Source of the DNA: Isoptericola sp. AK164
GTDB taxonomy: Bacteria > Actinomycetota > Actinomycetes > Actinomycetales > Cellulomonadaceae
NCBI RefSeq assembly: GCF_029643425.1
Contig: NZ_CP119106.1
Span: 372,001 to 436,000, forward strand
Direction of reading: 5' to 3'
Length of the DNA: 64,000 nt
In this document: in pieces, positions 1 to 64,000 of the stretch
How the letters are laid out: each line of letters begins with the position of its first letter
How positions within the stretch are numbered: position 1 is the first letter of the stretch
The notes under the pieces: model-generated
What the model was told of the DNA's origin: nothing
The model's database searches: none
What the model saw: only the letters and a program-made list of their open reading frames with translations
Position numbers and translations under genes: made by a program

Positions 1-291
1 GCCCGGCTGGAGGGCAAGTCGTCCCTCGGCCGGCTCGGCCTGCTGACGCACAGCACGGCCGGGTTCATCGACCCGGGCTTCTCGGGGCACGTCACCCTCG
101 AGCTGAGCAACGTCGCCACCTTGCCGATCACGCTCTGGCCGGGCATGAAGATCGGCCAGCTCTGCTTCTTCCGGCTCTCCTCGCCGGCCGAGCACCCCTA
201 CGGCTCGGAGCGGTACGGCTCGCGCTACCAGGGCCAGCGCGGCCCGACGGCGAGCCGCTCCTGGCAGTCCTTCCACCGCACCGACGTATGA
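1..291 (+). CDS. dcd: dCTP deaminase, C-terminal part (gene cut by window start)
   Basis: The 96 visible codons form the C-terminal half of dCTP deaminase, which converts dCTP to dUTP on the way to dTMP. The visible part opens with [16 protein letters not shown], followed by [16 protein letters not shown], which holds the catalytic glutamate, and then [13 protein letters not shown] and [12 protein letters not shown] near the end. This closely follows the mycobacterial enzyme of about 190 residues, which is a bifunctional dCTP deaminase/dUTPase; I infer the same activity here. The family forms trimers in the cytoplasm. The start lies upstream of the window. Its TGA overlaps an in-frame ATG of the next reading frame, but the next gene probably starts about 100 bases later. 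Confidence 0.95.
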
Positions 292-392
292 CCGGGGTCG
301 ACGACACCGGGGGCCGACGTCGGTACGCTCGGTCCCGCCGCGCCGGCGACGTCCGTCGGCCGGACTCCCGGACCCGGAAGGAACGTCGCCTG

Positions 393-1520
393 ATGGCCCA
401 GACCTCGTCCCCGTCCCTGCCACCGCTCCCGCGCGCGTCCACGCAGGGGCACCAGGCGCGGCACCTGCTCGCCGTGCCGGACGACGTGACGGTCGACGAG
501 GTGGAGGTGCTGGCCCTGTCGCGGTTCGGCGGCACCCGCTGGGACGTCGCCCCGTCGGACCTGCCGGGCGCCGACCTGCCCGCGGGCCGGATCGCCGGAC
601 CCGGTGAGCCCGGCGTGCTGCGCCTGACCCGGCACAGCCACGTGCACGGGCCCTACGCGCCGCGGGGCGACGGGTTCGAGCCCGGCCTGCCGGCGCGCAC
701 CGCCCTGGTCTTCGACGTCGTCTGCCCGCGCGAGCGCTGGGACGACCCGCCGTTCCCCGGTGGCGGCGACCGCGACGGCCTCGCCCGGGCGTTCCCGGCG
801 GGGCTGCCGAACCGCGAGGAGGAACGCGTCGTGCAGTGGCTGATCGCCGCCGCCCGACGCCTCGGCGGCTCGGTGCGCCTGGACGTGGCGGGCCTGTGGG
901 ACCCGGCCGAGACCCAGCGGCGCGCCGCCGGCGCGGGTGTCGTGCTGACCCCGGACCCGGGGGCGTCGGTCGACCTGACGGTGTGGTCCGACGTCTGGCT
1001 CGACCCCCAGGCCGCCCACCGGGTGCTGCAGGAGGTCCACCCGCGCGTGGTCCTGGCCACCCAGGGCGCCGACTACCAGGGACCGCCGGAGGGCATCGCG
1101 GAGAAGCCGCTCTACCCGGGCGAGAAGCTCGACCCGGAGCTGCGGCGCGAGCTGCACGCCCGGGCCGACGACTTCGACATCGCCGCCCTGCAGGCGCCGG
1201 TCGTGCTGGACGGCTACGGGCTGACGATCGATCTGGGCCACGACGGCTGGGTGACCGTCGAGGTCATGGGCGACGAGGTGCTGCCCCTGCTCGTCAAGGA
1301 GCTGCCCTGGGCCGCGAGCGGGGCGATCTGCTACCGCGTCGTGTGGGACCCGCCGGACCAGTTCGAGGCGCAGATGGAGTTCCCCCAGCCCGGTCTGGTG
1401 GTGGCCCGCAAACGGGCGGCCGACCTGGTGGGGAAGGTCGCCGCCGCGATCCACGCCGCCGTCGGCGGCGAGATCGCCGACGAGTCGGAGTTCCTGCTGG
1501 CGCCGGAGGACCTGGCCTGA
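393..1520 (+). CDS. hypothetical protein, 375 aa
   Basis: This frame has strong actinobacterial codon bias throughout, but I do not recognise a family. I chose the ATG at 393 because GGAAGGA lies ten bases upstream; the frame is also open to an ATG at 288 that would overlap the dcd stop. The protein is acidic and soluble, with no signal peptide or membrane segment. A central stretch reads like a compact alpha/beta fold (around residues 140-230), and the C-terminal third has a hydrophobic-aromatic segment (AICYRVVWDPPDQFEAQ). It is codirectional with dcd and convergent with ogt, only 9 bases away. Function unknown. Confidence 0.75.
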   Translation: MAQTSSPSLPPLPRASTQGHQARHLLAVPDDVTVDEVEVLALSRFGGTRWDVAPSDLPGADLPAGRIAGPGEPGVLRLTRHSHVHGPYAPRGDGFEPGLPARTALVFDVVCPRERWDDPPFPGGGDRDGLARAFPAGLPNREEERVVQWLIAAARRLGGSVRLDVAGLWDPAETQRRAAGAGVVLTPDPGASVDLTVWSDVWLDPQAAHRVLQEVHPRVVLATQGADYQGPPEGIAEKPLYPGEKLDPELRRELHARADDFDIAALQAPVVLDGYGLTIDLGHDGWVTVEVMGDEVLPLLVKELPWAASGAICYRVVWDPPDQFEAQMEFPQPGLVVARKRAADLVGKVAAAIHAAVGGEIADESEFLLAPEDLA

Positions 1521-1529
1521 CGCGCGGGA

Positions 1530-2045
1530 TCAGGCAGCCGCCTCGGCCCGTTCGCGCGCCAGCAGCGACTCCTTGACCGCGGTCCCGTACCGGAACCCGC
1601 CGAGCGTGCCGTCGGTGCGCAGCACGCGGTGGCACGGCACGAACAGTGCGGCGGCGTTGTGCGCGCACGCCCCCGCCGCCGCGCGCACCGCTGCGGGCCG
1701 CCCGGCACGGCGGGCGTACTCGGTGTAGGTGACGGGCTCGCCGGGTGCGACCTCGCGCAGCACGTCCCAGGCGTGCTCGCGGAACGGGCCGGAGCGCTGG
1801 ACGACGTCGACCCGGGCCACGGCGTCCAGGTCGCCCGCGTAGTACGCCCGGACCGCCGCGGCCGGGGCGGCGACGGCGGGGTCGGCGGTGTCGACGACGG
1901 GCACGGCCGCCGGGCGCAGGTCCCGGTGGACGAGCCCGACCAGGGCGGGGACGTCCGCGGTCCAGCCCGAGGCGAGCACGGCGCCGTCGTCGGCGACGAG
2001 GCTGAACGGTCCGTCCGGGGTGTCGAGGGTGGTCGCGGCGATCAT
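1530..2045 (-). CDS. ogt: methylated-DNA--protein-cysteine S-methyltransferase
   Basis: This is a suicide DNA repair protein that takes the alkyl group from O6-methylguanine onto its own cysteine. The acceptor motif PCHRV is present, with Cys138, followed by the typical [14 protein letters not shown] tail; [10 protein letters not shown] and [14 protein letters not shown] match the C-terminal DNA-binding/active-site domain. At 171 residues it has the usual length for an Ogt-type protein. The ATG overlaps the TGA of the upstream ada/alkA gene by four bases, so the two are translationally coupled and form an alkylation-repair operon. Expression is therefore probably controlled by the N-terminal sensor of the upstream protein. 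Confidence 0.93.
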
Positions 2046-3571
2046 GCGGTGGTCCTTTCGTCCAGGGGCGCGGCGGCGGCCCGCCACACGTGCCGGGCGG
2101 CGTAGGAGCGCCAGGGGGCCCAGCGGTCGGCCCGGGCGGCGAGCGCGGCCCGGTCCTCGGGAAGTCCGAGCCGGCGGGCGCCGGTCCGCAGGGCGGCGTC
2201 CCCGTCGAGCCAGACGTCGGGGTGGCCCAGGACGCGCAGCGTCACGTACCCCGACGTCCACGGGCCGATGCCGTGCCGCGCCTCGAGCGCGGCGCGCAGC
2301 TCGTCGGCGTCCGCGCCGAGGTCGACCGCCAGGGTGCCGTCGGCCAGCGCGTCGGCGGTGGTGACCACGGTGCGACGCTGCCGGGCCGGGAGCGCCAGGC
2401 TGGCGCCGTCGTCGGCCGCGACCTGCGCGGCGGTGGGGAACAGCCGGGTGAGCCCGGCGACCGTCGACCGGTAGGGCGTGCCGGCGGCCGCCGCGAGCCG
2501 GTTCAGGTGCGTCCGCGCGGCGGCCACCGAGATCTGCTGCCCGACGACGGCGCGGACGACGGTCTCGTGCGGGTCCGCGGCCCCCGGCATCCGGACGCCC
2601 GGGGTCGCGGTGACGGACGGGGCGAGCGCGGGGTCGGTGGCCAGCGCGGTGTCGACGGCGACGGGGTCGGCGTCCAGGTCGAGCAGCCGCCGGACCCGCG
2701 CCACGGCCGTGGCGACGTCCTGCACGGAGGCCAGCTCGAGGTGGGCGGCGAGGCGTCCCGGTCCGACGGCGGGCCCGGCGGTCACGGCGATGGCGCCGGG
2801 CCCGTGCGGCAGGTGCAGGGTGCGCGCGTAGCGGGCTGCGTCGTCCTGCACGGTCGCGGTCTCCACCCCGTCGACCGCCCGCGCGGCGAGGTAGGCGATC
2901 GTCCCGGCCGCGTCGAAGGGCTCCCGCACGGGCAGCGAGAGGTCGAGGTGGACGCGGTCGTCCTCGGTGCCGGCGCCGCTCACCGTGCCGGGGCGCACCG
3001 AGCGACGGCTCCGCAGGGCCGTCGGGGTGGTCGCGAACACGTCGCGCACGGTGTCGTTGAGCTGTCGGATGCTCCCGAACCCCGCGGCGAACGCGACGTC
3101 GGCGACCGGCAGGTCCGTGCCCGTCAGCAGCGTGCGCGCCGTCTGTGCGCGCTGGGCGCGGGCGAGCGTGAGCGGTCCGGCGCCGAGCTCGGCACGCAGC
3201 AGGCGGTACAGGTGGCGCGTGCTGTAGCCGAGCCGGGCGGCCAGGCCGGCCACGCCCTCGCGGTCGACCACGCCGTCGGCCACGAGCCGCATGGCCCGGC
3301 CGGTGGCGTCGCCGCGCAGGTCCCAGGCGGGGGTGCCCGGGCTCGCCTCGGGCAGGCATCGCTTGCAGGCACGGTAGCCGGCGTGGTGCGCGGCCGCCGA
3401 GGTCCGGTAGAACGTCACGTTCTCCGGCTTGGGCGTGCGGGCGGGGCACGACGGGCGGCAGTAGATCCCGGTGCTGCGCACGGCGGTGACGAACTGGCCG
3501 TCGAACCGGGCGTCGCGCGCGGCGATGGCGCGGTATCGCTCGGTCCAGCGGGTGTCGGTCGTGGCGGGCAC
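2042..3571 (-). CDS. alkA: Ada-type regulator fused to AlkA DNA-3-methyladenine glycosylase
   Basis: A 509-residue fusion of a methylation sensor/regulator and a base-excision glycosylase. Residues 9-75 form the Ada zinc domain with Cys38, Cys42, Cys69 and Cys72, the same positions as in E. coli Ada; Cys38 should accept methyl from phosphotriesters. Residues about 85-185 form an AraC-type helix-turn-helix ([29 protein letters not shown]). Residues about 210-290 resemble the AlkA N-terminal domain and about 300-495 the HhH-GPD glycosylase fold, with [15 protein letters not shown] and [10 protein letters not shown]; Asp458 in WLDGDAAL fits the catalytic aspartate. The GTG start has GAGG upstream. 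It overlaps ogt by four bases and probably activates its own operon after methylation. Confidence 0.93.
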
Positions 3572-3665
3572 GACCTCATCGTCACCCGCCCGCCCCCGGG
3601 GTGGCTAGCGGGAATCGGACACGACTGTGCGGCCGGGACGGTGCGCCCCGCGCGGGTGCCGAGCG

Positions 3666-4610
3666 TCAGATGGCGGCGGCGATCCAGTCCGTCACGACCT
3701 GCAGGTACTCCTCGCGCGCGGGCGACGGCGACAGCGCCAGGTCGTGCGTGCCGCCGCGGATCGTGGCGAGGCTGACGTCGTCGCCGAGCCGCGGGGCGAG
3801 CGCGCGCATGTGCGCGACGTCGAGCACCGAGTCGCTGGTCAGGTGCTCGGCGTGCGTGGACCGGTCCGAGGTCAGCACCAGCACGGGGATCTCGAGGTCG
3901 AGGCCGCGGGCCAGCCGCCGCTGGGACCGGCGGACCGAGCGGAACCAGGCCGCGCGCACCGGGAACGGCTCGTGCGGTTTCCAGGTCGGGTCGAAGTCCC
4001 ACTCGCCGCCGTGCGCGCGGTGCAGCGCCCGGGCATAGGCGTCGTCGAGGTGGCTGAGGACGGCGCGCGGCGCCAGCGGGGCGACGGCCTCGGCGAGCGC
4101 CACCCCCGCCCACCGGAGCGGGCGGGGCGCGTTGTGCTCGAACCACGGGCTGTTCAGCACCAGCGCGTCCGCGCGGCCCGGGCGGGCGTCCGCCCACAGC
4201 GGGACGACGAGCCCGCCGGTGGAGTGGGCGAGCACCACGAGCCGCTCGTGACCGGCGGCCCGCACCGCGTCCGCGGCAGCGTCCAGGTCCTGGGCGTGCA
4301 GCGCCAGGTCGGGGACCTGGTTCGGGTCGCCGCCGGCCGTCTCGTACGCCTCCCACGAGCGGCCGTGGCCGCGCAGGTCGACGGCGTAGGACGCGTACCC
4401 GGCGTCGGCCAGGGCGCGGGCGACGTGGGGGTGGAAGTAGTAGTCCGCCAGGCCGTGCACGGACAGCACGGCCACCCGGGCCGGGTCGCCGTGCGGCGCG
4501 ACCGACGGCACGTGGCGGACCAGGGTGGCGCTCGCGCCCTCCGGCAGGTCCAGGGTCCGGGTCTCGAAGCCCTCGCCGAGCAGGTCGGGGTGCCAGTCGG
4601 TCGCTGTCAT
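3666..4610 (-). CDS. alpha/beta hydrolase (S33/monoglyceride-lipase-like)
   Basis: A 314-residue cytoplasmic alpha/beta hydrolase. The nucleophile elbow is AHSTGG with Ser130, an uncommon variant of GxSxG whose first residue is Ala. SVHGLADYYFH near residue 50 gives the oxyanion region, DLRGHGRS is the typical strand-helix motif, and GGTHDLALS near the C-terminus carries the likely catalytic His, with an Asp in VLTSDRSTH. The substrate cannot be told from sequence; lysophospholipase or monoacylglycerol lipase are the nearest families. A TAGCCT -10-like box ends six bases before the ATG, so the message is probably leaderless. Confidence 0.85.
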   Translation of the reverse strand: MTATDWHPDLLGEGFETRTLDLPEGASATLVRHVPSVAPHGDPARVAVLSVHGLADYYFHPHVARALADAGYASYAVDLRGHGRSWEAYETAGGDPNQVPDLALHAQDLDAAADAVRAAGHERLVVLAHSTGGLVVPLWADARPGRADALVLNSPWFEHNAPRPLRWAGVALAEAVAPLAPRAVLSHLDDAYARALHRAHGGEWDFDPTWKPHEPFPVRAAWFRSVRRSQRRLARGLDLEIPVLVLTSDRSTHAEHLTSDSVLDVAHMRALAPRLGDDVSLATIRGGTHDLALSPSPAREEYLQVVTDWIAAAI

Positions 4611-4649
4611 GTCCCGAGGCTATCGGGATCCTGGCTCGGGACCGGCCGC

Positions 4650-5735
4650 TCAGCGCGGCGGCGCCGGCGGGGTGCCGTCCGGGTCCTGGGGCGGCTGCTG
4701 CTGCTGCGGCGGGCCGGCGGGCGGCTGCCCGTACGGCTCCTGGTACGGCGGCTGCTGGGGCGGCACGACGGGCGGGGCCTGCTGCTGCGGCTGGGCGTAG
4801 CTCGGGGGCACGGCGCCGCCGCCGGAGGGCGCGGGGCCGCTGCCGGGGGCGCCGGCCCCGGGCGGGCCGGGGGTGCGGTTGTTGCGCACGACGAGCGCGA
4901 CGACGACACCGAGGACGGCCAGCCCGAGCACGAGGCCCACGATCCACCAGGGGAAGCCGCCGGCGTCGTCCTCGGCCGCGGTGTCGGCCATGTCGTCGGA
5001 GGCCGCGGACTCCTCGTCGGTGGCCTCCGCGGTCGGCTCGTCGGTCGCCTCCTCCTCGGAGGTCGTGGCCTCGTCCTCCGGCGCGGCGGCCCCGCCGGAG
5101 ACGGCCGAGCCGCGGGCGTACACCTCGGTGACCTCCCCGACGGACGGCGTCCACACGACGGTGTTGCCGTCCACCTCGCCCGTGGTCTCGCTGATCGCGC
5201 CGGGGAACGTCACGGCGATGCGCATGTCGAAGCTGTCGAGCAGGCCCTCGGGGAGCTCGCCGCCCATGTCCTCCATGTCCTGGGCGTCCTGGCTCAGGTC
5301 GAAGACGCCGTCGACGACGTACTCGTCGCCGTCACGGGTGATGGACAGGTCGTCGCTGCCCTCGCCGCTCATCTCCGAGATCGGCTGGTCGACGAAGCCG
5401 ACCTCGACGCCCGTGTACTCGCCGTCGGACCAGGGCTGCTCCGTCGAGCCCTCCGGCAGGTCCTCGGTGAGGGAGTCCTCGCCCTCGTTCGACATGTCCC
5501 ACAGCTCCTGCGGGTCCATCCCCAGGGACTCGGCGAACTCGTCGGAGATCCCCATGATCACGGTGCCGGAGGCCGTGTCGTCCTCGCTGAGGGTCATGTC
5601 CCAGTCGACCTTCATGCACCCGGAGAGCGCGAGGAGGCCGACGGCGGCGAGCGCGGCCGTCGCCGCCCGTCGGACCCGCGGCCGGGGCCGACGGCGGTCG
5701 GGAGCGGACTGCGGTGGGGCGAGAGTGGCAGACAT
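4650..5735 (-). CDS. LppM-like (DUF3153) lipoprotein with C-terminal membrane anchor
   Basis: A 361-residue envelope protein. An arginine-rich start leads into a hydrophobic signal ending in the lipobox LSGC (Cys40), so the mature N-terminus should be lipidated. The following extracytoplasmic domain (residues about 41-215, beginning CMKVDWDMTL) resembles the LppM/DUF3153 family. An acidic Thr/Glu-rich stalk precedes one membrane helix (WWIVGLVLGLAVLGVVV) and a Pro/Gln-rich cytoplasmic tail with PPQQQQPPQ and PYGQPP. I start at the ATG at 5735; an upstream in-frame start at 5849 would put charged residues before the signal and overlap the HAIR element. The role is unknown; LppM in mycobacteria affects surface properties. 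Confidence 0.8.
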   Translation of the reverse strand: MSATLAPPQSAPDRRRPRPRVRRAATAALAAVGLLALSGCMKVDWDMTLSEDDTASGTVIMGISDEFAESLGMDPQELWDMSNEGEDSLTEDLPEGSTEQPWSDGEYTGVEVGFVDQPISEMSGEGSDDLSITRDGDEYVVDGVFDLSQDAQDMEDMGGELPEGLLDSFDMRIAVTFPGAISETTGEVDGNTVVWTPSVGEVTEVYARGSAVSGGAAAPEDEATTSEEEATDEPTAEATDEESAASDDMADTAAEDDAGGFPWWIVGLVLGLAVLGVVVALVVRNNRTPGPPGAGAPGSGPAPSGGGAVPPSYAQPQQQAPPVVPPQQPPYQEPYGQPPAGPPQQQQPPQDPDGTPPAPPR

Positions 5736-5829
5736 CACCGTCCCAGCATCCCCGACCGGCGTCGACAGGGCATCCGGACCGCTGCGCCCGGCCGAATTCA
5801 CCCGCCGCCACCTGCCGTGGCGAACCAAA

Positions 5830-5850
5830 GTTGAGCGGAATAGACTCAAC
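5830..5850. promoter_or_regulatory. HAIR element (HspR operator) of clpB
   Basis: TTGAGC, seven bases, then ACTCAA form the inverted repeat known as HAIR (consensus CTTGAGT-N7-ACTCAAG), bound by the repressor HspR in actinobacteria. It sits 50 bases before the clpB ATG, where a promoter would lie. HspR normally works with DnaK as corepressor and controls dnaK and clpB; hspR itself is not in this window. Confidence 0.85.
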
Positions 5851-5899
5851 TCTGCAGTGGTTGACGTCAGCAGTCACTCGTACCGGACCCGGAGGATCC

Positions 5900-8509
5900 A
5901 TGGACACCAAGTTCACGACGATGTCGCAGCAGGCCATCGGTGACGCCGTGCAGTCGGCGTCCGCCGCCGGCAACCCCCAGCTCGAGCCCGCCCACCTGCT
6001 GTCCGCGCTGCTGCAGCAGACCGGTGGTGTCGCCGTCGGGCTGCTCGAGGCCGTCGGGGCCGGCCCCCAGCAGGTCGGGCAGAAGACCCGTGCCGCGCTC
6101 GTCGCGCTGCCGACCGTGAGCGGCGAGGGCGTCGCCCAGCCGTCGCCGTCGCGCGCCATGCAGAGCGTGCTGACCACCGCCACCCAGGAGGCCGAGGCGC
6201 TCGGTGACGAGTACGTCTCCACCGAGCACCTGCTCATCGCCGTGGCCGCCGGCCAGTCCGCCGCCGCCCAGGCGCTGAACGCCGCCGGAGCCACCGCCGA
6301 CGCGCTGCGCGCCGCGCTGCCCGCCGTCCGCGGCAACGGCCGGGTCACCAGCCCGAACCCCGAGGGCACCTACAAGGCCCTGGAGCAGTACGGCAGCGAC
6401 CTCACCCAGCGGGCCCGGGACGGCCGGCTCGACCCCGTCATCGGCCGCGACGCCGAGATCCGCCGCGTCGTGCAGGTGCTGTCGCGCCGCACCAAGAACA
6501 ACCCCGTGCTCATCGGCGACCCCGGCGTCGGCAAGACCGCCGTCGTGGAGGGCCTCGCCCAGCGCATCGTGGCCGGGGACGTGCCCACCTCGCTGCAGGG
6601 CAAGCGGCTCGTCGCCCTCGACCTCGCCGGCATGGTCGCCGGTGCCAAGTACCGCGGCGAGTTCGAGGAGCGGCTCAAGGCCGTCCTGGAGGAGATCACC
6701 GCCTCCGACGGCGAGGTCATCACCTTCATCGACGAGCTGCACACCGTCGTGGGTGCGGGCGCCGGCTCCGAAGGAGCCATGGACGCGGGCAACATGCTCA
6801 AGCCCATGCTCGCGCGTGGCGAGCTGCGCATGGTCGGCGCCACCACCCTCGACGAGTTCCGCGAGAACATCGAGAAGGACCCGGCCCTGGAGCGCCGCTT
6901 CCAGCAGGTGTTCGTCGGCGAGCCGTCGGTGGAGGACACCGTCGCGATCCTGCGCGGGCTCAAGGAGCGCTACGAGGCCCACCACAAGGTCACCATCGCC
7001 GACTCCGCGCTGGTGGCCGCCGCCGCGCTGTCCGACCGGTACATCACCGGCCGCCAGCTGCCCGACAAGGCCATCGACCTCGTCGACGAGGCCGCCTCCC
7101 GGCTGCGCATGGAGATGGACTCCTCGCCCGTGGAGATCGACGAGCTCCAGCGCGCCGTGACCCGGCTGGAGATGGAGGAGGTCGTCCTCAAGGACGCCGA
7201 GGGCTCGGCCGACGCGGCCGCGCGCGAGCGGCTCGAGAAGCTGCGCGCCGACCTGGCCGACCGGCGCGAGGAGCTCGCCGCGCTCACCGCCCGCTGGGAG
7301 GCGGAGAAGGCCGGCCACAACCGCGTCGGCGACCTGCGCGCCCGCATCGACGAGCTGCGCACCGAGGCCGACCGGCTGCAGCGCGAGGGCGACCTCGAGG
7401 CCGCCGCCCGGCTGCTGTACGGGGAGATCCCGTCCGTCGAGCGCGAGCTCGCCGAGGCCGAGCAGGCCGAGGCCTCCGAGGCGGCGGCCGAGGAGGCCGC
7501 CCAGGAGACGCCGATGATCGCCGACAAGGTCGGGGCGGACGAGGTCGCCGAGGTCGTCTCGGCCTGGACCGGCATCCCCGCCGGCCGGATGCTGCAGGGC
7601 GAGACCGAGAAGCTGCTGCACATGGAGGACGTCCTCGGCGAACGGCTCATCGGCCAGCAGGCCGCCGTCCGCTCCGTCTCGGACGCCGTGCGGCGCTCGC
7701 GGGCCGGGGTCGCCGACCCCGACCGGCCGACCGGGTCGTTCCTGTTCCTCGGACCGACGGGTGTGGGCAAGACCGAGCTCGCCAAGTCCCTGGCGGACTT
7801 CCTCTTCGACGACGAGCGCGCCATGGTGCGCATCGACATGTCGGAGTACTCCGAGAAGCACTCGGTGGCGCGACTGGTCGGGGCCCCTCCGGGGTACGTC
7901 GGCTACGAGGAGGGCGGTCAGCTCACCGAGGCGGTCCGCCGTCGGCCCTACTCCGTGGTCCTGCTGGACGAGGTGGAGAAGGCCCACCCCGAGGTGTTCG
8001 ACATCCTGCTGCAGGTCCTCGACGACGGTCGGCTCACGGACGGCCAGGGCCGCACCGTGGACTTCCGCAACACCATCCTGGTCCTCACCTCGAACCTGGG
8101 CTCGCAGTTCCTCGTGGACCCGACGCTGGACGAGGCGGCCAAGCGCGAGAGCGTGATGACCGCGGTGCGTGCGGCCTTCAAGCCGGAGTTCCTCAACCGG
8201 CTCGACGACGTCGTGCTGTTCGACGCGCTCTCCCTCGGCGAGCTGGGCCGGATCGTCGAGCTGCAGGTCACGGCGCTGGCGGACCGTCTCGCCGACCGTC
8301 GGATCACGCTCGACGTCACGCCGACGGCCCGCGAGTGGCTGGCGCTGGAGGGCTACGACCCGGCGTACGGGGCGCGGCCGCTGCGCCGGCTGGTGCAGCG
8401 CGAGATCGGTGACCGGCTGGCGCGCCGGCTGCTGGCCGGCGAGGTGTCCGACGGCGACACCGTCGTCGTCGACCGGGCCGAGGGTGACGAGGGCCTGACC
8501 CTGCGCTGA
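5900..8509 (+). CDS. clpB: ATP-dependent chaperone ClpB
   Basis: An 869-residue Hsp100 disaggregase that, with DnaK, threads aggregated proteins through a hexameric ring. The N-terminal Clp domain (residues 1-150) is followed by NBD1 with Walker A GDPGVGKT (206-213) and Walker [10 protein letters not shown], the coiled-coil middle domain (about 410-530, rich in Glu/Arg/Leu), and NBD2 with Walker A GPTGVGKT (618-625). The middle domain and the lack of a ClpP-binding IGF loop separate it from ClpC/ClpA. The ATG at 5900 has GGAGG five bases upstream. The HAIR operator upstream implies heat-shock control by HspR. Confidence 0.97.
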
Positions 8510-8535
8510 GGCCCTCTGCCGACACCCCGTCAACG

Positions 8536-8603
8536 CGAGATCGACCCACCCGTGCCGAGATCGACGTACTGAACGTCGACCTCGGCCGGGTGGGTCGATC
8601 TCG
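8536..8603. terminator. long near-perfect hairpin between convergent clpB and NlpC/P60 genes
   Basis: A 17-bp perfect outer stem (CGAGATCGACCCACCCG with its complement at 8587-8603) continues through one bulge into 6- and 7-bp inner stems and a 5-base loop. There is no T-run. Its position between two converging genes suggests a bidirectional terminator of the U-less kind common in high-GC actinobacteria. Confidence 0.7.
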
Positions 8604-8606
8604 TGC

Positions 8607-8635
8607 GGGGCCGGCCGGGGCCGGCCGGGGCCGGC
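8607..8635 (+). repeat. short tandem repeat GGGGCCGGCC x3
   Basis: Three head-to-tail copies of GGGGCCGGCC (the last lacks one base) lie between the clpB hairpin and the end of the NlpC/P60 gene. It is probably a slippage product and of no clear function. Confidence 0.7.
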
Positions 8636-8665
8636 GGGTGCCGGCGGATGCCGGTCAGGTGCGGG

Positions 8666-9853
8666 TCAGATGCGGATGAACTGGGGGTTGGACTGCCAGA
8701 TCGTGCGCTTCACGACGCCGACGCCCGGACGCGCCGCCTCGATGATCCGGCCGTTGCCGGCGTAGATCCCGATGTGCCCCGGCGAGTAGACGAGGTCACC
8801 CTTCTTGGCGTTGCTCCGCGAGATGCGCTTGCCCGCGGAGGCCTGCGCCGACGACGAGCGCGGCAGGGTCTTGCCGGTCGCCTTCTTGTAGACGTACGAG
8901 GTGAAGCCCGAGCAGTCGAACCCGGTGGCCGGCGAGGTGCCGCCGTAGGAGTAGCGGTGGCCGACGTAGTTGTTCGCCACGCGGACGACCTTGTCGCCGC
9001 GGGTCACCTTCGGGGCCACGCGGACGACACGGTGCTTCTTGGCCTTCTTCAGGCCCTCGCTCCGGGCCGGGACGGCGGTGACGCGGATCCGGTTCTTGCC
9101 CAGGTCGTACTTGCCCAGGCTGGGACGGAACCGGACGATGCCGTTCTTGTTGATCTTCTTCACGGCGACCTTGTCGCCCGAGATGAACAGGCGCACGCGG
9201 CCCGTGACCGGCTCGCCCCACTTGCGCACCTTCACCGTGTACCTCGGGCGGGTGTGCCCCTTGCCCTTGGTGGCCTTGTGGCGGTCCTTCGACACGTAGA
9301 GGTTCGTGCTCGCCTTCGGCTTGATGCGCACCGTGCGGTTCTTGGTCACCTGGTCGAGGCCCGTGGCCGCGGCCGGGGCGACGACGGCGCGGACGCCGTT
9401 GCGGCCGACGTCGTACTTGCCGAGGCCGGGGCGGAAGTGGATGGTCCCGTCGGCGTCGAGCTGCTTGACGGCGACCTTCGTGCCCTTGATGTAGAGCCGG
9501 ACACGGCCGGCGAACGCCTCGCCGTCGGCCGTCGTGGCGCTCACGGTGTACTTCGGACGGGTGTGCCCCTGGCCCTTGCGGCCGGTGTGGCGCGACTTCG
9601 ACATCGAGACGTCCGGCGTCGTGCTCACGACGACGGGCTCCTCGGTGGCGGTGGGCTCGGGGGTGGCCGTCTCGGTGGCGGTCGACTCGTCGGACGTGGT
9701 CGTCGCCTCGTCGGCGACGGCGGACTGGGCGCCGGCCACGAGCGTGCCGCCGGCGAGGGCGGCCGTGAGGGTCATGGCGACGGCAGCGTGCCGTGTCCGC
9801 GGCGGGCGCACCGCGCCCCGCGGGCGCGCAGCATCCAGGGAGGTGGTGGACAT
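8666..9853 (-). CDS. secreted NlpC/P60 peptidoglycan hydrolase with two repeated beta domains
   Basis: A 395-residue exported cell-wall hydrolase. An Arg-rich start and hydrophobic core (AVAMTLTAALAGGTLVAGA) with a site near AVADEA form the signal peptide; a Thr/Glu-rich stretch (50-80) follows. Two tandem repeats of about 95 residues (85-175 and 188-275) share GHTRPKYTV/GHTRPRYTV, GRVRLYIKG/GRVRLFISG and RPGLGKYD/RPSLGKYD, and look like Ig-like wall-binding modules. The C-terminal NlpC/P60 domain (287-395) has Cys314 in FDCSGF and His360 in SPGHIGIY. The ATG at 9853 has GGAGGAG five bases upstream. A c-di-AMP riboswitch precedes it, as is common for actinobacterial Rpf and NlpC/P60 genes. 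Confidence 0.92.
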   Translation of the reverse strand: MSTTSLDAARPRGAVRPPRTRHAAVAMTLTAALAGGTLVAGAQSAVADEATTTSDESTATETATPEPTATEEPVVVSTTPDVSMSKSRHTGRKGQGHTRPKYTVSATTADGEAFAGRVRLYIKGTKVAVKQLDADGTIHFRPGLGKYDVGRNGVRAVVAPAAATGLDQVTKNRTVRIKPKASTNLYVSKDRHKATKGKGHTRPRYTVKVRKWGEPVTGRVRLFISGDKVAVKKINKNGIVRFRPSLGKYDLGKNRIRVTAVPARSEGLKKAKKHRVVRVAPKVTRGDKVVRVANNYVGHRYSYGGTSPATGFDCSGFTSYVYKKATGKTLPRSSSAQASAGKRISRSNAKKGDLVYSPGHIGIYAGNGRIIEAARPGVGVVKRTIWQSNPQFIRI

Positions 9854-9869
9854 GGGTACTCCTCCAGCC

Positions 9870-9995
9870 GGCGAGATGAGCTGTCGGGTTAGGCCGAGAA
9901 GTGGTGGCCTGCCGCCGAAGGACGGCTTCACCCCGAGGGTGGCGACGTGCGTCACCCGCAAAACCTGGGTCTCCCGCTGCTGCCGTCGGTGCTCC
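9870..9995 (-). promoter_or_regulatory. c-di-AMP (ydaO/yuaA-type) riboswitch
   Basis: Read on the minus strand, the leader holds the conserved ydaO blocks in order: GGGAGACCCAGGTTT, GGGGTGAAGCCG, the CGGCGGCAGGCC segment and AACCCGACAGCTCATCTCGC just before the Shine-Dalgarno. These match the family's conserved purine-rich cores and its 3' ACCCGACAGCT box. The aptamer ends about 17 bases before the ATG of the NlpC/P60 gene, so cyclic di-AMP binding could act on translation or on transcript extension. Boundaries are estimated by eye. Confidence 0.85.
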
Positions 9996-10309
9996 GTTGG
10001 GCCGGCCCGCCGGCAGCACTGGGCTGCGGACCGGTCGCCGCCCGGTCTCCGGACGACGTAGGGACCGTAACCACGCGATCACGGCAGGTCACAATCCGAT
10101 AACGACCATGTCGGGAGGTGGTCGTGGAGGAGGCGTGAAGGGATCCGGCGGCGGGAACGTGCCCGTCATGACCGACGAGTCCGGACAGAACCGGACCGAA
10201 CGCCCCGGGATCGCCGCCCCGGATCGGACGATCGCCGCATCCGGGGTGCCGGGTCGGTGAAGATCGGGCGCGGGTCCGATGACGTCGCTCGACGTCCGGT
10301 GACGCCCGG
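9996..10309. other. non-coding region upstream of the c-di-AMP riboswitch
   Basis: No convincing reading frame is visible. On the minus strand TTGTGA, about 19 bases, then TACGGT could be the promoter of the riboswitch-NlpC/P60 transcript (around 10060-10095). The rest, up to the stop of the septum_form gene at 10310, shows nothing I can name. Confidence 0.4.
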
Positions 10310-11038
10310 TCAGTCCAGCAGCGACCCGGTGCGCTCGTCGTCCAGCACGGCGACGCACAGCCCGGTCCGGTCCCCGGCCTCCCACGCGTCCTCCGTCGGG
10401 GTCCACACCACGAACGTGACCGACCGTTCCGCCTCGGCCCGGGCCTGCGGCCCGAGCAGGCCGGCGGTGCACCCGCGCGCCGTCCGGGCGGCCACGACGT
10501 CCTCGCCGGGCCAGATCGCGTCGCTCGCGGCGTCGGTGCGCCCCACCACCTCGGCGACGTGCGGGTCCGCGCAGGGCACGACCTCCACCTCGCCGACGCC
10601 GCCCTCCGTCGACGCGCCCGACAGGCACGAGCCCAGGACGAGCTGGACGGCGTTGACCGTCGTGGGGGCGGTGACGTCCGCGGCGACCGGCTCCCACGCC
10701 TGCTCGCGCGCGCTGGAGGTCAGGGCGGAGATCCCGGTCGCCCCGGCCACGACGAGCACGATCAGCCCGACCACCGACAGCACCCAGATCCGCGCGGTGC
10801 GGCGTGCCGCGGCACGTTCGGCCGGTGTCGGCCCGCCCGGGGCTCCCCAGCGGGTGCCGTCGCCCGACCGGCCCGGCGGGGCGGGAACCGATGCCCCCGT
10901 GGGGCCGGCGGCGGTCGCGCCCGGCGTCCCGGCGGCCGGCGGAGTCCCGGCGACCGGCGGCGTCCCGTCCGGCCCGGCCGCGGGCGTCACCGGACCGGGC
11001 GAGGCGAAGGAGAGGTCGTCCTCGGGTCGCTCGGTCAT
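10310..11038 (-). CDS. septum_form domain membrane protein
   Basis: A 242-residue membrane protein. A Pro/Ala/Gly-rich cytoplasmic N-terminus (residues 1-75) leads to one helix (IWVLSVVGLIVLVVAGATGI), followed by an extracytoplasmic domain with LGSCLSG, VVPCADPHVAEVVG, ARGCTAG and TGLCVAVL. Cysteines paired with DPHxAEV are typical of the actinobacterial septum_form (PF13845) domain, which is loosely tied to septum formation; exact role unknown. A second protein of the same type lies at 28521-29297. A TAGGTT box seven bases before the ATG suggests a leaderless message. Confidence 0.78.
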   Translation of the reverse strand: MTERPEDDLSFASPGPVTPAAGPDGTPPVAGTPPAAGTPGATAAGPTGASVPAPPGRSGDGTRWGAPGGPTPAERAAARRTARIWVLSVVGLIVLVVAGATGISALTSSAREQAWEPVAADVTAPTTVNAVQLVLGSCLSGASTEGGVGEVEVVPCADPHVAEVVGRTDAASDAIWPGEDVVAARTARGCTAGLLGPQARAEAERSVTFVVWTPTEDAWEAGDRTGLCVAVLDDERTGSLLD

Positions 11039-11073
11039 GGAGGACAACCTACCGAGCCGTGCGCCCCCCGGGG

Positions 11074-11784
11074 TCAGACGCCCACACGCCGCTCGACGCC
11101 GGGCAGGTCGTCGTCGTGCAGGACGTCGCTGAGCCGCCGCCGGTCGAGCCGGCGCACCCAGCCGGCGCGGGCGCCGTCGGGCCGCGCCTCCTGCACGACC
11201 CAGCGACGGACGCCGATCGCGGTGAGGCGGGCACCGATCGCGAGGACCTCGTCGCGGGTGTGCAGCGTCGGGTCGACGGTGGTGCGCACCTCGTGGTCGA
11301 CCCCGGACTCGACCAGCAGCCGGACCGACTCCCAGGCGGCCCGGCCGGACGGGGCTGCGCCGGTGACCTCCTCGTAGCGGTCCGGGAGCGCCTTGACGTC
11401 GAGCCCGACCCAGTCGACGAGCGGCAGCACGTGCGCCAGGCGGGCGGGCCACGCGCCGCCGGAGTGCAGCCCCACCTCGAGCCCCAGGTCGCGGACGTCC
11501 CGGCAGGCGTCCGCCAGGCCCGGGTGCAGCGTCGGCTCGCCGCCGGAGATCACCAGACCGTCGAGCATCCGGCGTCGCCGCTCCAGCAGGTCGAGGAGCT
11601 CCGACCAGGTCGCCCCGGGACGACGGCGGGGGTCGATGAGGGCCGGGTTGTGGCAGTAGGTGCAGCGCCAGGGGCACCCCTGGGTGAAGGCGGTCGCGAC
11701 GAGGTGCCCCGGCCGGTCCACGGTGGAGAACGGCACGAAGCCGGCCAGCCGCAGCGGGGCGCGGGTCGGCGCGTCAGGCGACAT
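11074..11784 (-). CDS. nrdG: anaerobic ribonucleoside-triphosphate reductase activating protein
   Basis: A 236-residue radical SAM activase that makes the glycyl radical on NrdD. The cluster motif CPWRCTYC gives Cys37, Cys41 and Cys44, with AFTQGCPWRC before it; VISGGEPTLHP is the SAM-binding GGE motif and VDWVGLDVK is typical of this family. I place the start at the ATG at 11784, behind GGTGGG; a GTG six bases upstream (11790) is also possible. The gene overlaps the end of nrdD by about 11 bases, so the two form an operon for oxygen-free deoxynucleotide synthesis. Confidence 0.9.
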   Translation of the reverse strand: MSPDAPTRAPLRLAGFVPFSTVDRPGHLVATAFTQGCPWRCTYCHNPALIDPRRRPGATWSELLDLLERRRRMLDGLVISGGEPTLHPGLADACRDVRDLGLEVGLHSGGAWPARLAHVLPLVDWVGLDVKALPDRYEEVTGAAPSGRAAWESVRLLVESGVDHEVRTTVDPTLHTRDEVLAIGARLTAIGVRRWVVQEARPDGARAGWVRRLDRRRLSDVLHDDDLPGVERRVGV

Positions 11785-13573
11785 CGACACCCACCGCCGT
11801 CGGCTCCCGGAAGGTCACGCGCTCGGCGTACTCGCCCTGCTTGCCGGTGTTGAACGAGGCCACGGGACGGAAGTAGCCCATCACGCGGGTCCAGACCTCG
11901 GTGGGTGCGGAACAGGTGGGGCACTCGCGCACGTCGCCGGCCAGGTAGCCGTGCGTGGCGCAGATCGAGAACGTCGGCGTGACCGTCAGGTAGGGCAGCC
12001 GGTGGTTCTCCAGGGCCCGCCGCACCAGCCGGCGGCAGGACTCGGCGCTGGAGACCTGCTCGCCGAGGTACAGGTGCAGCACCGTTCCGCCGGTGTAGCG
12101 CCGCTGCAGCTCGTCCTGGCGGGCCAGCGCCTCGAACGGGTCGTCGGTGAACCCCACCGGGAGCTGGGTGGAGTTGGTGTAGTAGGGCTGTTCGTCGCTG
12201 CCCGCCTGCAGGATGCCGGGGTACCGGGAACGGTCCTCCCGGGCGAACCGGTAGGTGGTGCCCTCGGCCGGGGTCGCCTCCAGGTTGTACAGGTGCCCGG
12301 TGCGCTCCTGGATCTCCACGAGCCGGCCGCGCACGTGGTCGAGCAGCTCCAGGGCCATGGCGTGCCCGGTCGGGGTGGTGATGTCGTGGGTGTCGCCCGT
12401 GGCGTTGCGGATCATCTCGTTGACGCCGTTGACACCGATGGTGGAGAAGTGGGCGTCGAGGGTGCCGAGGTAGCGCTGCGTCCACGGGTACAGCCCGGCG
12501 TCCATGAGCTCCTGGACCGTCGCCCGCCGCGCCTCGAGACCATCGGCCGCCAGGTCGATCAGCCGGTCCAGGGCGGCGTACAGCGCGTCCCGGTCCGGGC
12601 CGTGGACGTGCCCGAGCCGGGCGCAGTTGACGGTGACCACGCCGATCGAGCCGGTCTGCTCGCCGGACCCGAACAGCCCGTTGCCGCGGGCCAGCAGCTC
12701 GCGCAGGTCGAGCTGGAGACGGCAGCACATCGACCGCACGTCGCCCGGGTTGAGGTCGGAGCTGACGAAGTTCTGGAAGTACGGCGTGCCGTACCGCGCC
12801 GTCATGGTGAAGATCTCCTCGGAGATCTCCGAGTCCCAGTCGAAGTCGGGCGTGATGTTGTACGTCGGGATGGGGAACGTGAAGACCCGGCCGGCCGCGT
12901 CGCCGGCGGACACGACCGCGACGAACGCCCGGTTGATCATGTCGGACTCCTTCTGGAGGTCCCCGTAGGTGACCTCCAGGACGTCCTCGCCCACGACGGG
13001 GTGCTCCTCGGCGAGGTCCTCCGGGCAGGTCAGGTCGAAGGTGAGGTTGGTGAAGGGCGTCTGGGTGCCCCACCGGGAGGGCACGTTGAGGTTGTGCACG
13101 AACTCCTGCAGGGCCTGGGTGACCTCGTCCTGGCTGAGGCGGTCGACGTGCACGTACGGCGCGAGCAGCGTGTCGAAGGAGCTGAACGCCTGGGCGCCCG
13201 CCCACTCGTTCTGCAGGGTGCCGAAGAAGTTGACGATCTGGCCCAGCGCGGACCCCAGGTGCCGCGGCGGGCGCGAGGAGACCGCGCCGGGCACGCCGCC
13301 GAACCCCTCGGACAGCAGCTGGCGCAGCGACCACCCGGCGCAGTAGCCGCCGAGGACGTCGAGGTCGTGGACGTGCAGGTCGCCGTCGCGGTGAGCGGCG
13401 GCGAGCCCGGGGGAGAACACCTCGTCGAGCCAGTAGTTCGCGATCGTCTTGCCGGCGACGTTGAGGACGAGCCCGCCCAGCGAGTAGCCCTGGTTGGCGT
13501 TGGCGCGCACCCGCCAGTCGGCCCGGGCCACGTACTCGCTGACGGCGGCTGAGGCATCGATCTGCGTACCCAT
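11774..13573 (-). CDS. nrdD: anaerobic ribonucleoside-triphosphate reductase (class III), no ATP-cone
   Basis: A 599-residue class III reductase that makes dNTPs using a glycyl radical. The C-terminal zinc site is Cys538, His541, Cys551 and Cys554 (CATHGYLAGDVRECPTC), a variant with His in place of one Cys, and the radical glycine is Gly566 in RVMGYF, followed by NTGKQGEYAERV. It is shorter than the E. coli enzyme (712) because it starts directly at the catalytic domain and has no N-terminal ATP-cone, so allosteric activity control by ATP/dATP may differ. GGAGC precedes the ATG. The promoter carries a CRP-type palindrome. nrdG follows in the same operon. Confidence 0.95.
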   Translation of the reverse strand: MGTQIDASAAVSEYVARADWRVRANANQGYSLGGLVLNVAGKTIANYWLDEVFSPGLAAAHRDGDLHVHDLDVLGGYCAGWSLRQLLSEGFGGVPGAVSSRPPRHLGSALGQIVNFFGTLQNEWAGAQAFSSFDTLLAPYVHVDRLSQDEVTQALQEFVHNLNVPSRWGTQTPFTNLTFDLTCPEDLAEEHPVVGEDVLEVTYGDLQKESDMINRAFVAVVSAGDAAGRVFTFPIPTYNITPDFDWDSEISEEIFTMTARYGTPYFQNFVSSDLNPGDVRSMCCRLQLDLRELLARGNGLFGSGEQTGSIGVVTVNCARLGHVHGPDRDALYAALDRLIDLAADGLEARRATVQELMDAGLYPWTQRYLGTLDAHFSTIGVNGVNEMIRNATGDTHDITTPTGHAMALELLDHVRGRLVEIQERTGHLYNLEATPAEGTTYRFAREDRSRYPGILQAGSDEQPYYTNSTQLPVGFTDDPFEALARQDELQRRYTGGTVLHLYLGEQVSSAESCRRLVRRALENHRLPYLTVTPTFSICATHGYLAGDVRECPTCSAPTEVWTRVMGYFRPVASFNTGKQGEYAERVTFREPTAVGVDVA

Positions 13574-13591
13574 GGCGGCTCCTCGGAAGAT

Positions 13592-13611
13592 CTTGTGAAG
13601 GCCTTCACAAG
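13592..13611. promoter_or_regulatory. CRP/FNR-family-type palindrome at the nrdD promoter
   Basis: A perfect 20-base palindrome contains TGTGA-N6-TCACA (13594-13609), the consensus of CRP-type regulators such as GlxR or Crp in actinobacteria. A TAGCCT -10 box on the minus strand (13610-13615) abuts it, so the site covers the start of transcription 20-40 bases before the nrdD ATG. That position favours repression. Which regulator binds is not shown by the sequence. Confidence 0.65.
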
Positions 13612-13694
13612 GCTAGTCACCCGGAGGATCTGCCCGTCGCCGACACGCCGGGCCCGACGGCGTGACATCGATCCGGACCCGGCGTCACCTCGGC

Positions 13695-14492
13695 TCAGGC
13701 CAGGTCGAGGACCACCGGGACGTGGTCGCTCGCGCCCTTGCCGCGGCGCTCGTCCCGGTCGATCGAGACGCCCGTGACCCGGTCGCGCAGCGCGGGGGAG
13801 GCGTACGCGAAGTCGATGCGCAGACCCTTGTCCCGCGGGAAGGCGAGCTGCTGGTAGTCCCAGTAGGTGTACGTGCCGGGTGCGGGCACGTGCTCGCGGG
13901 TGACCTCGGTGAAGCCCGCCCGCTCGAACGCCGCGAACGCCTCCCGCTCCGGCGCGGACACGTGGGTCCTGCCCGCGAACGCGGTCACGTCCCACACGTC
14001 GGTGTCGCGGGGGATCACGTTCCAGTCGCCCAGCAGGGCGAGCTCGACCGCCGGGTCCGCCGTCAGCCACTGCGCGGCGTCGGCGCGCAGGCCCTCCAGC
14101 CACGCCAGCTTGTAGGCGTAGTGCGGGTCCTCCAGCGTCCGGCCGTGCGGGACGTACAGCGACCAGACCCGCACGCCCCCGCACGTCGCCCCCAGGGCGC
14201 GGGCCTCGACGCGCGGCTCCTGGTCGGGCTTGGCGAACGACGGCTGGCGCGGGAACGACGTCACGACGTCGTCCAGGCCCACGCGCGAGACGATCGCGAC
14301 ACCGTTCCACTGGTGGTACCCGGTGTGGGCGACCTCGTACCCGGCCTCCTCGAAGGGCAGGTGCGGGAACTGGTCGTCGCGGCACTTGGTCTCCTGGACC
14401 GCCAGCACGTCCGTGCCCGACCGCTCCAGGAAGGCCAGCACGCGGTCCAGCCGGGTACGGATCGAGTTGACGTTCCACGTGGCGATACGCAC
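13695..14492 (-). CDS. xthA: exodeoxyribonuclease III
   Basis: A 265-residue AP endonuclease/3'-5' exonuclease of the EEP superfamily acting in base-excision repair. Motifs in order are WNVNSIRTR, QETKCRDDQFP with the metal-binding Glu, SLYVPHGR, LLGDWNVIPRDTDVWD, GLRIDFAYAS and GASDHVPVVLDL with the catalytic Asp-His pair. The GTG start lies six bases after a TAGGGT -10 box, implying a leaderless message. It is divergent from the SDR gene with only 31 bases between the two start codons. Confidence 0.94.
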   Translation of the reverse strand: MRIATWNVNSIRTRLDRVLAFLERSGTDVLAVQETKCRDDQFPHLPFEEAGYEVAHTGYHQWNGVAIVSRVGLDDVVTSFPRQPSFAKPDQEPRVEARALGATCGGVRVWSLYVPHGRTLEDPHYAYKLAWLEGLRADAAQWLTADPAVELALLGDWNVIPRDTDVWDVTAFAGRTHVSAPEREAFAAFERAGFTEVTREHVPAPGTYTYWDYQQLAFPRDKGLRIDFAYASPALRDRVTGVSIDRDERRGKGASDHVPVVLDLA

Positions 14493-14498
14493 GCGAGC

Positions 14499-14517
14499 AC
14501 CCTAGGCCACATAGAGT
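14499..14517. promoter_or_regulatory. back-to-back -10 boxes of xthA (-) and SDR gene (+)
   Basis: TAGGGT on the minus strand (14499-14504) and TAGAGT on the plus strand (14512-14517) each end six bases before their start codon. The 31-base gap can hold both only if both transcripts start at or next to the start codon, so the two promoters overlap fully. Confidence 0.55.
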
Positions 14518-14523
14518 GCCGTC

Positions 14524-15297
14524 ATGGGTACTGCGCTCGTCACCGGCGCGACCGCCGGTCTGGGACTGGAGCTCGCCTGGCAGCTCGCCACCGCTCGTCA
14601 CGACCTCGTGCTCGTGGCCCGGGACGGCGACCGGCTCGACCAGGTCGCCGGACAGGTCCGCGCCGCCGCCGGCGTCCGCGTCGAGGTGATCGCCGCCGAC
14701 CTGTCGCGGCACGAGGACGTCGCGCGCGTCGCCGAACGGCTGTCCGTGACCGGCGCCGAGGACGGCGACGACCGTCGCCCGGTCGGGCTGCTCGTCAACA
14801 ACGCCGGCTTCGCCCCGGCCCAGCACTTCGTCGGCGGGGACCTGGAGGTCGAGACCGCCGCCGTCGACGTCATGGTGCGCGCCGTCATGATGCTCTCGCA
14901 CGCCGCCGCGGAGCAGATGGTCTCCCGCGGGCGCGGTGCCGTGCTCAACGTCTCCTCCGTGGCGGCGCTGACCGCCGGGGGCAGCTACGCGGCCGCCAAG
15001 GCCTACGTCCGCACCTTCACCGAGGGGCTCGCGGTGGAGCTGGCGGGCACCGGCGTCACGGCCACGGTGCTGTGCCCGGGCTTCACCCGGACCGAGTTCC
15101 ACGACCGGGCCGGGCTGGACACCGACGTCCTGCCCGACGGCGCGTGGCTGCACGCGTCCGAGGTGGCGGCCCACGCGCTCGCGGACGTGCGCCGCGGCGT
15201 CGTCATCTCCACGCCGTCGGTCCGCTACAAGGCGGCCTCCGCGGTGCTGCGGGCCATGCCGCGCTGGGCGGTGCGCGCCGTCGGGCACTACCGCTGA
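14524..15297 (+). CDS. SDR family short-chain dehydrogenase/reductase
   Basis: A 257-residue classical short-chain dehydrogenase. The nucleotide site is TGATAGLG (residues 7-14), NNAG at 92-95, catalytic Ser in NVSSVAAL (144-145), and Tyr155-x3-Lys159 in SYAAAKAYV. CPGFTRTEFHDRAG follows as in the family. The C-terminal part (VRYKAASAVLRAMPRWAVRAVG) resembles short-chain enzymes annotated as DltE or retinol-dehydrogenase-like. The substrate is unknown. The ATG lies six bases after TAGAGT, indicating a leaderless message; pyrE follows after 25 bases but has its own -10-like box. Confidence 0.88.
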   Translation: MGTALVTGATAGLGLELAWQLATARHDLVLVARDGDRLDQVAGQVRAAAGVRVEVIAADLSRHEDVARVAERLSVTGAEDGDDRRPVGLLVNNAGFAPAQHFVGGDLEVETAAVDVMVRAVMMLSHAAAEQMVSRGRGAVLNVSSVAALTAGGSYAAAKAYVRTFTEGLAVELAGTGVTATVLCPGFTRTEFHDRAGLDTDVLPDGAWLHASEVAAHALADVRRGVVISTPSVRYKAASAVLRAMPRWAVRAVGHYR

Positions 15298-15322
15298 GCC
15301 CGGTCGCCGTACCCTGGTACCC

Positions 15323-15901
15323 GTGACTTTCGCCGACTTCTCCCCGACCCCTCGCGAGCAGCTGCTCGAGCTCGTCAAGGAGCTCGCCGTCGTGCACGGC
15401 AGGGTGACGCTCTCCTCCGGCAAGGAGGCCGACTACTACGTCGACCTGCGCCGCATCACGCTGCACCACCGCGCCGCGCCGCTGGTCGGGCACGTGCTGC
15501 TGGACCACCTGGAGGAGGTCGGGCTCGGCACGGCCGAGGTCGACGCCGTCGGCGGGCTCACGCTCGGTGCGGACCCCATCGCCGACGCCCTGCTGCACGC
15601 CGCGGCGTCCCGCGGGCAGGACCTGGACGCCTTCGTGGTGCGCAAGTCCGCCAAGACGCACGGGATGCAGCGCCAGATCGAGGGGCCGGACGTCACCGGC
15701 CGCAAGGTCGTCGTGCTGGAGGACACCACCACGACGGGCGGGTCGCCGATCACCGCCATCGAGGCGCTGCGCGAGGCCGGCGCCGAGGTGCTCGGCTGCG
15801 CGACGATCGTCGACCGGGCGACCGGCGCGGGCGAGAAGATCGAGGCGCTCGGCGTGCCGTACCACTACCTCTTCGACCTGGACGACCTCGGCCTCGCCTG
15901 A
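15323..15901 (+). CDS. pyrE: orotate phosphoribosyltransferase
   Basis: A 192-residue enzyme joining orotate and PRPP to give OMP in pyrimidine synthesis. The N-terminal TLSSGKEADYYVDLRR motif and the PRPP-binding loop VVVLEDTTTTGGS are diagnostic, and RKSAKTHGMQRQIEG is the catalytic loop. GTG is the start; TACCCT ends eight bases before it, so it too may be leaderless. No other pyrimidine gene lies nearby. A long hairpin follows the stop, facing the convergent HAD gene. Confidence 0.95.
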   Translation: MTFADFSPTPREQLLELVKELAVVHGRVTLSSGKEADYYVDLRRITLHHRAAPLVGHVLLDHLEEVGLGTAEVDAVGGLTLGADPIADALLHAAASRGQDLDAFVVRKSAKTHGMQRQIEGPDVTGRKVVVLEDTTTTGGSPITAIEALREAGAEVLGCATIVDRATGAGEKIEALGVPYHYLFDLDDLGLA

Positions 15902-15910
15902 CCGCTCCTC

Positions 15911-15972
15911 GTTGTGGGCGTGAAATCTGCAGCCGTGAACCCGTTCAAGGCTGCAGATTTCACGCCCACAAC
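15911..15972. terminator. long perfect hairpin, family A copy 1 (pyrE / HAD junction)
   Basis: A 24-bp perfect stem from GTTGTGGGCG to CGCCCACAAC, with a further 5-bp inner stem and a two-base loop. It lies between converging pyrE and the HAD gene. Its outer stem is nearly the same as the hairpin at 54767-54827, so this is a dispersed repeat as well as a probable bidirectional terminator. Confidence 0.75.
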
Positions 15973-16004
15973 GGAGCGAGGCGTAACGAGGCGAGGCGGG
16001 GCCG

Positions 16005-16781
16005 TCAGACGCGGTCGACGAGGTCCGCGATCGAGTCGACGACGTGCGACGGGCGGAACGGGTGGTGGTCGACCTCGTCCGGCGTCGTGGAGCCGCTCAG
16101 CACGAGGAACGTCTCCAGACCCGCCTCGATGCCCGCGACGATGTCGGTGTCCATCCGGTCGCCGATCATCGCCGTGGTCTCCGAGTGCGCGACGATCCGG
16201 TTCAGGGCCGAGCGGAACATCATCGGGTTCGGCTTGCCCACGTAGTACGGGGAGCGCCCGGTCGCGGCGGTGATCATCGCCGCGACGGAGCCGGTGGCCG
16301 GCAACGGACCCTCTGCCGAGGGTCCCGTGGTGTCGGGGTTCGTCGCGATGAAGCGCGCCCCGTCCCTGATCAGCCGGACGGCCTTGGTGATCGCCTCGAA
16401 GGAGTAGGTGCGCGTCTCGCCGAGGACCACGTAGTCCGGGTCGGACTCGGTGAGGGTGTACCCGGCCTCGTGCATCGCCGTCGTCAGTCCCGCCTCGCCG
16501 ATCACGTACGCCGACCCGCCCGGCACCTGCTCGGCCAGGAACGTGGCGGTGGCGAGCGCGGAGGTCCAGATCGACTCCTCGGGCACGTCGACGCCCGAGT
16601 GCGCCAGGCGCGCGGCCAGGTCGCGCGCCGTGAAGATCGAGTTGTTGGTCAGCACCAGGAAGGGACGGTCCTTCGACCGCAGGGCGTCGACGAACTCCGC
16701 CGCGCCGTCGATGGCCTGCCCCTCGTGCACGAGCACGCCGTCCATGTCGGTCAGCCAGCACTCGATCGTCCGCTCGGTCAT
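16005..16781 (-). CDS. HAD-IIA family sugar-phosphatase (NagD-like)
   Basis: A 258-residue HAD phosphatase. The nucleophile motif is TDMDGVLVHEG with Asp12 and the general acid Asp14; FLVLTNNSIFTARDLA is motif II with the class IIA pattern; YYVGKPNPMMF and MIGDRMDTDIVAGIEAGLETFLVLSG are motifs III and IV. NagD-type enzymes act on small phosphates such as UMP, GMP or glycerol/phosphoglycolate; the real substrate cannot be read here. The ATG follows TACGGT by seven bases, so it is probably leaderless and shares a 30-base promoter gap with the divergent DUF368 gene. Confidence 0.9.
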   Translation of the reverse strand: MTERTIECWLTDMDGVLVHEGQAIDGAAEFVDALRSKDRPFLVLTNNSIFTARDLAARLAHSGVDVPEESIWTSALATATFLAEQVPGGSAYVIGEAGLTTAMHEAGYTLTESDPDYVVLGETRTYSFEAITKAVRLIRDGARFIATNPDTTGPSAEGPLPATGSVAAMITAATGRSPYYVGKPNPMMFRSALNRIVAHSETTAMIGDRMDTDIVAGIEAGLETFLVLSGSTTPDEVDHHPFRPSHVVDSIADLVDRV

Positions 16782-16811
16782 GGGACACACCGTAGCCCGT
16801 AGGCTGCACGC

Positions 16812-17783
16812 GTGACCGACGAGTCCTCCGAGCCCCCCACGCACACCGGCGCCGTCCGCCGGCACGCCGCGGCCCCGACCGGTACGTCCTGGCGCTCCGC
16901 CCCCGGCCTGGCCGTCCGCGGCGGGCTGGTCGGCATGGCCGAGTCCGTCCCGGGCATCTCCGGCGGGACCATCGCCCTGATCACCGGTCTGTACGACCGG
17001 CTCCTGGCCGCGGCGAGCCAGGTCGTGCACGCCGGTCGCGAGCTGGTCCAGGGAGTGGCGCAGGGGCACGGGCTGCGACCGGCCGGACGGGCTCTGCGGG
17101 CCGTCGACTGGCGGTTCCTCGCCCCTGTCGTGGGCGGCATGGTGGTGGTGCTGTTCGCCTCGTTGAGCACGATCGCGCCGCTGCTGGAGGAGCACCCGGT
17201 CCCGGTGCGGTCGGTGTTCTTCGGCATGATCGCCGTCTCGGTCCTGGTCCCGCTGAGCATGATGCCGCACCGGTTCCGCGGGCTGGACGCGGTGCTCCTG
17301 GTCGCGGCGGCCGTGGCGGGCTTCTTCCTCGTCGGCCTGCCGCCGTCGGAGGTCTCCGACCCCTCCCTCTGGTACGTGGCCCTCGCTGCGGCGATCGCGA
17401 TCAACGCCCTCGTGCTGCCGGGGGTGTCGGGGTCGACCCTGCTGGTGATCATGGGGCTGTACATCCCGGTCCAGCAGGCGATCGAGGACCGCGACCTGGC
17501 TTTCGTCGGTGCCTTCGCGATCGGCGCGGCCGTCGGCCTGGCCTCGTTCGTCAAGCTGCTGCACTGGCTGCTCGGGCACCGGCGGCAGGGCACGATGGCG
17601 GTGCTGGCGGGGCTGATGATCGGCTCGCTGCGGGCGCTGTGGCCCTGGCAGGACGCCGACGGCGGTCTGCTCGCGCCGGCGGGCGCGGGCGCGGTCGTCG
17701 GCCCGCTGCTGCTCGCCGTGGCGGGCGCCGCGCTCGTGGGCGCCGTCTTCTGGTGGGAGAGCTCGCGGGTCGTCGATGAGTGA
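16812..17783 (+). CDS. DUF368 membrane protein, probable undecaprenyl-phosphate translocase
   Basis: A 323-residue polytopic membrane protein with about eight hydrophobic helices. The two signature repeats of DUF368 are seen as ESVPGISGGTIALITGLYDRLL (residues about 45-65) and LVLPGVSGSTLLVIMGLY (about 200-218). DUF368 (PopT-type) proteins recycle undecaprenyl phosphate across the membrane for cell-wall synthesis; I infer that role by family. A TAGGCT box lies six bases before the GTG start. The end overlaps the start of the methyltransferase gene by eight bases, so the two are cotranscribed. Confidence 0.88.
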   Translation: MTDESSEPPTHTGAVRRHAAAPTGTSWRSAPGLAVRGGLVGMAESVPGISGGTIALITGLYDRLLAAASQVVHAGRELVQGVAQGHGLRPAGRALRAVDWRFLAPVVGGMVVVLFASLSTIAPLLEEHPVPVRSVFFGMIAVSVLVPLSMMPHRFRGLDAVLLVAAAVAGFFLVGLPPSEVSDPSLWYVALAAAIAINALVLPGVSGSTLLVIMGLYIPVQQAIEDRDLAFVGAFAIGAAVGLASFVKLLHWLLGHRRQGTMAVLAGLMIGSLRALWPWQDADGGLLAPAGAGAVVGPLLLAVAGAALVGAVFWWESSRVVDE

Positions 17784-18432
17784 CGAGCCGGTCGGTGTCG
17801 GCCCCTGGCCCGGCGGCCCGGAGGCCTGGCCGCGCGCGGCCGACGGCGGTCCCGACCCGCGCTACGACCCCGAGCTGCTGGAGCACGGGGACCGGCGCAA
17901 CGTCGCCGACCCGTACCGCTACCTGACCGTGGAGGCGATCGTCGCGGATCTGGATGCGCGCCGTCCGGCGGACCGCCGCCTGCACGTGGCGATCGAGAAC
18001 TGGGCGCACGACCTGAACATCGGGTCGGTGGTGCGCACGGCCAACGCCTTCAACGCGGCCGGCGTGCACATCGTGGGCCGACGGCGGTGGAACCGCCGGG
18101 GCGCGATGGTCACCGACCGCTACCTGCACGTCCACCACCACCCGGACGTCGAGACGCTGGTCGCCTGGGCGTCCGGCGCGTCCGGCGGCGCGGACGGTCC
18201 GCTGCCGATCGTCGGAGTCGACAACACCCCGGGGTCGGTGCCGCTGGAGCACCGTGCGCTGCCGGCGCGGTGCGTGCTGCTCCTCGGCCAGGAGTCCAGC
18301 GGGCTGACCCCGCAGGCGCAGGCCGCGTGCGACGTCGTCGTCCACATCACCCAGCACGGGTCGACGCGCTCGCTCAACGCCGGCGCGGCGGCCGCCGTCG
18401 CCATGCACTCCTGGGCCCTGCAGCACCTGTGA
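17776..18432 (+). CDS. TrmH/SpoU family RNA 2'-O-methyltransferase
   Basis: A 218-residue SPOUT methyltransferase that uses SAM to methylate ribose in tRNA or rRNA. The three SpoU motifs are present: NIGSVVRTANAFNAAGV (motif 1), VLLLGQESSGL (motif 2) and STRSLNAGAAAAVAM (motif 3, knot region). The N-terminal 40 residues are loosely conserved. The start is inside the end of the DUF368 gene (eight-base overlap). Which nucleotide is modified cannot be predicted. Confidence 0.9.
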   Translation: MSDEPVGVGPWPGGPEAWPRAADGGPDPRYDPELLEHGDRRNVADPYRYLTVEAIVADLDARRPADRRLHVAIENWAHDLNIGSVVRTANAFNAAGVHIVGRRRWNRRGAMVTDRYLHVHHHPDVETLVAWASGASGGADGPLPIVGVDNTPGSVPLEHRALPARCVLLLGQESSGLTPQAQAACDVVVHITQHGSTRSLNAGAAAAVAMHSWALQHL

Positions 18433-18624
18433 CCTGCCCCTGACCTGCTGTCACGCTGCTGGTGACCGGGGCGACCGTCTCACTCTGTGCGACGTCATGT
18501 GACGGCCATGCGCAGAACGTGAGAAAATCTCGATGCATGTGGGCCGTGCGCTCGCCCGCCACCAGCGACGGTGCGACGTCGCCCGCCTGCGTCCCTCGTA
18601 CGTCCCCTCATTGGAGTACCGCAG

Positions 18625-19644
<1,020 letters not shown>

Positions 19645-19661
19645 GCCTGCGCCGCTGACGC

Positions 19662-19698
19662 GAAGGCCCCGCCGCTCCTGGTGAGCGGCGGGGCCTTC
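19662..19698. terminator. GC-rich terminator hairpin after fbaA
   Basis: A 16-bp perfect stem GAAGGCCCCGCCGCTC with its complement at 19683-19698 and a five-base loop. It lies 17 bases after the fbaA stop and 12 bases before the end of the convergent STAS gene, so it can serve both. Confidence 0.8.
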
Positions 19699-19710
19699 GT
19701 GCGTGCGTGG

Positions 19711-20130
19711 TCAGTGCTGGGCCGAGGTGATGTCGAGGTCGACGCCCGGGTCGTCGTCGACGATCTCGAGGAGCTCGCCGATCCGGGTGACCTCGAGCAG
19801 GAAGCGCACCGTCGGGGGCGCGCGCAGGATGCGGACGGTGTGCGGGCTGCGCGAGGCGAGCCGCGCCAGGAAGGCGACGCCGGAGGAGTCCATGAACGTC
19901 ACGTGGTGGGCGTCGATCTCGACGGGCAGCCCGGAGGCCTCGGCGTCGGAGATGGCCTCGCCCAGCTCGGAGCTGACCTCGGCGTCGATCTCGCCCGAGA
20001 GGACGACACGCGCCCGCGAGGTGCCCACGATGACGTGGATGCTCGCGGGGTCGCCGATCTGGGGCCCCGTGTTCTCGTCGGCGTCCCCACCATCGGGGGA
20101 GTGCGACGCCGCGTTGGATGCGTCCTGCAC
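19711..20130 (-). CDS. STAS domain anti-anti-sigma factor
   Basis: A 139-residue SpoIIAA/RsbV-like protein. After a disordered N-terminal 28 residues, the STAS fold includes VVLSGEIDAEVSSEL and the phosphorylation loop HVTFMDSSGVAFL with Asp81-Ser82-Ser83-Gly84. It should bind an anti-sigma kinase when unphosphorylated. GTG is the start, behind AAGGAGC. It is divergent from the PAS/PP2C/HATPase gene, whose phosphatase domain may dephosphorylate it and whose kinase-like domain may phosphorylate or bind it. Confidence 0.9.
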   Translation of the reverse strand: MQDASNAASHSPDGGDADENTGPQIGDPASIHVIVGTSRARVVLSGEIDAEVSSELGEAISDAEASGLPVEIDAHHVTFMDSSGVAFLARLASRSPHTVRILRAPPTVRFLLEVTRIGELLEIVDDDPGVDLDITSAQH

Positions 20131-20244
20131 GGTGCTCCTTCCTCGAGCTTCTCGCTCACCTCACGTCTCGGCGGACACCAATCTACGGTTGAATGGCGCC
20201 GGAATGCACCAACCTGGCCGCAACCCGTGACGACAGGAGGGGGA

Positions 20245-22446
20245 ATGGGTCGAATGCCTGGTTCGTACACCGGCGTCGTGCCGGTCTCGGCCGCCCAGCT
20301 CGCCTCGGCCCTGTCCGTCACGACCGTGCCGGCGTTCATCACGGGGTCGTGGTCCACGGGCATGCCCGTGCTCTGGGTGAACCAGGCGTTCGAGGAGCTC
20401 GGCGGCGTGGGCATCGACGAGCTGGCGATCCTCGGGCCGCACTCGTTGCTCGCCCTCGTGCAGGACGACCCGAACCGGGCCGCCGCCCAGGCCGACCTCA
20501 AGGCGGGGCGGGCGATGCGGCGGATCGTCAGCGCCCGCCGTCGGGACGGCGGCACGACCTGGCTGCAGGTCGACGTCACCCCGCTGCCGAACGGCGACGA
20601 CCTCCCGGAGTACTGGGTCGGCGTCACCACGGACGTCTCGGAGTACGTCGACCAGCAGGCCGAACAGCTCGCCTCCCTGGAGGTCGAGCGTCGCCAGCGC
20701 GCGGACCTGGACCTCATCGCCCAGACCACGGAGCTGCTCGGGGACCTCGAGTACCCGTTCGCCCTGCGCGACATCGCCGACCTGCTGCGCTCCCTGGTGC
20801 CGTGGTCCGGGTTCTACCTCAACGACGACGGGCTGTTGTTCGCCGAGGGGGTCGACGTCGCCTCGCCGCCCTCCGGCCGCGGCCGGAGGCACACGCGCTA
20901 CGTGCCGGAGGACCGGCCGCTCGACCGGCTCGAGCCGGTCCCGTCCGGAGCCGACGGCGGGGCACCGGCGTCGAACCCGGCCGTCGACGACGTGCAGGAC
21001 CTGCTCGACGGCGTCGTCGACGGGCCCGTGCGGCTGAGCCTCGAGGGTCGGTTCGACCCGACGTCGGCCTCGGGCTGGCTGCGACGGGACCTGATGCACC
21101 GCGTGGTCGAGGAGACGGGGGCGGTCCCGCACGCCGTCGTCGTCCACGCCGTGGCCGGCCGGCGCCGGGTGCTCGGGCTCCTGGTGACCTGGCACGGCGG
21201 TGCCGAGGCCGACGTCCAGCCCGGGCGCCCCGAGCCGGACCACGTGTCCACCGTCGTCGAGGTGGTGGCGCGCCGTGCCGGCACAGCGGTCGACAACGCT
21301 CGGCTGTACGCCCGCGAGCACCGTCTGGCCGAGGCGCTGCAGCGCGCGATGCTGCCCGAGCAGGCCGACGTCACCGGGCTGGACGTGTGGACCTACTACG
21401 CCCCGAACGCCGAGCACGCGCAGGTCGGCGGCGACTGGTACGACGTGCTGCAGATCGCCGACGGCACCGTGGGGCTCGTGATCGGCGACGTGGTCGGGCA
21501 CGACGTCGAGGCCGCGGCCGCGATGGGCCAGCTCCGCTCCGTGGTGCGTGCCTACGCCTACGAGCTGACGACACCCGGGACCGTGCTGGACCGAGTCGAC
21601 CAGCTCGTGGCGGGGATGCGGGTGCCGCGTCCGGCGTCGATGGTCTACGCCGCGCTGGAGCACCTCACCGAGGACGACACCTGGGCGCTGGAGTACACCC
21701 GTGCCGGCCACCTGCCGCCGCTGCTGCTCCGCGACGGCACCACCCAGCTGCTCTCCGAGGCCGGCGGCATGCTCGTGGGCTTCGGCAACGAGACGCGGGC
21801 CACCGGCCGCGAGGTCCTGCGGCGCGGCGACGTGCTGATCTTCTACACCGACGGGCTCATCGAGCGGCGCGACCGGTCGCTCAAGCGCGGTCTGGAGACC
21901 CTCACCGAGATGTCGGGGCGCATCACCGCGCGGGACGCCGCCGGGGTGGGGGAGGAGCTGCTGTCACGGCTGGCCGACTCGCCCGAGGACGACGTCGCCA
22001 TCGTCGTCGTGCGCGTCCCCGACCCGGAGGCGGACCGCCGGGTCACCGCGCTGAGCCCGCGCTCGCGGCGCTGGCTGCTGCCGAGCGAGCCGGGCTCCAT
22101 CGGCCGGGCACGGCACGCGGTGCTGCGCACCTCGCAGGCGTGGGGGCTGCCGGACTCCGCGGCCGCCGAGCTCGTCGTGAGCGAGCTCGTGGCCAACGGG
22201 GTGCTGCACGGCTGGGGCAACATCGCGCTGCGGCTGTTCGACACCGGGGACGGGCTGCGCATCGAGGTCGAGGACTCCAACCCGGCGCCGCCGGTGGCTA
22301 CCGACGGGCACCCGAACCGGCTCGGCGGTTTCGGGATGCAGATCGTCGAGCGGCTCGCCGACTGGGGCTGGCGGCCCAGCACGTCCGGCAAGCTCGTGTG
22401 GGCCAAGCTCCGGCCCGACCTGACCGGTGGTGCGGGGCAGGAGTAG
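20245..22446 (+). CDS. PAS-PP2C (SpoIIE) phosphatase fused to RsbW-like HATPase
   Basis: A 733-residue soluble signalling protein. An N-terminal PAS-like domain (about 15-130; PVLWVNQAFEELGG, TWLQVDVTPLPNGDDL) is followed by a short coiled coil, a GAF-like region (150-345) and a PP2C/SpoIIE phosphatase (about 350-590) with GGDWYDV near residue 395, VGLVIGDVVGHDVEAA and SPEDDVAIVVV. The C-terminal HATPase_c (about 610-733) has ELVVSELVANGVLHG and LGGFGMQIVERL, as in RsbW kinases. AGGAGGGG precedes the ATG. With STAS genes on both sides it probably runs a sigma-factor partner switch; the sigma factor is not in the window. Confidence 0.9.
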   Translation: MGRMPGSYTGVVPVSAAQLASALSVTTVPAFITGSWSTGMPVLWVNQAFEELGGVGIDELAILGPHSLLALVQDDPNRAAAQADLKAGRAMRRIVSARRRDGGTTWLQVDVTPLPNGDDLPEYWVGVTTDVSEYVDQQAEQLASLEVERRQRADLDLIAQTTELLGDLEYPFALRDIADLLRSLVPWSGFYLNDDGLLFAEGVDVASPPSGRGRRHTRYVPEDRPLDRLEPVPSGADGGAPASNPAVDDVQDLLDGVVDGPVRLSLEGRFDPTSASGWLRRDLMHRVVEETGAVPHAVVVHAVAGRRRVLGLLVTWHGGAEADVQPGRPEPDHVSTVVEVVARRAGTAVDNARLYAREHRLAEALQRAMLPEQADVTGLDVWTYYAPNAEHAQVGGDWYDVLQIADGTVGLVIGDVVGHDVEAAAAMGQLRSVVRAYAYELTTPGTVLDRVDQLVAGMRVPRPASMVYAALEHLTEDDTWALEYTRAGHLPPLLLRDGTTQLLSEAGGMLVGFGNETRATGREVLRRGDVLIFYTDGLIERRDRSLKRGLETLTEMSGRITARDAAGVGEELLSRLADSPEDDVAIVVVRVPDPEADRRVTALSPRSRRWLLPSEPGSIGRARHAVLRTSQAWGLPDSAAAELVVSELVANGVLHGWGNIALRLFDTGDGLRIEVEDSNPAPPVATDGHPNRLGGFGMQIVERLADWGWRPSTSGKLVWAKLRPDLTGGAGQE

Positions 22447-22482
22447 CACCGCACCACCGGCTCGGAGCTCAGCGGGGCCCGG

Positions 22483-22911
22483 TCAGCGCAGCGCGCGGAC
22501 CTCGTCGACGGAGACGCCGGAGTCCGTGAGGAACTGGGCGCACCGTTCCGCCTCGTCGGTCTCGCCGATCCGGGCGGCCGCCTCGGACAGCGCCAGGAGG
22601 GCGCGCAGGAACCCCTGATTCGGGACGTGGTCGGCCGGGACCGGCCCCTGGCCCCGCCAGCCGGCGCGGCGCAGCGCGTCCAGCCCGCGGTGGTACCCGG
22701 TGCGCGCGTAGGCGTACGCCGTCACGGAGTGCGTGACGTCCTCGCCGCCGTCGAGGGTCTGCTCGGCGAGCACGGCCCACGTGAGGCTCGCCGAGGGGTG
22801 GGCGGCCGCCAGGGCGGCCGGGTCCTCGCCGGTCTCGAGGCCCTCGCGCGCCACGGCGTGGTCGTCGGGCAGGCGGGTCGGGTCGGGTCCGGACAGCAGG
22901 TTGTGGCTCAT
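22483..22911 (-). CDS. DUF3151 family protein
   Basis: A 142-residue soluble protein of an actinobacteria-specific family of unknown function. Recognisable stretches are NLLSGPDPTRLPDD, DTLPAALA-like AHPSASLTWAVLAE, AYAYARTGYHRGLDALRRAGWRG and VPNQGFLRALLALSEAA; the TPR-like helical pattern suggests a protein-binding role. GGAAGG lies before the ATG. It is convergent with the phosphatase gene (36-base gap) and divergent from the second STAS gene. Confidence 0.82.
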   Translation of the reverse strand: MSHNLLSGPDPTRLPDDHAVAREGLETGEDPAALAAAHPSASLTWAVLAEQTLDGGEDVTHSVTAYAYARTGYHRGLDALRRAGWRGQGPVPADHVPNQGFLRALLALSEAAARIGETDEAERCAQFLTDSGVSVDEVRALR

Positions 22912-23020
22912 GCGCCCATCCTTCCAGGACGGTGCGGCCGCCCGCGATCGAGGTGACGCTCGGCACCGGACCCCCGTCCCGAGCGGCGGACCGGCGGCGC
23001 CCGACGGTAGGCTCGGCGGC

Positions 23021-23398
23021 ATGATCGAGATCGCGACGTCCTCGACGACGACGACGCTCGTGGTCGCCGGCGACCTCGACCTCGCCGAACGGGACCAGTT
23101 CCCCGAGATCGCGGCGCGTGTGGTCGGGCTCCGCCGTCAGCTGCTCGTCATCGACATGTGTCGCGTGACCTTCATGGACTCCACCGGCGCGGCGTTCCTC
23201 ATCTCCCTCGCCGACTCGGGCCGCAAGCGCGGCGGGGCGACCGTGCTGCGCGGGGCGGACGACCGCGACCTGTTCGTGCTCGAGGTGTGCGGCGCGCTGG
23301 ACCTGTTCCGGATCGACACCGACCACCAGTGCGAGCAGTCCGACCCGACGACCGGGGCGACGCCCGTCCAGCTGCCGCAGCGGCCCCGACCCGCCTGA
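23021..23398 (+). CDS. STAS domain anti-anti-sigma factor (second)
   Basis: A 125-residue STAS protein with the loop VTFMDSTGAAFL (Ser54/Thr55). The start IATSSTTTTLVVAGDLDLAER and LVIDMCRVTFMD fit the RsbV fold; the last 25 residues are Pro/Gln-rich. A TAGGCT box ends seven bases before the ATG, suggesting a leaderless message. It is separated from the phosphatase by the DUF3151 gene; both STAS proteins could be clients of the same PP2C/HATPase. Confidence 0.85.
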   Translation: MIEIATSSTTTTLVVAGDLDLAERDQFPEIAARVVGLRRQLLVIDMCRVTFMDSTGAAFLISLADSGRKRGGATVLRGADDRDLFVLEVCGALDLFRIDTDHQCEQSDPTTGATPVQLPQRPRPA

Positions 23399-23433
23399 GA
23401 CGGACCTGCCTGGGACAGCAGGTCATGGCCGGG

Positions 23434-23439
23434 TAAACT
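23434..23439 (+). promoter_or_regulatory. -10 box of purA
   Basis: GGTAAACT-like sequence (TAAACT) 57 bases before the purA start, in a short leader between STAS gene and purA. The same GGTAnACT form precedes purS and purL. Confidence 0.45.
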
Positions 23440-23496
23440 CTGGCGAGGCCCGGCGGGATCCTCCGGGTCTCACCGACACGCGAGGAGAGTTGATCC

Positions 23497-24792
23497 ATGC
23501 CAGCCGTGGTGCTCGTCGGCGCCCAGTGGGGCGATGAGGGCAAGGGGAAGGCGACGGACCTCCTCGGTGACCGCGTCGACTACGTGGTCAAGTTCAACGG
23601 GGGCAACAACGCCGGGCACACGGTGGTGATCGGCGACGAGAAGTACGCGCTGCACCTGCTGCCCTCCGGCATCCTGTCCCCGGGTGTCACGCCGGTCATC
23701 GCCAACGGCGTCGTGGTGGACATCGACGTGCTCTTCGAGGAGCTCGACGCCCTGGAGGCCCGCGGCGTCGACACCTCGAAGCTGATGGTGTCCTCCGGCG
23801 CGCACGTCATCGCCTCGTACCACCGCACGGTGGACAAGGTCACGGAGCGGTTCCTCGGCAAGCGGCGCATCGGGACGACCGGGCGGGGGATCGGGCCGGC
23901 GTACGCCGACAAGATCAACCGCGTCGGGATCCGCGTCGCCGACCTGTTCGACCCGAAGATCCTGCGGGAGAAGGTCGAGGGCGCGCTCGACCAGAAGAAC
24001 CACCTGCTGGTCAAGGTCTACAACCGCCGCGCCGTCGAGGTCGACGAGGTCGTCGACGAGCTGCTCGGCCACGCCGAGCGCCTCAAGCCCATGGTCGCGG
24101 ACACCGGCCTGGCGCTGAACCAGGCCCTGGACGCCGGTCACAACGTCCTGTTCGAGGGCGGCCAGGCGACCATGCTCGACGTCGACCACGGCACCTATCC
24201 CTTCGTGACGTCGTCGAACGCCACCGCGGGCGGTGCGGTGACCGGGTCCGGCGTCGGGCCGACGCGCATCGACTCGATCATCGGCGTCATCAAGGCCTAC
24301 ACCACGCGGGTCGGCGAGGGCCCGTTCCCCACCGAGCTGTTCGACGCCGACGGCGAGTACCTGCTCAAGACCGGCGGCGAGTACGGCGTGACCACCGGCC
24401 GCGCGCGGCGCTGCGGCTGGTACGACGCCGTGATCGCCCGGTACTCCGCACGCGTCAACGGCCTGACCGACCTGGTGGTGACCAAGCTCGACGTGCTCAC
24501 CGGCATGGAGAAGGTCCCGGTCTGCGTGGCCTACGACGTCGACGGCGTCCGCTACGACGAGATGCCCGACGACCAGTCGGCCTTCCACCACGCCAAGCCG
24601 ATCTACGAGGAGCTGCCCGGCTGGTGGGAGGACATCTCGCAGTGCCGGTCGTTCGACGAGCTCCCGGCCAACGCCCAGGCGTACGTCCGGGCGCTGGAGG
24701 AGATGTCCGGCTGCCGCATCTCGGCGGTCGGCGTCGGCCCGCGCCGCGACGAGATCATCCCGATCCACGACCTCATCCACGCCCGGGCGTGA
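23497..24792 (+). CDS. purA: adenylosuccinate synthetase
   Basis: A 431-residue enzyme joining IMP and aspartate with GTP, the first step from IMP to AMP. Motifs: [16 protein letters not shown] at the start with the catalytic Asp, [48 protein letters not shown] and [22 protein letters not shown] precedes the ATG. It is monocistronic: a hairpin repeat and a convergent gene follow. Confidence 0.97.
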
Positions 24793-24820
24793 CCGGACGC
24801 TGTGCGGGCGGTGCCCGAGC

Positions 24821-24867
24821 GTCCCGGTACTGCGGGTCACCGACCTGATATGCCGCAGGACCGGGAC
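24821..24867 (+). repeat. hairpin repeat family C, copy 1 (after purA)
   Basis: A 15-bp stem (one mismatch) starting GTCCCGGTACTGCGG encloses the loop GTCACCGACCTGATATG. The copy at 25923-25979 has almost the same loop in the same orientation but another basal stem. Between converging purA and the AbiEi/DUF559 gene it may also end transcription. Confidence 0.7.
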
Positions 24868-24878
24868 GTCGGGGCGCG

Positions 24879-25862
24879 TCAGACGGTCACGGTGCGCGGC
24901 GCGGGACGTCCCGGCCGCCACCCGGTCGGCTCGAGGAGCCGGCGCACCGCGGGGCCGACGGCGCCGTGCCAGGCGTCGGTCCCGGTGTAGCGCCGCACCA
25001 GCGAGCGTGCGGTGACCAGGTCGTTCTGGCGCACCCGGTCGCGGTAGACGGCCCGCGGGGACGAGTGCGGCTCCGCGCCGTCGATCTCCACCAGGAGCAC
25101 CCGGCCGTCGGGGAGCGACCAGGCGAGGTCGACGCGCGCCAGGAAGCCGCCGTCCGCGTCCACCACGACCTGCTGGAGCGCGTCCGGCGGGACCCCGGCG
25201 CGCAGGCACGACAGTCGGGCCCAGGTCTCGGCGGGCGACTCGGCCCGTCCGTCGGCCTCGCCCCACCACCGGTGCGTCCGCTCGACGCCGGGGCGACCGC
25301 GGGCGTCGTCGTGGGCCGCGGCGAGCTCGGCCTCGGTCAGGAACCCCTGCTGCAGGGCGGAGTCCATGAGGGCCACGGCATGGCGCCGATCGAGCTCGGG
25401 CACGGCCTGCGCCAGCGCGTCGGCGACCTCGGCGCACCGCAGCCCGCCCACCACCTCCCAGCGACGCACCGGGACCCGCCGGACGCGCACCGGCGTCACC
25501 GCCTCCCGCGAGGACCCGTCGGGGAACGCCACCTCAGGCTGCACCACCGTCGGGGCGCCCTGCACCCCGCGCAGCACGAGGGCGCACACACCCGTCGCCA
25601 CGGCGCCGGGGTGGGCGAGCGCGCCCAGGGCAGCGGCCCGACGACGACGCACGTCCTGCGGGTCTGCGCGCGACGGCGGGAGCCCGGCGCCGACGTCGTA
25701 GACACCGCGGGCGACGCGGGGGAGACGTCCGCTCCGGGCGGCCCGCGTGATCCGGTCGGCGGGCACGCCGCGGGCGACGCACTGCCGCAACGACACCAGG
25801 CCGGCCTGGCGGCGGGCGAGGGCGATCAGGGACGGCGGGAGCGCCGCCGGAGGTCGTGGCAC
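24879..25862 (-). CDS. AbiEi-type winged-helix protein with DUF559 (Vsr-like) domain
   Basis: A 327-residue protein of a family that is abundant in actinobacteria but not characterised. The N-terminus (LIALARRQAGLVSLRQCVARG, RLPRVARGVYDVG) resembles the AbiEi antitoxin winged helix. The C-terminal 110 residues (LARVDLAWSLPDGRVLLVEIDGAE, YRDRVRQNDLVTARSLVRRYTG) resemble DUF559/very-short-patch-repair nucleases, with Asp and Glu of the VD-x-EID pattern in place for metal binding. No AbiEii toxin partner is adjacent. GTG start behind GAGGTGGG. The gene is flanked by two same-orientation copies of hairpin family C, which suggests that it may move as a cassette. Confidence 0.75.
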   Translation of the reverse strand: MPRPPAALPPSLIALARRQAGLVSLRQCVARGVPADRITRAARSGRLPRVARGVYDVGAGLPPSRADPQDVRRRRAAALGALAHPGAVATGVCALVLRGVQGAPTVVQPEVAFPDGSSREAVTPVRVRRVPVRRWEVVGGLRCAEVADALAQAVPELDRRHAVALMDSALQQGFLTEAELAAAHDDARGRPGVERTHRWWGEADGRAESPAETWARLSCLRAGVPPDALQQVVVDADGGFLARVDLAWSLPDGRVLLVEIDGAEPHSSPRAVYRDRVRQNDLVTARSLVRRYTGTDAWHGAVGPAVRRLLEPTGWRPGRPAPRTVTV

Positions 25863-25922
25863 GTGCCCACCTCAGCACCGTCGCGGGCGTCGGTGCCGGC
25901 GTCGTCCACAGGGATGGTCCGC

Positions 25923-25979
25923 CGCGCGTTCCGGTCCTGCGGGTTACCGACCTGATATCCCGCAGGACCGGAACGCGCG
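25923..25979 (+). repeat. hairpin repeat family C, copy 2 (before purD)
   Basis: A 21-bp perfect stem from CGCGCGTTCCGG to its complement encloses the 15-base loop TTACCGACCTGATAT. The loop differs from copy 1 by one base while the outer stem differs and stays paired, so structure and loop are conserved. It sits in a divergent gap, just before the purD promoter, which argues against a pure terminator role. Confidence 0.75.
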
Positions 25980-26005
25980 ACCGTGAGGACTTAGGATCGG
26001 TGCCC

Positions 26006-27301
26006 GTGAAGATCCTCGTCGTCGGGAACGGTGCTCGCGAGCACGCCATCCTCCACGCCCTCGCGGCGGAAGACGCCCTCGGGGGAGAGCCGCACCAGCT
26101 GCACGCTGCCCCCGGGAACCCCGGAATGGCCCGCGAGGCCACCCTGCACCCCGTGGACCCGGTCGACGGCGATGCCGTCGCCGCGCTGGCCACCGGCCTC
26201 GGTGCCGACCTGGTCGTCGTCGGCCCCGAGGCGCCGCTGGTCGCCGGAGTGGCGGACGCGGTCCGGGACGCGGGCGTCCCGGTCTTCGGGCCCTCCGCCG
26301 AGGCGGCCCGGCTCGAGGGGTCGAAAGCGTTCGCGAAGGAGGTCATGGCGGCGGCGAACGTGCCCACCGCGATGGCGCACGTGTGCACCTCGACCGACGA
26401 GGTCGCCGCGGCGCTGGACGCGTTCGGCCCTCCCTACGTCGTCAAGGACGACGGCCTGGCGGCCGGCAAGGGCGTCGTCGTCACCTCCGACCGGGACGAG
26501 GCGATGGCGCACGCCGGGGCCGCGCTCGCGGGGCGCGGTGCCGAGGGACGCGTCGTCGTCGAGGAGTACCTGGACGGACCCGAGGTCTCGGTCTTCTGCG
26601 TGTGCGACGGCACCTCCGTGGTGCCGATGGTCCCCGCGCAGGACTTCAAGCGGGTCTTCGACGGCGGCGAGGGCCCGAACACCGGCGGCATGGGGGCCTA
26701 CACCCCGCTGGACTGGGCGCCGTCCGGGCTCGTCGGCGAGGTCGTCGACCGGATCGCGCAGCCCACGGTCGACGAGATGGCCCACCGCGGGACGCCCTTC
26801 GTCGGCGTGCTCTACGTGGGTCTGGCGCTGACCTCGCGCGGCACCCGGGTCGTGGAGTTCAACGCCCGGTTCGGCGACCCCGAGATCCAGGCCGTGCTGA
26901 CCCGCCTGGTGACACCCCTGTCGTCCGTCCTGCTGGCCGCCGCCCGCGGCGAGCTCGAGCAGCACGAGCCGCTGCACTGGTCGCCGGACGCCGTGGTCAA
27001 CGTCGTCGTCGCGGCGACGGGGTACCCGGCAGATCCGCGCAAGGGCGACGCGATCACGGGGATCGACGCGGCCGAGGACCTCGACGGCGTGCACGTCCTG
27101 CACGCCGGGACCGCGACGACCGACGACGGCACGCTGGTCTCCGCCGGCGGCCGGGTGCTGTCCGTGGTCGGGCGGGGCGCCGACCTCGCCGCGGCGCGGA
27201 CCGCGGCCTACGCCGGTGTCGCGGAGATCGGCCTGGCCGACTCCCACCACCGCACCGACATCGCGCTGGCCGCCGAGCGGGGCGAGGTGCAGGTGCCGTG
27301 A
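26006..27301 (+). CDS. purD: phosphoribosylamine--glycine ligase
   Basis: A 431-residue ATP-grasp enzyme for the second step of purine synthesis. Motifs: VVGNGAREHAIL at the start, APGNPGMA, VVVGPEAPLVAGVAD, FGPSAEAARLEGSKAFAKEVM, VKDDGLAAGKGVVV, GPNTGGMGAYTP and FNARFGDPEIQAVL. TAGGAT (25992-25997) ends eight bases before the GTG at 26006, so the start may be leaderless; a second GTG at 26000 is less likely. purC overlaps its stop by four bases. Confidence 0.95.
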   Translation: MKILVVGNGAREHAILHALAAEDALGGEPHQLHAAPGNPGMAREATLHPVDPVDGDAVAALATGLGADLVVVGPEAPLVAGVADAVRDAGVPVFGPSAEAARLEGSKAFAKEVMAAANVPTAMAHVCTSTDEVAAALDAFGPPYVVKDDGLAAGKGVVVTSDRDEAMAHAGAALAGRGAEGRVVVEEYLDGPEVSVFCVCDGTSVVPMVPAQDFKRVFDGGEGPNTGGMGAYTPLDWAPSGLVGEVVDRIAQPTVDEMAHRGTPFVGVLYVGLALTSRGTRVVEFNARFGDPEIQAVLTRLVTPLSSVLLAAARGELEQHEPLHWSPDAVVNVVVAATGYPADPRKGDAITGIDAAEDLDGVHVLHAGTATTDDGTLVSAGGRVLSVVGRGADLAAARTAAYAGVAEIGLADSHHRTDIALAAERGEVQVP

Positions 27302-28251
27302 GCTTCTCCGACGCCTTCGCCGGCGGACCCCTGGACCTGCCCGGCTGGCGGCACGTCTACTCGGGCAAGGTCCGCGACCTGTACGCCCCCGACCTGCCGG
27401 CGCTCGGCGGCGTCCACCCGCTGGGCGACGTCGTGCTCGTCGTGGCCTCGGACCGGGTGTCCGCCTACGACCACGTGCTCACGCCGGGCATCCCCGACAA
27501 GGGCGTGGTGCTGACCCAGCTCAGCCTGTGGTGGTTCGACCAGCTCGCCGACCTCGTGGACAACCACGTCGTGTCGACCGAGGCGAGCGCGGAGCCCGGC
27601 GACGGGTCCGTGCCCGACGTCGTCGCGGGCCGGGCGATGATCTGCCGGCGCCTCGACATGTTCCCCGTCGAGTGCGTCGCCCGCGGCTACCTCACCGGCT
27701 CCGGGCTGGCCGAGTACCGCGCGTCCGGCGAGGTCACCGGCATCCCGCTGCCGGACGGGCTCGTGGACGGCTCGCGGCTGCCGGAGCCGATCTTCACCCC
27801 CGCCACCAAGGCGGAGGTCGGCGAGCACGACGAGAACGTCAGCTTCGCCGAGGTCGCCCGCCGCATCGGGGACGACGCCGCCGGCCGGCTGCGCGAGCTC
27901 ACGCTCGCCGTCTACGGTCGCGCCGAGGAGATCGCCCGCGAGCGCGGCGTCATCCTCGCGGACACCAAGCTGGAGTTCGGCCGGGTGCCCGACGGCGGAC
28001 CGATCGTCCTCGGCGACGAGGTGCTCACGCCGGACTCCTCGCGGTTCTGGCCCGCCGACGACTGGGAGCCGGGCCGTGCCCAGCCCAGCTTCGACAAGCA
28101 GTTCGTCCGCGACTGGCTGACCTCGGACGCCTCCGGTTGGGACCGCGGGGGCGACGCCCCGCCGCCCGCGCTGCCGGACGACGTCGTCCGCCGCACCCGG
28201 GACCGCTACCTCGAGGCGTACGAGAGGATCACGGGCTCGCCGCTGCGTTGA
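27298..28251 (+). CDS. purC: phosphoribosylaminoimidazole-succinocarboxamide synthase
   Basis: A 317-residue enzyme making SAICAR from CAIR and aspartate. The start is the GTG of the GTGA overlap with purD. Motifs: VYSGKVRDLYAP, VLVVASDRVSAYDHVLTPGIPDKG, VECVARGYLTGSGLAEY, EVGEHDENVSF, VILADTKLEFGR, GEVLTPDSSRFW-like DEVLTPDSSRFW and SFDKQFVRDWL. It belongs to the longer actinobacterial/yeast-type PurC. A GC-rich hairpin follows 20 bases after the stop. Confidence 0.96.
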   Translation: MSFSDAFAGGPLDLPGWRHVYSGKVRDLYAPDLPALGGVHPLGDVVLVVASDRVSAYDHVLTPGIPDKGVVLTQLSLWWFDQLADLVDNHVVSTEASAEPGDGSVPDVVAGRAMICRRLDMFPVECVARGYLTGSGLAEYRASGEVTGIPLPDGLVDGSRLPEPIFTPATKAEVGEHDENVSFAEVARRIGDDAAGRLRELTLAVYGRAEEIARERGVILADTKLEFGRVPDGGPIVLGDEVLTPDSSRFWPADDWEPGRAQPSFDKQFVRDWLTSDASGWDRGGDAPPPALPDDVVRRTRDRYLEAYERITGSPLR

Positions 28252-28271
28252 GCCCGCCCCGCCCCGCCGGT

Positions 28272-28301
28272 GGCGGCGGCCGGTCGTCCTCGGCCGCCGC
28301 C
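28272..28301. terminator. GC-rich hairpin after purC
   Basis: An 11-bp perfect stem GGCGGCGGCCG with its complement and an 8-base loop, 20 bases after the purC stop. No T-run follows. Confidence 0.55.
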
Positions 28302-28520
28302 CGGATCGCGTCGGGGTCGTGGGTCTGCGGGGTGCATCGGTGGTGCTGGACATGAGGTCGGTGCCTCCTCGCCGAGTCCGACCGGCCCGGGGAGCGGGTC
28401 GGGGTACCCACCGGTCCGGCGGGCAGTCCGACTCCACCGTGGTCCGGCCCTGCCGCGTGCTGCTGCGTCGGACGACGCACAACGAGGGTGAAACCGTGCG
28501 CCACTGCCGGCGTGCCGGAC

Positions 28521-29297
28521 TCAGACCCCCGACCCGGCCACGCTGTCGTGCAGCGGGCTGCCGTCCATGGTCGTCGCACCGCAGACGATCCGGCGGTCAC
28601 CGACGGACCACGTGAGCTCCGAGGGGTGGAAGTAGATCACCTGGAGCGCGGAGTCCATGTAGTCGACGCCGACGTAGTCGCCGAAGGCGTCCAGGCAGAA
28701 GTCCTCGGCCTGGACCTGCATGGCCTCGACCCCGGGGAACGCGTCGGCGGCGACGTCGTCCACGCCGAAGACCTCGGCCGTGTGCGGGACGCCGCAGTCG
28801 ACGGCCTGCAGCGGGTCGCCGCTCGTGAAGTCCGCCGGTGGCTCGAAGCAGTCGCCGACGACCAGGTGCGTGCCGGTGACCTCCTGGAACCCCTCGGTCA
28901 GTCCCTCGTCGACGGCCTCCTGGAGACCGGTGCCGACGAAGGCGGCGAACAGCGCGACCAGGACCGTCCAGCCCACCGTCGACAGCGCGCCCAGGACGAT
29001 GCCGGCGATCGCCAGCCCCTTGCCCGCCGCGCCGGACCTCTTGATCCGGACCAGTGCGGCGATGCCGAGACCGAGCGGGATCAGCGCCAGGCCCAGGATC
29101 CCCGTGACCAGCGCGGCGATCGACACCCCGTCGGTCCGGGGGCCCGACGGCGCCGCGTACGGGGGCTGCGGACCCTCGGCGGGCGGCCCCGAGGGCGGAG
29201 CCGCACCGTCGGACGGCTGCTGCCCGGCACCACCGGGCGGCGTGGGGGCGGAGAACGGGTCGGCGACGTGCGAGGGGTCCTGCGGTGGCGTAGTCAC
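28521..29297 (-). CDS. DUF4190/septum_form domain membrane protein
   Basis: A 258-residue membrane protein. The Pro/Gly-rich N-terminus (1-55) is cytoplasmic; two helices follow (VSIAALVTGILGLALIPLGL and GLAIAGIVLGALSTVGWTVL) with the IALIRI-like turn ALVRIKRSGAAGKG, typical of DUF4190. The outside domain has VVGDCFEPP, VDCGVPHTAEVFG and DFCLDAFGDYVGVDY, the cysteine pattern of septum_form. It is a paralogue in design of the protein at 10310-11038. GTG start behind GGAG. It is divergent from purS; function unknown. Confidence 0.8.
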   Translation of the reverse strand: MTTPPQDPSHVADPFSAPTPPGGAGQQPSDGAAPPSGPPAEGPQPPYAAPSGPRTDGVSIAALVTGILGLALIPLGLGIAALVRIKRSGAAGKGLAIAGIVLGALSTVGWTVLVALFAAFVGTGLQEAVDEGLTEGFQEVTGTHLVVGDCFEPPADFTSGDPLQAVDCGVPHTAEVFGVDDVAADAFPGVEAMQVQAEDFCLDAFGDYVGVDYMDSALQVIYFHPSELTWSVGDRRIVCGATTMDGSPLHDSVAGSGV

Positions 29298-29394
29298 GGT
29301 GCTCCAGGGTCGATGGTGGGAACCCGACCATAGCGACCGATCCCGACATCCACGGCATCACCCCGAGGCCGGTCGGCGGAGCGGTCCGGACGGG

Positions 29395-29400
29395 TAGACT
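29395..29400 (+). promoter_or_regulatory. -10 box of purS-purQ
   Basis: GGTAGACT, 104 bases before the purS GTG, matches the box upstream of purL exactly. The long leader has no clear riboswitch fold that I recognise. Confidence 0.45.
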
Positions 29401-29503
29401 GACCCGCGGAATCCCGCCGTCGTGCTCCCGCCCGTCCCGTGCCCCTGTCGGCGCGGCCGGGAACCCGGAGCGACGGCCCAGCCGAGCGTCTGAGGAGCCC
29501 ACA

Positions 29504-29779
29504 GTGGGACGCGTCGTCGTCGAGGTCATGCCCAAGCCCGAGATCCTGGACCCCCAGGGCAAGGCCGTCGTCGGGGCGCTGCCGCGTCTCGGCTTCACCC
29601 AGTTCACCGGCGCCCGCCAGGGCAAGCGGTTCGAGCTCGAGGTCGACGGCGAGGTGACGGCCGAGATCCTGGCGGACGCCCGCAAGGCCGCCGAGACGCT
29701 GCTGTCGAACCCGATCATCGAGGACGTCGTGCGCGTCGCGGACGCCTCGTCCGAGACCGCCGAGGTCCCGGCCCGATGA
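29504..29779 (+). CDS. purS: phosphoribosylformylglycinamidine synthase subunit PurS
   Basis: A 91-residue small subunit that links PurQ and PurL in FGAM synthase. [20 protein letters not shown] and [18 protein letters not shown] are characteristic of PurS. GTG start with GAGGAG a few bases upstream. It overlaps purQ by four bases (ATGA). The large subunit purL lies 22 kb downstream in its own unit. Confidence 0.95.
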
Positions 29780-30507
29780 GCGCGGGGACCCTCGACACGA
29801 CGCTGGCCGAGGCACGCATCGGTGTCATCACCTTCCCCGGCACGCTCGACGACCGGGACGCCGCCCGCGCCGTGCGCCTGGCCGGTGGCGAGCCGGTGTC
29901 GCTGTTCCACGCCGACGGGGACCTGCAGGGCGTCGACGCGGTCGTGCTGCCCGGCGGGTTCTCCTACGGCGACTACCTGCGGGCCGGGGCGATCAGCCGC
30001 TTCGCGCCCGCCATGGACGCGCTCGTCGACGCCGCGAAGGGCGGTATGCCGGTGCTCGGCATCTGCAACGGCTTCCAGGTCCTCACCGAGGCGCACCTGC
30101 TGCCGGGTTCGATGATCAAGAACGAGCACCTGCACTTCATCTGCCGCGAGCAGGTGCTGTCGGTGGAGAACGCCGGCACCGCCTGGACCAACCGGTACGA
30201 GCAGGGTCAGCACATCACGATCCCGCTGAAGAACCAGGACGGCCAGTTCGTCGCCGACGAGCACACCCTCGACGAGCTCGAGGGCGAGGGGCGCGTCGCG
30301 TTCCGCTACGTGGGCTGGAACCCGAACGGGTCGCGTCGCGACATCGCCGGCATCACCAACGCGGCGGGGAACGTCGTGGGCCTCATGCCGCACCCGGAGC
30401 ACGCCGTGGAGGCCGGCTTCGGTCCCGACGGCCCGGAGGGTCCGCGCTCCGGCACCGACGGGCTGGGCTTCTTCACCTCGGTGCTGGCCTCGCTCGTCCA
30501 CGCATGA
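29776..30507 (+). CDS. purQ: phosphoribosylformylglycinamidine synthase subunit PurQ
   Basis: A 243-residue class I glutamine amidotransferase that supplies ammonia to Pur[19 protein letters not shown] opens the fold; [32 protein letters not shown] with the catalytic Cys, and MPHPEHAVE with the catalytic His-Glu complete the triad. The ATG overlaps the purS stop, so the two are translationally coupled. A nested inverted repeat follows the stop. Confidence 0.96.
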
Positions 30508-30579
30508 GCGTGAGGAGCCCCCGCGGAGGTACGCCGAGGGACGAGGCGTACCGGAGCGAGGCACCGCAGTGCTCATGCG
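30501..30579. repeat. nested inverted repeat between purQ and the acetyltransferase gene
   Basis: CGCATGAGC (30501-30509, overlapping the purQ stop) pairs with GCTCATGCG (30571-30579), and inside lies a second stem GGTACGCC/GGCGTACC (30528-30552). It may weaken read-through between the two codirectional genes or hold an attenuator. Confidence 0.55.
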
Positions 30580-30592
30580 AAGGGAGCCACGC

Positions 30593-31102
30593 ATGACCGC
30601 CGAGGTCTGCTCCGGCACCGTCGAGGTCGTCGCGGTCGACTGGGACGACGCGGACGCCGTCGCGCTGCGCGCCGAGGCCGTGGCCGAGCTCGGCCGCCGC
30701 TACGGCGGTGACGACGACGCCCACGAGGTCATCGACCCCGCCGCCGTCGTGGCGAGCTACCTCGTGCGGGTCGACGACGTCGCCGCCGCCTGCGGCAGCG
30801 TCCGGGACGTCTCCGGCACCGACGACGGCCGCGGACGCGGGACGGACCACCCCGCCGCGACGGGCGAGCTCAAGCGCGTCTTCGTGCTGCCGGAGCACCG
30901 CGGGCGTGGTCTGGCCCGCACGCTGATGGCGGAGCTGGAGGGCGCGGCCCGCCGGACCGGGTTCCGTCGGCTGGTGCTGGAGACCGGCACCGCCCAGCCC
31001 GAGGCCATCGCGCTGTACACCGCGCTCGGGTACGACCCGATCGAGTCCTACGGCAAGTACGCCGGCGAGGACGACCAGCGCTGCTACGGCAAGCGGCTCT
31101 GA
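30593..31102 (+). CDS. GNAT family N-acetyltransferase
   Basis: A 169-residue acetyltransferase that uses acetyl-CoA. The acetyl-CoA site is visible as GELKRVFVLPEHRGRGLARTLM (pyrophosphate-binding R/Q-x2-G-x-G/A), and the C-terminal part LVLETGTAQPEAIALYTALGYDPIE is the usual product-side motif. The substrate is unknown. I use the ATG at 30593 behind GAAGGGAG; an earlier GTG at 30569 lies within the inverted repeat. Confidence 0.85.
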   Translation: MTAEVCSGTVEVVAVDWDDADAVALRAEAVAELGRRYGGDDDAHEVIDPAAVVASYLVRVDDVAAACGSVRDVSGTDDGRGRGTDHPAATGELKRVFVLPEHRGRGLARTLMAELEGAARRTGFRRLVLETGTAQPEAIALYTALGYDPIESYGKYAGEDDQRCYGKRL

Positions 31103-31123
31103 GGCCGGTCGCGGCCGCGCCGG

Positions 31124-31999
31124 TCAGCCGGCGAGCCGCGGCCTGACCTCGCGGCCCAGGAACGCCGCCAGCCCGGCCAGGTCCGGCTCGTCCGCGGTGG
31201 GCTGGACCGCGACCGCGGTCGCTCCGGCGTCGGCCAGCGCCCGCACGCCCGCGGCGATCTCGTCGGCCCCGCCGGCCGCCCCGATCCCGCGCTCCGGGTC
31301 CCCGCCCCACTGCGGCAGCTCCGTGGCCAGTCGCTCCGCCGCGTGCGGACCCGTCGCGACGATCAGGGTGGCGTGCACGTCGGCCAGCTCGCGCCCGACG
31401 GCGGACGCCGCGTCCCGGGCGGTGGCGACAGCGCCGCGCACCTCGTCGGGCGTCAGCGCGTTGGCCAGGATCAGCCCGTCGCCGAGCTCACCGGTCAGGG
31501 CCAGCGTGCGCGGGCCGACCCCGCCCGTCCACAGGGGCACCGGCGTCGTCGGCGGCCAGTCGAGACGCACGCCGTCGAGCGTCACGTAGCGGCCCGACGT
31601 CGTCACCTCCTCGCCGTCGAGCAGCCTCCGCAGGGCGCCGAGGTGCTCGCGCAGCAGCGTCAGCGGAGAGTCGACGCGGACGCCCGACTGGCCCATCCAC
31701 GACTGCACGCCGTGCCCCACGGCCGGGACGAACCGTCCCGGGAACGACCGGGCCAGGGTGGCGATCTCCATCGCGGTGAGCGCCGTGCTGCGCAGCGGGG
31801 CGGGCATGAGCCCGAGTCCCACGCGGATCCGGTCCGTCCAGGCCAGTGCGGCAGCGGCCGAGGCGAGCCCGCTCTGCTTGAAGCAGTCCTCCCAGACCCA
31901 CAGGTCGTCGAGCCCGGCGTCCTCGGCCGCGACGGCCAGGGTGCGCAGCGTCTCGGGGGCGTGCGTGGGGACGTGGGCGATACCGAGGCGGACGGTCAT
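31124..31999 (-). CDS. LLM class flavin-dependent oxidoreductase (possible F420 type)
   Basis: A 291-residue luciferase-like TIM-barrel oxidoreductase. RLGIAHVPTHAPETLRTLAVAAEDAGLDDLWVWED at the start, IRVGLGLMPAPLRSTALTAMEIATLARSFPGRF and VPLWTGGVGPRTLALTGELGDGLIL are typical of the LLM/MER family, which uses FMN or coenzyme F420. Actinobacteria often use F420, but the cofactor is not settled by sequence here. It is upstream of the MBL and second LLM genes only by strand; no overlap. Substrate unknown. Confidence 0.85.
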   Translation of the reverse strand: MTVRLGIAHVPTHAPETLRTLAVAAEDAGLDDLWVWEDCFKQSGLASAAAALAWTDRIRVGLGLMPAPLRSTALTAMEIATLARSFPGRFVPAVGHGVQSWMGQSGVRVDSPLTLLREHLGALRRLLDGEEVTTSGRYVTLDGVRLDWPPTTPVPLWTGGVGPRTLALTGELGDGLILANALTPDEVRGAVATARDAASAVGRELADVHATLIVATGPHAAERLATELPQWGGDPERGIGAAGGADEIAAGVRALADAGATAVAVQPTADEPDLAGLAAFLGREVRPRLAG

Positions 32000-32034
32000 G
32001 GGCTCAGCATGCCGCAGGCCCCCGACAGCCGGTG

Positions 32035-32799
32035 TCAGGCGCCGCGCAGGTAGGCGAGCTGGGCGGCGACCGACTGCCGGGCCGCGCCACGGACCGACGG
32101 GTCGACGTCGGCGTAGACGTGCGCGACGACGTCGTCCGCGGCGGCGTCCGGCCCGAGGGTCGCCAGGGCCGCACGGATCTGGTCGAGCCGTTCGAGGCGG
32201 TGGATCCGGTAGGCGCGGACAGCCTCGCCGAGGTCGGGCAGCTCCGGTCCGTGCGCCGGCACCCCGAGCCGGCCGTCGCCCACGTGCTCCAGCGCGTCGA
32301 GGCTGGCCAGGTAGTCGCCCAGCGACCCGTCGGGCTCCGCGATGACGGTGGTGCCACGCCCGAGCACCGTGTCCCCGGTGAGGACCACCGGCTCCTCGCC
32401 CGGCGCCGTGACCACCAGGGAGACCGAGTCCGCCGTGTGGCCCGGCGTGGCGAGCACCTCGATGCGCAGTCCCCCGGCCTCGACCACCTCCCCGTCGGCC
32501 AGCGGGTCGCCGCCGTGGCAGTGCGCCGGGTCGGCGGCGCGGACCGGGGCGCCGGTCCGGGCGTGCAGACCGCGAGAGCCCGCCGTGTGGTCGGCATGCC
32601 GGTGCGTGACGAGCACCAGATCGACCGGCCCGGCCGCAGCCAGCGCCTCCAGGTGCGCGGCGTCGTCTGGCCCCGGATCCACCACCACGCACGACGGCGC
32701 ACCCGGTGCACGCAGGACGACCGAGCGGGTGCCGTCGAGCGTCATCGGGCCGGGGTTGTCCGCGCGGAGCGCGGAGATCGACGGGGTCAGGGATCGCAC
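32035..32799 (-). CDS. MBL fold metallo-hydrolase
   Basis: A 254-residue metallo-beta-lactamase-fold hydrolase. The metal motif is THRHADHTAG (HxHxDH), with TPGHTADSVSLV and VLTGDTVLGRGTTVI for further ligands and GVPAHGPELPD for the last His. The length and C-terminal helix match the LACTB2-like group of hydrolases. I choose the GTG at 32799, because LRADNPGPMTLDGTRSVVLR is the usual N-terminal region; a GTG at 32841 is in frame too. A CACGAT element six bases before the start may be a weak -10. Confidence 0.85.
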   Translation of the reverse strand: MRSLTPSISALRADNPGPMTLDGTRSVVLRAPGAPSCVVVDPGPDDAAHLEALAAAGPVDLVLVTHRHADHTAGSRGLHARTGAPVRAADPAHCHGGDPLADGEVVEAGGLRIEVLATPGHTADSVSLVVTAPGEEPVVLTGDTVLGRGTTVIAEPDGSLGDYLASLDALEHVGDGRLGVPAHGPELPDLGEAVRAYRIHRLERLDQIRAALATLGPDAAADDVVAHVYADVDPSVRGAARQSVAAQLAYLRGA

Positions 32800-32844
32800 C
32801 CCGCCATCGTGGCACGGGTGCGGGTCGACGGCCGGAGGCACGGC

Positions 32845-33897
32845 TCAGCCGACCAGCAGCTCCAGCGTCTGCACCCGGCCGGGCGTGGCGTCCAGCGGCT
32901 CGGTCGCGTAGGTGCCGGCCACCGGGACGATCATCACCTCGTCGGCGCCGTGGCGCTCGGCCAGGCGGGCGACCTCGGCACGGGCCTCGTCCGGCGTGCC
33001 GATGAGCCACCGGGCGCGCATGTCCTCCACCATCTGCTGGCCCAGGCCGTCCAGCGGGGTGGCCAGCGCCTCCTCGACGGTCTCGGCGGTGCCCATCGAC
33101 TTGCCGGTGCGCAGCCGGGCCATCGCCCGCAGCTGCGGCAGCGCGCGCTCGTGGGCCTCCTCGGCGGTCGGGGCCACGACGGCGTTCACCGTGAGGAAGG
33201 TCTGCGGCTCCGGGTGCGCCTCGCTGGGGCGGTAGCCGTCCCGGTACAGCGCCAGCACCTGGTCGATGCCGGCGCCGGAGAAGTGGTTGGCGAACACGTA
33301 CGGCAGCCCGAGCTCGGCGGCCAGTCGAGCCGAGTAGTCGCTCGACCCGAGCAGCCACAGGGTCGGGGCGGCGGTCGCGGCCGGGGTGGCGTGCACGTCG
33401 TAGGTCTTGCCGTCGGCGAGCCGCAGCTGGGCGCCGTCGGGCTCCATGAGGGCCAGGATGTTGCGCACGTGCTCGGGGAACCGGTCGACGTCCGACGTCG
33501 GTCCGGAGGAGCGCAGCAGTGCTGTCACCACGGGGTCGCTGCCGGGGGCGCGCCCGATGCCGAGGTCGATCCGGCCCGGGGCGAGGGCCTCGAGGGCGGC
33601 GAACTGCTCGGCCACCACCAGCGGGGCGTGGTTGGGCAGCATGACGCCGCCGGAGCCCACCCGGATCCGCTCGGTGCGCGCGGCCGCGGCCGCGATCATC
33701 ACGGGGGGCGTCGAGGCGGCGACGGCCGGCATGTTGTGGTGCTCGGCGAACCAGTAGCGGGTGTAGCCGAGGTCGTCGGCGCGCCGGACCAGCGCCATGG
33801 AGGAGGCGAGCGCCTCGGCGCTGGACTGGCCGGAGCGGACGGGGACGAGGTCGAGGACCGAGAGGGCGGGGGAGGAGGTCAGGCCGGTGTCGTTCAT
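32845..33897 (-). CDS. LLM class flavin-dependent oxidoreductase (MsnO8-like)
   Basis: A 350-residue luciferase-like monooxygenase. ALSVLDLVPVRSGQSSAEAL, LGYTRYWFAEHHNMPAVAASTPPVMIAAAA, IRVGSGGVMLPNHAPLVVAEQFAALEALAPGRIDLGIGRAPGSD and YDVHATPA match the alkanal-monooxygenase-like group with wide substrate use. It runs codirectionally with the MBL gene (46-base gap to its start) and may be cotranscribed. No luxB-like partner is present, so light emission is not expected. The start could also be a TTG at 33909. Confidence 0.88.
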   Translation of the reverse strand: MNDTGLTSSPALSVLDLVPVRSGQSSAEALASSMALVRRADDLGYTRYWFAEHHNMPAVAASTPPVMIAAAAARTERIRVGSGGVMLPNHAPLVVAEQFAALEALAPGRIDLGIGRAPGSDPVVTALLRSSGPTSDVDRFPEHVRNILALMEPDGAQLRLADGKTYDVHATPAATAAPTLWLLGSSDYSARLAAELGLPYVFANHFSGAGIDQVLALYRDGYRPSEAHPEPQTFLTVNAVVAPTAEEAHERALPQLRAMARLRTGKSMGTAETVEEALATPLDGLGQQMVEDMRARWLIGTPDEARAEVARLAERHGADEVMIVPVAGTYATEPLDATPGRVQTLELLVG

Positions 33898-33990
33898 CGC
33901 CCAGGTCAACCGACGTCGTCGCGTCGCCTATTCCGGATGCGCGAACGGGATCGTGCGGCGACCATCACTCCGGGTCGAGAGGGAGGGACG

Positions 33991-35094
33991 ATGGTCGACG
34001 AACGAGGCCCGAGGGTGGTCCGTGCCCTGTACAACGCCTGGCTGCGCTATCCGCGGCTGTCGATGGCGGTCCGCGGCGGCATCGCGGCCGGGCTGGCGTG
34101 GCTCGTGGGGATCTACGTGCCCCATCCGCTGGGGGACTTCCCCTACTACGCCCCGCTCGGGGCGGTCATCGCGACGACGAGCACCGTCGTGCGGTCCGTC
34201 CAGGACTCGGTCCGCGTCACCGTCGCGGTGCTGCTCGGCGCGGGGATCGCGCGGCTGGCCGACTGGCTCCTGCCGGTCGGTCCGGTCTCGATCGCGCTCG
34301 TCGTCGCCGTCGCGCTGCTGTGCTCGAGCTGGCGGCTCTTCCGCGAGATGGGCAGCTGGGTGGCGACGTCCGCGCTGTTCGTCCTCATCCTCGGCAACGC
34401 CGACGCGTTGTCGTTCGTCGGCTCCTTCGCGGGGCTGGTCGCCATCGGAGCCCTCGTGGGGATCGGCGTGAACTTCGCGCTGCCGCCGCTGCAGCTCACC
34501 CCCGCGGAGAACGCCCTCGACGGCCTGAGCACGCTGCTCGCCCGCGAGGCCGATGACCTGGCCGACGCGCTGGAGGAGACCGGCGAGATCCCCGCCGAGG
34601 ACTGGGAGAGCCGCCGTGCCGCGCTGCAGCCGGTGCTGGAGAGGACGCGGGAGTCGGTGCGTCACAGCCGCGAGGCCGCCCGCGTGAACCCGCGGGTCCG
34701 GCGCTACCGCCGGTGGACCCGGGGGCAGGACGCGCGTGCGCGGGAGCTGGAGACCGTCGCCGCGTCCATCGACGTCGTCGTCACGCTGCTGGTCGACACC
34801 GGTGAGCCGGTGCGCCTGCCCGACGGCCTGCGCGATCCGCTCGCCGGGTCGTTGCGGTCGTTGTCCGCGGTGCTGCACGCCGACGCCTGGGGTGCGGACC
34901 GGGACGAGCTCGTCGACTCGCTGCAGGGACAGGTCCGCGAGTTCCGGTCCCGGCTGCTGGAGCTGGACACCCCGCCGGGTGAGGGGCTGGTGGCCGGATC
35001 GGTCGCCGTCGCGCTCCGCCGCGCGTCCGACGCCTTCACGCGGGTGCGGCCGGACGACGCCGACGAGGAGGTCGTCCAGGGGGACCCGCAGTAG
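33991..35094 (+). CDS. FUSC-like / aromatic acid exporter family membrane protein
   Basis: A 367-residue membrane protein. Five to six hydrophobic helices occupy residues about 25-165 (MAVRGGIAAGLAWLVGIYV, YYAPLGAVIATTSTVV, VTVAVLLGAGIARLADWLL, VSIALVVAVALLC, FVGSFAGLVAIGALVGIGV), followed by a long cytoplasmic helical part with many Arg and Glu. The pattern of FUSC/ArAE proteins (SxVVRSVQDSVRVTV) suggests an efflux permease of the fusaric-acid-resistance type; substrate unknown. GGGAGGG precedes the ATG. Confidence 0.8.
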   Translation: MVDERGPRVVRALYNAWLRYPRLSMAVRGGIAAGLAWLVGIYVPHPLGDFPYYAPLGAVIATTSTVVRSVQDSVRVTVAVLLGAGIARLADWLLPVGPVSIALVVAVALLCSSWRLFREMGSWVATSALFVLILGNADALSFVGSFAGLVAIGALVGIGVNFALPPLQLTPAENALDGLSTLLAREADDLADALEETGEIPAEDWESRRAALQPVLERTRESVRHSREAARVNPRVRRYRRWTRGQDARARELETVAASIDVVVTLLVDTGEPVRLPDGLRDPLAGSLRSLSAVLHADAWGADRDELVDSLQGQVREFRSRLLELDTPPGEGLVAGSVAVALRRASDAFTRVRPDDADEEVVQGDPQ

Positions 35095-35097
35095 CCG

Positions 35098-35607
35098 TCA
35101 GGTCGCGGCCGTCGTGGCCGCCGCGCCGGAGGCCAGTGCGGTCAGGGCCGCCCCGTCGACGCGGTGCGTGGTCCAGTCGTCCTGCGGGGTGGACCCGAGC
35201 GACCGGTAGAACGCGATCGCCGGCTCGTTCCAGTTCAGGACGCACCACTCGAGCCGGCGCCAGCCGCGCTCGACGCAGATCTCGGCCAGGCGGGTGAGCA
35301 GCGCCCGGCCGGCACCGGCGCCGCGGTGGGCGGGGTCGACGAACAGGTCCTCGAGCCAGATCCCGTTCTTGCCGGTCCAGGTCGAGAACGTGGTGAACCA
35401 GATCGCGATGCCGACGACCTCGCCGTCGACCTCCGCGACGAGCCCGTGGGTGGTCGGGGTGCCCGACGTCGGGAACAGGGCCGCCGAGAAGTCGTCCTCG
35501 GTGGCCTCGACGGCGTCGGGTTCGCGCTCGTAGGTGGCCAGCGCGTGGACCAGGCGGAGGATCGCGGGGACGTCGTCGGGGGTGGCGGTGCGGATCGTCA
35601 GGCTCAC
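35098..35607 (-). CDS. GNAT family N-acetyltransferase (spermidine/diamine acetyltransferase-like)
   Basis: A 169-residue GNAT enzyme. IRTATPDDVPAILRLVHALATYEREPDAV, GIAIWFTTFSTWTGKNGIWLEDLFVDPAHRGAGAGRALL and RLEWCVLNWNEPAIAFYRSLG match the spermidine/diamine N1-acetyltransferase subfamily. Substrate remains a family inference. TAGACT ends seven bases before the GTG start, indicating a leaderless message. Its end almost meets the end of the FUSC-like gene (3-base gap). Confidence 0.87.
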   Translation of the reverse strand: MSLTIRTATPDDVPAILRLVHALATYEREPDAVEATEDDFSAALFPTSGTPTTHGLVAEVDGEVVGIAIWFTTFSTWTGKNGIWLEDLFVDPAHRGAGAGRALLTRLAEICVERGWRRLEWCVLNWNEPAIAFYRSLGSTPQDDWTTHRVDGAALTALASGAAATTAAT

Positions 35608-35628
35608 GGCCGGGAGTCTACGGCGCGG

Positions 35629-36900
35629 TCAGGCCCGCAGCGCCTGGGTGACGTCCTCGACGATGTCCAGCGGGTCCTCGAGGCCGACCGACAGGCGCAC
35701 CGTCGTGGGGGTGATGCCGACGGCGGCCCGCCCCTCGGCACCGAGCTTGCGGTGCGTCGTGGTGGCCGGGTGGGTCATGATCGACTTGGCGTCGCCCAGG
35801 TTGTTGGACAGGTCGACGATCCGCAGCGCGTCCAGGAACCGGAAGGTGCGTCGCTTGGCCTCGTCCGGGTCCGCGCCGTCGTCGGTCTCCAGCTCGAAGG
35901 TGACCACGGTGCCGCCGCCGGTCTGCTGCTCCAGCGCCAGGGCGTGCTGCGGGTGGGACGGCAGGAACGGGTAGAGCACCCGGCGGATGCCGTCGAGGCC
36001 CTCGAGCGCCGTGGCGACCTGCAGGGCGGCCGCGTTCTGCGCCCGCACGCGGACGTCGAGGGTCTCCAGACCCTTGAGCAGCACCCAGGCGTTGAACGGG
36101 CTCAGGGACGGCCCGGTGTGGCGAAGGAACGTCTGGACCGGCCCGGACAGGAACTCCTCCGTGCCGAGGATCGCCCCGCCGAGCACCCGGCCCTGGCCGT
36201 CGATGTGCTTGGTCGCGGAGTACACCACGACGTCGGCGCCGAGCTCGAGCGGCTTCTGCAGGATCGGGGTGGCGAACACATTGTCGACGACGACCGTCGC
36301 GCCTGCGGCGTGGGCGAGCTCGCACACCCGGCGCACGTCGACGAGGTCCTGCATGGGGTTGGACGGCGACTCGAAGAACACGACGTCCGCGGGCGTGGCC
36401 AGCGCCTCGGCCCACTGGTCGATCTCGTGGCCGTCGACCAGGTCGACCTGCACCCCCCACTTGGCAAGGATCTCGTCGTAGATGACGTTGGTGGAGCCGA
36501 ACAGCGCGCGCGCCGAGACGATGCGGGACCCGGCGGACACCAGTGCCGCCAGGGTGGTGAACACGGCGGACATGCCGGTCGCGGTGGCGTAGCAGGCCTC
36601 GGCGCCCTCGACGAGGCGCAACCGCTCCTCGAAGGTGTGCACGGTCGGGTTGCCGTAGCGCGAGTACATGAACCGCGACGTCTCGCCGGCGAACGCGGCC
36701 TCCGCGTCGGCGGCGGAGCCGTAGGTGTACCCCTGGGTGAGGAAGAGCCCCTCGGACATCTCCTCGAAGTCGCTGCGCCGGTGACCGCCACGGACGGCGA
36801 GCGTGGCCGGACGGACGCCGTCGGGCAGGGGACCGCGGCCGGAGCCGCCGTGGGCGACCGGGTTGGCACCGGGGCCGGTGGGGATCTCGGTGCGGCTCAC
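35629..36900 (-). CDS. metZ: O-succinylhomoserine sulfhydrylase
   Basis: A 423-residue PLP enzyme of the Cys/Met metabolism family that makes homocysteine from O-succinylhomoserine and sulfide. YSRYGNPTVHTFEERL, FFESPSNPMQDLVDV and YSATKHIDGQGRVLGG with the PLP-binding Lys231 mark the MetZ subgroup; the KHIDGQGR form distinguishes it from MetB and MetY. The GTG start overlaps the rhodanese stop (GTGA), so the pair is translationally coupled. A SAM riboswitch lies at the head of the operon, so excess SAM should lower expression. Confidence 0.92.
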   Translation of the reverse strand: MSRTEIPTGPGANPVAHGGSGRGPLPDGVRPATLAVRGGHRRSDFEEMSEGLFLTQGYTYGSAADAEAAFAGETSRFMYSRYGNPTVHTFEERLRLVEGAEACYATATGMSAVFTTLAALVSAGSRIVSARALFGSTNVIYDEILAKWGVQVDLVDGHEIDQWAEALATPADVVFFESPSNPMQDLVDVRRVCELAHAAGATVVVDNVFATPILQKPLELGADVVVYSATKHIDGQGRVLGGAILGTEEFLSGPVQTFLRHTGPSLSPFNAWVLLKGLETLDVRVRAQNAAALQVATALEGLDGIRRVLYPFLPSHPQHALALEQQTGGGTVVTFELETDDGADPDEAKRRTFRFLDALRIVDLSNNLGDAKSIMTHPATTTHRKLGAEGRAAVGITPTTVRLSVGLEDPLDIVEDVTQALRA

Positions 36901-37352
36901 CGGCTCGGCTCCGCGAAGGTGGTGTGCGGCAGCTCGCGGACCTTCCAGCCGGCCTGGTCGCGGGCGCCGAGCGGGCCGACAGGCCCTTCGAAGCCCTCCA
37001 GCACGTTGTAGGCGGGGCCGTACCCGGCGGACGTCACCAGGCGGGCCGCGCCGATGGAGCGCTGGCCGGAGCGGCACAGGAACACCACGGCCTGGTCGGT
37101 CGTCACGCCGGCGGTCTCGAGCTCGGCCAGGAAGGCGGGGTTGGGCCGGCCGTCGCCGGTGACCCACTGGCTGAACACGACCTCCTTGTCCAGGGAGCCG
37201 ACGTCGGGCACGCCGATCAGGCGCCACTCGCCCTCGGTGCGCACGTCCACCAGGACGGCGCCGGGGTCGTCGGCGAGCAGGTCCCACGCCTGCTGGGGGG
37301 TCAGGTCCCCGGCGTAGCCCTCGGCGGGTCGGGGTTCGATCGGTGCGTTCAT
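36897..37352 (-). CDS. rhodanese-like protein
   Basis: A 151-residue single-domain rhodanese. WDLLADDPGAVLVDVRTEGEW opens the fold, and the active loop VVFLCRSGQRSIGAA carries Cys93, with the six-residue active-site loop (CRSGQR) of sulfurtransferases. It could move sulfane sulfur or handle sulfide made or used by MetZ. GGGAGGAG precedes the ATG and falls in the 3' strand of the riboswitch P1 helix. It is the first gene of the operon with metZ. Confidence 0.92.
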   Translation of the reverse strand: MNAPIEPRPAEGYAGDLTPQQAWDLLADDPGAVLVDVRTEGEWRLIGVPDVGSLDKEVVFSQWVTGDGRPNPAFLAELETAGVTTDQAVVFLCRSGQRSIGAARLVTSAGYGPAYNVLEGFEGPVGPLGARDQAGWKVRELPHTTFAEPSR

Positions 37353-37362
37353 GGCACTCCTC

Positions 37363-37458
37363 CCATCGGTCGTGGCGGTAGCACCGTGTCCGGGGGCTGC
37401 GCGCCCCCGCGGGTTGCTGCGGCGTCGACGTGCCACGTCACTCGGCCGCTCGGGATGG
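37363..37458 (-). promoter_or_regulatory. SAM-I or SAM-I/IV-type riboswitch of the rhodanese-metZ operon
   Basis: On the minus strand CCATC opens the P1 helix and GATGG (37363-37367) closes it. Between them are GAGCGGCCGAGTGACG, the P2 partner GACGCCGCAGCAACC, a GGGGGC/GCCCCC P3 hairpin and GGTGCTA, matching the SAM-I core GGCAACC...GGTGCnA. The segment after GGTGCTA is too short for a full P4, which suggests the SAM-I/IV variant. The closing P1 strand runs into the Shine-Dalgarno GGGAGGAG, so SAM binding should block translation. Confidence 0.75.
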
Positions 37459-37619
37459 TCACCGCGATCGTACGACACGACGTCCAACGGTCGGGACGGT
37501 CGTCTCGTCACGTGGTCACGACAGGTCCGGGCAGGGTGCCGCGGGGCCTGCCCGCTCGGATGCTGAGACGTCGCGCCCATGTGTTGACACTCCCGCGCCG
37601 ATCGGTGAACCTGACGGCA

Positions 37620-37735
37620 GGTCAAGAGCGCCAGCGCCAAGCCCCGGCTCGCTGGCCGGCAACCCTCCCCTCGCGGCGGGGTGCCCCGGGTGACGACCAG
37701 GCACGACGCCGACCGGCGTCGGGCAAGCGCGGGGA
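37620..37735 (+). promoter_or_regulatory. SAM-IV riboswitch upstream of SufS-like gene
   Basis: GGTCAAGAGCGCCAGCG, CAAGCCCCGGCTCGCTGG, CCGGCAACCCTCC, GCGGGGTGCCCCGGGTGACGACC and GGGCAAGCGCGGGG follow the actinobacterial SAM-IV consensus block by block, including the P1 pair GGTC/GACC, an accessory hairpin GACGCC/GGCGTC and the 3' pseudoknot partner. A GGGGAG/CTCCCC hairpin right after it (37731-37746) could be the expression switch. Confidence 0.92.
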
Positions 37736-37767
37736 GGCATCTCCCCGGAACGCAGAGGGAGGACGCC

Positions 37768-39201
37768 ATGACCGCGATCGCCGAGACCCCCGCCTGTCCG
37801 GGGACCCCCACCGTGGGCGACCTGGCCCCGGTGCTGCCCGTCGTCGGGCACGACACCCCCGCACCGCTGGTGGACGGCCGCCAGGTGCCCTACGCCAACC
37901 TCGACGTCGCCGCGTCCGCCCCGGCGCTGCAGGACGTCGCCGACCGCATCACGCAGACGCTGCCGCTCTACGCCTCCGTGCACCGCGGTGCCGGATACCT
38001 CTCCCAGGTGTCCACCACCCTGTACGAGCAGTCCCGGCGCGTGATCGGCGAGTTCGTCGGCGCGCGGGACGACGACGTCACGCTGCTCGTGCGCAACACG
38101 ACCGACGCGCTCAACCTGCTCGCCGGGTGCGTGCCCGCGTCCGACGACGGCACGCCCGGCCGGGTGCTCGTCCTCGACGTCGAGCACCACGCGAACTTCC
38201 TGCCCTGGCAGCGCCAGGCCGACGCCACCGTGCTGACCGGCCGCGACACCGTGGCCGAGACCGTGGCGGCGATCCGCGACGAGCTCGCCGCCGGTCTCGC
38301 CGCGGGCCGGGGATACGCCCTGCTCGCGGTCACCGGTGCCTCCAACGTCACCGGGGAGACGCTGCCCGTGGCCGACGTCGTCGCCACCGCCCACGCGGCC
38401 GGCGCGCGGGTGCTGCTCGACGGCGCCCAGCTCGTGCCGCACCGCCGCTTCTCCCTGGCCGAGACCGGTGTCGACTACCTCGCCTTCTCCGGGCACAAGA
38501 CCTACGCCCCGTTCGGCGCCGGCGCCCTGGTCGGCCGCCGGGACTGGCTCGACAGCGGGACCCCGTACCTCGCCGGCGGCGGGGCCGTGCGCAGCGTGCG
38601 GGTGGAGCGGACCGACTGGCACGACGGGCCCGCCCGCCACGAGGCCGGGTCGCCCAACGTGCTGGGCGCGGTGGCGCTCGCCGCCGCGTGCGAGTCGCTG
38701 GCCGCCCTCGACGCCGACGCGCTGCGCGCCCACGAGGACGCGCTGCGGGCCCGGCTCGTCGACGGGCTGGAGAACACCGCCGGGGTCGAGGTCGTGCGGC
38801 TGTGGACCGACGCCCCGGACACCGTCGGCGTCGTGACCTTCACGGTCGCCGGGTACGAGCCCGGCCAGGTCGCCGCCTACCTCTCGGCCGAGCACGGTAT
38901 CGGCGTGCGCGACGGCCGGTTCTGCGCCCACCCGCTGCTGTCCCGCCTCGGCTACGGCGCGGGAGCGGTGCGCTCCTCGGTCGGCGTCGGCACCGCCGGC
39001 GAGGAGGTGGAGCGGCTCGTCGCCGCCGTCGCCGCCCTCGTGGCCGACGGCCCGCAGGCCCGCTACGACGTCGTCGACGGCCTGTGGATCGTCGTCGACG
39101 ACCCGCGTCCCGTGCCCGAGGGGTCGGGGCTGGCCGGCCTGCTCGCCACCGCCGGACCCGGCGGCGACGAGGCGTTCGGCTGCCTGCCCGAGGACGCCTG
39201 A
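37768..39201 (+). CDS. SufS-like PLP aminotransferase class V protein under SAM control
   Basis: A 477-residue PLP enzyme related to group II cysteine desulfurases. YANLDVAASAPAL and YASVHRGAGYLSQVST match SufS; the PLP lysine is Lys244 in FSGHKTYAPFGAG; and Cys386 in RDGRFCAHPLLSRLG sits where SufS has its catalytic Cys. The C-terminal 60 residues are an extra segment. GAGGGAGG precedes the ATG. It is not in a suf operon and is controlled by a SAM-IV riboswitch, so it probably mobilises sulfur for homocysteine/methionine synthesis together with the divergent rhodanese-metZ operon; this is inference from context. Confidence 0.85.
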   Translation: MTAIAETPACPGTPTVGDLAPVLPVVGHDTPAPLVDGRQVPYANLDVAASAPALQDVADRITQTLPLYASVHRGAGYLSQVSTTLYEQSRRVIGEFVGARDDDVTLLVRNTTDALNLLAGCVPASDDGTPGRVLVLDVEHHANFLPWQRQADATVLTGRDTVAETVAAIRDELAAGLAAGRGYALLAVTGASNVTGETLPVADVVATAHAAGARVLLDGAQLVPHRRFSLAETGVDYLAFSGHKTYAPFGAGALVGRRDWLDSGTPYLAGGGAVRSVRVERTDWHDGPARHEAGSPNVLGAVALAAACESLAALDADALRAHEDALRARLVDGLENTAGVEVVRLWTDAPDTVGVVTFTVAGYEPGQVAAYLSAEHGIGVRDGRFCAHPLLSRLGYGAGAVRSSVGVGTAGEEVERLVAAVAALVADGPQARYDVVDGLWIVVDDPRPVPEGSGLAGLLATAGPGGDEAFGCLPEDA

Positions 39202-39211
39202 TCGGGCGGTC

Positions 39212-40672
39212 CTACCAGACGGGTGGGTGCCTCTCCGGCCAGCGCAGCACGTCCTCGAGCTGAGCGGCCAGCGCGAGCAGCGTCAGCTCCCCGCCCGGGC
39301 GGCCGATGATCTGCACGCCCATGGGCAGCCCGTCCTCGGTCCAGTACGTCGGCACGGTGATCGCCGGTAGCCCCGCCACGTTCAACCACGACGTGAACGG
39401 CGTGTACTGGCACTGCTGGACGAAGTTACGGTCCGCGTCCTCGGGGTCGAACCAGCCGATCGGCCGCGGCGTCATGGCCAGGGCCGGGGTGATCACGGCG
39501 TCCAGCTCGCCCAGGCCCGCGATGAGCCGACGCTCGAACTGCGTCAGCGTCGCCAGCGCCTCGGCGAGCTCGCGGGCGCCCACCTGCCGTCCGCGGCGGA
39601 TGAGCCACGACGTCAGCGGTTCGAGCTGGTCCAGCACGGCGTCGTCGTCGATCGGCACCGCCGACGCGCCGCCCATCCACAGGCTGCGGAAGGCGTCGCC
39701 GAACTCGGGCACCGGCTCCCAGGTGTGCTCCTCGACGCCGTGACCCAGACCCGCCAGCGCGTCGACCCCGGCGTCCAGCGCGGCGCGCGCCTCCGGCGAG
39801 ACGGTGACGTCGTAGTAGTACTGCCAGGCGTTCCAGGTGGTGACCCCGACGCGGAACCGGCCGCCGTCCTCGTCCCGTCCCGGCACCTCGCCGGACTGCG
39901 CGGCCGCCAGGTACGCCCCGGCGTGCGCCGCCGGGGTGCGCAGCGTGAACCGGTGGTCGACGTGCCCGTTCGACGAGCGGCGCAGCATCCCCTCCAGCAG
40001 CAGCGCCGTGTCCGCCGTCGTGCGGGCGATCGGCCCGTTGACCACGAGACCGCCGAGTCCCTCGATGCCGGACCCCGCCGGCAGCAGGCCGCGCGAGGGC
40101 TTCAGCCCGACCACGCCGCACGCCGCGGCCGGGATCCGGACGGAACCCCCGCCGTCGGACCCGGGGGCGAACGGCAGCAGACCGGCGGCCACGGCGACGG
40201 CCGCCCCGCCGCTGGAGCCGCCGGCGCCGCGGGTCAGGTCCCACGGGTTGCGCGCCACGGGACCGGCCACCGGTTCGGTGTACGCCGGGAAGCCGAGCTC
40301 CGGGGTGGCGGTCTTGCCCAGGCTGACGATCCCGGCGGCGTCGAGGTCGCGCACGACGTCGTCGGACTCCTCGGGGACGAAACCGGCCATCGCGCGCGAC
40401 CCGAACCCGCTCGGGACTCCCGCCCGGTTCCACAGGTCCTTGTCGCCCGTGGGCAGGCCCCACAGGGTGCCCGGCGGCGACGCCGGGTCTGCTGCGAGGG
40501 CTGTCGCACGCTCGCGGGCGGCGTCCGGGGTGACGTGGGCGAACGCACCGAGCTCGTCGTTGCGTGCCGCGATGCGGTCCAGGAAGTGGTCGGTCACCTC
40601 GCCCGGGGTGAGGTCACCGGCGCGCAGCCGGTCACGGAGCTCCAGGGCGGTCTGCTCGTGCAGGGCGTCCAT
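39212..40672 (-). CDS. amidase (amidase signature family)
   Basis: A 486-residue amidase-signature enzyme. GLPTGDKDLWNRAGVP holds the catalytic Lys, RGAGGSSGGAAVAVAAGLLPFAPGSDGGGSVRIPAA holds the cis-Ser and the nucleophile Ser, as in all family members; GVVGLKPSRG follows. These enzymes hydrolyse small amides or esters; the substrate is unknown, and it lacks the partners gatB/gatC of tRNA amidotransferase. It is convergent with the SufS-like gene (10-base gap) and follows the lipid locus by a hairpin. Confidence 0.9.
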   Translation of the reverse strand: MDALHEQTALELRDRLRAGDLTPGEVTDHFLDRIAARNDELGAFAHVTPDAARERATALAADPASPPGTLWGLPTGDKDLWNRAGVPSGFGSRAMAGFVPEESDDVVRDLDAAGIVSLGKTATPELGFPAYTEPVAGPVARNPWDLTRGAGGSSGGAAVAVAAGLLPFAPGSDGGGSVRIPAAACGVVGLKPSRGLLPAGSGIEGLGGLVVNGPIARTTADTALLLEGMLRRSSNGHVDHRFTLRTPAAHAGAYLAAAQSGEVPGRDEDGGRFRVGVTTWNAWQYYYDVTVSPEARAALDAGVDALAGLGHGVEEHTWEPVPEFGDAFRSLWMGGASAVPIDDDAVLDQLEPLTSWLIRRGRQVGARELAEALATLTQFERRLIAGLGELDAVITPALAMTPRPIGWFDPEDADRNFVQQCQYTPFTSWLNVAGLPAITVPTYWTEDGLPMGVQIIGRPGGELTLLALAAQLEDVLRWPERHPPVW

Positions 40673-40702
40673 GGTGCGACCCTACGCCCGGGCCCGGTAC
40701 CA

Positions 40703-40764
40703 GTTCGGTCCGGCGGAACGGGTTCGGTCGACATGCTGACCGAACCCGTTCCGCCGGACCGAAC
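40703..40764. repeat. 27-bp perfect inverted repeat between amidase and MaoC genes
   Basis: GTTCGGTCCGGCGGAACGGG... pairs over 27 bases with its complement, leaving the 8-base loop GACATGCT. It lies between the stop of the MaoC gene and the start of the amidase gene, both on the minus strand. It may terminate the lipid operon; without a T-run this is inference. The stem itself has internal repeats of GGTTCGGTC. Confidence 0.8.
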
Positions 40765-40783
40765 CGACGGCGAACCGGGGCGC

Positions 40784-41842
40784 TCAGAGCGGGACGACCT
40801 CGCCGGAGAGGTGCCGCAGCCCCTTGCGGGCGTTCCAGCCCACGTACGAGTACCCGGACCCGTCCTCCGCGCCGGGCGTGATCGCCACGTCCACCGTGCC
40901 GGGCAGCAGCACGGGCTTGCCGAACTCGACCGTCCACCGGTAGGCGTCCCCGCGTCCGGGGCCGACGTCGGCCAGCGCCCGCGCCGCGGTGTACATGCCG
41001 TGCGCGATGGCCCGCGGGAAGCCGAAGGCCTTGGCCGAGAGCGCCGACATGTGGATGGGGTTGCGGTCCCCGGACAGGGCCGCGTAGGCACGGCCCGTCT
41101 CCGGCCCCAGCGCCCACCGGCCGGTGGGCAGCGGCGGGGTCCACTCGTCGGTGGACCCGGATCCGGACGACCCGGATCCGGACGACCCGGATCCGGACGA
41201 CCCGGATCCGGACGACCCGGACTGGCCCTTCGCAGGCAGCTCGAACCCCTTGGCGAGGTAGGTCGACACCCCGCGCCACACCGGCGGCGCGGCGGCGTCC
41301 GCGCCGTCGTGGCGCACCTCGGCCACCAGGTCGAGCTGCACCCCGCGCCGGTGCGGACGGAGGTTCTCCGCCCAGGCCCGCACGTCGAGGACGTCGCCCA
41401 GGACGACCGGCCCCCGCACGTCGACCCGGTTGGCCACGTGGACCATGCCGAGCAGCGGCAGCGGGAAGTCGCCGCGCACCATGACCGCGGTGCCCAGCGG
41501 GAAGGCGAGCACGTGCAGGTACCCGGCGGGCAGCGTGCTGCTGACCGGCTCGTGCAGCAGCCGCTGGTAGTCGTGCAGGTGCCGTTCCAAGCCGTCGGTG
41601 CCGACCCCGGAGACCCGGTAGGCGACGTCGGGCAGCGACAGGTCGGACCCGGCGGTCCCCGGCTGCCCGTCCGGCGAACGGCCCTCGCCGATGACCGGCA
41701 GGGACGGCAGGGCGCGGCCCGCGGCGATCCGGCCCGACGCCGCCGCGCCGCGGGCGTAGAGGCCGCCCAGCCCGGGCAGTCCGGGCTGGGTCTCCACGCG
41801 CAGCTCGCGGCCGTCGGCCGTGCGCGGCGGCGCCGCCGTCAC
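40784..41842 (-). CDS. MaoC-like dehydratase (HtdX-like)
   Basis: A 352-residue double-hotdog protein. The C-terminal hotdog has the R-specific hydratase motif YAALSGDRNPIHMSALSAKAFGF...IAHGMYTAARAL with the Asp/His catalytic pair; the N-terminal half (residues 70-215) resembles the degenerate hotdog. The two are joined by a GSSGS repeat linker (about residues 208-230). It matches mycobacterial HtdX in architecture and gene order, acting on 3-hydroxyacyl thioesters. GTG start overlaps the reductase stop (GTGA), so it is last in the thiolase-reductase-dehydratase run. Confidence 0.85.
   Translation of the reverse strand: MTAAPPRTADGRELRVETQPGLPGLGGLYARGAAASGRIAAGRALPSLPVIGEGRSPDGQPGTAGSDLSLPDVAYRVSGVGTDGLERHLHDYQRLLHEPVSSTLPAGYLHVLAFPLGTAVMVRGDFPLPLLGMVHVANRVDVRGPVVLGDVLDVRAWAENLRPHRRGVQLDLVAEVRHDGADAAAPPVWRGVSTYLAKGFELPAKGQSGSSGSGSSGSGSSGSGSSGSGSTDEWTPPLPTGRWALGPETGRAYAALSGDRNPIHMSALSAKAFGFPRAIAHGMYTAARALADVGPGRGDAYRWTVEFGKPVLLPGTVDVAITPGAEDGSGYSYVGWNARKGLRHLSGEVVPL
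41159..41218. repeat. four perfect 15-bp tandem repeats in the MaoC gene linker
   Basis: GGATCCGGACGACCC occurs four times in a row without a mismatch. On the coding (minus) strand each unit encodes GSSGS, so copy-number change keeps the frame and only alters linker length between the two hotdog domains. Confidence 0.95.
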
Positions 41843-43182
41843 TGTCCCACCATGTGCTGCCCGCAGACGCGCAGCACCTGGCCGTTGACGCCGGCCGCGG
41901 CCGGCGAGGCGAGGAACGCGATGGCCTCGGCGACGTCGACCGGCTCGCCACCCTGGGAGAGGGTCGGCAGCAGCCGCGCCACCGACCGGGTGGCGAACGG
42001 GATCGACGCCGTCATGTCCGTCTCGATGAACCCGGGGGCGACGGCGTTGGCCGTCCCGCCGCGGGCGCCGAGGAGCGGGGACGTGGCCCGCGTGTGCCCG
42101 ATGACGCCTGCCTTGGAGAAGGCGTAGTTGGTCTGCCCCTTGTTCCCGGCGATGCCGGAGGTCGAGGCCAGCGAGACCACGTGCAGCCCGTCCAGGCCGG
42201 CGTCGAGGAGCGCCTCGTTGATCCGCAGCTGGGCGGCGAGGTTCACCGCGATCACGGCGTCCCACTGGGCGGGCTTCATGTTGGCGAGCAGCTTGTCCCG
42301 CAGGATGCCCGCGTTGTGCACGACGACGTCGAGGCCCCCGTGGCGCTCGCGGGCGTGCTGCAGGATCCGCTGCCCGGCGTCCTCGGCCGTGACGTCGAGC
42401 TGCAGGGCCGTCCCGCCGACCGCGTTGGCGGTGCGGGCCAGTCCTTCCCCGGCGGCGGGGACGTCGACGCACACCACGGTGGCGCCGTCGCGGGCCAGCG
42501 TGCGGGCGATGGCCGCGCCGATGCCACGGGCCGCGCCGGTGACGACGGCGACCTTCCCGTCCAGCGGACGGTCCCACTCCTCCGGGAGCGCCGCGTCGGC
42601 CGGGCCGACCTGCAGGAGCTGGCCGTCGACATAGGCGCTCTTCGCGGACAGGAAGAACCGCAGCGTGGCCCGCACGGAGGTCTGGTCGAGGGCCGCGCCA
42701 CCGGTCAGGACGATCCCGTTGCCGGTGGCCCCGCCGCGCAGCTCCTTGGCGAGCGAGCGCAGGAACCCGTCGACGGCGTTCCGGGCCGCAGCGAGCTCCG
42801 GGGTGTCGCCGTCGGCGGGAGCGCGCGAGACGGTGACGACGCGGCCGTTGCCCGCCAGCCGTCGCAGCACGGACCCGACGGCCAGCACCGCCTCGGAGGC
42901 GTCGGCGGGCCGGGCGGTCTCGGTCAGCACGAGGACGACGGCGCCCCAGCGGACGTCGTCGGTCGGGTCGCGGCGCACGTCGAGGTCCCAGCCGAGCAGC
43001 GTCTGGGCGACGGCGTCGGCGTCGGCCTTGGAGGCGCCGTCGGACACCACCAGGACGGGGCCCACGGTCAGCGGGTCGCCGGCGCGGTAGCGGCGCAGGA
43101 TCGCGGGGCGGGGCAGGCCGAGCCTGGTCGCGAGGGTCTTCGTGAACCCGGAGTTGACGGCCTTCGTGTAGCGGTCGGTCAT
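41839..43182 (-). CDS. fabG4: 3-oxoacyl-ACP/CoA reductase, high-molecular-weight FabG (FabG4-like)
   Basis: A 447-residue two-domain reductase. Residues 1-205 form a flavodoxin-like domain with VVSDGASKADADAVAQTLL; residues about 208-447 form the SDR ketoreductase with VVTGAARGIGAAIA, HNAGILRDK, SLASTSGIAGNKGQ and TNYAFSKAG (Tyr-x3-Lys). This layout is that of mycobacterial FabG4 (HMwFabG), which reduces long-chain 3-oxoacyl thioesters, with NADH. It is flanked by MaoC and thiolase genes on the same strand (17-base gap to the thiolase stop), so it is part of a fatty-acid operon. Confidence 0.9.
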   Translation of the reverse strand: MTDRYTKAVNSGFTKTLATRLGLPRPAILRRYRAGDPLTVGPVLVVSDGASKADADAVAQTLLGWDLDVRRDPTDDVRWGAVVLVLTETARPADASEAVLAVGSVLRRLAGNGRVVTVSRAPADGDTPELAAARNAVDGFLRSLAKELRGGATGNGIVLTGGAALDQTSVRATLRFFLSAKSAYVDGQLLQVGPADAALPEEWDRPLDGKVAVVTGAARGIGAAIARTLARDGATVVCVDVPAAGEGLARTANAVGGTALQLDVTAEDAGQRILQHARERHGGLDVVVHNAGILRDKLLANMKPAQWDAVIAVNLAAQLRINEALLDAGLDGLHVVSLASTSGIAGNKGQTNYAFSKAGVIGHTRATSPLLGARGGTANAVAPGFIETDMTASIPFATRSVARLLPTLSQGGEPVDVAEAIAFLASPAAAGVNGQVLRVCGQHMVGQ

Positions 43183-43199
43183 GGGTGCTCCTTCCGGGC

Positions 43200-44543
43200 T
43201 CAGACGGACTCGAGGACGGCGGTGGCACCGAGGCCGCCGGCGGCGCACACGGAGACCAGCGCGCGGGCCGGCTTGCCGGTCTCGGCGGCCTTCGTCGCCA
43301 CCAGTTTCGCGGCGGTGGCGACGATTCGCCCGCCGGTCGCGGCGAAGGGGTGCCCGGCGGCGAGCGAGGAGCCGTGCACGTTGATCCTGCTGCGGTCCAG
43401 GGAGCCGAACGCGCCGGGCAGGCCGAGCTCGTTCTTGCCGTAGTCGGCGTCCTCCCAGGCGGCCAGCGTCGTGAGGACGGTGGAGGCGAACGCCTCGTGG
43501 ATCTCGAAGAAGTCGAAGTCCTCCAGGCTCAGGCCGTTGCGGGCCAGCAGCCGCGGCACGGCGTGCACCGGGGCCATGAGCAGGCCCTCGCGGCCGTGCA
43601 CGAAGTCCACGGCGGCCGTCTCGGCGTCGACGAAGCGGGCCAGCACGGGCAGGTCGTGGGCCTCGGCCCACTCGCGCGACCCGAGCAGCACCGTGGAGGC
43701 ACCGTCGGTCAGCGGCGTGGAGTTGCCGGCGGTCATGGTCGCCGGCGTCTCGAGCGACCGGCCGAAGACCGGCTTGAGGCCGGCGAGCTTCTCGGCCGAG
43801 GTGTCGGGGCGCATGTTGTCGTCCCGCGTCAGGCCCCGGAACGGGGTGACGAGGTCGTCGAAGAAGCCCGACTCCCAGGCCTCGGCGAGGTGCTGGTGGC
43901 TGGCGAGGGCGATCTCGTCCTGGGCCTCGCGGGTGATGCCCCACCGGGCGGTGGTGACGGCCTGGTGCTCGCCCATCGACAGGCCGGTGCGCGGCTCGTC
44001 GGTAGCGGGGCTGAGCGGCTTGAGGTCCGCGGGGCGGATCCGGGCGAGCGCCTTGGCGCGGTCCTGCCAGGTCTTGGCGTGACCGGCGTCCAGCAGCGCG
44101 CGGCGCATGCCCTCGCTGACGGCGATGGGCGCGTCGGAGACGGTGTCGGTGCCGCCGGAGACGCCGGACTCGATCTGGCCGAGGCGGATCTTGTTGGCGA
44201 TGGTGATGGTGGCCTCGAGGCCGGTGGCGCAGGCCTGCTGGAGGTCGAACGCGGGGGTCTGCGGCGACAGCGACGAGCCCAGCACGGACTCGCGCACGAG
44301 GTTGAAGTCGCGCGAGTGCTTCAGCACGGCACCGCCGACGACCTCGCCGAGGCGCTCGCCCTGCAGCCCGTACCGGGCGACGAGTCCCTCGAGGGCGGCA
44401 GTGAACATCTCCTGGTTGGAGGCGTCGGCGTACTTCTTCCCGGCGCGGGCGAAGGGGATGCGGTTGCCGCCGACGACGACGGCGTCGCGCGGGCCCTGTG
44501 CCGCGCCGGCGGTCTGGGCACGGGAGGTCTGGCGAGTGGCCAC
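43200..44543 (-). CDS. acetyl-CoA C-acyltransferase (thiolase, FadA2-like)
   Basis: A 447-residue thiolase. The nucleophilic Cys105 is in LQQACATGLEAT; NVHGSSLAAGHPFAATGGR gives the His, and VCAAGGLGATAV the second Cys. Length and internal motifs resemble FadA2/FadI rather than short acetoacetyl-CoA thiolases. GTG start behind GAGGAAG. It opens the minus-strand operon with fabG4 and the MaoC gene, so the operon encodes thiolase, reductase and dehydratase, three of the four steps of a beta-oxidation or reverse cycle; the dehydrogenase is on the divergent side. Confidence 0.92.
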   Translation of the reverse strand: MATRQTSRAQTAGAAQGPRDAVVVGGNRIPFARAGKKYADASNQEMFTAALEGLVARYGLQGERLGEVVGGAVLKHSRDFNLVRESVLGSSLSPQTPAFDLQQACATGLEATITIANKIRLGQIESGVSGGTDTVSDAPIAVSEGMRRALLDAGHAKTWQDRAKALARIRPADLKPLSPATDEPRTGLSMGEHQAVTTARWGITREAQDEIALASHQHLAEAWESGFFDDLVTPFRGLTRDDNMRPDTSAEKLAGLKPVFGRSLETPATMTAGNSTPLTDGASTVLLGSREWAEAHDLPVLARFVDAETAAVDFVHGREGLLMAPVHAVPRLLARNGLSLEDFDFFEIHEAFASTVLTTLAAWEDADYGKNELGLPGAFGSLDRSRINVHGSSLAAGHPFAATGGRIVATAAKLVATKAAETGKPARALVSVCAAGGLGATAVLESV

Positions 44544-44569
44544 GGGTGCTTCCTCACACTCATCGGGTA

Positions 44570-44591
44570 CAGGTAGTACTCACAGTACCTG
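44570..44591. promoter_or_regulatory. probable TetR operator between thiolase and tetR genes
   Basis: CAGGTA, ten bases, TACCTG form an inverted repeat in the 88-base divergent gap. It is followed by GATACTCTC and GTCTCGTGAGAC (44601-44612), a second palindrome. The TetR protein encoded next to it most likely binds one or both and controls both sides. Confidence 0.6.
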
Positions 44592-44631
44592 ATACTCTCA
44601 GTCTCGTGAGACGAGTCACAGGGGGTGACCG

Positions 44632-45348
44632 ATGACGGTCGCAGCACACGGGACGAACCAGGCCGCCCGCACGCGGCCCGACGGACGCTCGACCCGGTGG
44701 GACGACCACCGTGCCCAGCGTCGTGCCTCGCTCGTGCGCGACGCCCGGCGGGCGATCCACGAGATCGGTCCGGGGGCGTCCATGGACGAGATCGCCGCCA
44801 TGGCCGGGACGTCGAAGTCGATCTACTACCGCTACTTCGACGACAAGGCCGGACTGCGTCTGGCCGTGGCCGAGTCCGTGGTCCGCGGCATGCACCGCCG
44901 GCTGGCCGAGGCCGCCGAGGAGGCGCCGACGCCGCACTCCGCCCTGCGCGCCATGGTCCGCACGTACCTGCAGACCATCGAGAGCTCGCCCCCGGTCTAC
45001 TGGTTCGTCACCCGCACGGCGCTCGGCGGCAACGAGCCGGACGACGGCACCAGCCGCGTCGAGGCGCTCGGCGCCTACCTGGACTCGGTCATCACCCTGG
45101 TCGCCGAGCCGTTCGCCCGCGCCGTCCACGTCCCGCCGACCACGGCGGCCGCCTGGGCCGCCGGTGCCGTCGGCTTCGTCCGCGGCGCGGGGGAGTGGTG
45201 GCTCGGCCACACCCGCGCCGAGGGCCTGACCCGCGACGACCTCACCGACCAGGTGACCACCTGGCTCTGGAACGGGCCCGTCGGTGTGCTCCACCACGAC
45301 GCACCGGACGGGTCCGCGCCGTCCCGCCCCACCGAGAAGCAGGAGTGA
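44632..45348 (+). CDS. TetR family transcriptional regulator
   Basis: A 238-residue regulator. The helix-turn-helix is at about residues 35-80 (RRAIHEIGPGASMDEIAAMAGTSKSIYYRYFDDKAGL), and the C-terminal domain (90-215) binds an unknown ligand. It is divergent from the thiolase operon and directly upstream of the acyl-CoA dehydrogenase gene (2-base gap to its ATG, SD inside the tetR end), so it is cotranscribed with that gene. By analogy to FadR/FasR-type regulators it probably senses acyl-CoA. Confidence 0.88.
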   Translation: MTVAAHGTNQAARTRPDGRSTRWDDHRAQRRASLVRDARRAIHEIGPGASMDEIAAMAGTSKSIYYRYFDDKAGLRLAVAESVVRGMHRRLAEAAEEAPTPHSALRAMVRTYLQTIESSPPVYWFVTRTALGGNEPDDGTSRVEALGAYLDSVITLVAEPFARAVHVPPTTAAAWAAGAVGFVRGAGEWWLGHTRAEGLTRDDLTDQVTTWLWNGPVGVLHHDAPDGSAPSRPTEKQE

Positions 45349-45350
45349 CC

Positions 45351-47450
45351 ATGACGACGACGTCCACACCGCACCCGGCCACCACCACCGACCGCGACAG
45401 CGCCGCCTCGGCGCCTCGCGACGAGGACGTGCGCCTCGACGTCGAGTCGGTGTCCGAGCTGCTCCTGGGACGCTGGCCCGAGTACCGCCGTGCGGCCCGC
45501 GAGCGCGCCGGCGACCCCCGGTTCCACAAGGACGAGTCCCTCACCCCGGCCGAGCACCGCGAGCGCGTGCTGGAGCAGATGCGCCTGATGGTGGGCGACG
45601 GCACGAAGCTGTCCTGGCTCGCGTTCCCCGAGCGGATGGGCGGCCTCGACGAGCCCGGCGCGAACCTGGCCTGCTTCTCCGAGCTCGTGGCCGCCGACCC
45701 GTCCCTGCAGATCAAGTCGGGCGTGCAGTGGGGCCTGTTCTCCGCCGCCATCCTGCACCTGGGCACCCCCGAGCAGCAGGACCGGCTGCTGCCGGCCGCG
45801 ATGGACCTGTCGGTGCCCGGGGCCTTCGCGATGACCGAGACCGGCCACGGCTCGGACGTCGCGGCCATCGGCACGACGGCCACGTACGACCCGGAGACCG
45901 AGGAGTTCGTCCTGGACACCCCGTTCCGCGGGGCGTGGAAGGACTACCTCGGCAACGCTGCCCTGCACGCCACGGCGGCGACGGTGTTCGCCCAGCTCGT
46001 CACGAACGGCGTCAACCACGGCGTGCACTGCTTCTACGTCCCGATCCGGGACGCGGAGACGATGGAGTTCCTGCCCGGTGTCGGCGGCGAGGACGACGGC
46101 CTCAAGGGCGGGCTGCGCGGCATCGACAACGGCCGCCTGCACTTCACCGGTGTCCGGGTGCCGCGGACGGACCTGCTCGCCCGCTACGGCACGGTCGACG
46201 CCGACGGCACCTACAGCTCGCCGATCGAGAGCCCGGGCCGCCGCTTCTTCACCATGCTCGGCTCGCTCGTCCAGGGGCGCGTCTCGCTGGACGGCTCCGC
46301 GGTCAACGCCGCCAAGATCGGCCTGGCCATCGGCGTGAAGTACGCCGCCGAGCGTCGCCAGTTCGCCGGCGGGGGCACCGAGGAGACCGTGCTGCTGGAC
46401 TACGCCACGCACCGGCGTCGGCTCTTCCCGGCGATCGCCGAGGCGTACGCGGGCCACTTCGCCAACGAGCGGCTGCTGGACCTGTTCGACGACGTCTTCT
46501 CCGGCGAGCACGACACCCCGGAGCGGCGCGAGGACCTCGAGACGACGGCCGCCGCCCTGAAGTCCACCTCCACGCGGTTCGCGCTCGACACGCTCCAGGA
46601 GTGCCGCGAGGCCTGCGGCGGCGCCGGGTTCCTCACCGAGAACCGCATCACGTCGCTGCACGCGGACCTCGACGTCTACGCGACCTTCGAGGGCGACAAC
46701 ACCGTCCTGCAGCAGCTCGTCGCCCGTCGGCTGGTGGCCGACTACGGCCGTGAGGTCAAGGGTGCGACGAAGACCCCCGCCGGCATGGCGCGGTTCGTCG
46801 TCGAGCGGGCCACCAGCGCGGCCCTGGACCGCACCGGGCTGCGACGTGTCTCCCAGGCCATCGCCGACGTCGGCGACCCCCGCCGGGCCGCCGGGCACCT
46901 GCGCGACCCCGAGACGCAGCGCGAGCTGCTCGCGGACCGCGTGGCCACGATGGTCGAGGACGTGGCCATGGCGCTGCGGCCCGCCCAGAAGGCGGAGCCG
47001 GCCGAGGCCGCCCGGATCGTCGACGAGAACCAGACGGCGCTCGTCGAGGCGGCGAAGGCGCACGCCGACCTGCTGCGCTGGGAGGCCTTCACCGCCGCGC
47101 TGCCGACGTTCGAGGACCCGGGCACCCGCCGGATCATGACCTGGGTGCGTGACGTCTTCGGCCTGACCGTCATCGAGCGCCACCTGACCTGGTACCTGCT
47201 CAACGGGCGGCTGTCGGACCAGCGGGCGCGCACCGTGACCGGGTACGTCGACCGCCTGCTGCGGCGGCTGCGCCCGCACGCGGTCGACCTGGTCGACGGG
47301 TTCGGCTACGGCCAGGAGCACCTGCGGGCCGCGATCTCCTCGGGCGCCGAGGCGGAGCGCCAGGCGGAGGCCCGTGCCTACTACGCCGCCCTGCGGGCGA
47401 GCGGCGAGGCCCCCGTCAGCGAGAAGGCCCTGCGCAAGTCCTCGCGCTGA
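45351..47450 (+). CDS. fadE5: acyl-CoA dehydrogenase (FadE5-like)
   Basis: A 699-residue acyl-CoA dehydrogenase of the long actinobacterial class, FAD-dependent. WLAFPERMGGLDEPGANLACFSELV, MTETGHGSDVAAIGTTATY and KDYLGNAALHATAATVF form the substrate and FAD pocket; ECREACGGAGFLTENRI and DLDVYATFEGDNTVLQQLVARRLV the last FAD site. The length and order match mycobacterial FadE5, a broad-chain enzyme. AGGAG lies before the ATG. A terminator hairpin follows. With the divergent thiolase-reductase-dehydratase genes it completes a fatty-acid cycle. Confidence 0.92.
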   Translation: MTTTSTPHPATTTDRDSAASAPRDEDVRLDVESVSELLLGRWPEYRRAARERAGDPRFHKDESLTPAEHRERVLEQMRLMVGDGTKLSWLAFPERMGGLDEPGANLACFSELVAADPSLQIKSGVQWGLFSAAILHLGTPEQQDRLLPAAMDLSVPGAFAMTETGHGSDVAAIGTTATYDPETEEFVLDTPFRGAWKDYLGNAALHATAATVFAQLVTNGVNHGVHCFYVPIRDAETMEFLPGVGGEDDGLKGGLRGIDNGRLHFTGVRVPRTDLLARYGTVDADGTYSSPIESPGRRFFTMLGSLVQGRVSLDGSAVNAAKIGLAIGVKYAAERRQFAGGGTEETVLLDYATHRRRLFPAIAEAYAGHFANERLLDLFDDVFSGEHDTPERREDLETTAAALKSTSTRFALDTLQECREACGGAGFLTENRITSLHADLDVYATFEGDNTVLQQLVARRLVADYGREVKGATKTPAGMARFVVERATSAALDRTGLRRVSQAIADVGDPRRAAGHLRDPETQRELLADRVATMVEDVAMALRPAQKAEPAEAARIVDENQTALVEAAKAHADLLRWEAFTAALPTFEDPGTRRIMTWVRDVFGLTVIERHLTWYLLNGRLSDQRARTVTGYVDRLLRRLRPHAVDLVDGFGYGQEHLRAAISSGAEAERQAEARAYYAALRASGEAPVSEKALRKSSR

Positions 47451-47463
47451 GGTCCCCCGCACG

Positions 47464-47504
47464 CGACGGCGCCCCCGGTCACCAGGTGACCGGGGGCGCC
47501 GTCG
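47464..47504. terminator. 20-bp stem terminator after the acyl-CoA dehydrogenase gene
   Basis: CGACGGCGCCCCCGGTCACC pairs with the following GGTGACCGGGGGCGCCGTCG, giving a continuous stem around a very small loop. It lies 13 bases after the stop and shortly before the end of the convergent small-membrane-protein gene. Confidence 0.85.
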
Positions 47505-47511
47505 TGCAGGC

Positions 47512-47850
47512 TCAGGCCGCGACCGGGGCCGCGTCGCCGACGTGCGGCTCGGCCGTCCCGTCGCCCTGCTCGATCGTCGGTACGGGTTCGTCGGCACTCT
47601 CCGCGGCGGCGTCACGCAGCGGGAGGCCGAGGGTGACGGTCGCCGCGCGGGCAGGAGCCCGCGGCGCCGGGGTCGCCACCGCGACCATCGTGGCGCCGGC
47701 GACGCCGACACCTACGAGGAGGATCGCCACCACGGTCCAGCCGAGCGCGATCGTCGTGCCGAGCAGCAGCCCGTCGCCCAGGGCGACGGCTCCACCCGTG
47801 AGGAGCACCTTCTTCATCAGTTTCCGACCCTTCTCCACGGTCCGCCTCAT
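47512..47850 (-). CDS. small membrane protein, 112 aa
   Basis: Two hydrophobic helices (VLLTGGAVALGDGLLLGTTIAL and TVVAILLVGVGVAGATMVAVA) after a basic start, then a 45-residue Ala/Pro/Glu-rich tail. Family not recognised. The start at 47850 has GGAAG nine bases before it; an in-frame ATG at 47817 (MKKVLL) would give 101 residues and is about as likely. Its stop is seven bases past the terminator hairpin shared with the dehydrogenase gene. Confidence 0.6.
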   Translation of the reverse strand: MRRTVEKGRKLMKKVLLTGGAVALGDGLLLGTTIALGWTVVAILLVGVGVAGATMVAVATPAPRAPARAATVTLGLPLRDAAAESADEPVPTIEQGDGTAEPHVGDAAPVAA

Positions 47851-47943
47851 CCGTGTTGCTTCCAGCACACGTCATCAGGGCGGATGACGCATCCGCTAGA
47901 GGGGAGGGATCGGGTCACAAGTCGATACCGACTGCGGTGAACC

Positions 47944-48519
47944 TCAGGGACGGCTCAAGGTCGTCCCCCAGTCGGCGTGGGCGCCGAGGCTGTGGCCGAG
48001 CAGCAGCGGCGACGGTTCCGGGGCGGCCCGACGACGGACCTGTCGGTGCACCTCGCCGCACATGCGCAGGGCCAGCTCGAGGCGCACGGGCACGGCGCAC
48101 TCGCCGCTCAGCCGCCCGCCGAGGGCGGGGTGCGGCATGAACGTCAGGACCTCGTCGGCCTCGGGCACGACGCCGCGCTGCGCCGCCTCCACCACGAGGT
48201 CCTCCAGCAGGAGGTCCTGGCGGCCCTCCGGGGAGTCGAGCTCGGCGGAGAGCTCGACCGCCGTCGGCCAGCGCAGCTCGAGGGTGCCCTCGACCGTGTC
48301 GAGGAACCACCAGCCCTCGAGCGACTCCAGCAGCACGTCGCCGAACACGGTGGCGAACCGCGGGTTCTTGCCGGGCAGGTCAAGCCACGACCACGCCGCC
48401 AAGCCGTACTCGAAGGCTCCTGGGGCAAAAGGTCGAAGGTGTTCCACGAGCGCATCAAAACATGGTGTGCGCCGACGGAAAAGGCGTCCACGATGTGAAC
48501 AACCTGTGACCCGGTTCAC
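47944..48519 (-). CDS. Tdi1/DUF1851-type immunity protein, orphan
   Basis: A protein of up to 191 residues. FDALVEHLRPFAPGAFEYGLAAWSW, ATVFGDVLLESLEGWWFLDTVEGTLELRW, AELDSPEGRQDLLLEDLVVEAA and VLTFMPHPALGGRLSGECAVPVRLELALRMCGEVHRQVRR follow the C-terminal domain of T6SS immunity protein Tdi1 (DUF1851), including the PxLGG and final glutamine-linked helix. The start is uncertain: GTG at 48519 or a GTG at 48447 (start of the conserved part). The region near the start is richer in A/T than its surroundings. No toxin gene is adjacent. Confidence 0.72.
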   Translation of the reverse strand: MNRVTGCSHRGRLFRRRTPCFDALVEHLRPFAPGAFEYGLAAWSWLDLPGKNPRFATVFGDVLLESLEGWWFLDTVEGTLELRWPTAVELSAELDSPEGRQDLLLEDLVVEAAQRGVVPEADEVLTFMPHPALGGRLSGECAVPVRLELALRMCGEVHRQVRRRAAPEPSPLLLGHSLGAHADWGTTLSRP

Positions 48520-48639
48520 GCCGGTGGGTCACCTGTGCCACAGCTTGTTCAAGGGCCCGTGCGCGGTGGTCGGACGGGAACGCCACGGCGTCGGCCGACG
48601 TTGTCCCAGCACGACCGCACCGCCGCTCCCGGAGGACCG

Positions 48640-49167
48640 ATGCCGACCGACCGCCGCCGCACCCGACCCGACCTCGGGGCCGTCGCCGTCAGCGGACTGG
48701 CGACGTGCGCCTGGTACGCGGTGCCCGACCTCGTGTCCGGCCGCGGCCGGCGGGCCCTCGTCAAGACCGCCGTGCTGCTGACGGGGATCACGCTCGGGGT
48801 GGCCGCGACGCGCGAGGGCCGGCAGGCGCGCTCGGGCCTGCGGGCGGCACAGCGGGACGACCCGGCGTCCCGGCACGACGTCGACGCACCGGCCGGCGTG
48901 CCCGACGAGGCGACGGACGTGCCGGCGGACGACGCCACGGCGGTCCCGCCGTCGGTCGCGGTGGCCGTCCTGGGTACCGGGCTGGTGCTCACCGCCGTGC
49001 TGACCGTGGCGGGGGAGCGGTGGCTCTACCGCCGGGCCGAGGCGATGCGCGCCCGCGGCGTGCGCGCCCCGCACACCCGGGTGGGGCTCGTCATGGGTGG
49101 CGTCGCCGCCGCGCTGGCCGCCCTCGACCCGCCGCTCGCGCAGAGCCCGGCCGCGCCGGCGCGCTGA
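48640..49167 (+). CDS. hypothetical membrane protein, 175 aa
   Basis: Unrecognised. Three hydrophobic segments are seen (LGAVAVSGLATCAWYAVPDLV around 12-32, VKTAVLLTGITLGVAAT 40-57, SVAVAVLGTGLVLTAVLTVAG 103-123) and a possible fourth near the end (VGLVMGGVAAALAAL). An acidic loop rich in Asp/Ala/Pro lies between the second and third. GGAGG precedes the ATG. It is convergent with crtI (27-base gap). Confidence 0.7.
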   Translation: MPTDRRRTRPDLGAVAVSGLATCAWYAVPDLVSGRGRRALVKTAVLLTGITLGVAATREGRQARSGLRAAQRDDPASRHDVDAPAGVPDEATDVPADDATAVPPSVAVAVLGTGLVLTAVLTVAGERWLYRRAEAMRARGVRAPHTRVGLVMGGVAAALAALDPPLAQSPAAPAR

Positions 49168-49194
49168 CCCCGCCTGCGCCGTCGGGCGCGACCG

Positions 49195-50814
49195 TCAGGC
49201 CGACGACGGGAGCGCCTCCAGCGGCGCCGGCAGCGGTCGGGCCGAGGTGTCGCCACGGAGGCGCTTGACCACCAGCTCGGCGCTGATCAGGCACATCGGC
49301 AGACCGATGCCGGGGATCGTCGTCCCCCCGGCGTGCAGCAGGCCCGTCACCCGGCGCGACTGGTTGCCCGGTCGCAGCATGGCGCTCTGGGACAGCGTGT
49401 GCGCCGGGCCGAGCATGCTGCCCGACCAGGAGGCGAGGTCCGCCACGAAGTCGCCGGGACCGACGGTGCGGCGTACCGCGATGCGGTCCCGCAGGTCCGG
49501 GATCCCGGCCCAGTCGGCGATCCGGTCGATCGCGGCGTCGGCGATCGCCTCGACCTGCGGATCGCCGGCGCCGTCCTCCCCGCCGCGTCCGATCGCCGGG
49601 TCGGCGGGCACGGGCACGAGGAGGAACAGGTTCTCGTCGCCGGCCGGGGAGACCGTGTCGTCGGTGCGCGAGGGCGTGCACACGTACAGCGAGGCCGGGT
49701 CGGGCACCCGACCCTGCGCGATCGCGCCGAAGTTCTCGTGCCAGTCCGCCGTGAAGAACAGCGAGTGGTGCTCCAGCTCGGGGAGCCGGCCGCGCACGCC
49801 GAGCATGACCAGCACGCCGCCCGGTCCCGGGTCGCCCTTCTCCCACCGGCGGGCGGGCTGGGAGCGCAGCCGGGCGGGCAGGAGCTCGTGCTCGACGTGG
49901 TGCAGGTCCGCGGCCGTCACGACGACGTCCGCGGTGCTGTGGTGCTCCAGCCCGGCGCCGTCGCGCCAGCGCACCCCCGTGACGTGGGCGCGGGGGCGGC
50001 GCGGGCCGGGCACGGGCGGCTGCTCGTCGCCCGCGTCGGGCCGATCGCCGATGCCGGTGGTGATCGCCGTCGCGCGGGCCCCGGTGCGCACGGTCACGCC
50101 GGCGCGGCGGGACAGGTCGGCGATCGCCTCGATCAGCCGGGTGAACCCGCCGGCCGGGTAGCGGACGCCGCCGTCCAGGTCCAGGGCGCTCATCAGGTGG
50201 TACAGCGCCGGGGTGCGCTCCGGGGCCGAGCCCAGGAACACCGCCGGGTAGCCGAGGACCTGCCGCAGGCGCACGTCGTCGAAGCGGCGACCCACGTGCG
50301 ACTCCAGCGACCGGGTCAGCAGCGGCAGCAGCCGGTGCGCCCGGGCCAGGACCCGGCGGTCGCCCAGCGAGCGCCAGGACTCGAACGTCGTGTACAGGAA
50401 GTGGTCCAGCGCCATGTCGTAGGCCTCGTGGGCCTCGTCCAGGTACCGGTCCAGCCGCGCGCCGGCACCCGGCTCGACGGCCTCGAACGCGGCCACGTTG
50501 GCCGCGCGGTCGCGCCGCACGTCCAGGGGGTCGTCGTGCCCCTCGAAGAACACCCGGTAGGCGGGCTCCAGCGAGCGCAGGTCGAGCTCGGCGTCGGTGG
50601 AGGACCCCATGAGCTCGAACCAGTGGTCGAACACCTCGGGCATCAGGTACCAGGACGGCCCGGTGTCGAACCGGAACCCGTCGCGGGCCCACGACCCGGC
50701 CCGGCCGCCGAGCGTGTCGTGCTGCTCGAGCAGCTCGACCTCGTGCCCGTCGCGGGCGAGCAGCCCGGCGGTGGCGAGCCCGGCGATCCCGCCCCCGACG
50801 ACGACGACCCTCAC
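49195..50814 (-). CDS. crtI: phytoene desaturase
   Basis: A 539-residue FAD-dependent desaturase that turns phytoene into coloured carotenes at the membrane. The N-terminal dinucleotide motif VVVVGGGIAGLATAGLLARDGHEV, GGRAGSWARDGFRFDTGPSW, and the C-terminal LLHAGGTTIPGIGLPMCLISAELV are typical of CrtI. The GTG start overlaps the crtB stop by four bases (GTGA). The number of desaturation steps cannot be read. No crtE (GGPP synthase) or lycopene cyclase gene is in the window, so the pathway needs genes elsewhere. Confidence 0.93.
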   Translation of the reverse strand: MRVVVVGGGIAGLATAGLLARDGHEVELLEQHDTLGGRAGSWARDGFRFDTGPSWYLMPEVFDHWFELMGSSTDAELDLRSLEPAYRVFFEGHDDPLDVRRDRAANVAAFEAVEPGAGARLDRYLDEAHEAYDMALDHFLYTTFESWRSLGDRRVLARAHRLLPLLTRSLESHVGRRFDDVRLRQVLGYPAVFLGSAPERTPALYHLMSALDLDGGVRYPAGGFTRLIEAIADLSRRAGVTVRTGARATAITTGIGDRPDAGDEQPPVPGPRRPRAHVTGVRWRDGAGLEHHSTADVVVTAADLHHVEHELLPARLRSQPARRWEKGDPGPGGVLVMLGVRGRLPELEHHSLFFTADWHENFGAIAQGRVPDPASLYVCTPSRTDDTVSPAGDENLFLLVPVPADPAIGRGGEDGAGDPQVEAIADAAIDRIADWAGIPDLRDRIAVRRTVGPGDFVADLASWSGSMLGPAHTLSQSAMLRPGNQSRRVTGLLHAGGTTIPGIGLPMCLISAELVVKRLRGDTSARPLPAPLEALPSSA

Positions 50815-51746
50815 GCGGCGGCCGCCTTCCGGCGCTCGCGGACCATGGCGGCGAGCACCAGGCGACCCTTGACGGCGTCGGGGACCCGGACGCGACGGGT
50901 GCGCAGCTCCTCCGCGGGGGTCGCCCGCAGGCGGCTGGAGAGCTCGGCGAAGAGGTCGTGGGCCACGCGCACGGCGACCCGGCTGGACCGCGGCAGCTCG
51001 GCGATCGCCGCCGACGCCGTGGCCAGGTCGGCGTCGATGTCGTCGAGCAGCCGGTCGCGGACCGCGTCGTCGAAGTCGTCGTCGTAGCCGGGGAAGTACG
51101 CCCGACCGCGGTCGTCGAGGTCGTCGGCGAGGTCGCGCAGGAAGTTCACCTTCTGGAAGGCGGCGCCGAGCCGGGCGGCGCCGGGGGCCAGGCGCGCGTA
51201 GGCGGCGTCGTCGCCCCCGGTGAAGACGCGCAGGCACATCAGCCCGACCACCTCCGCCGAGCCGTGCACGTACCGCGCGAAGCTGTCCGGGTCGTGCTCG
51301 GTCACGGTGAGGTCGGTGCGCATCGAGGCGAAGAACGGGGCGGTCAGCTCCGCGCCGATCCCGTAGCGCCGCGCGGTGACCGCGAAGGCGTGCACCACCA
51401 GGTTCGTGCTGCGCCCGCGACGCACGGCGGCGTCGACCTCGCGCTCCAGGTCGTCGAGCAGGGCGGCCCGCTCGTCGACGGTCAGCGGGGCGGCCATGTC
51501 GTCGACGATCTCGTCCGCGACCCGCACCAGGGCGTACACGGCGCGCACGTGCTCGCGCACGTCCGGACCCAGGAGCCGGCAGGCCCAGCCGAAGGAGGTG
51601 GAGTAGCGCTCGATGACGACGCCCGCGCTGCGGTAGGCGACGTCGTCGTAGGCGGAGTCCACCGGGGCAGGCGGTGGGGAGGTGGTGGCGTCGTCGGCGT
51701 CCTCGGCGACGTCCGCCCTGTGCTCGGTCATCTCATGGCCTGGCAT
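50811..51746 (-). CDS. crtB: phytoene synthase
   Basis: A 311-residue squalene/phytoene synthase that couples two GGPP to phytoene. The first Asp-rich motif is VYALVRVADEIVDDM, the second is FLRDLADDLDDRGRAYFP; YSTSFGWACRLL is the typical N-terminal pattern. TAGGCT on the minus strand (51753-51758) ends six bases before the ATG, so the message is probably leaderless. It is the first gene of the crtB-crtI operon, divergent from a MarR regulator. Confidence 0.94.
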   Translation of the reverse strand: MPGHEMTEHRADVAEDADDATTSPPPAPVDSAYDDVAYRSAGVVIERYSTSFGWACRLLGPDVREHVRAVYALVRVADEIVDDMAAPLTVDERAALLDDLEREVDAAVRRGRSTNLVVHAFAVTARRYGIGAELTAPFFASMRTDLTVTEHDPDSFARYVHGSAEVVGLMCLRVFTGGDDAAYARLAPGAARLGAAFQKVNFLRDLADDLDDRGRAYFPGYDDDFDDAVRDRLLDDIDADLATASAAIAELPRSSRVAVRVAHDLFAELSSRLRATPAEELRTRRVRVPDAVKGRLVLAAMVRERRKAAAA

Positions 51747-51750
51747 AAAA

Positions 51751-51790
51751 CTAGCCTAGCAAGAATCTTTCTTTCCGAACTAGGTAGAGT
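51751..51790. promoter_or_regulatory. overlapping divergent promoters and operator of crtB and marR
   Basis: The 51-base gap between the two start codons holds TAGGCT for crtB (minus, 51753-51758) and TAGAGT for marR (plus, 51785-51790), with AAGAA-TCT-TTCTT (51761-51773) between them. The AT-rich palindrome, unlike its surroundings, is a likely MarR binding site that controls both genes. Confidence 0.6.
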
Positions 51791-51797
51791 GGAACGC

Positions 51798-52367
51798 GTG
51801 ACCCGCCCACCCGAGCCCCCCTCCTCCGCGTACTGGTACGGCGGCGGCGACGACGCGGCGCGCGAGCTCCTGGAGGCTGTCCGGGTCTTCCGCCGCTCCG
51901 ACGAGGTGATGCGCCAGCGGGCCAGCCGCGAGATGGACATGAACGTCACCGACCTGCGCGCCCTGCGGTACGTCATCGCGGCCCGGCTGCGGGGCGAGCC
52001 GGTCACCCCCCGCGACCTGACCGAGTACCTCGAGATCTCCACGGCGTCGACGACCAAGCTGCTCGACCGGCTCGAGGCGACCGGGCGCCTGCTCCGGCGG
52101 CCGCACCCGCACGACCGCCGGTCCGTGGTCGTCGAGGCCACCGACGAGGCGCACCGCGAGGTCCGCGACCGGCTCACGCGGGTGCACCACGAGATGTTCG
52201 AGGTCGCCCGGCGCGTGCCGGAGCACTGTCGCGGCGCGGTCCGCGACTTCCTCCTCGGGCTCGCGGCGCAGGTCGACGAGCCGGACGGCAGTGCCGCCGC
52301 CGTGGCGACCGGCGAGGCCCGCTCGCTCGACGAGGACGGGGCCGGAGGGTCGCCGGCGCGCCGGTAG
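51798..52367 (+). CDS. MarR family regulator, probable carotenoid operon repressor
   Basis: A 189-residue MarR protein. The winged helix is at about residues 45-115 (NVTDLRALRYVIAARLRGEPVTPRDLTEYLEISTASTTKLLDRLEATGRLLRRPHPHDRRSVVVEATDEA). It is divergent from crtB. In Corynebacterium a MarR-type regulator (CrtR), divergent from the crt operon, represses it and senses GGPP; the arrangement here suggests the same role. Start is the GTG at 51798, seven bases after TAGAGT (leaderless); a GTG at 51789 would overlap the -10. Its stop overlaps the purL -10 box. Confidence 0.85.
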   Translation: MTRPPEPPSSAYWYGGGDDAARELLEAVRVFRRSDEVMRQRASREMDMNVTDLRALRYVIAARLRGEPVTPRDLTEYLEISTASTTKLLDRLEATGRLLRRPHPHDRRSVVVEATDEAHREVRDRLTRVHHEMFEVARRVPEHCRGAVRDFLLGLAAQVDEPDGSAAAVATGEARSLDEDGAGGSPARR

Positions 52368-52370
52368 ACT
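52365..52370 (+). promoter_or_regulatory. -10 box of purL
   Basis: GGTAGACT directly overlaps the marR stop, 46 bases before the purL ATG. The same eight bases precede purS. Confidence 0.45.
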
Positions 52371-52415
52371 GGCGGACGCTCGGCCCGAGCATCCCGTGCG
52401 ACCCGAGGGAAGTTG

Positions 52416-54749
52416 ATGACCGCCGCTGCCCAGGCTGCCGCCCCCCGTCCGACGCTCGACACCGTCGACAACGCTGCCGCCACCCCCGACGAGTCCTTGC
52501 CGTTCGGCGAGCTCGGCCTCAAGCCCGACGAGTACCAGCGCATCCGCGACATCCTCGGGCGCCGCCCGACGGCCGCGGAGCTGGCCATGTACTCGGTGAT
52601 GTGGTCCGAGCACTGCTCCTACAAGTCGTCCAAGGTGCACCTGAAGAAGTTCGGCGACCGCGTCACCGAGGAGATGAAGCAGCACCTGCTCGTCGGCATC
52701 GGCGAGAACGCGGGCGTCGTCGACATCGGCGACGGCTGGGCCGTGACCTTCAAGGTCGAGTCGCACAACCACCCCTCGTTCGTCGAGCCCTACCAGGGCG
52801 CGGCCACGGGCGTGGGCGGCATCGTCCGCGACATCATCTCCATGGGCGCCCGCCCGGTCGCGGTGATGGACCAGCTCCGGTTCGGCGCGGTCGACCACCC
52901 CGACACGGCGCGCGTCGTGCACGGCGTCGTCTCCGGCGTCGGCGGCTACGGCAACTCCCTCGGCCTGCCGAACATCGGCGGCGAGCTCGTCTTCGACTCC
53001 TCCTACCAGGGCAACCCGCTGGTCAACGCCCTGTGCCTCGGGGTGCTGCGGCACGAGGACATCCACCTGGCCAACGCCTCCGGCGCCGGCAACAAGGTGA
53101 TCCTCTTCGGTGCGCGCACCGGCGGCGACGGCATCGGCGGCGCCTCCATCCTGGCCTCGGAGACGTTCGAGGACGGTGTCCCGGCCAAGCGACCCAGCGT
53201 CCAGGTCGGCGACCCCTTCATGGAGAAGGTGCTCATCGAGTGCTGCCTGGACCTGTACGCGGCGCACGTCGTCGAGGGCATCCAGGACCTCGGTGCCGCG
53301 GGCATCTCCTGCGCCACCTCCGAGCTCGCGTCCAACGGTGACGGCGGCATGCACGTCGACCTGGACGACGTGCTGCTGCGCGACCCCACGCTGAACGCCG
53401 GCGAGATCCTCATGTCGGAGTCGCAGGAGCGGATGATGGCCGTCGTGCGGCCGGAGAAGCTCGAGGAGTTCCTCGCGATCACCGACCGCTGGGACGTGGA
53501 GACCTCCGTCATCGGCGAGGTCAACGACTCCGGCCGGCTCACCATCGACCACCACGGCCAGCGCATCGTCGACGTCGACCCGACCACCGTCGCGCACGAG
53601 GGCCCGGTCTACGAGCGCCCCTACGCCCGGCCGGCCTGGCAGGACGACCTGCAGGCGGCCTCCGTCGCCGGTCTCGGCCTGGAGCGGCCGTCCACGGGGA
53701 GCGAGCTGCGCGCCTCGGCGCTGCGGCTCCTGGCCTCGCCGAACCTCGCCTCGCCGGCGTGGGTGACCGACCAGTACGACCGGTTCGTGCAGGGCAACAC
53801 CGCGCTCGCCCAGCCCGACGACGGCGGTGTCGTCCGCGTGGACGAGGGCACCGGCCTGGGCGTCGCCCTGGCCACGGACGCCAACGGTCGGTACGGCAAG
53901 CTCGACCCGCGCACCGGTGCGCAGCTCGCCCTGGCCGAGGCGTACCGCAACGTCGCGACCACGGGCGCGACGCCGCTCGCGGTCACCGACTGCCTGAACT
54001 TCGGCTCCCCGGAGCACCCGGACTCCATGTGGCAGCTCGTCGAGGCGATCGAGGGGCTGGCCGACGCCTGCCAGGAGCTCGGCGTGCCCGTGACCGGCGG
54101 CAACGTGTCGCTGTACAACGGCACCGGTGAGCCCGGCCAGATCGACTCCGCGATCCACCCGACCCCCGTCGTCGGCGTGCTCGGTGTCCTGGACGACGTG
54201 CGCTCGGCGCTGCCGTCGGGCTGGCGGGAGGCCGGCCAGTCGGTGCTGCTGCTCGGCGCCACCGCGGACGAGCTGGACGGCTCCGCGTGGGCCGAGGTGG
54301 AGCACCACCACCTCGGCGGCCTGCCGCCGCGGGTGGACCTGGCCGCCGAGCGCTCCCTCGCCGAGGTCCTGGTGGCCGCCCGGCGTACCGGCGCCGCGGC
54401 CGCCGCCCACGACCTGTCCGAGGGCGGTCTGGTCCAGTCCCTGCTCGAGGCGTCGCTGCGCTACGGCGTCGGCGTCTCGGTGTCGCTCGACGAGCTCGGT
54501 GCGCGGGACGGCGTGACGCCCTTCGAGGCGCTGTTCAGCGAGTCCACCGCCCGGGCGCTCGTCGCGGTCGCCCCGGAGCGCGAGGCCGAGGTGCTCACCC
54601 TGGCCGAGGAGGCCGGCGTGCCGGTGCTCCGTCTCGGCCGCACCGGGGGTGACGGTGTCGCCGTCGCGTTCGGCGAGGACTCCTTCGAGATCGCGCTGGA
54701 CGAGGCCCGCGAGGCCCACGAGGGCACGCTCCCGCGTCTCTTCGGCTGA
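52416..54749 (+). CDS. purL: phosphoribosylformylglycinamidine synthase subunit PurL
   Basis: A 777-residue small-type PurL, the ATP-using synthetase of FGAM synthase, which needs PurQ for ammonia and PurS as linker. [64 protein letters not shown]-like catalytic and nucleotide segments ([24 protein letters not shown]) and [20 protein letters not shown], with the [10 protein letters not shown] region, are typical. ATG behind GAGGGAAG. It is monocistronic and 22 kb from purS-purQ. A family A hairpin follows. Confidence 0.96.
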
Positions 54750-54766
54750 GGACCCCGTCGGCCCCT

Positions 54767-54827
54767 GTTGTGGGCATGAAAAATGCAGGTCCCCGAATCG
54801 GGGACCTGCATTTTTCATGCCCACAAC
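54767..54827. terminator. 29-bp perfect hairpin, family A copy 2 (purL / dps junction)
   Basis: A 29-bp perfect stem from GTTGTGGGCATG to its complement with a three-base loop AAT, between convergent purL and dps. The outer 22 bases match the stem of the hairpin at 15911-15972 except at a few positions that co-vary. Probably a bidirectional terminator. Confidence 0.85.
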
Positions 54828-54851
54828 GGAGGGGTGGGCGGTGCGGGGGAG

Positions 54852-55337
54852 TCAGACCTCGTGGTTCTCCGAGGACATCATCCAGGCCTGCTTCTCCAGG
54901 TCGTGGATGATCTCGTGCAGCAGGTCGGCCGACGTCGGGTCGGCGGCGTCGACGTCGTCGTGCACCTCGCGCACGACCTCGGCGACCTGCGCGACGCGCT
55001 CGACGACCGCGTCGACGGTGTCCGTCACCGACACCAGTCCGGCGGGGTAGGGCGAGAGGTCGGTCGACGTGGCCACCGTCTCGCTGCGTCCGTCCGGCAC
55101 GGCCTGCAGGGCCCGCAGCCGCTCGGCGACCGTGTCGCTGTGCTCGCGGGCGACGTCGACGAGCTCGTCGAGCTGCAGGTGCAGGTCGCGGAAGCCGCGT
55201 CCCGTGACGTTCCAGTGCGCCTGCTTGCCCTGGACGTGCAGGTCCACGAGGGCCACGAGCACGCGCTGCAGGTGCTTGGTCAGGGTCTCGGAGGCCTCGG
55301 CGCGGTCCGTGGTGCGATGGATGGCGGGCGTGGACAT
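54852..55337 (-). CDS. dps: Dps family DNA-binding ferritin-like protein
   Basis: A 161-residue Dps protein forming a 12-mer that stores iron and protects DNA against peroxide. The ferroxidase residues lie in QAHWNVTGRGFRDLHLQLDELVDVAREHSDTVAERLRAL, the hallmark Dps motif, with the remaining helices LLHEIIHDLEKQAWMMSSENHEV at the end. ATG at 55337 behind GAGGAGC. A TATTCT -10 with an adjacent 15-base palindrome lies upstream, so it is probably induced by stress or metal status. Confidence 0.93.
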   Translation of the reverse strand: MSTPAIHRTTDRAEASETLTKHLQRVLVALVDLHVQGKQAHWNVTGRGFRDLHLQLDELVDVAREHSDTVAERLRALQAVPDGRSETVATSTDLSPYPAGLVSVTDTVDAVVERVAQVAEVVREVHDDVDAADPTSADLLHEIIHDLEKQAWMMSSENHEV

Positions 55338-55403
55338 GGTGCTCCTCGCTCTCTCGGGGGTCTCCCGGTCGCGGTGGCCGGCGGCGATCACCGGGGCGCT
55401 TTC

Positions 55404-55422
55404 CTGGAACAGTTCCAGAATA
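55404..55422. promoter_or_regulatory. 7-1-7 palindrome overlapping the dps -10
   Basis: CTGGAAC-A-GTTCCAG (55404-55418) is a perfect palindrome; TATTCT of the dps promoter on the minus strand (55417-55422) touches it. The 7-1-7 form is that of Fur/PerR-family boxes, but the bases match no consensus that I know. It would cover the start of transcription, which favours repression. Confidence 0.5.
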
Positions 55423-55501
55423 GGTGCGCAGGCGAGGTCTCGCCAGCGGGGCCGACCGCACCGTGCTCGGCGCCGACCGGCGTCGGAGCGGTCGCCCGGG
55501 C

Positions 55502-55521
55502 GTGATCCAGGTCACTAGAAT
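55502..55521 (+). promoter_or_regulatory. GTGA-N6-TCAC site and -10 of the following hypothetical gene
   Basis: GTGATCCAGGTCAC is a near palindrome fitting the half-site spacing of CRP-type boxes; TAGAAT (-10) follows at once (55516-55521). It is a weaker version of the site at nrdD and may be bound by the same class of regulator. Confidence 0.4.
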
Positions 55522-55541
55522 GGGTGCCCTGGAGGCGCACG

Positions 55542-55934
55542 ATGACGTGGCTCGCGATGGCCTTGGTGGCGACCGGCGTGCTGGTCGCCGGACTCGCCGT
55601 GCGGTCGTGGCTGGGCTCGGACGCCCGCCGCGACGGCGTGCTGCGACGTCGTCGTCGCCGGTCCGGCCCGGACCCGATGGTCACGCTGACGATCCAGGTG
55701 CGGCTCGGCGAGCTCGCCGCCGAGCTGCGGACCGTCAGCGAGGACCCCGGTCTCTACGCACGGGCCCACCACTACCGGGCCGTCCAGGACGCCTACGACG
55801 CCATGCTGCGCGACGCCTGCCGGATCGCGGGCCTCGCCGTCGTCGACGTGCCGCTGCGACCCCACGAGCGGCTCTCCGAGGACGAGCGGCTGCGCGAGGA
55901 GCTGGAGCTCAGCTCCCGTGGCTGGTCCTGGTGA
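55542..55934 (+). CDS. hypothetical protein with N-terminal membrane helix
   Basis: A 130-residue protein of unknown function. Residues 1-24 (MTWLAMALVATGVLVAGLAVRSW) form one membrane helix, followed by an Arg-rich patch (RRDGVLRRRRRRSG) and a soluble helical domain (MVTLTIQVRLGELAAELRTVSEDPGLY, YRAVQDAYDAMLRDACRIAGL) with an acidic end. Short length and single helix suggest a small membrane-bound accessory factor. GGAGG precedes the ATG. The 20-bp repeat array starts just after its stop. Confidence 0.7.
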   Translation: MTWLAMALVATGVLVAGLAVRSWLGSDARRDGVLRRRRRRSGPDPMVTLTIQVRLGELAAELRTVSEDPGLYARAHHYRAVQDAYDAMLRDACRIAGLAVVDVPLRPHERLSEDERLREELELSSRGWSW

Positions 55935-55937
55935 CCC

Positions 55938-56287
55938 CCGAGGTAGGCAAAGTTCTGCCGAGGTAGGCAACTTCTCCCCGAGGAAGGCAGGTTCTCCCCG
56001 AGGTAGGCAGGTTCTCCCCGAGGTAGGCAGGTTCTCCCCGAGGTAGGCAGGTTCTCCCCGAGGTAGGCAACATTCGGCCGAGGTAGGCAGAGTTCTGCCG
56101 AGGTAGGCAAACCCTCCTGGAGACGAGTGACGCCCCGGTGCGGAGGAGCGGAATCGCTCCACCACACCAGGGCGTCGCCTACCTCGGCCGGATGTTGCCT
56201 ACCTCGCCGGGGTGATGCCTACCTCGGCCGGATGTTGCCTACCTCGCCGGGGTGATGCCTACCTCGCCGGGTAGTTGCCTACCTCGG
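55938..56287. repeat. mirrored array of 20-bp repeats, nine direct and six inverted copies
   Basis: Nine tandem units of 20 bases, each starting CCGAGGTAGGCA (one reads GAGGAAGGCA), run from 55938 to 56117; units 4-6 are identical. After a 60-base central segment, six units in the opposite orientation (GCCTACCTCG at 56177, 56197, 56217, 56237, 56257, 56277) keep the same 20-base spacing. The six inverted cores are in exact register with the last six direct cores, so the single strand can fold into one giant hairpin. The second arm has a 40-base higher-order repeat. The array fills the gap between convergent genes; no coding potential seen. Confidence 0.95.
56129..56176. other. hairpin at the centre of the repeat array
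   Basis: GACGCCC/GGGCGTC and GGTG/CACC outer stems, a four-by-four internal loop, then GGAGCG-GAAT-CGCTCC. This caps the giant hairpin formed by the arms and is unlike the repeat unit itself. Confidence 0.75.
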
Positions 56288-56310
56288 GGCCTGCCGTGCT
56301 CGCGGGTCGA

Positions 56311-60197
<3,887 letters not shown>

Positions 60198-60228
60198 CGA
60201 CCTGGCCGCGCGGGCCTACAGTGTGGCC

Positions 60229-60600
60229 ATGCCTGCACGACGACGGACCGACCCGGTGGTGGGTCGTGCGGCGGTGGCCGCGTGGCTCGCCGGGGACGCC
60301 GACCGCCGCACCACGACGACGGCCGTGCGGTTCACGCTCGAGGAGCTGGCCGCCGTCGCTCCCGGGAACGCCGTGGAGGTCCGGGTGCCGCCGGCCGGGG
60401 CCGTGCAGGCCGTCCCGGGTCCCCGGCACACCCGCGGCACACCGCCGAACGTCGTGGAGACCGACGTCGAGACCTGGCTGGGGCTGGCCACCGGCCGGCG
60501 CACCTGGGCCGAGGTGGCCGGCGAGGGGCGGGTCCGCGCCTCGGGGGAACGGGCCGACCTCAGCGCGTGGCTGCCGCTGCAGGCGGCGCGACCGCGGTGA
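60229..60600 (+). CDS. sterol carrier family protein (SCP2-like)
   Basis: A 123-residue protein of the actinobacterial SCP2-like family. [64 protein letters not shown] and [16 protein letters not shown] are characteristic. It probably binds a lipid or nucleotide-like ligand; function is not known. TACAGT ends six bases before the ATG at 60229 (leaderless). It follows the RNB gene by 31 bases with its own promoter. Confidence 0.85.
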
Positions 60601-60651
60601 CCGTCCCGACACCGACGTGCACGATCCACCCTCGTCTCCGACGATGGAGCG

Positions 60652-60825
60652 ATGCTGTGGTTCGGGGGAGCACTGCTCTTCGGTGGTGTGCTGCTCGCGG
60701 CGAGGGCGACGTGGGCGGCGCGGCGGGGTTGCGTCACGGGGACGCACGGCCTGCTGATCGCGGTCGGGGCGGGGAGCGCCGTCTGGGGCGCGGTGCTCCT
60801 GGGCCTCGCCGCGAGCTCCTCCTAG
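60652..60825 (+). CDS. small membrane protein, 57 aa (tentative)
   Basis: ATG at 60652 opens a 57-codon frame with two hydrophobic segments (WFGGALLFGGVLLAA and LLIAVGAGSAVWGAVLLGLAA) split by a basic loop ATWAARRGC. The spacing of GACGAT six bases before the ATG resembles the leaderless starts in this window, though the -10 is weak. Codon use is coding-like. Too short to assign. Confidence 0.4.
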   Translation: MLWFGGALLFGGVLLAARATWAARRGCVTGTHGLLIAVGAGSAVWGAVLLGLAASSS

Positions 60826-60910
60826 GTCACGGACGAGCGGCACGTCGCCGTGCGCTCGTCGGCACCTCCCGCTAGCGTCGCGCGCACCCGTCCCCTGCCG
60901 GCAGTGCGCC

Positions 60911-60943
60911 GGTGACCTGCGGTTCAAACGCAGTTCACACGGT
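60911..60943 (+). promoter_or_regulatory. PHO box (PhoP binding site) of the secreted nuclease gene
   Basis: GTTCAAACGCA (60922-60932) and GTTCACACGGT (60933-60943) are adjacent 11-base direct repeats fitting the Streptomyces PHO box unit (GTTCA then variable, then G/C). GGTGACCTGCG just before them is a looser third unit. They lie 50-80 bases before the nuclease start, the place for PhoP activation in phosphate starvation. Confidence 0.75.
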
Positions 60944-60991
60944 CCTGATTGGCTGTGGACACCTGTCATCACTGCTCCCAGGAGGGCCAGC

Positions 60992-63571
60992 GTGACCCGC
61001 AACTCCACCCCACGGCACGGCCGCCGCACCGCGTACGCCGCGATGCTGGCGACCGCTCTCGCCGTCCCGACCACCGCCGCGGTCGTTCCCGCCGCCGCCG
61101 AGCCGTCGGTCGACGCCCCGGTCCTCATCGAGGAGGTCTACGGCGGTGGCGGCAACAACGGCGGCGTCTACGACCGCGACTTCGTCGAGCTCTACAACCC
61201 CGGCGACGAGCCGGTGTCGCTCGACGGCTGGTCCGTGCAGTACGGCTCGGCCGGCGGGACCACCTGGTCCTCGCAGACCGACCTGTCCGGCCAGATCCCG
61301 GCCGGCGGCTCGTTCCTCGTCGCGCAGGCGGCCGGCAACGACGACACCCAGCCCGACCTGCCCGCGCCCGACGTCGACGGCGGCATCTACATGTCCGGCT
61401 CCGGCGCCGAGGTCGCGCTGGTCTCCTCGACCGATCGACTCGACTGCTCCGGCGCCGCCTGCGCCGAGGTCGCAGACCTGGTCGACCTGGTCGGCTGGGG
61501 CTCGGCGAACACCTACCTCGGCTCCGGGCCCGCGCCGGGCACGAGCAACTCCGTCTCGGTGGCGCGCGTCGACCACGCGCACACCGTCGACAACGCGGCC
61601 GACTTCGTCACCGGGACCCCGACGCCGGAGAACAGCGGGTCGACCTCGGAGCCGACGCCGACGCCCTCGCCGTCGCCGGACCCCACCCCGGAGCTCGTGA
61701 CGATCGCCGAGATCCAGGGCACCGGCGACACCTCACCGCTCGCGGGCCAGGACGTCACCACCCGCGGCGTCGTCACGGCGGCCTACCCGACCGGCGGGTT
61801 CAACGGTTTCACCCTGCAGACGGCCGGCACCGGCGGCGACCCGGCGGACGACGAGACGCCCGGCGCCTCGGACGGCGTGTTCGTCTACTCGTGGGCGGGT
61901 GCCCAGGAGGTCGAGGTCGGCGACCACGTCGAGGTGACCGGTGAGGCCGTCGAGTACTACGGCCTCACCGAGATCTCCGCGGAGTCGTGGACGATCCTCG
62001 ACGAGCCGGCCGAGCCGGTCGAGCCGACCGTCACCGCCTGGCCCGCCACGGAGGCCGAGCGCGAGGCGCTGGAGAGCATGCTGCTCGCCCCGTCCGGGGA
62101 GTTCACCGTGACGGACAACTACTCGACGAACTACTACGGCACCGTCGGTCTGGCTGCCGGGGACGGCCCGCTCGTGCAGCCGACGACGGCGGGGCGTCCG
62201 GGGTCGGAGGAGGCGGCCGCCCAGGAGGCCGAGAACACCGCCCTGGCCGTGCAGCTCGACGACGGCTCCTCGTGGAACTACTCCGGCGCCTCGCGCGCCG
62301 ACACCCCGCTGCCCTGGCTGAACGGCACCGACCCGGTGCGCGTCGGCGCCGCGGTGACGTTCACGGGACCCGTCGTGCTCGACTACCGCTACAGCGCCTG
62401 GTCCTTCCAGCCGCAGCAGCAGCTCACCGGGGACAGCGCCGACGGTGTGCAGCCCGCGACGTTCGAGAACACCCGGGAGTCCTCGCCGCAGGACGTCGGC
62501 GGTGACGTGCGGGTCGCGACCTTCAACGTGCTGAACTACTTCACCACCACCGGGGACCAGCTCGAGGGCTGCTCCTACTACACCGACCGCGCCGGCGACC
62601 CGATCAGCGTGCGTGGTGGGTGCCTGGCCCGCGGCGCGGCCGACGCCGAGAACCTGCAGCGGCAGGAGACCAAGATCGTCGCGGCGATCAGCGACCTGGG
62701 GGCCGACGTCGTCGCCCTCGAGGAGATCGAGAACTCGGCCGCGTTCGGGAAGGACCGCGACCAGGCGCTGTCCGACCTCGTCGACGCGCTCAACGCGGCC
62801 GACGGCGCCGGCACCTGGGCGTTCGTGCCCTCGCCGGCCGAGGTGCCCGCGGACGAGGACGTCATCCGCAACGCCTTCGTCTACCGGACGGCCGGTGCCG
62901 AGCCGGTCGGGGAGTCGCGGATCCTCACCGACGCCCCGGAGGCGTTCCAGAACGCCCGCGAGCCGCTGGCCCAGGTCTTCCAGCCCGCGGGCGGCAAGAC
63001 CGCCGCGCCGGTGGACGACGTCGTGGTCATCACCAACCACTTCAAGTCCAAGGGGTCGCTCGGGCCGTGGCCCGGCGACGTCGACGCCGGTGACGGGCAG
63101 GGCCGGAACAACGAGTCCCGCGTCCGGCAGGCGACGGCGCTGGTGGAGTTCGCCGACGAGGTGGCCTCCGACGCGCGCACCGACCGCGTGCTGCTGGTGG
63201 GTGACTTCAACGCCTACGAGCAGGAGGACCCGATCGTCGTGCTCGCCGAGGCCGGCTACACCGACCTCGGGCCGACCACGGGCGAGTACACGTACAGCTA
63301 CGACGGCCAGGTCGGGTCGCTGGACCACGTGCTCGCCTCCGAGGGGGCGATGGAGGACGTGACCGGCGCGGACATCTGGAACATCAACGCCTACGAGCCC
63401 GTCGCGAACGAGTACAGCCGGTACAACTACAACGCGACGATCCTGTACGACACCTCGCCGTTCCGGTCCTCGGACCACGACCCGCTGCTGGTCGGGCTCG
63501 ACCTGGCGCCGGGCGCCCCGTCCTGGGCGAACGGCCACGGTCCGGGCGGGAACCCGAAGCACGACGACTGA
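60992..63571 (+). CDS. secreted ExeM/NucH-type endonuclease with lamin-tail domain
   Basis: An 859-residue exported nuclease. The signal peptide spans about residues 1-36 (AYAAMLATALAVPTTAAVV ... AAAEPS). A lamin-tail domain (about 40-190) has VLIEEVYGGGGNNGGVYDRDFVELYNPGDEPVSLDGWSV. A Thr/Pro stalk (PTPTPSPSPDPTPE) precedes an OB-fold-like domain (240-480), then the endonuclease/exonuclease/phosphatase domain (about 500-840) with VRVATFNVLNYF, VALEEIENSAAF, LLVGDFNAYEQEDP, GSLDHVLAS and SSDHDPLLVGL. GGAGGG precedes the GTG. A PHO box upstream suggests use in phosphate scavenging from DNA. Confidence 0.93.
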   Translation: MTRNSTPRHGRRTAYAAMLATALAVPTTAAVVPAAAEPSVDAPVLIEEVYGGGGNNGGVYDRDFVELYNPGDEPVSLDGWSVQYGSAGGTTWSSQTDLSGQIPAGGSFLVAQAAGNDDTQPDLPAPDVDGGIYMSGSGAEVALVSSTDRLDCSGAACAEVADLVDLVGWGSANTYLGSGPAPGTSNSVSVARVDHAHTVDNAADFVTGTPTPENSGSTSEPTPTPSPSPDPTPELVTIAEIQGTGDTSPLAGQDVTTRGVVTAAYPTGGFNGFTLQTAGTGGDPADDETPGASDGVFVYSWAGAQEVEVGDHVEVTGEAVEYYGLTEISAESWTILDEPAEPVEPTVTAWPATEAEREALESMLLAPSGEFTVTDNYSTNYYGTVGLAAGDGPLVQPTTAGRPGSEEAAAQEAENTALAVQLDDGSSWNYSGASRADTPLPWLNGTDPVRVGAAVTFTGPVVLDYRYSAWSFQPQQQLTGDSADGVQPATFENTRESSPQDVGGDVRVATFNVLNYFTTTGDQLEGCSYYTDRAGDPISVRGGCLARGAADAENLQRQETKIVAAISDLGADVVALEEIENSAAFGKDRDQALSDLVDALNAADGAGTWAFVPSPAEVPADEDVIRNAFVYRTAGAEPVGESRILTDAPEAFQNAREPLAQVFQPAGGKTAAPVDDVVVITNHFKSKGSLGPWPGDVDAGDGQGRNNESRVRQATALVEFADEVASDARTDRVLLVGDFNAYEQEDPIVVLAEAGYTDLGPTTGEYTYSYDGQVGSLDHVLASEGAMEDVTGADIWNINAYEPVANEYSRYNYNATILYDTSPFRSSDHDPLLVGLDLAPGAPSWANGHGPGGNPKHDD

Positions 63572-63611
63572 CCCTGCCCGACGGCTCCGGCCGACCGCTC
63601 CAGCTCCCGGT

Positions 63612-63650
63612 GGCCCGGCCGGACGCGTGCCCGACGCGTCCGGCCGGGCC
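63612..63650. terminator. 17-bp stem terminator after the nuclease gene
   Basis: GGCCCGGCCGGACGCGT pairs with its complement at 63634-63650 around a five-base loop, 40 bases after the nuclease stop. Confidence 0.8.
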
Positions 63651-63683
63651 TCCGGCGTCCTGTCGGGGCGATAGGCTCGGCGG

Positions 63684-64000
63684 GTGAGCAGCACCTCTCC
63701 CGAGCAGCCCGCCGAGACCCCCGACGCCGTCGAGGAGACGCCGTCGGAACCCGTCGGGGAACCGGCGAGCACGGCGGCCGACGACGAGCACCTGCTCGTG
63801 GACCCGGCACGCGTGCGGCGTGCACCGCGCTACCGAGCCTTCTTCACCGTCGGCGCCGTCGTCGGCCTGGTGGTCGGGCTCGTCGTCGGGACCTGGCTGA
63901 CCGGGATCGCGGCGGACGACGAGGTCCTCCTGCTCAAGCCGGGCGTCTTCGTCTCGGTCGTCACGCTGGCCACGACGACCTTCTTCGTGCTGCTCGCCGG
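63684..64000 (+). CDS. membrane protein, N-terminal part (cut by window end)
   Basis: The frame begins with GTG at 63684, six bases after a TAGGCT box (leaderless start), and runs off the window. The visible 105 residues start with a Pro/Glu-rich stretch (SSTSPEQPAETPDAVEETPSEP) of about 50 residues, then a helix (AFFTVGAVVGLVVGLVVGTWL) and a second one (VFVSVVTLATTTFFVLLAG) at the edge. No family can be named from this part. Confidence 0.75.
   Translation, partial: MSSTSPEQPAETPDAVEETPSEPVGEPASTAADDEHLLVDPARVRRAPRYRAFFTVGAVVGLVVGLVVGTWLTGIAADDEVLLLKPGVFVSVVTLATTTFFVLLA

What the first reader, a model, noticed from the sequence alone, without database searches (positions are those of the whole stretch)
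55938..56287. Mirrored, helically phased 20-bp repeat array that folds as one giant hairpin
Nine direct units with core GAGGTAGGCA and six inverted units (TGCCTACCTC) all keep a strict 20-base period, close to two turns of DNA. The six inverted cores are in exact register with the last six direct cores across a central hairpin with its own stem. Some spacers also pair (the unit at 56058 fits the GGATGTT spacers of the other arm with one mismatch), and the second arm shows a 40-base higher-order repeat. It sits between convergent genes. It could be a binding array for a cooperative DNA-binding protein, a chromosome organisation site, or a strong two-way transcription barrier. I know of no named element with this form.
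Basis: partly seen in the sequence, partly recalled or inferred. Interest (0 to 1): 0.82.

Follow-up and report, generated by a model that had tools for sequence, protein, structure and literature searches.

The report
Phased repeat arrays capping gene ends
The odd repeat array is one of dozens in this genome: evenly spaced short DNA sites placed at the ends of genes, which look like docking rows for an unidentified DNA-binding protein that probably stops transcription, and related species keep the layout but change the wording.

Summary
The array is real and correctly described, but it is not a single curiosity. Its genome holds 220 exact cores against 4 in the control, in at least 48 elements. 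By my gene calls these lie at gene 3' ends: 26 between convergent genes, 22 between tandem genes, 0 between divergent genes; arms present in one orientation only read in the sense of the preceding gene (21 of 23).

Of 18 genus genomes, 13 carry 20-bp triple arrays (5 to 168 matches each), with differing cores (GAGGTAG+GCA, TAC, CGC, TTC; or GAGTCAGCGC), several at the same conserved gene pair.

The "giant hairpin" is not the selected feature: facing spacers do not pair above chance (p = 0.91), and 22 of 48 elements show one orientation. Instead, the distance between facing innermost cores follows the DNA helix: best period 10.5-10.6 bp over 64 elements in seven genomes, Rayleigh p about 1e-7 (4e-5 counting each distance once per genome).

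My reading: duplex-DNA arrays for an unidentified, cooperatively binding, fast-evolving protein that acts as a directional transcription barrier. The barrier role is the less certain part. No REP transposase was found (0 of 14 genomes).

The parts
55938..56109 (+). Left arm: nine 20-bp units, core (C)GAGGTAGGCA, first core 5 bp after the stop codon of the + strand hypothetical gene; sense to that gene
56176..56287 (-). Right arm: six 20-bp units of the same core on the - strand, last core ending 25 bp from the icd stop codon; sense to icd; spacers partly alternate as a 40-bp repeat
56110..56175 (.). Centre between facing innermost cores (66 bp), with a small hairpin at 56145-56160
   Evidence: gap
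55542..55934 (+). Hypothetical protein gene upstream of the left arm (no Pfam match); its 3'-end word is found next to icd in 13 of 16 genus loci examined
56311..58542 (-). Monomeric isocitrate dehydrogenase gene (icd), whose 3' end faces the right arm

Best explanation
The locus is one member of a dispersed family of gene-end arrays. Each arm is a row of 10-12 bp binding sites on duplex DNA at a fixed 20-bp step. A protein not yet identified binds the row cooperatively, one protomer (or dimer) per unit. Where two arms face each other, the two rows lie on a set helical face, so the proteins can touch or loop across the centre. The row is oriented so that RNA polymerase leaving the gene meets it from one side. 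The bound row then acts as a polar roadblock that ends or stalls transcription; with two arms it does so from both sides and keeps convergent genes apart. The protein's specificity drifts between species and the sites follow it, giving species 'dialects' at conserved positions. Shown here: the family, the fixed step, gene-end location and orientation, helical phasing, dialects at one conserved gene pair. Inferred: the protein, its cooperativity, the roadblock action, and co-evolution as the cause of the dialects.
For: Family: 220 exact cores vs 4 in the reversed-pattern control; 105 exact pairs at 20 bp vs 0. Fixed step with free spacers: 242 of 256 steps are 20 bp; 216 distinct 10-nt stretches follow 330 cores, the last core of each arm included; adjacent spacers average 64% identity, 38% of 203 adjacent pairs at most half alike. 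Location: 48 elements, 26 convergent, 22 tandem, 0 divergent; single-orientation arms sense in 21 of 23; in 64 sense arms the first core begins a median 10 bp after the stop codon; 21 of the 23 arms that overlap the gene take its TAG stop from the first core, where chance frame would give about a third (not formally tested); 7 of 8 in G017 (tally). Helical phasing: 64 two-arm elements of 7 genomes, best period 10.5-10.6 bp, similar phase in all 7, Rayleigh p 1.3e-7; distances counted once per genome n=52, p 3.6e-5; gaps of 18 bp or more only, n=34, p 5.7e-4; allowing for the period scan p 0.00175 on the unique set; stop-to-core distances as control show R 0.07. Dialects: 13 of 18 genus genomes with 20-bp triple arrays, 0 in controls, different cores at the same icd gene end. 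Replacement of intrinsic terminators: convergent gene ends with arrays have weaker local hairpins, median -22.0 vs -29.4 kcal/mol, p 0.003 (37 vs 42 ends).
Against: No binding protein was found, and none was looked for by gene content. G000 alone shows the phasing only weakly (p 0.009 at 10.5 bp but 0.06 with the period scan; R 0.36 with the 7-mer core). The hairpin deficit weakens after shuffle correction (p 0.085) and is absent for tandem gene ends (p 0.85; 0.62). In single-orientation arms of five other genomes the sense rule holds in only 15 of 21 (my tally, home-made gene calls). Ten of 26 two-orientation elements lie between tandem genes, where one arm follows no gene. Arm order is reversed in one element each of G013 and G001. 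The step of 20 bp is 1.9 helical turns, not exactly 2. At icd the step is 22 bp in G005 and G006 (G011 decayed) and 19 bp in G003 and G014. In the G107 dialect the site has a short dyad, CCGA..TCGG (by eye), so it may not be asymmetric everywhere. Elements share ancestry, so p-values are optimistic. Five of 18 genus genomes show neither pattern (other dialects not excluded).
Confidence: 0.5

Rival explanations
1. RNA element: the transcribed array folds into a long hairpin (or presents repeated RNA-protein sites) and works as a bidirectional terminator or mRNA 3' end stabiliser.
For: The window array folds far better than shuffles (z -13.5). Some related genomes have perfect or nearly perfect palindromes at the same place (G005, G006, G011, G014, G017; by eye). 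Arrays occupy terminator positions, with single arms mostly in sense.
Against: Spacers do not pair across arms above chance (p 0.91). 22 of 48 elements have one orientation only. RNA pairing does not explain a 10.5-bp rule for the distance between arms or a strict 20-base step with free spacers.
Confidence: 0.2
2. Miniature mobile element: the two facing arms are transposon-end-like rows of transposase sites (as in Tn7/Mu-type ends, recalled), spread to gene ends, with the transposase elsewhere or lost.
For: Inverted arms of repeated ~20-bp sites; a gene sits between the arms at one G000 locus (2801033-2801814); 12 of 25 G017 array rows have no array at the counterpart place among the G000 loci held; looped end pairing would also need helical phasing.
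Against: No target-site duplication signal in 26 two-arm elements. No Y1 (REP/IS200) transposase in 14 of 14 genomes; other transposases were not searched. Position at the icd gene end is kept while the core changes between species, which points to inheritance in place. Many elements have one arm only.
Confidence: 0.12
3. Chromosome organisation site: a nucleoid or topoisomerase-loading protein binds the arrays, for example to absorb supercoils between convergent genes.
For: 34 of 48 elements lie in the origin half (p 0.006), and none in the 704 kb opposite the origin (P about 2.7e-5) (contig starts at what reads as dnaA).
Against: Single arms are mostly oriented with respect to the gene, which a supercoil sink would not need. 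The distribution may only mirror where conserved or convergent genes lie; the only check was that 7 convergent gaps exist in 60 kb of the empty region.
Confidence: 0.13
4. Neutral tandem expansion with no function.
For: Local duplication clearly occurs: identical adjacent spacers in 19% of 203 pairs, and 40-bp alternation.
Against: Length is kept where spacers have diverged. Orientation, gene-end placement, helical phasing and genome-wide dialects are not expected of neutral repeats.
Confidence: 0.05

Closest known systems
REP / BIME elements (GTAG- and CGTC-tagged palindromic repeats; PMC3733652, abstract and passages seen)
   Same: Dispersed intergenic repeats, many within about 20 bp of gene 3' ends, between convergent or unidirectional genes, often in facing pairs, some families species-specific; some dialects here even contain GTAG
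   Different: REP units are 20-40 bp palindromes and the GTAG class is tied to RAYT transposases; here the unit is a 10-mer at a fixed 20-bp step, arms are helically phased, and no Y1 transposase was found in 14 of 14 genomes. The find call on that paper returned 0 occurrences of 'Actinobacteria'
Sal-box terminator sites bound by TTF1 downstream of mammalian rDNA (PMC11358750, passages seen; their occurrence as a row of boxes is recalled)
   Same: Site binds the factor in an orientation-dependent manner, termination is polar, and the site differs between mouse and human; works-like model for the mechanism
   Different: Eukaryotic, Pol I, rDNA only; no homology claimed or tested
TAACTGA intergenic direct repeats in Beggiatoaceae (PMC4679880, abstract and passages seen)
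   Same: Genome-wide sets of short oriented direct repeats tied to gene boundaries
   Different: In the main genome mostly just upstream of start codons, thought to act post-transcriptionally; one fixed heptamer; no 20-bp register or mirrored phasing in what I saw
Bidirectional intrinsic terminators of convergent genes
   Same: Same genomic position; the neighbouring convergent pair in this window has a classical one
   Different: Single perfect hairpin with A/T tracts, not arrays; convergent array gene ends tend to have weaker hairpins (not significant after shuffle correction)

Membership tests
REP/BIME with RAYT | Unit is itself a palindrome of about 20-40 bp | tested here: not met
   Unit consensus C-GAGGTAGGCA-A with a loosely conserved rest; no internal palindrome beyond about 3 bp (by eye). 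The G107 dialect has a 4-bp dyad (by eye)
REP/BIME with RAYT | RAYT (Y1 transposase, PF01797) in genome | tested here: not met
   0 of 14 genomes; 5 of 14 control genomes ring
REP/BIME with RAYT | Located at gene 3' ends, between convergent or tandem genes | tested here: met
   26 convergent, 22 tandem, 0 divergent of 48
Bidirectional intrinsic terminator | Hairpin followed by T tract in each direction | tested here: not met
   No T tract at either side of 55938-56287 (by eye); compare 54767-54827
Bidirectional intrinsic terminator | Ends transcription | not testable with these tools
   No RNA data held
Polar roadblock terminator array (Sal-box/TTF1-like, by function) | Sites oriented with respect to the gene | tested here: met
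   21 of 23 single-orientation arms sense in G000; 15 of 21 in five other genomes (tally)
Polar roadblock terminator array (Sal-box/TTF1-like, by function) | Sequence-specific binding factor | not testable with these tools
   No factor identified
MITE / transposon ends | Target-site duplication | tested here: not met
   No excess of shared flanking words in 26 elements
CRISPR array | 24-48 bp repeats with regular non-repetitive spacers | tested here: not met
   10-bp cores and 10-bp spacers dispersed at 48 gene ends; repeat size from a passage of PMC3733652; cas genes not searched

The most novel reading that the evidence does not exclude
An undescribed nucleoprotein system that caps genes in Isoptericola-type actinobacteria: a cooperative DNA-binding protein of fast-changing specificity occupies helically phased, facing rows of sites at gene 3' ends and acts as a directional barrier to RNA polymerase (and perhaps to supercoil spread), with species dialects of the site kept at conserved positions.
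Probability: 0.5. Interest if true: 0.9.

Novelty: categorically new. Interest (0 to 1): 0.8.

Why it matters
Bacterial transcription is thought to end by RNA hairpins or by Rho (recalled). A genome-wide set of duplex-DNA, protein-bound, oriented stop arrays would add a third mode, known to me mainly from eukaryotic rDNA. The species dialects give a natural series for studying how a DNA-binding protein and dozens of its sites change together. The arrays show a 10.5-bp helical signature from sequence alone, which makes the protein model directly testable by moving half an array by 5 bp.

Tried and rejected
Rfam: no match at E up to 1 over 55500-56700. Exact core pair in viral contigs: 0. REP/RAYT: rejected. 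Target-site duplications: none seen. Hairpin as the selected feature: rejected by the spacer pairing test. Phylum-wide search for GAGGTNGGCA triples: 1 of 396 genomes, own only. Samples of about 100 kb each from four other genera of the family (G031, G025, G086, G026): 20 bp not among the eight commonest periods in any (0 of 4); G025 and G026 have 19 bp first. Samples of G069, G085, G011 and extended G005: no core family at 20 bp on top; in G069 20 bp ranks sixth. G069 has four units at a 16-bp step at icd (by eye). The 100-kb sample of G012 showed no 20-bp family although the whole-genome search found 25 triples, so sampling can miss. In one search the 20-bp period was on top in 4 of 8 sampled genomes (G013, G001, G004, G107), not in G005, G014, G009, G012. 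Literature: (literal cores) gave 392 papers, 15 shown, titles mostly medical; the rest were not seen. Listings shown: 1 of 1; 33 none; 34 20 of 26; 51 1 of 1; 64 6 of 30; 65 8 of 28; 73 10 of 31; 74 10 of 221; two searches looked for analogues, not for the element. Four papers were opened (abstracts and/or passages only). 'Cellulomonas' as a name for genus g42 would be a guess, from no call. Gene calls come from my own codon-usage script, not from an annotation. The 48 elements come from truncated listings (100 rows each), so counts beyond about 2.97 Mb are low. For phasing, the G004, G006 and G008 loci were picked from listings because facing arms were visible, and I had seen those gaps before the test; the period 10.5 had first been tried on G000 and on other genomes. 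Control distances were copied by hand.

Full report
WHAT IS THERE. The array at 55938-56287 is as described: nine direct and six inverted copies of a 10-bp core, all at exact 20-bp steps. It lies between a hypothetical gene (+, no Pfam match) and the monomeric isocitrate dehydrogenase gene icd (-, PF03971). The first core starts 5 bp after one stop codon and the last ends 25 bp from the other.

A GENOME-WIDE FAMILY. The window is G000:C1:372001-436000 of a 3.58-Mb genome. The core occurs 220 times in it against 4 for the reversed control, and pairs at 20 bp occur 105 times against 0. Around the listed places I fetched flanks and called genes with a codon-usage script. This gave 76 arms in 48 elements: 26 between convergent genes, 22 between tandem genes, 0 between divergent genes. 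Twenty-six elements have arms in both orientations and 22 in one. In single-orientation elements 21 of 23 arms read in the sense of the preceding gene. One of the two exceptions (2516299) has a facing arm in its I. chiayiensis counterpart L127; the other (3050455) is unexplained. In 64 sense arms the first core begins a median 10 bp after the stop codon; of 23 arms overlapping their gene, 21 take the TAG stop from the first core. In the 25 elements with arms of at least two units less than 450 bp apart, the order is GAGGTAGGCA then TGCCTACCTC (25 of 25).

FIXED STEP, FREE SPACERS. In G000, 242 of 256 core-to-core steps of up to 70 bp are exactly 20; 216 distinct 10-nt stretches follow 330 cores, the last core of each arm included. 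Adjacent spacers average 64% identity against 53% between loci; 19% of 203 adjacent pairs are identical. So arrays grow by duplication, often of two units, but keep their length after the spacers have diverged. In other dialects the exact-20 share is 40 of 43 (G017), 25 of 27 (G013), 19 of 19 (G001), 12 of 15 (G004) and 13 of 16 (G107).

NOT A SELECTED HAIRPIN. The RNA of the window array folds very well (z -13.5), as a mirrored array must. But spacers facing each other across the two arms pair no better than spacers from different elements (25 elements, permutation p 0.91).

HELICAL PHASING. I measured the gap between the innermost facing GAGGTAG cores in 64 elements of seven genomes (G000 22, G017 13, G001 6, G004 12, G008 4, G006 5, G015 2). 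The best period between 5 and 30 bp is 10.5-10.6; R at 10.5 is 0.50, Rayleigh p 1.3e-7. G000 plus G017 give p 0.003, the other five genomes p 2.6e-5, with a similar phase. G000 alone is weak: an earlier test with the 10-mer core gave p 0.009 at 10.5 bp but 0.06 with a period scan; a first set of other genomes gave p 0.0014 (18 gaps). Counting each distance once per genome gives n = 52, p 3.6e-5. Restricting to gaps of 18 bp or more gives n = 34, p 5.7e-4. With the scan over periods allowed for, p is 0.00175 on the unique set; leaving out any one genome keeps the best period at 10.5-10.7; stop-to-core distances, a control, show R 0.07. Period 20 gives R 0.11, so the signal is not the 20-bp lattice. 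I read this as proteins meeting across duplex DNA. Relatedness of elements makes the p-values optimistic, and part of the loci had been seen in listings before the test.

DIALECTS. At the icd gene end of 16 genus genomes I find clear 20-bp units in G000 and G017 (GAGGTAGGCA), G001 (GAGGTAGCGC), G004 (GAGGTAGTCC), G015 (GAGGTAGAAC) and G013 (GAGTCAGCGC). Weak ones are in G010 and G012. There are 22-bp units of GAGATAGAGA in G005 and G006, with a decayed form in G011, and 19-bp versions in G003 and G014; G009 and G008 have only a plain hairpin; the G002 contig ends there. Genome-wide, triples of GAGGTAG at 20 bp occur in 11 of 18 genomes and of GAGTCAGC in 2 more, 5 (G011) to 168 (G001) matches each, with 0 in controls; G002, G003, G005, G009 and G014 have neither. 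Of the listed rows, G006 reads mostly GAGGTAGTAC; G008 and G015 are mixed after GAGGTAG; rows of G007 and G016 were not listed. In the family, 8 of 200 genomes match GAGGTAGGCA pairs with up to 2 mismatches; six of these show GAGGTCGGCA. De novo counting put the 20-bp period on top in 4 of 8 sampled genomes (G013, G001, G004, G107) without being told the core. Of 25 G017 array rows (20 of the roughly 28 listed places, plus icd), 13 are at gene ends that also carry an array in G000 and 12 are not, as far as the G000 loci held can tell; in the pairs I looked at, spacers and copy numbers differ.

FUNCTION. Convergent gene ends with arrays have weaker local hairpins than those without (37 vs 42 ends, -22.0 vs -29.4 kcal/mol, p 0.003). 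After shuffle correction this is only p 0.085, and tandem ends show nothing. Protein roadblocks such as LacI can end bacterial transcription, and the yeast roadblock Rap1p is orientation-dependent (PMC10310618, passages). TTF1 binds its Sal box in an orientation-dependent manner, terminates in a polar way, and its site differs between mouse and human (PMC11358750, passages). I therefore favour a directional protein barrier; I hold the protein-array part at about 0.7 and the barrier part at about 0.5.

DISTRIBUTION. The contig starts with what reads as dnaA (by eye). Of 48 elements, 34 lie in the origin half and none in 1.344-2.048 Mb (P about 2.7e-5), although convergent gaps exist there (7 in 60 kb sampled).

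COMPARISON. REP elements share the placement (PMC3733652, abstract and passages) but not the unit, and their transposase was not found. TAACTGA repeats (PMC4679880, abstract and passages) lie mostly before start codons in the main genome studied. None of the listings I saw in nine searches (several cut short) describes these arrays.

Noticed in passing
54767-54827: About 60-bp palindrome with A/T tracts between the convergent purL-like gene (name by eye) and the ferritin-like (Dps-like, PF00210) gene: a classical bidirectional intrinsic terminator, in contrast to the array at icd.
   Followed up: partly
41154-41221: Four and a half exact copies of a 15-bp repeat (GACCCGGATCCGGAC), possibly coding for a short peptide repeat.
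   Followed up: no
G000 1.344-2.048 Mb (outside the window): No array element in 704 kb opposite the replication origin, while 48 elements were found elsewhere.
   Followed up: partly
L131 4018-5008 versus L041: In I. chiayiensis a gene lies in the opposite orientation between two facing arms compared with G000 (by my gene calls), as if the arms had recombined.
   Followed up: no
L040 about 13834-14610 versus L130: In G000 a 510-bp gene sits between the two arms, while the counterpart element in I. chiayiensis has a short centre.
   Followed up: no
G017 contigs C4 (1022), C5 (227), C6 (1098), C11 (95912 of 96121), C13 (122): Several draft contigs begin or end close to an array, suggesting that arrays break short-read assemblies.
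   Followed up: no
L117 and L114, icd gene end of G072 and G023: A different facing palindrome (TTTCGACAGGCTCAACCA type / GGTCTCGACAAGCTCGACCAACGGG) takes the place of the array in other genera; possibly another gene-end family.
   Followed up: no
L112, icd gene end of G069: Four units of a GANNTAGAAC core at a 16-bp step, a further variant in another genus (one locus seen).
   Followed up: partly
L182-L186 (G026): GTCAGCGC occurs in 8 intergenic stretches, twice at a 19-bp step: perhaps a related family in another genus.
   Followed up: no
L069 8609-8690 and G010:C1:798648-798765: In the GAGTCAGC dialect some elements have the reverse arm order (inverted arm first).
   Followed up: no
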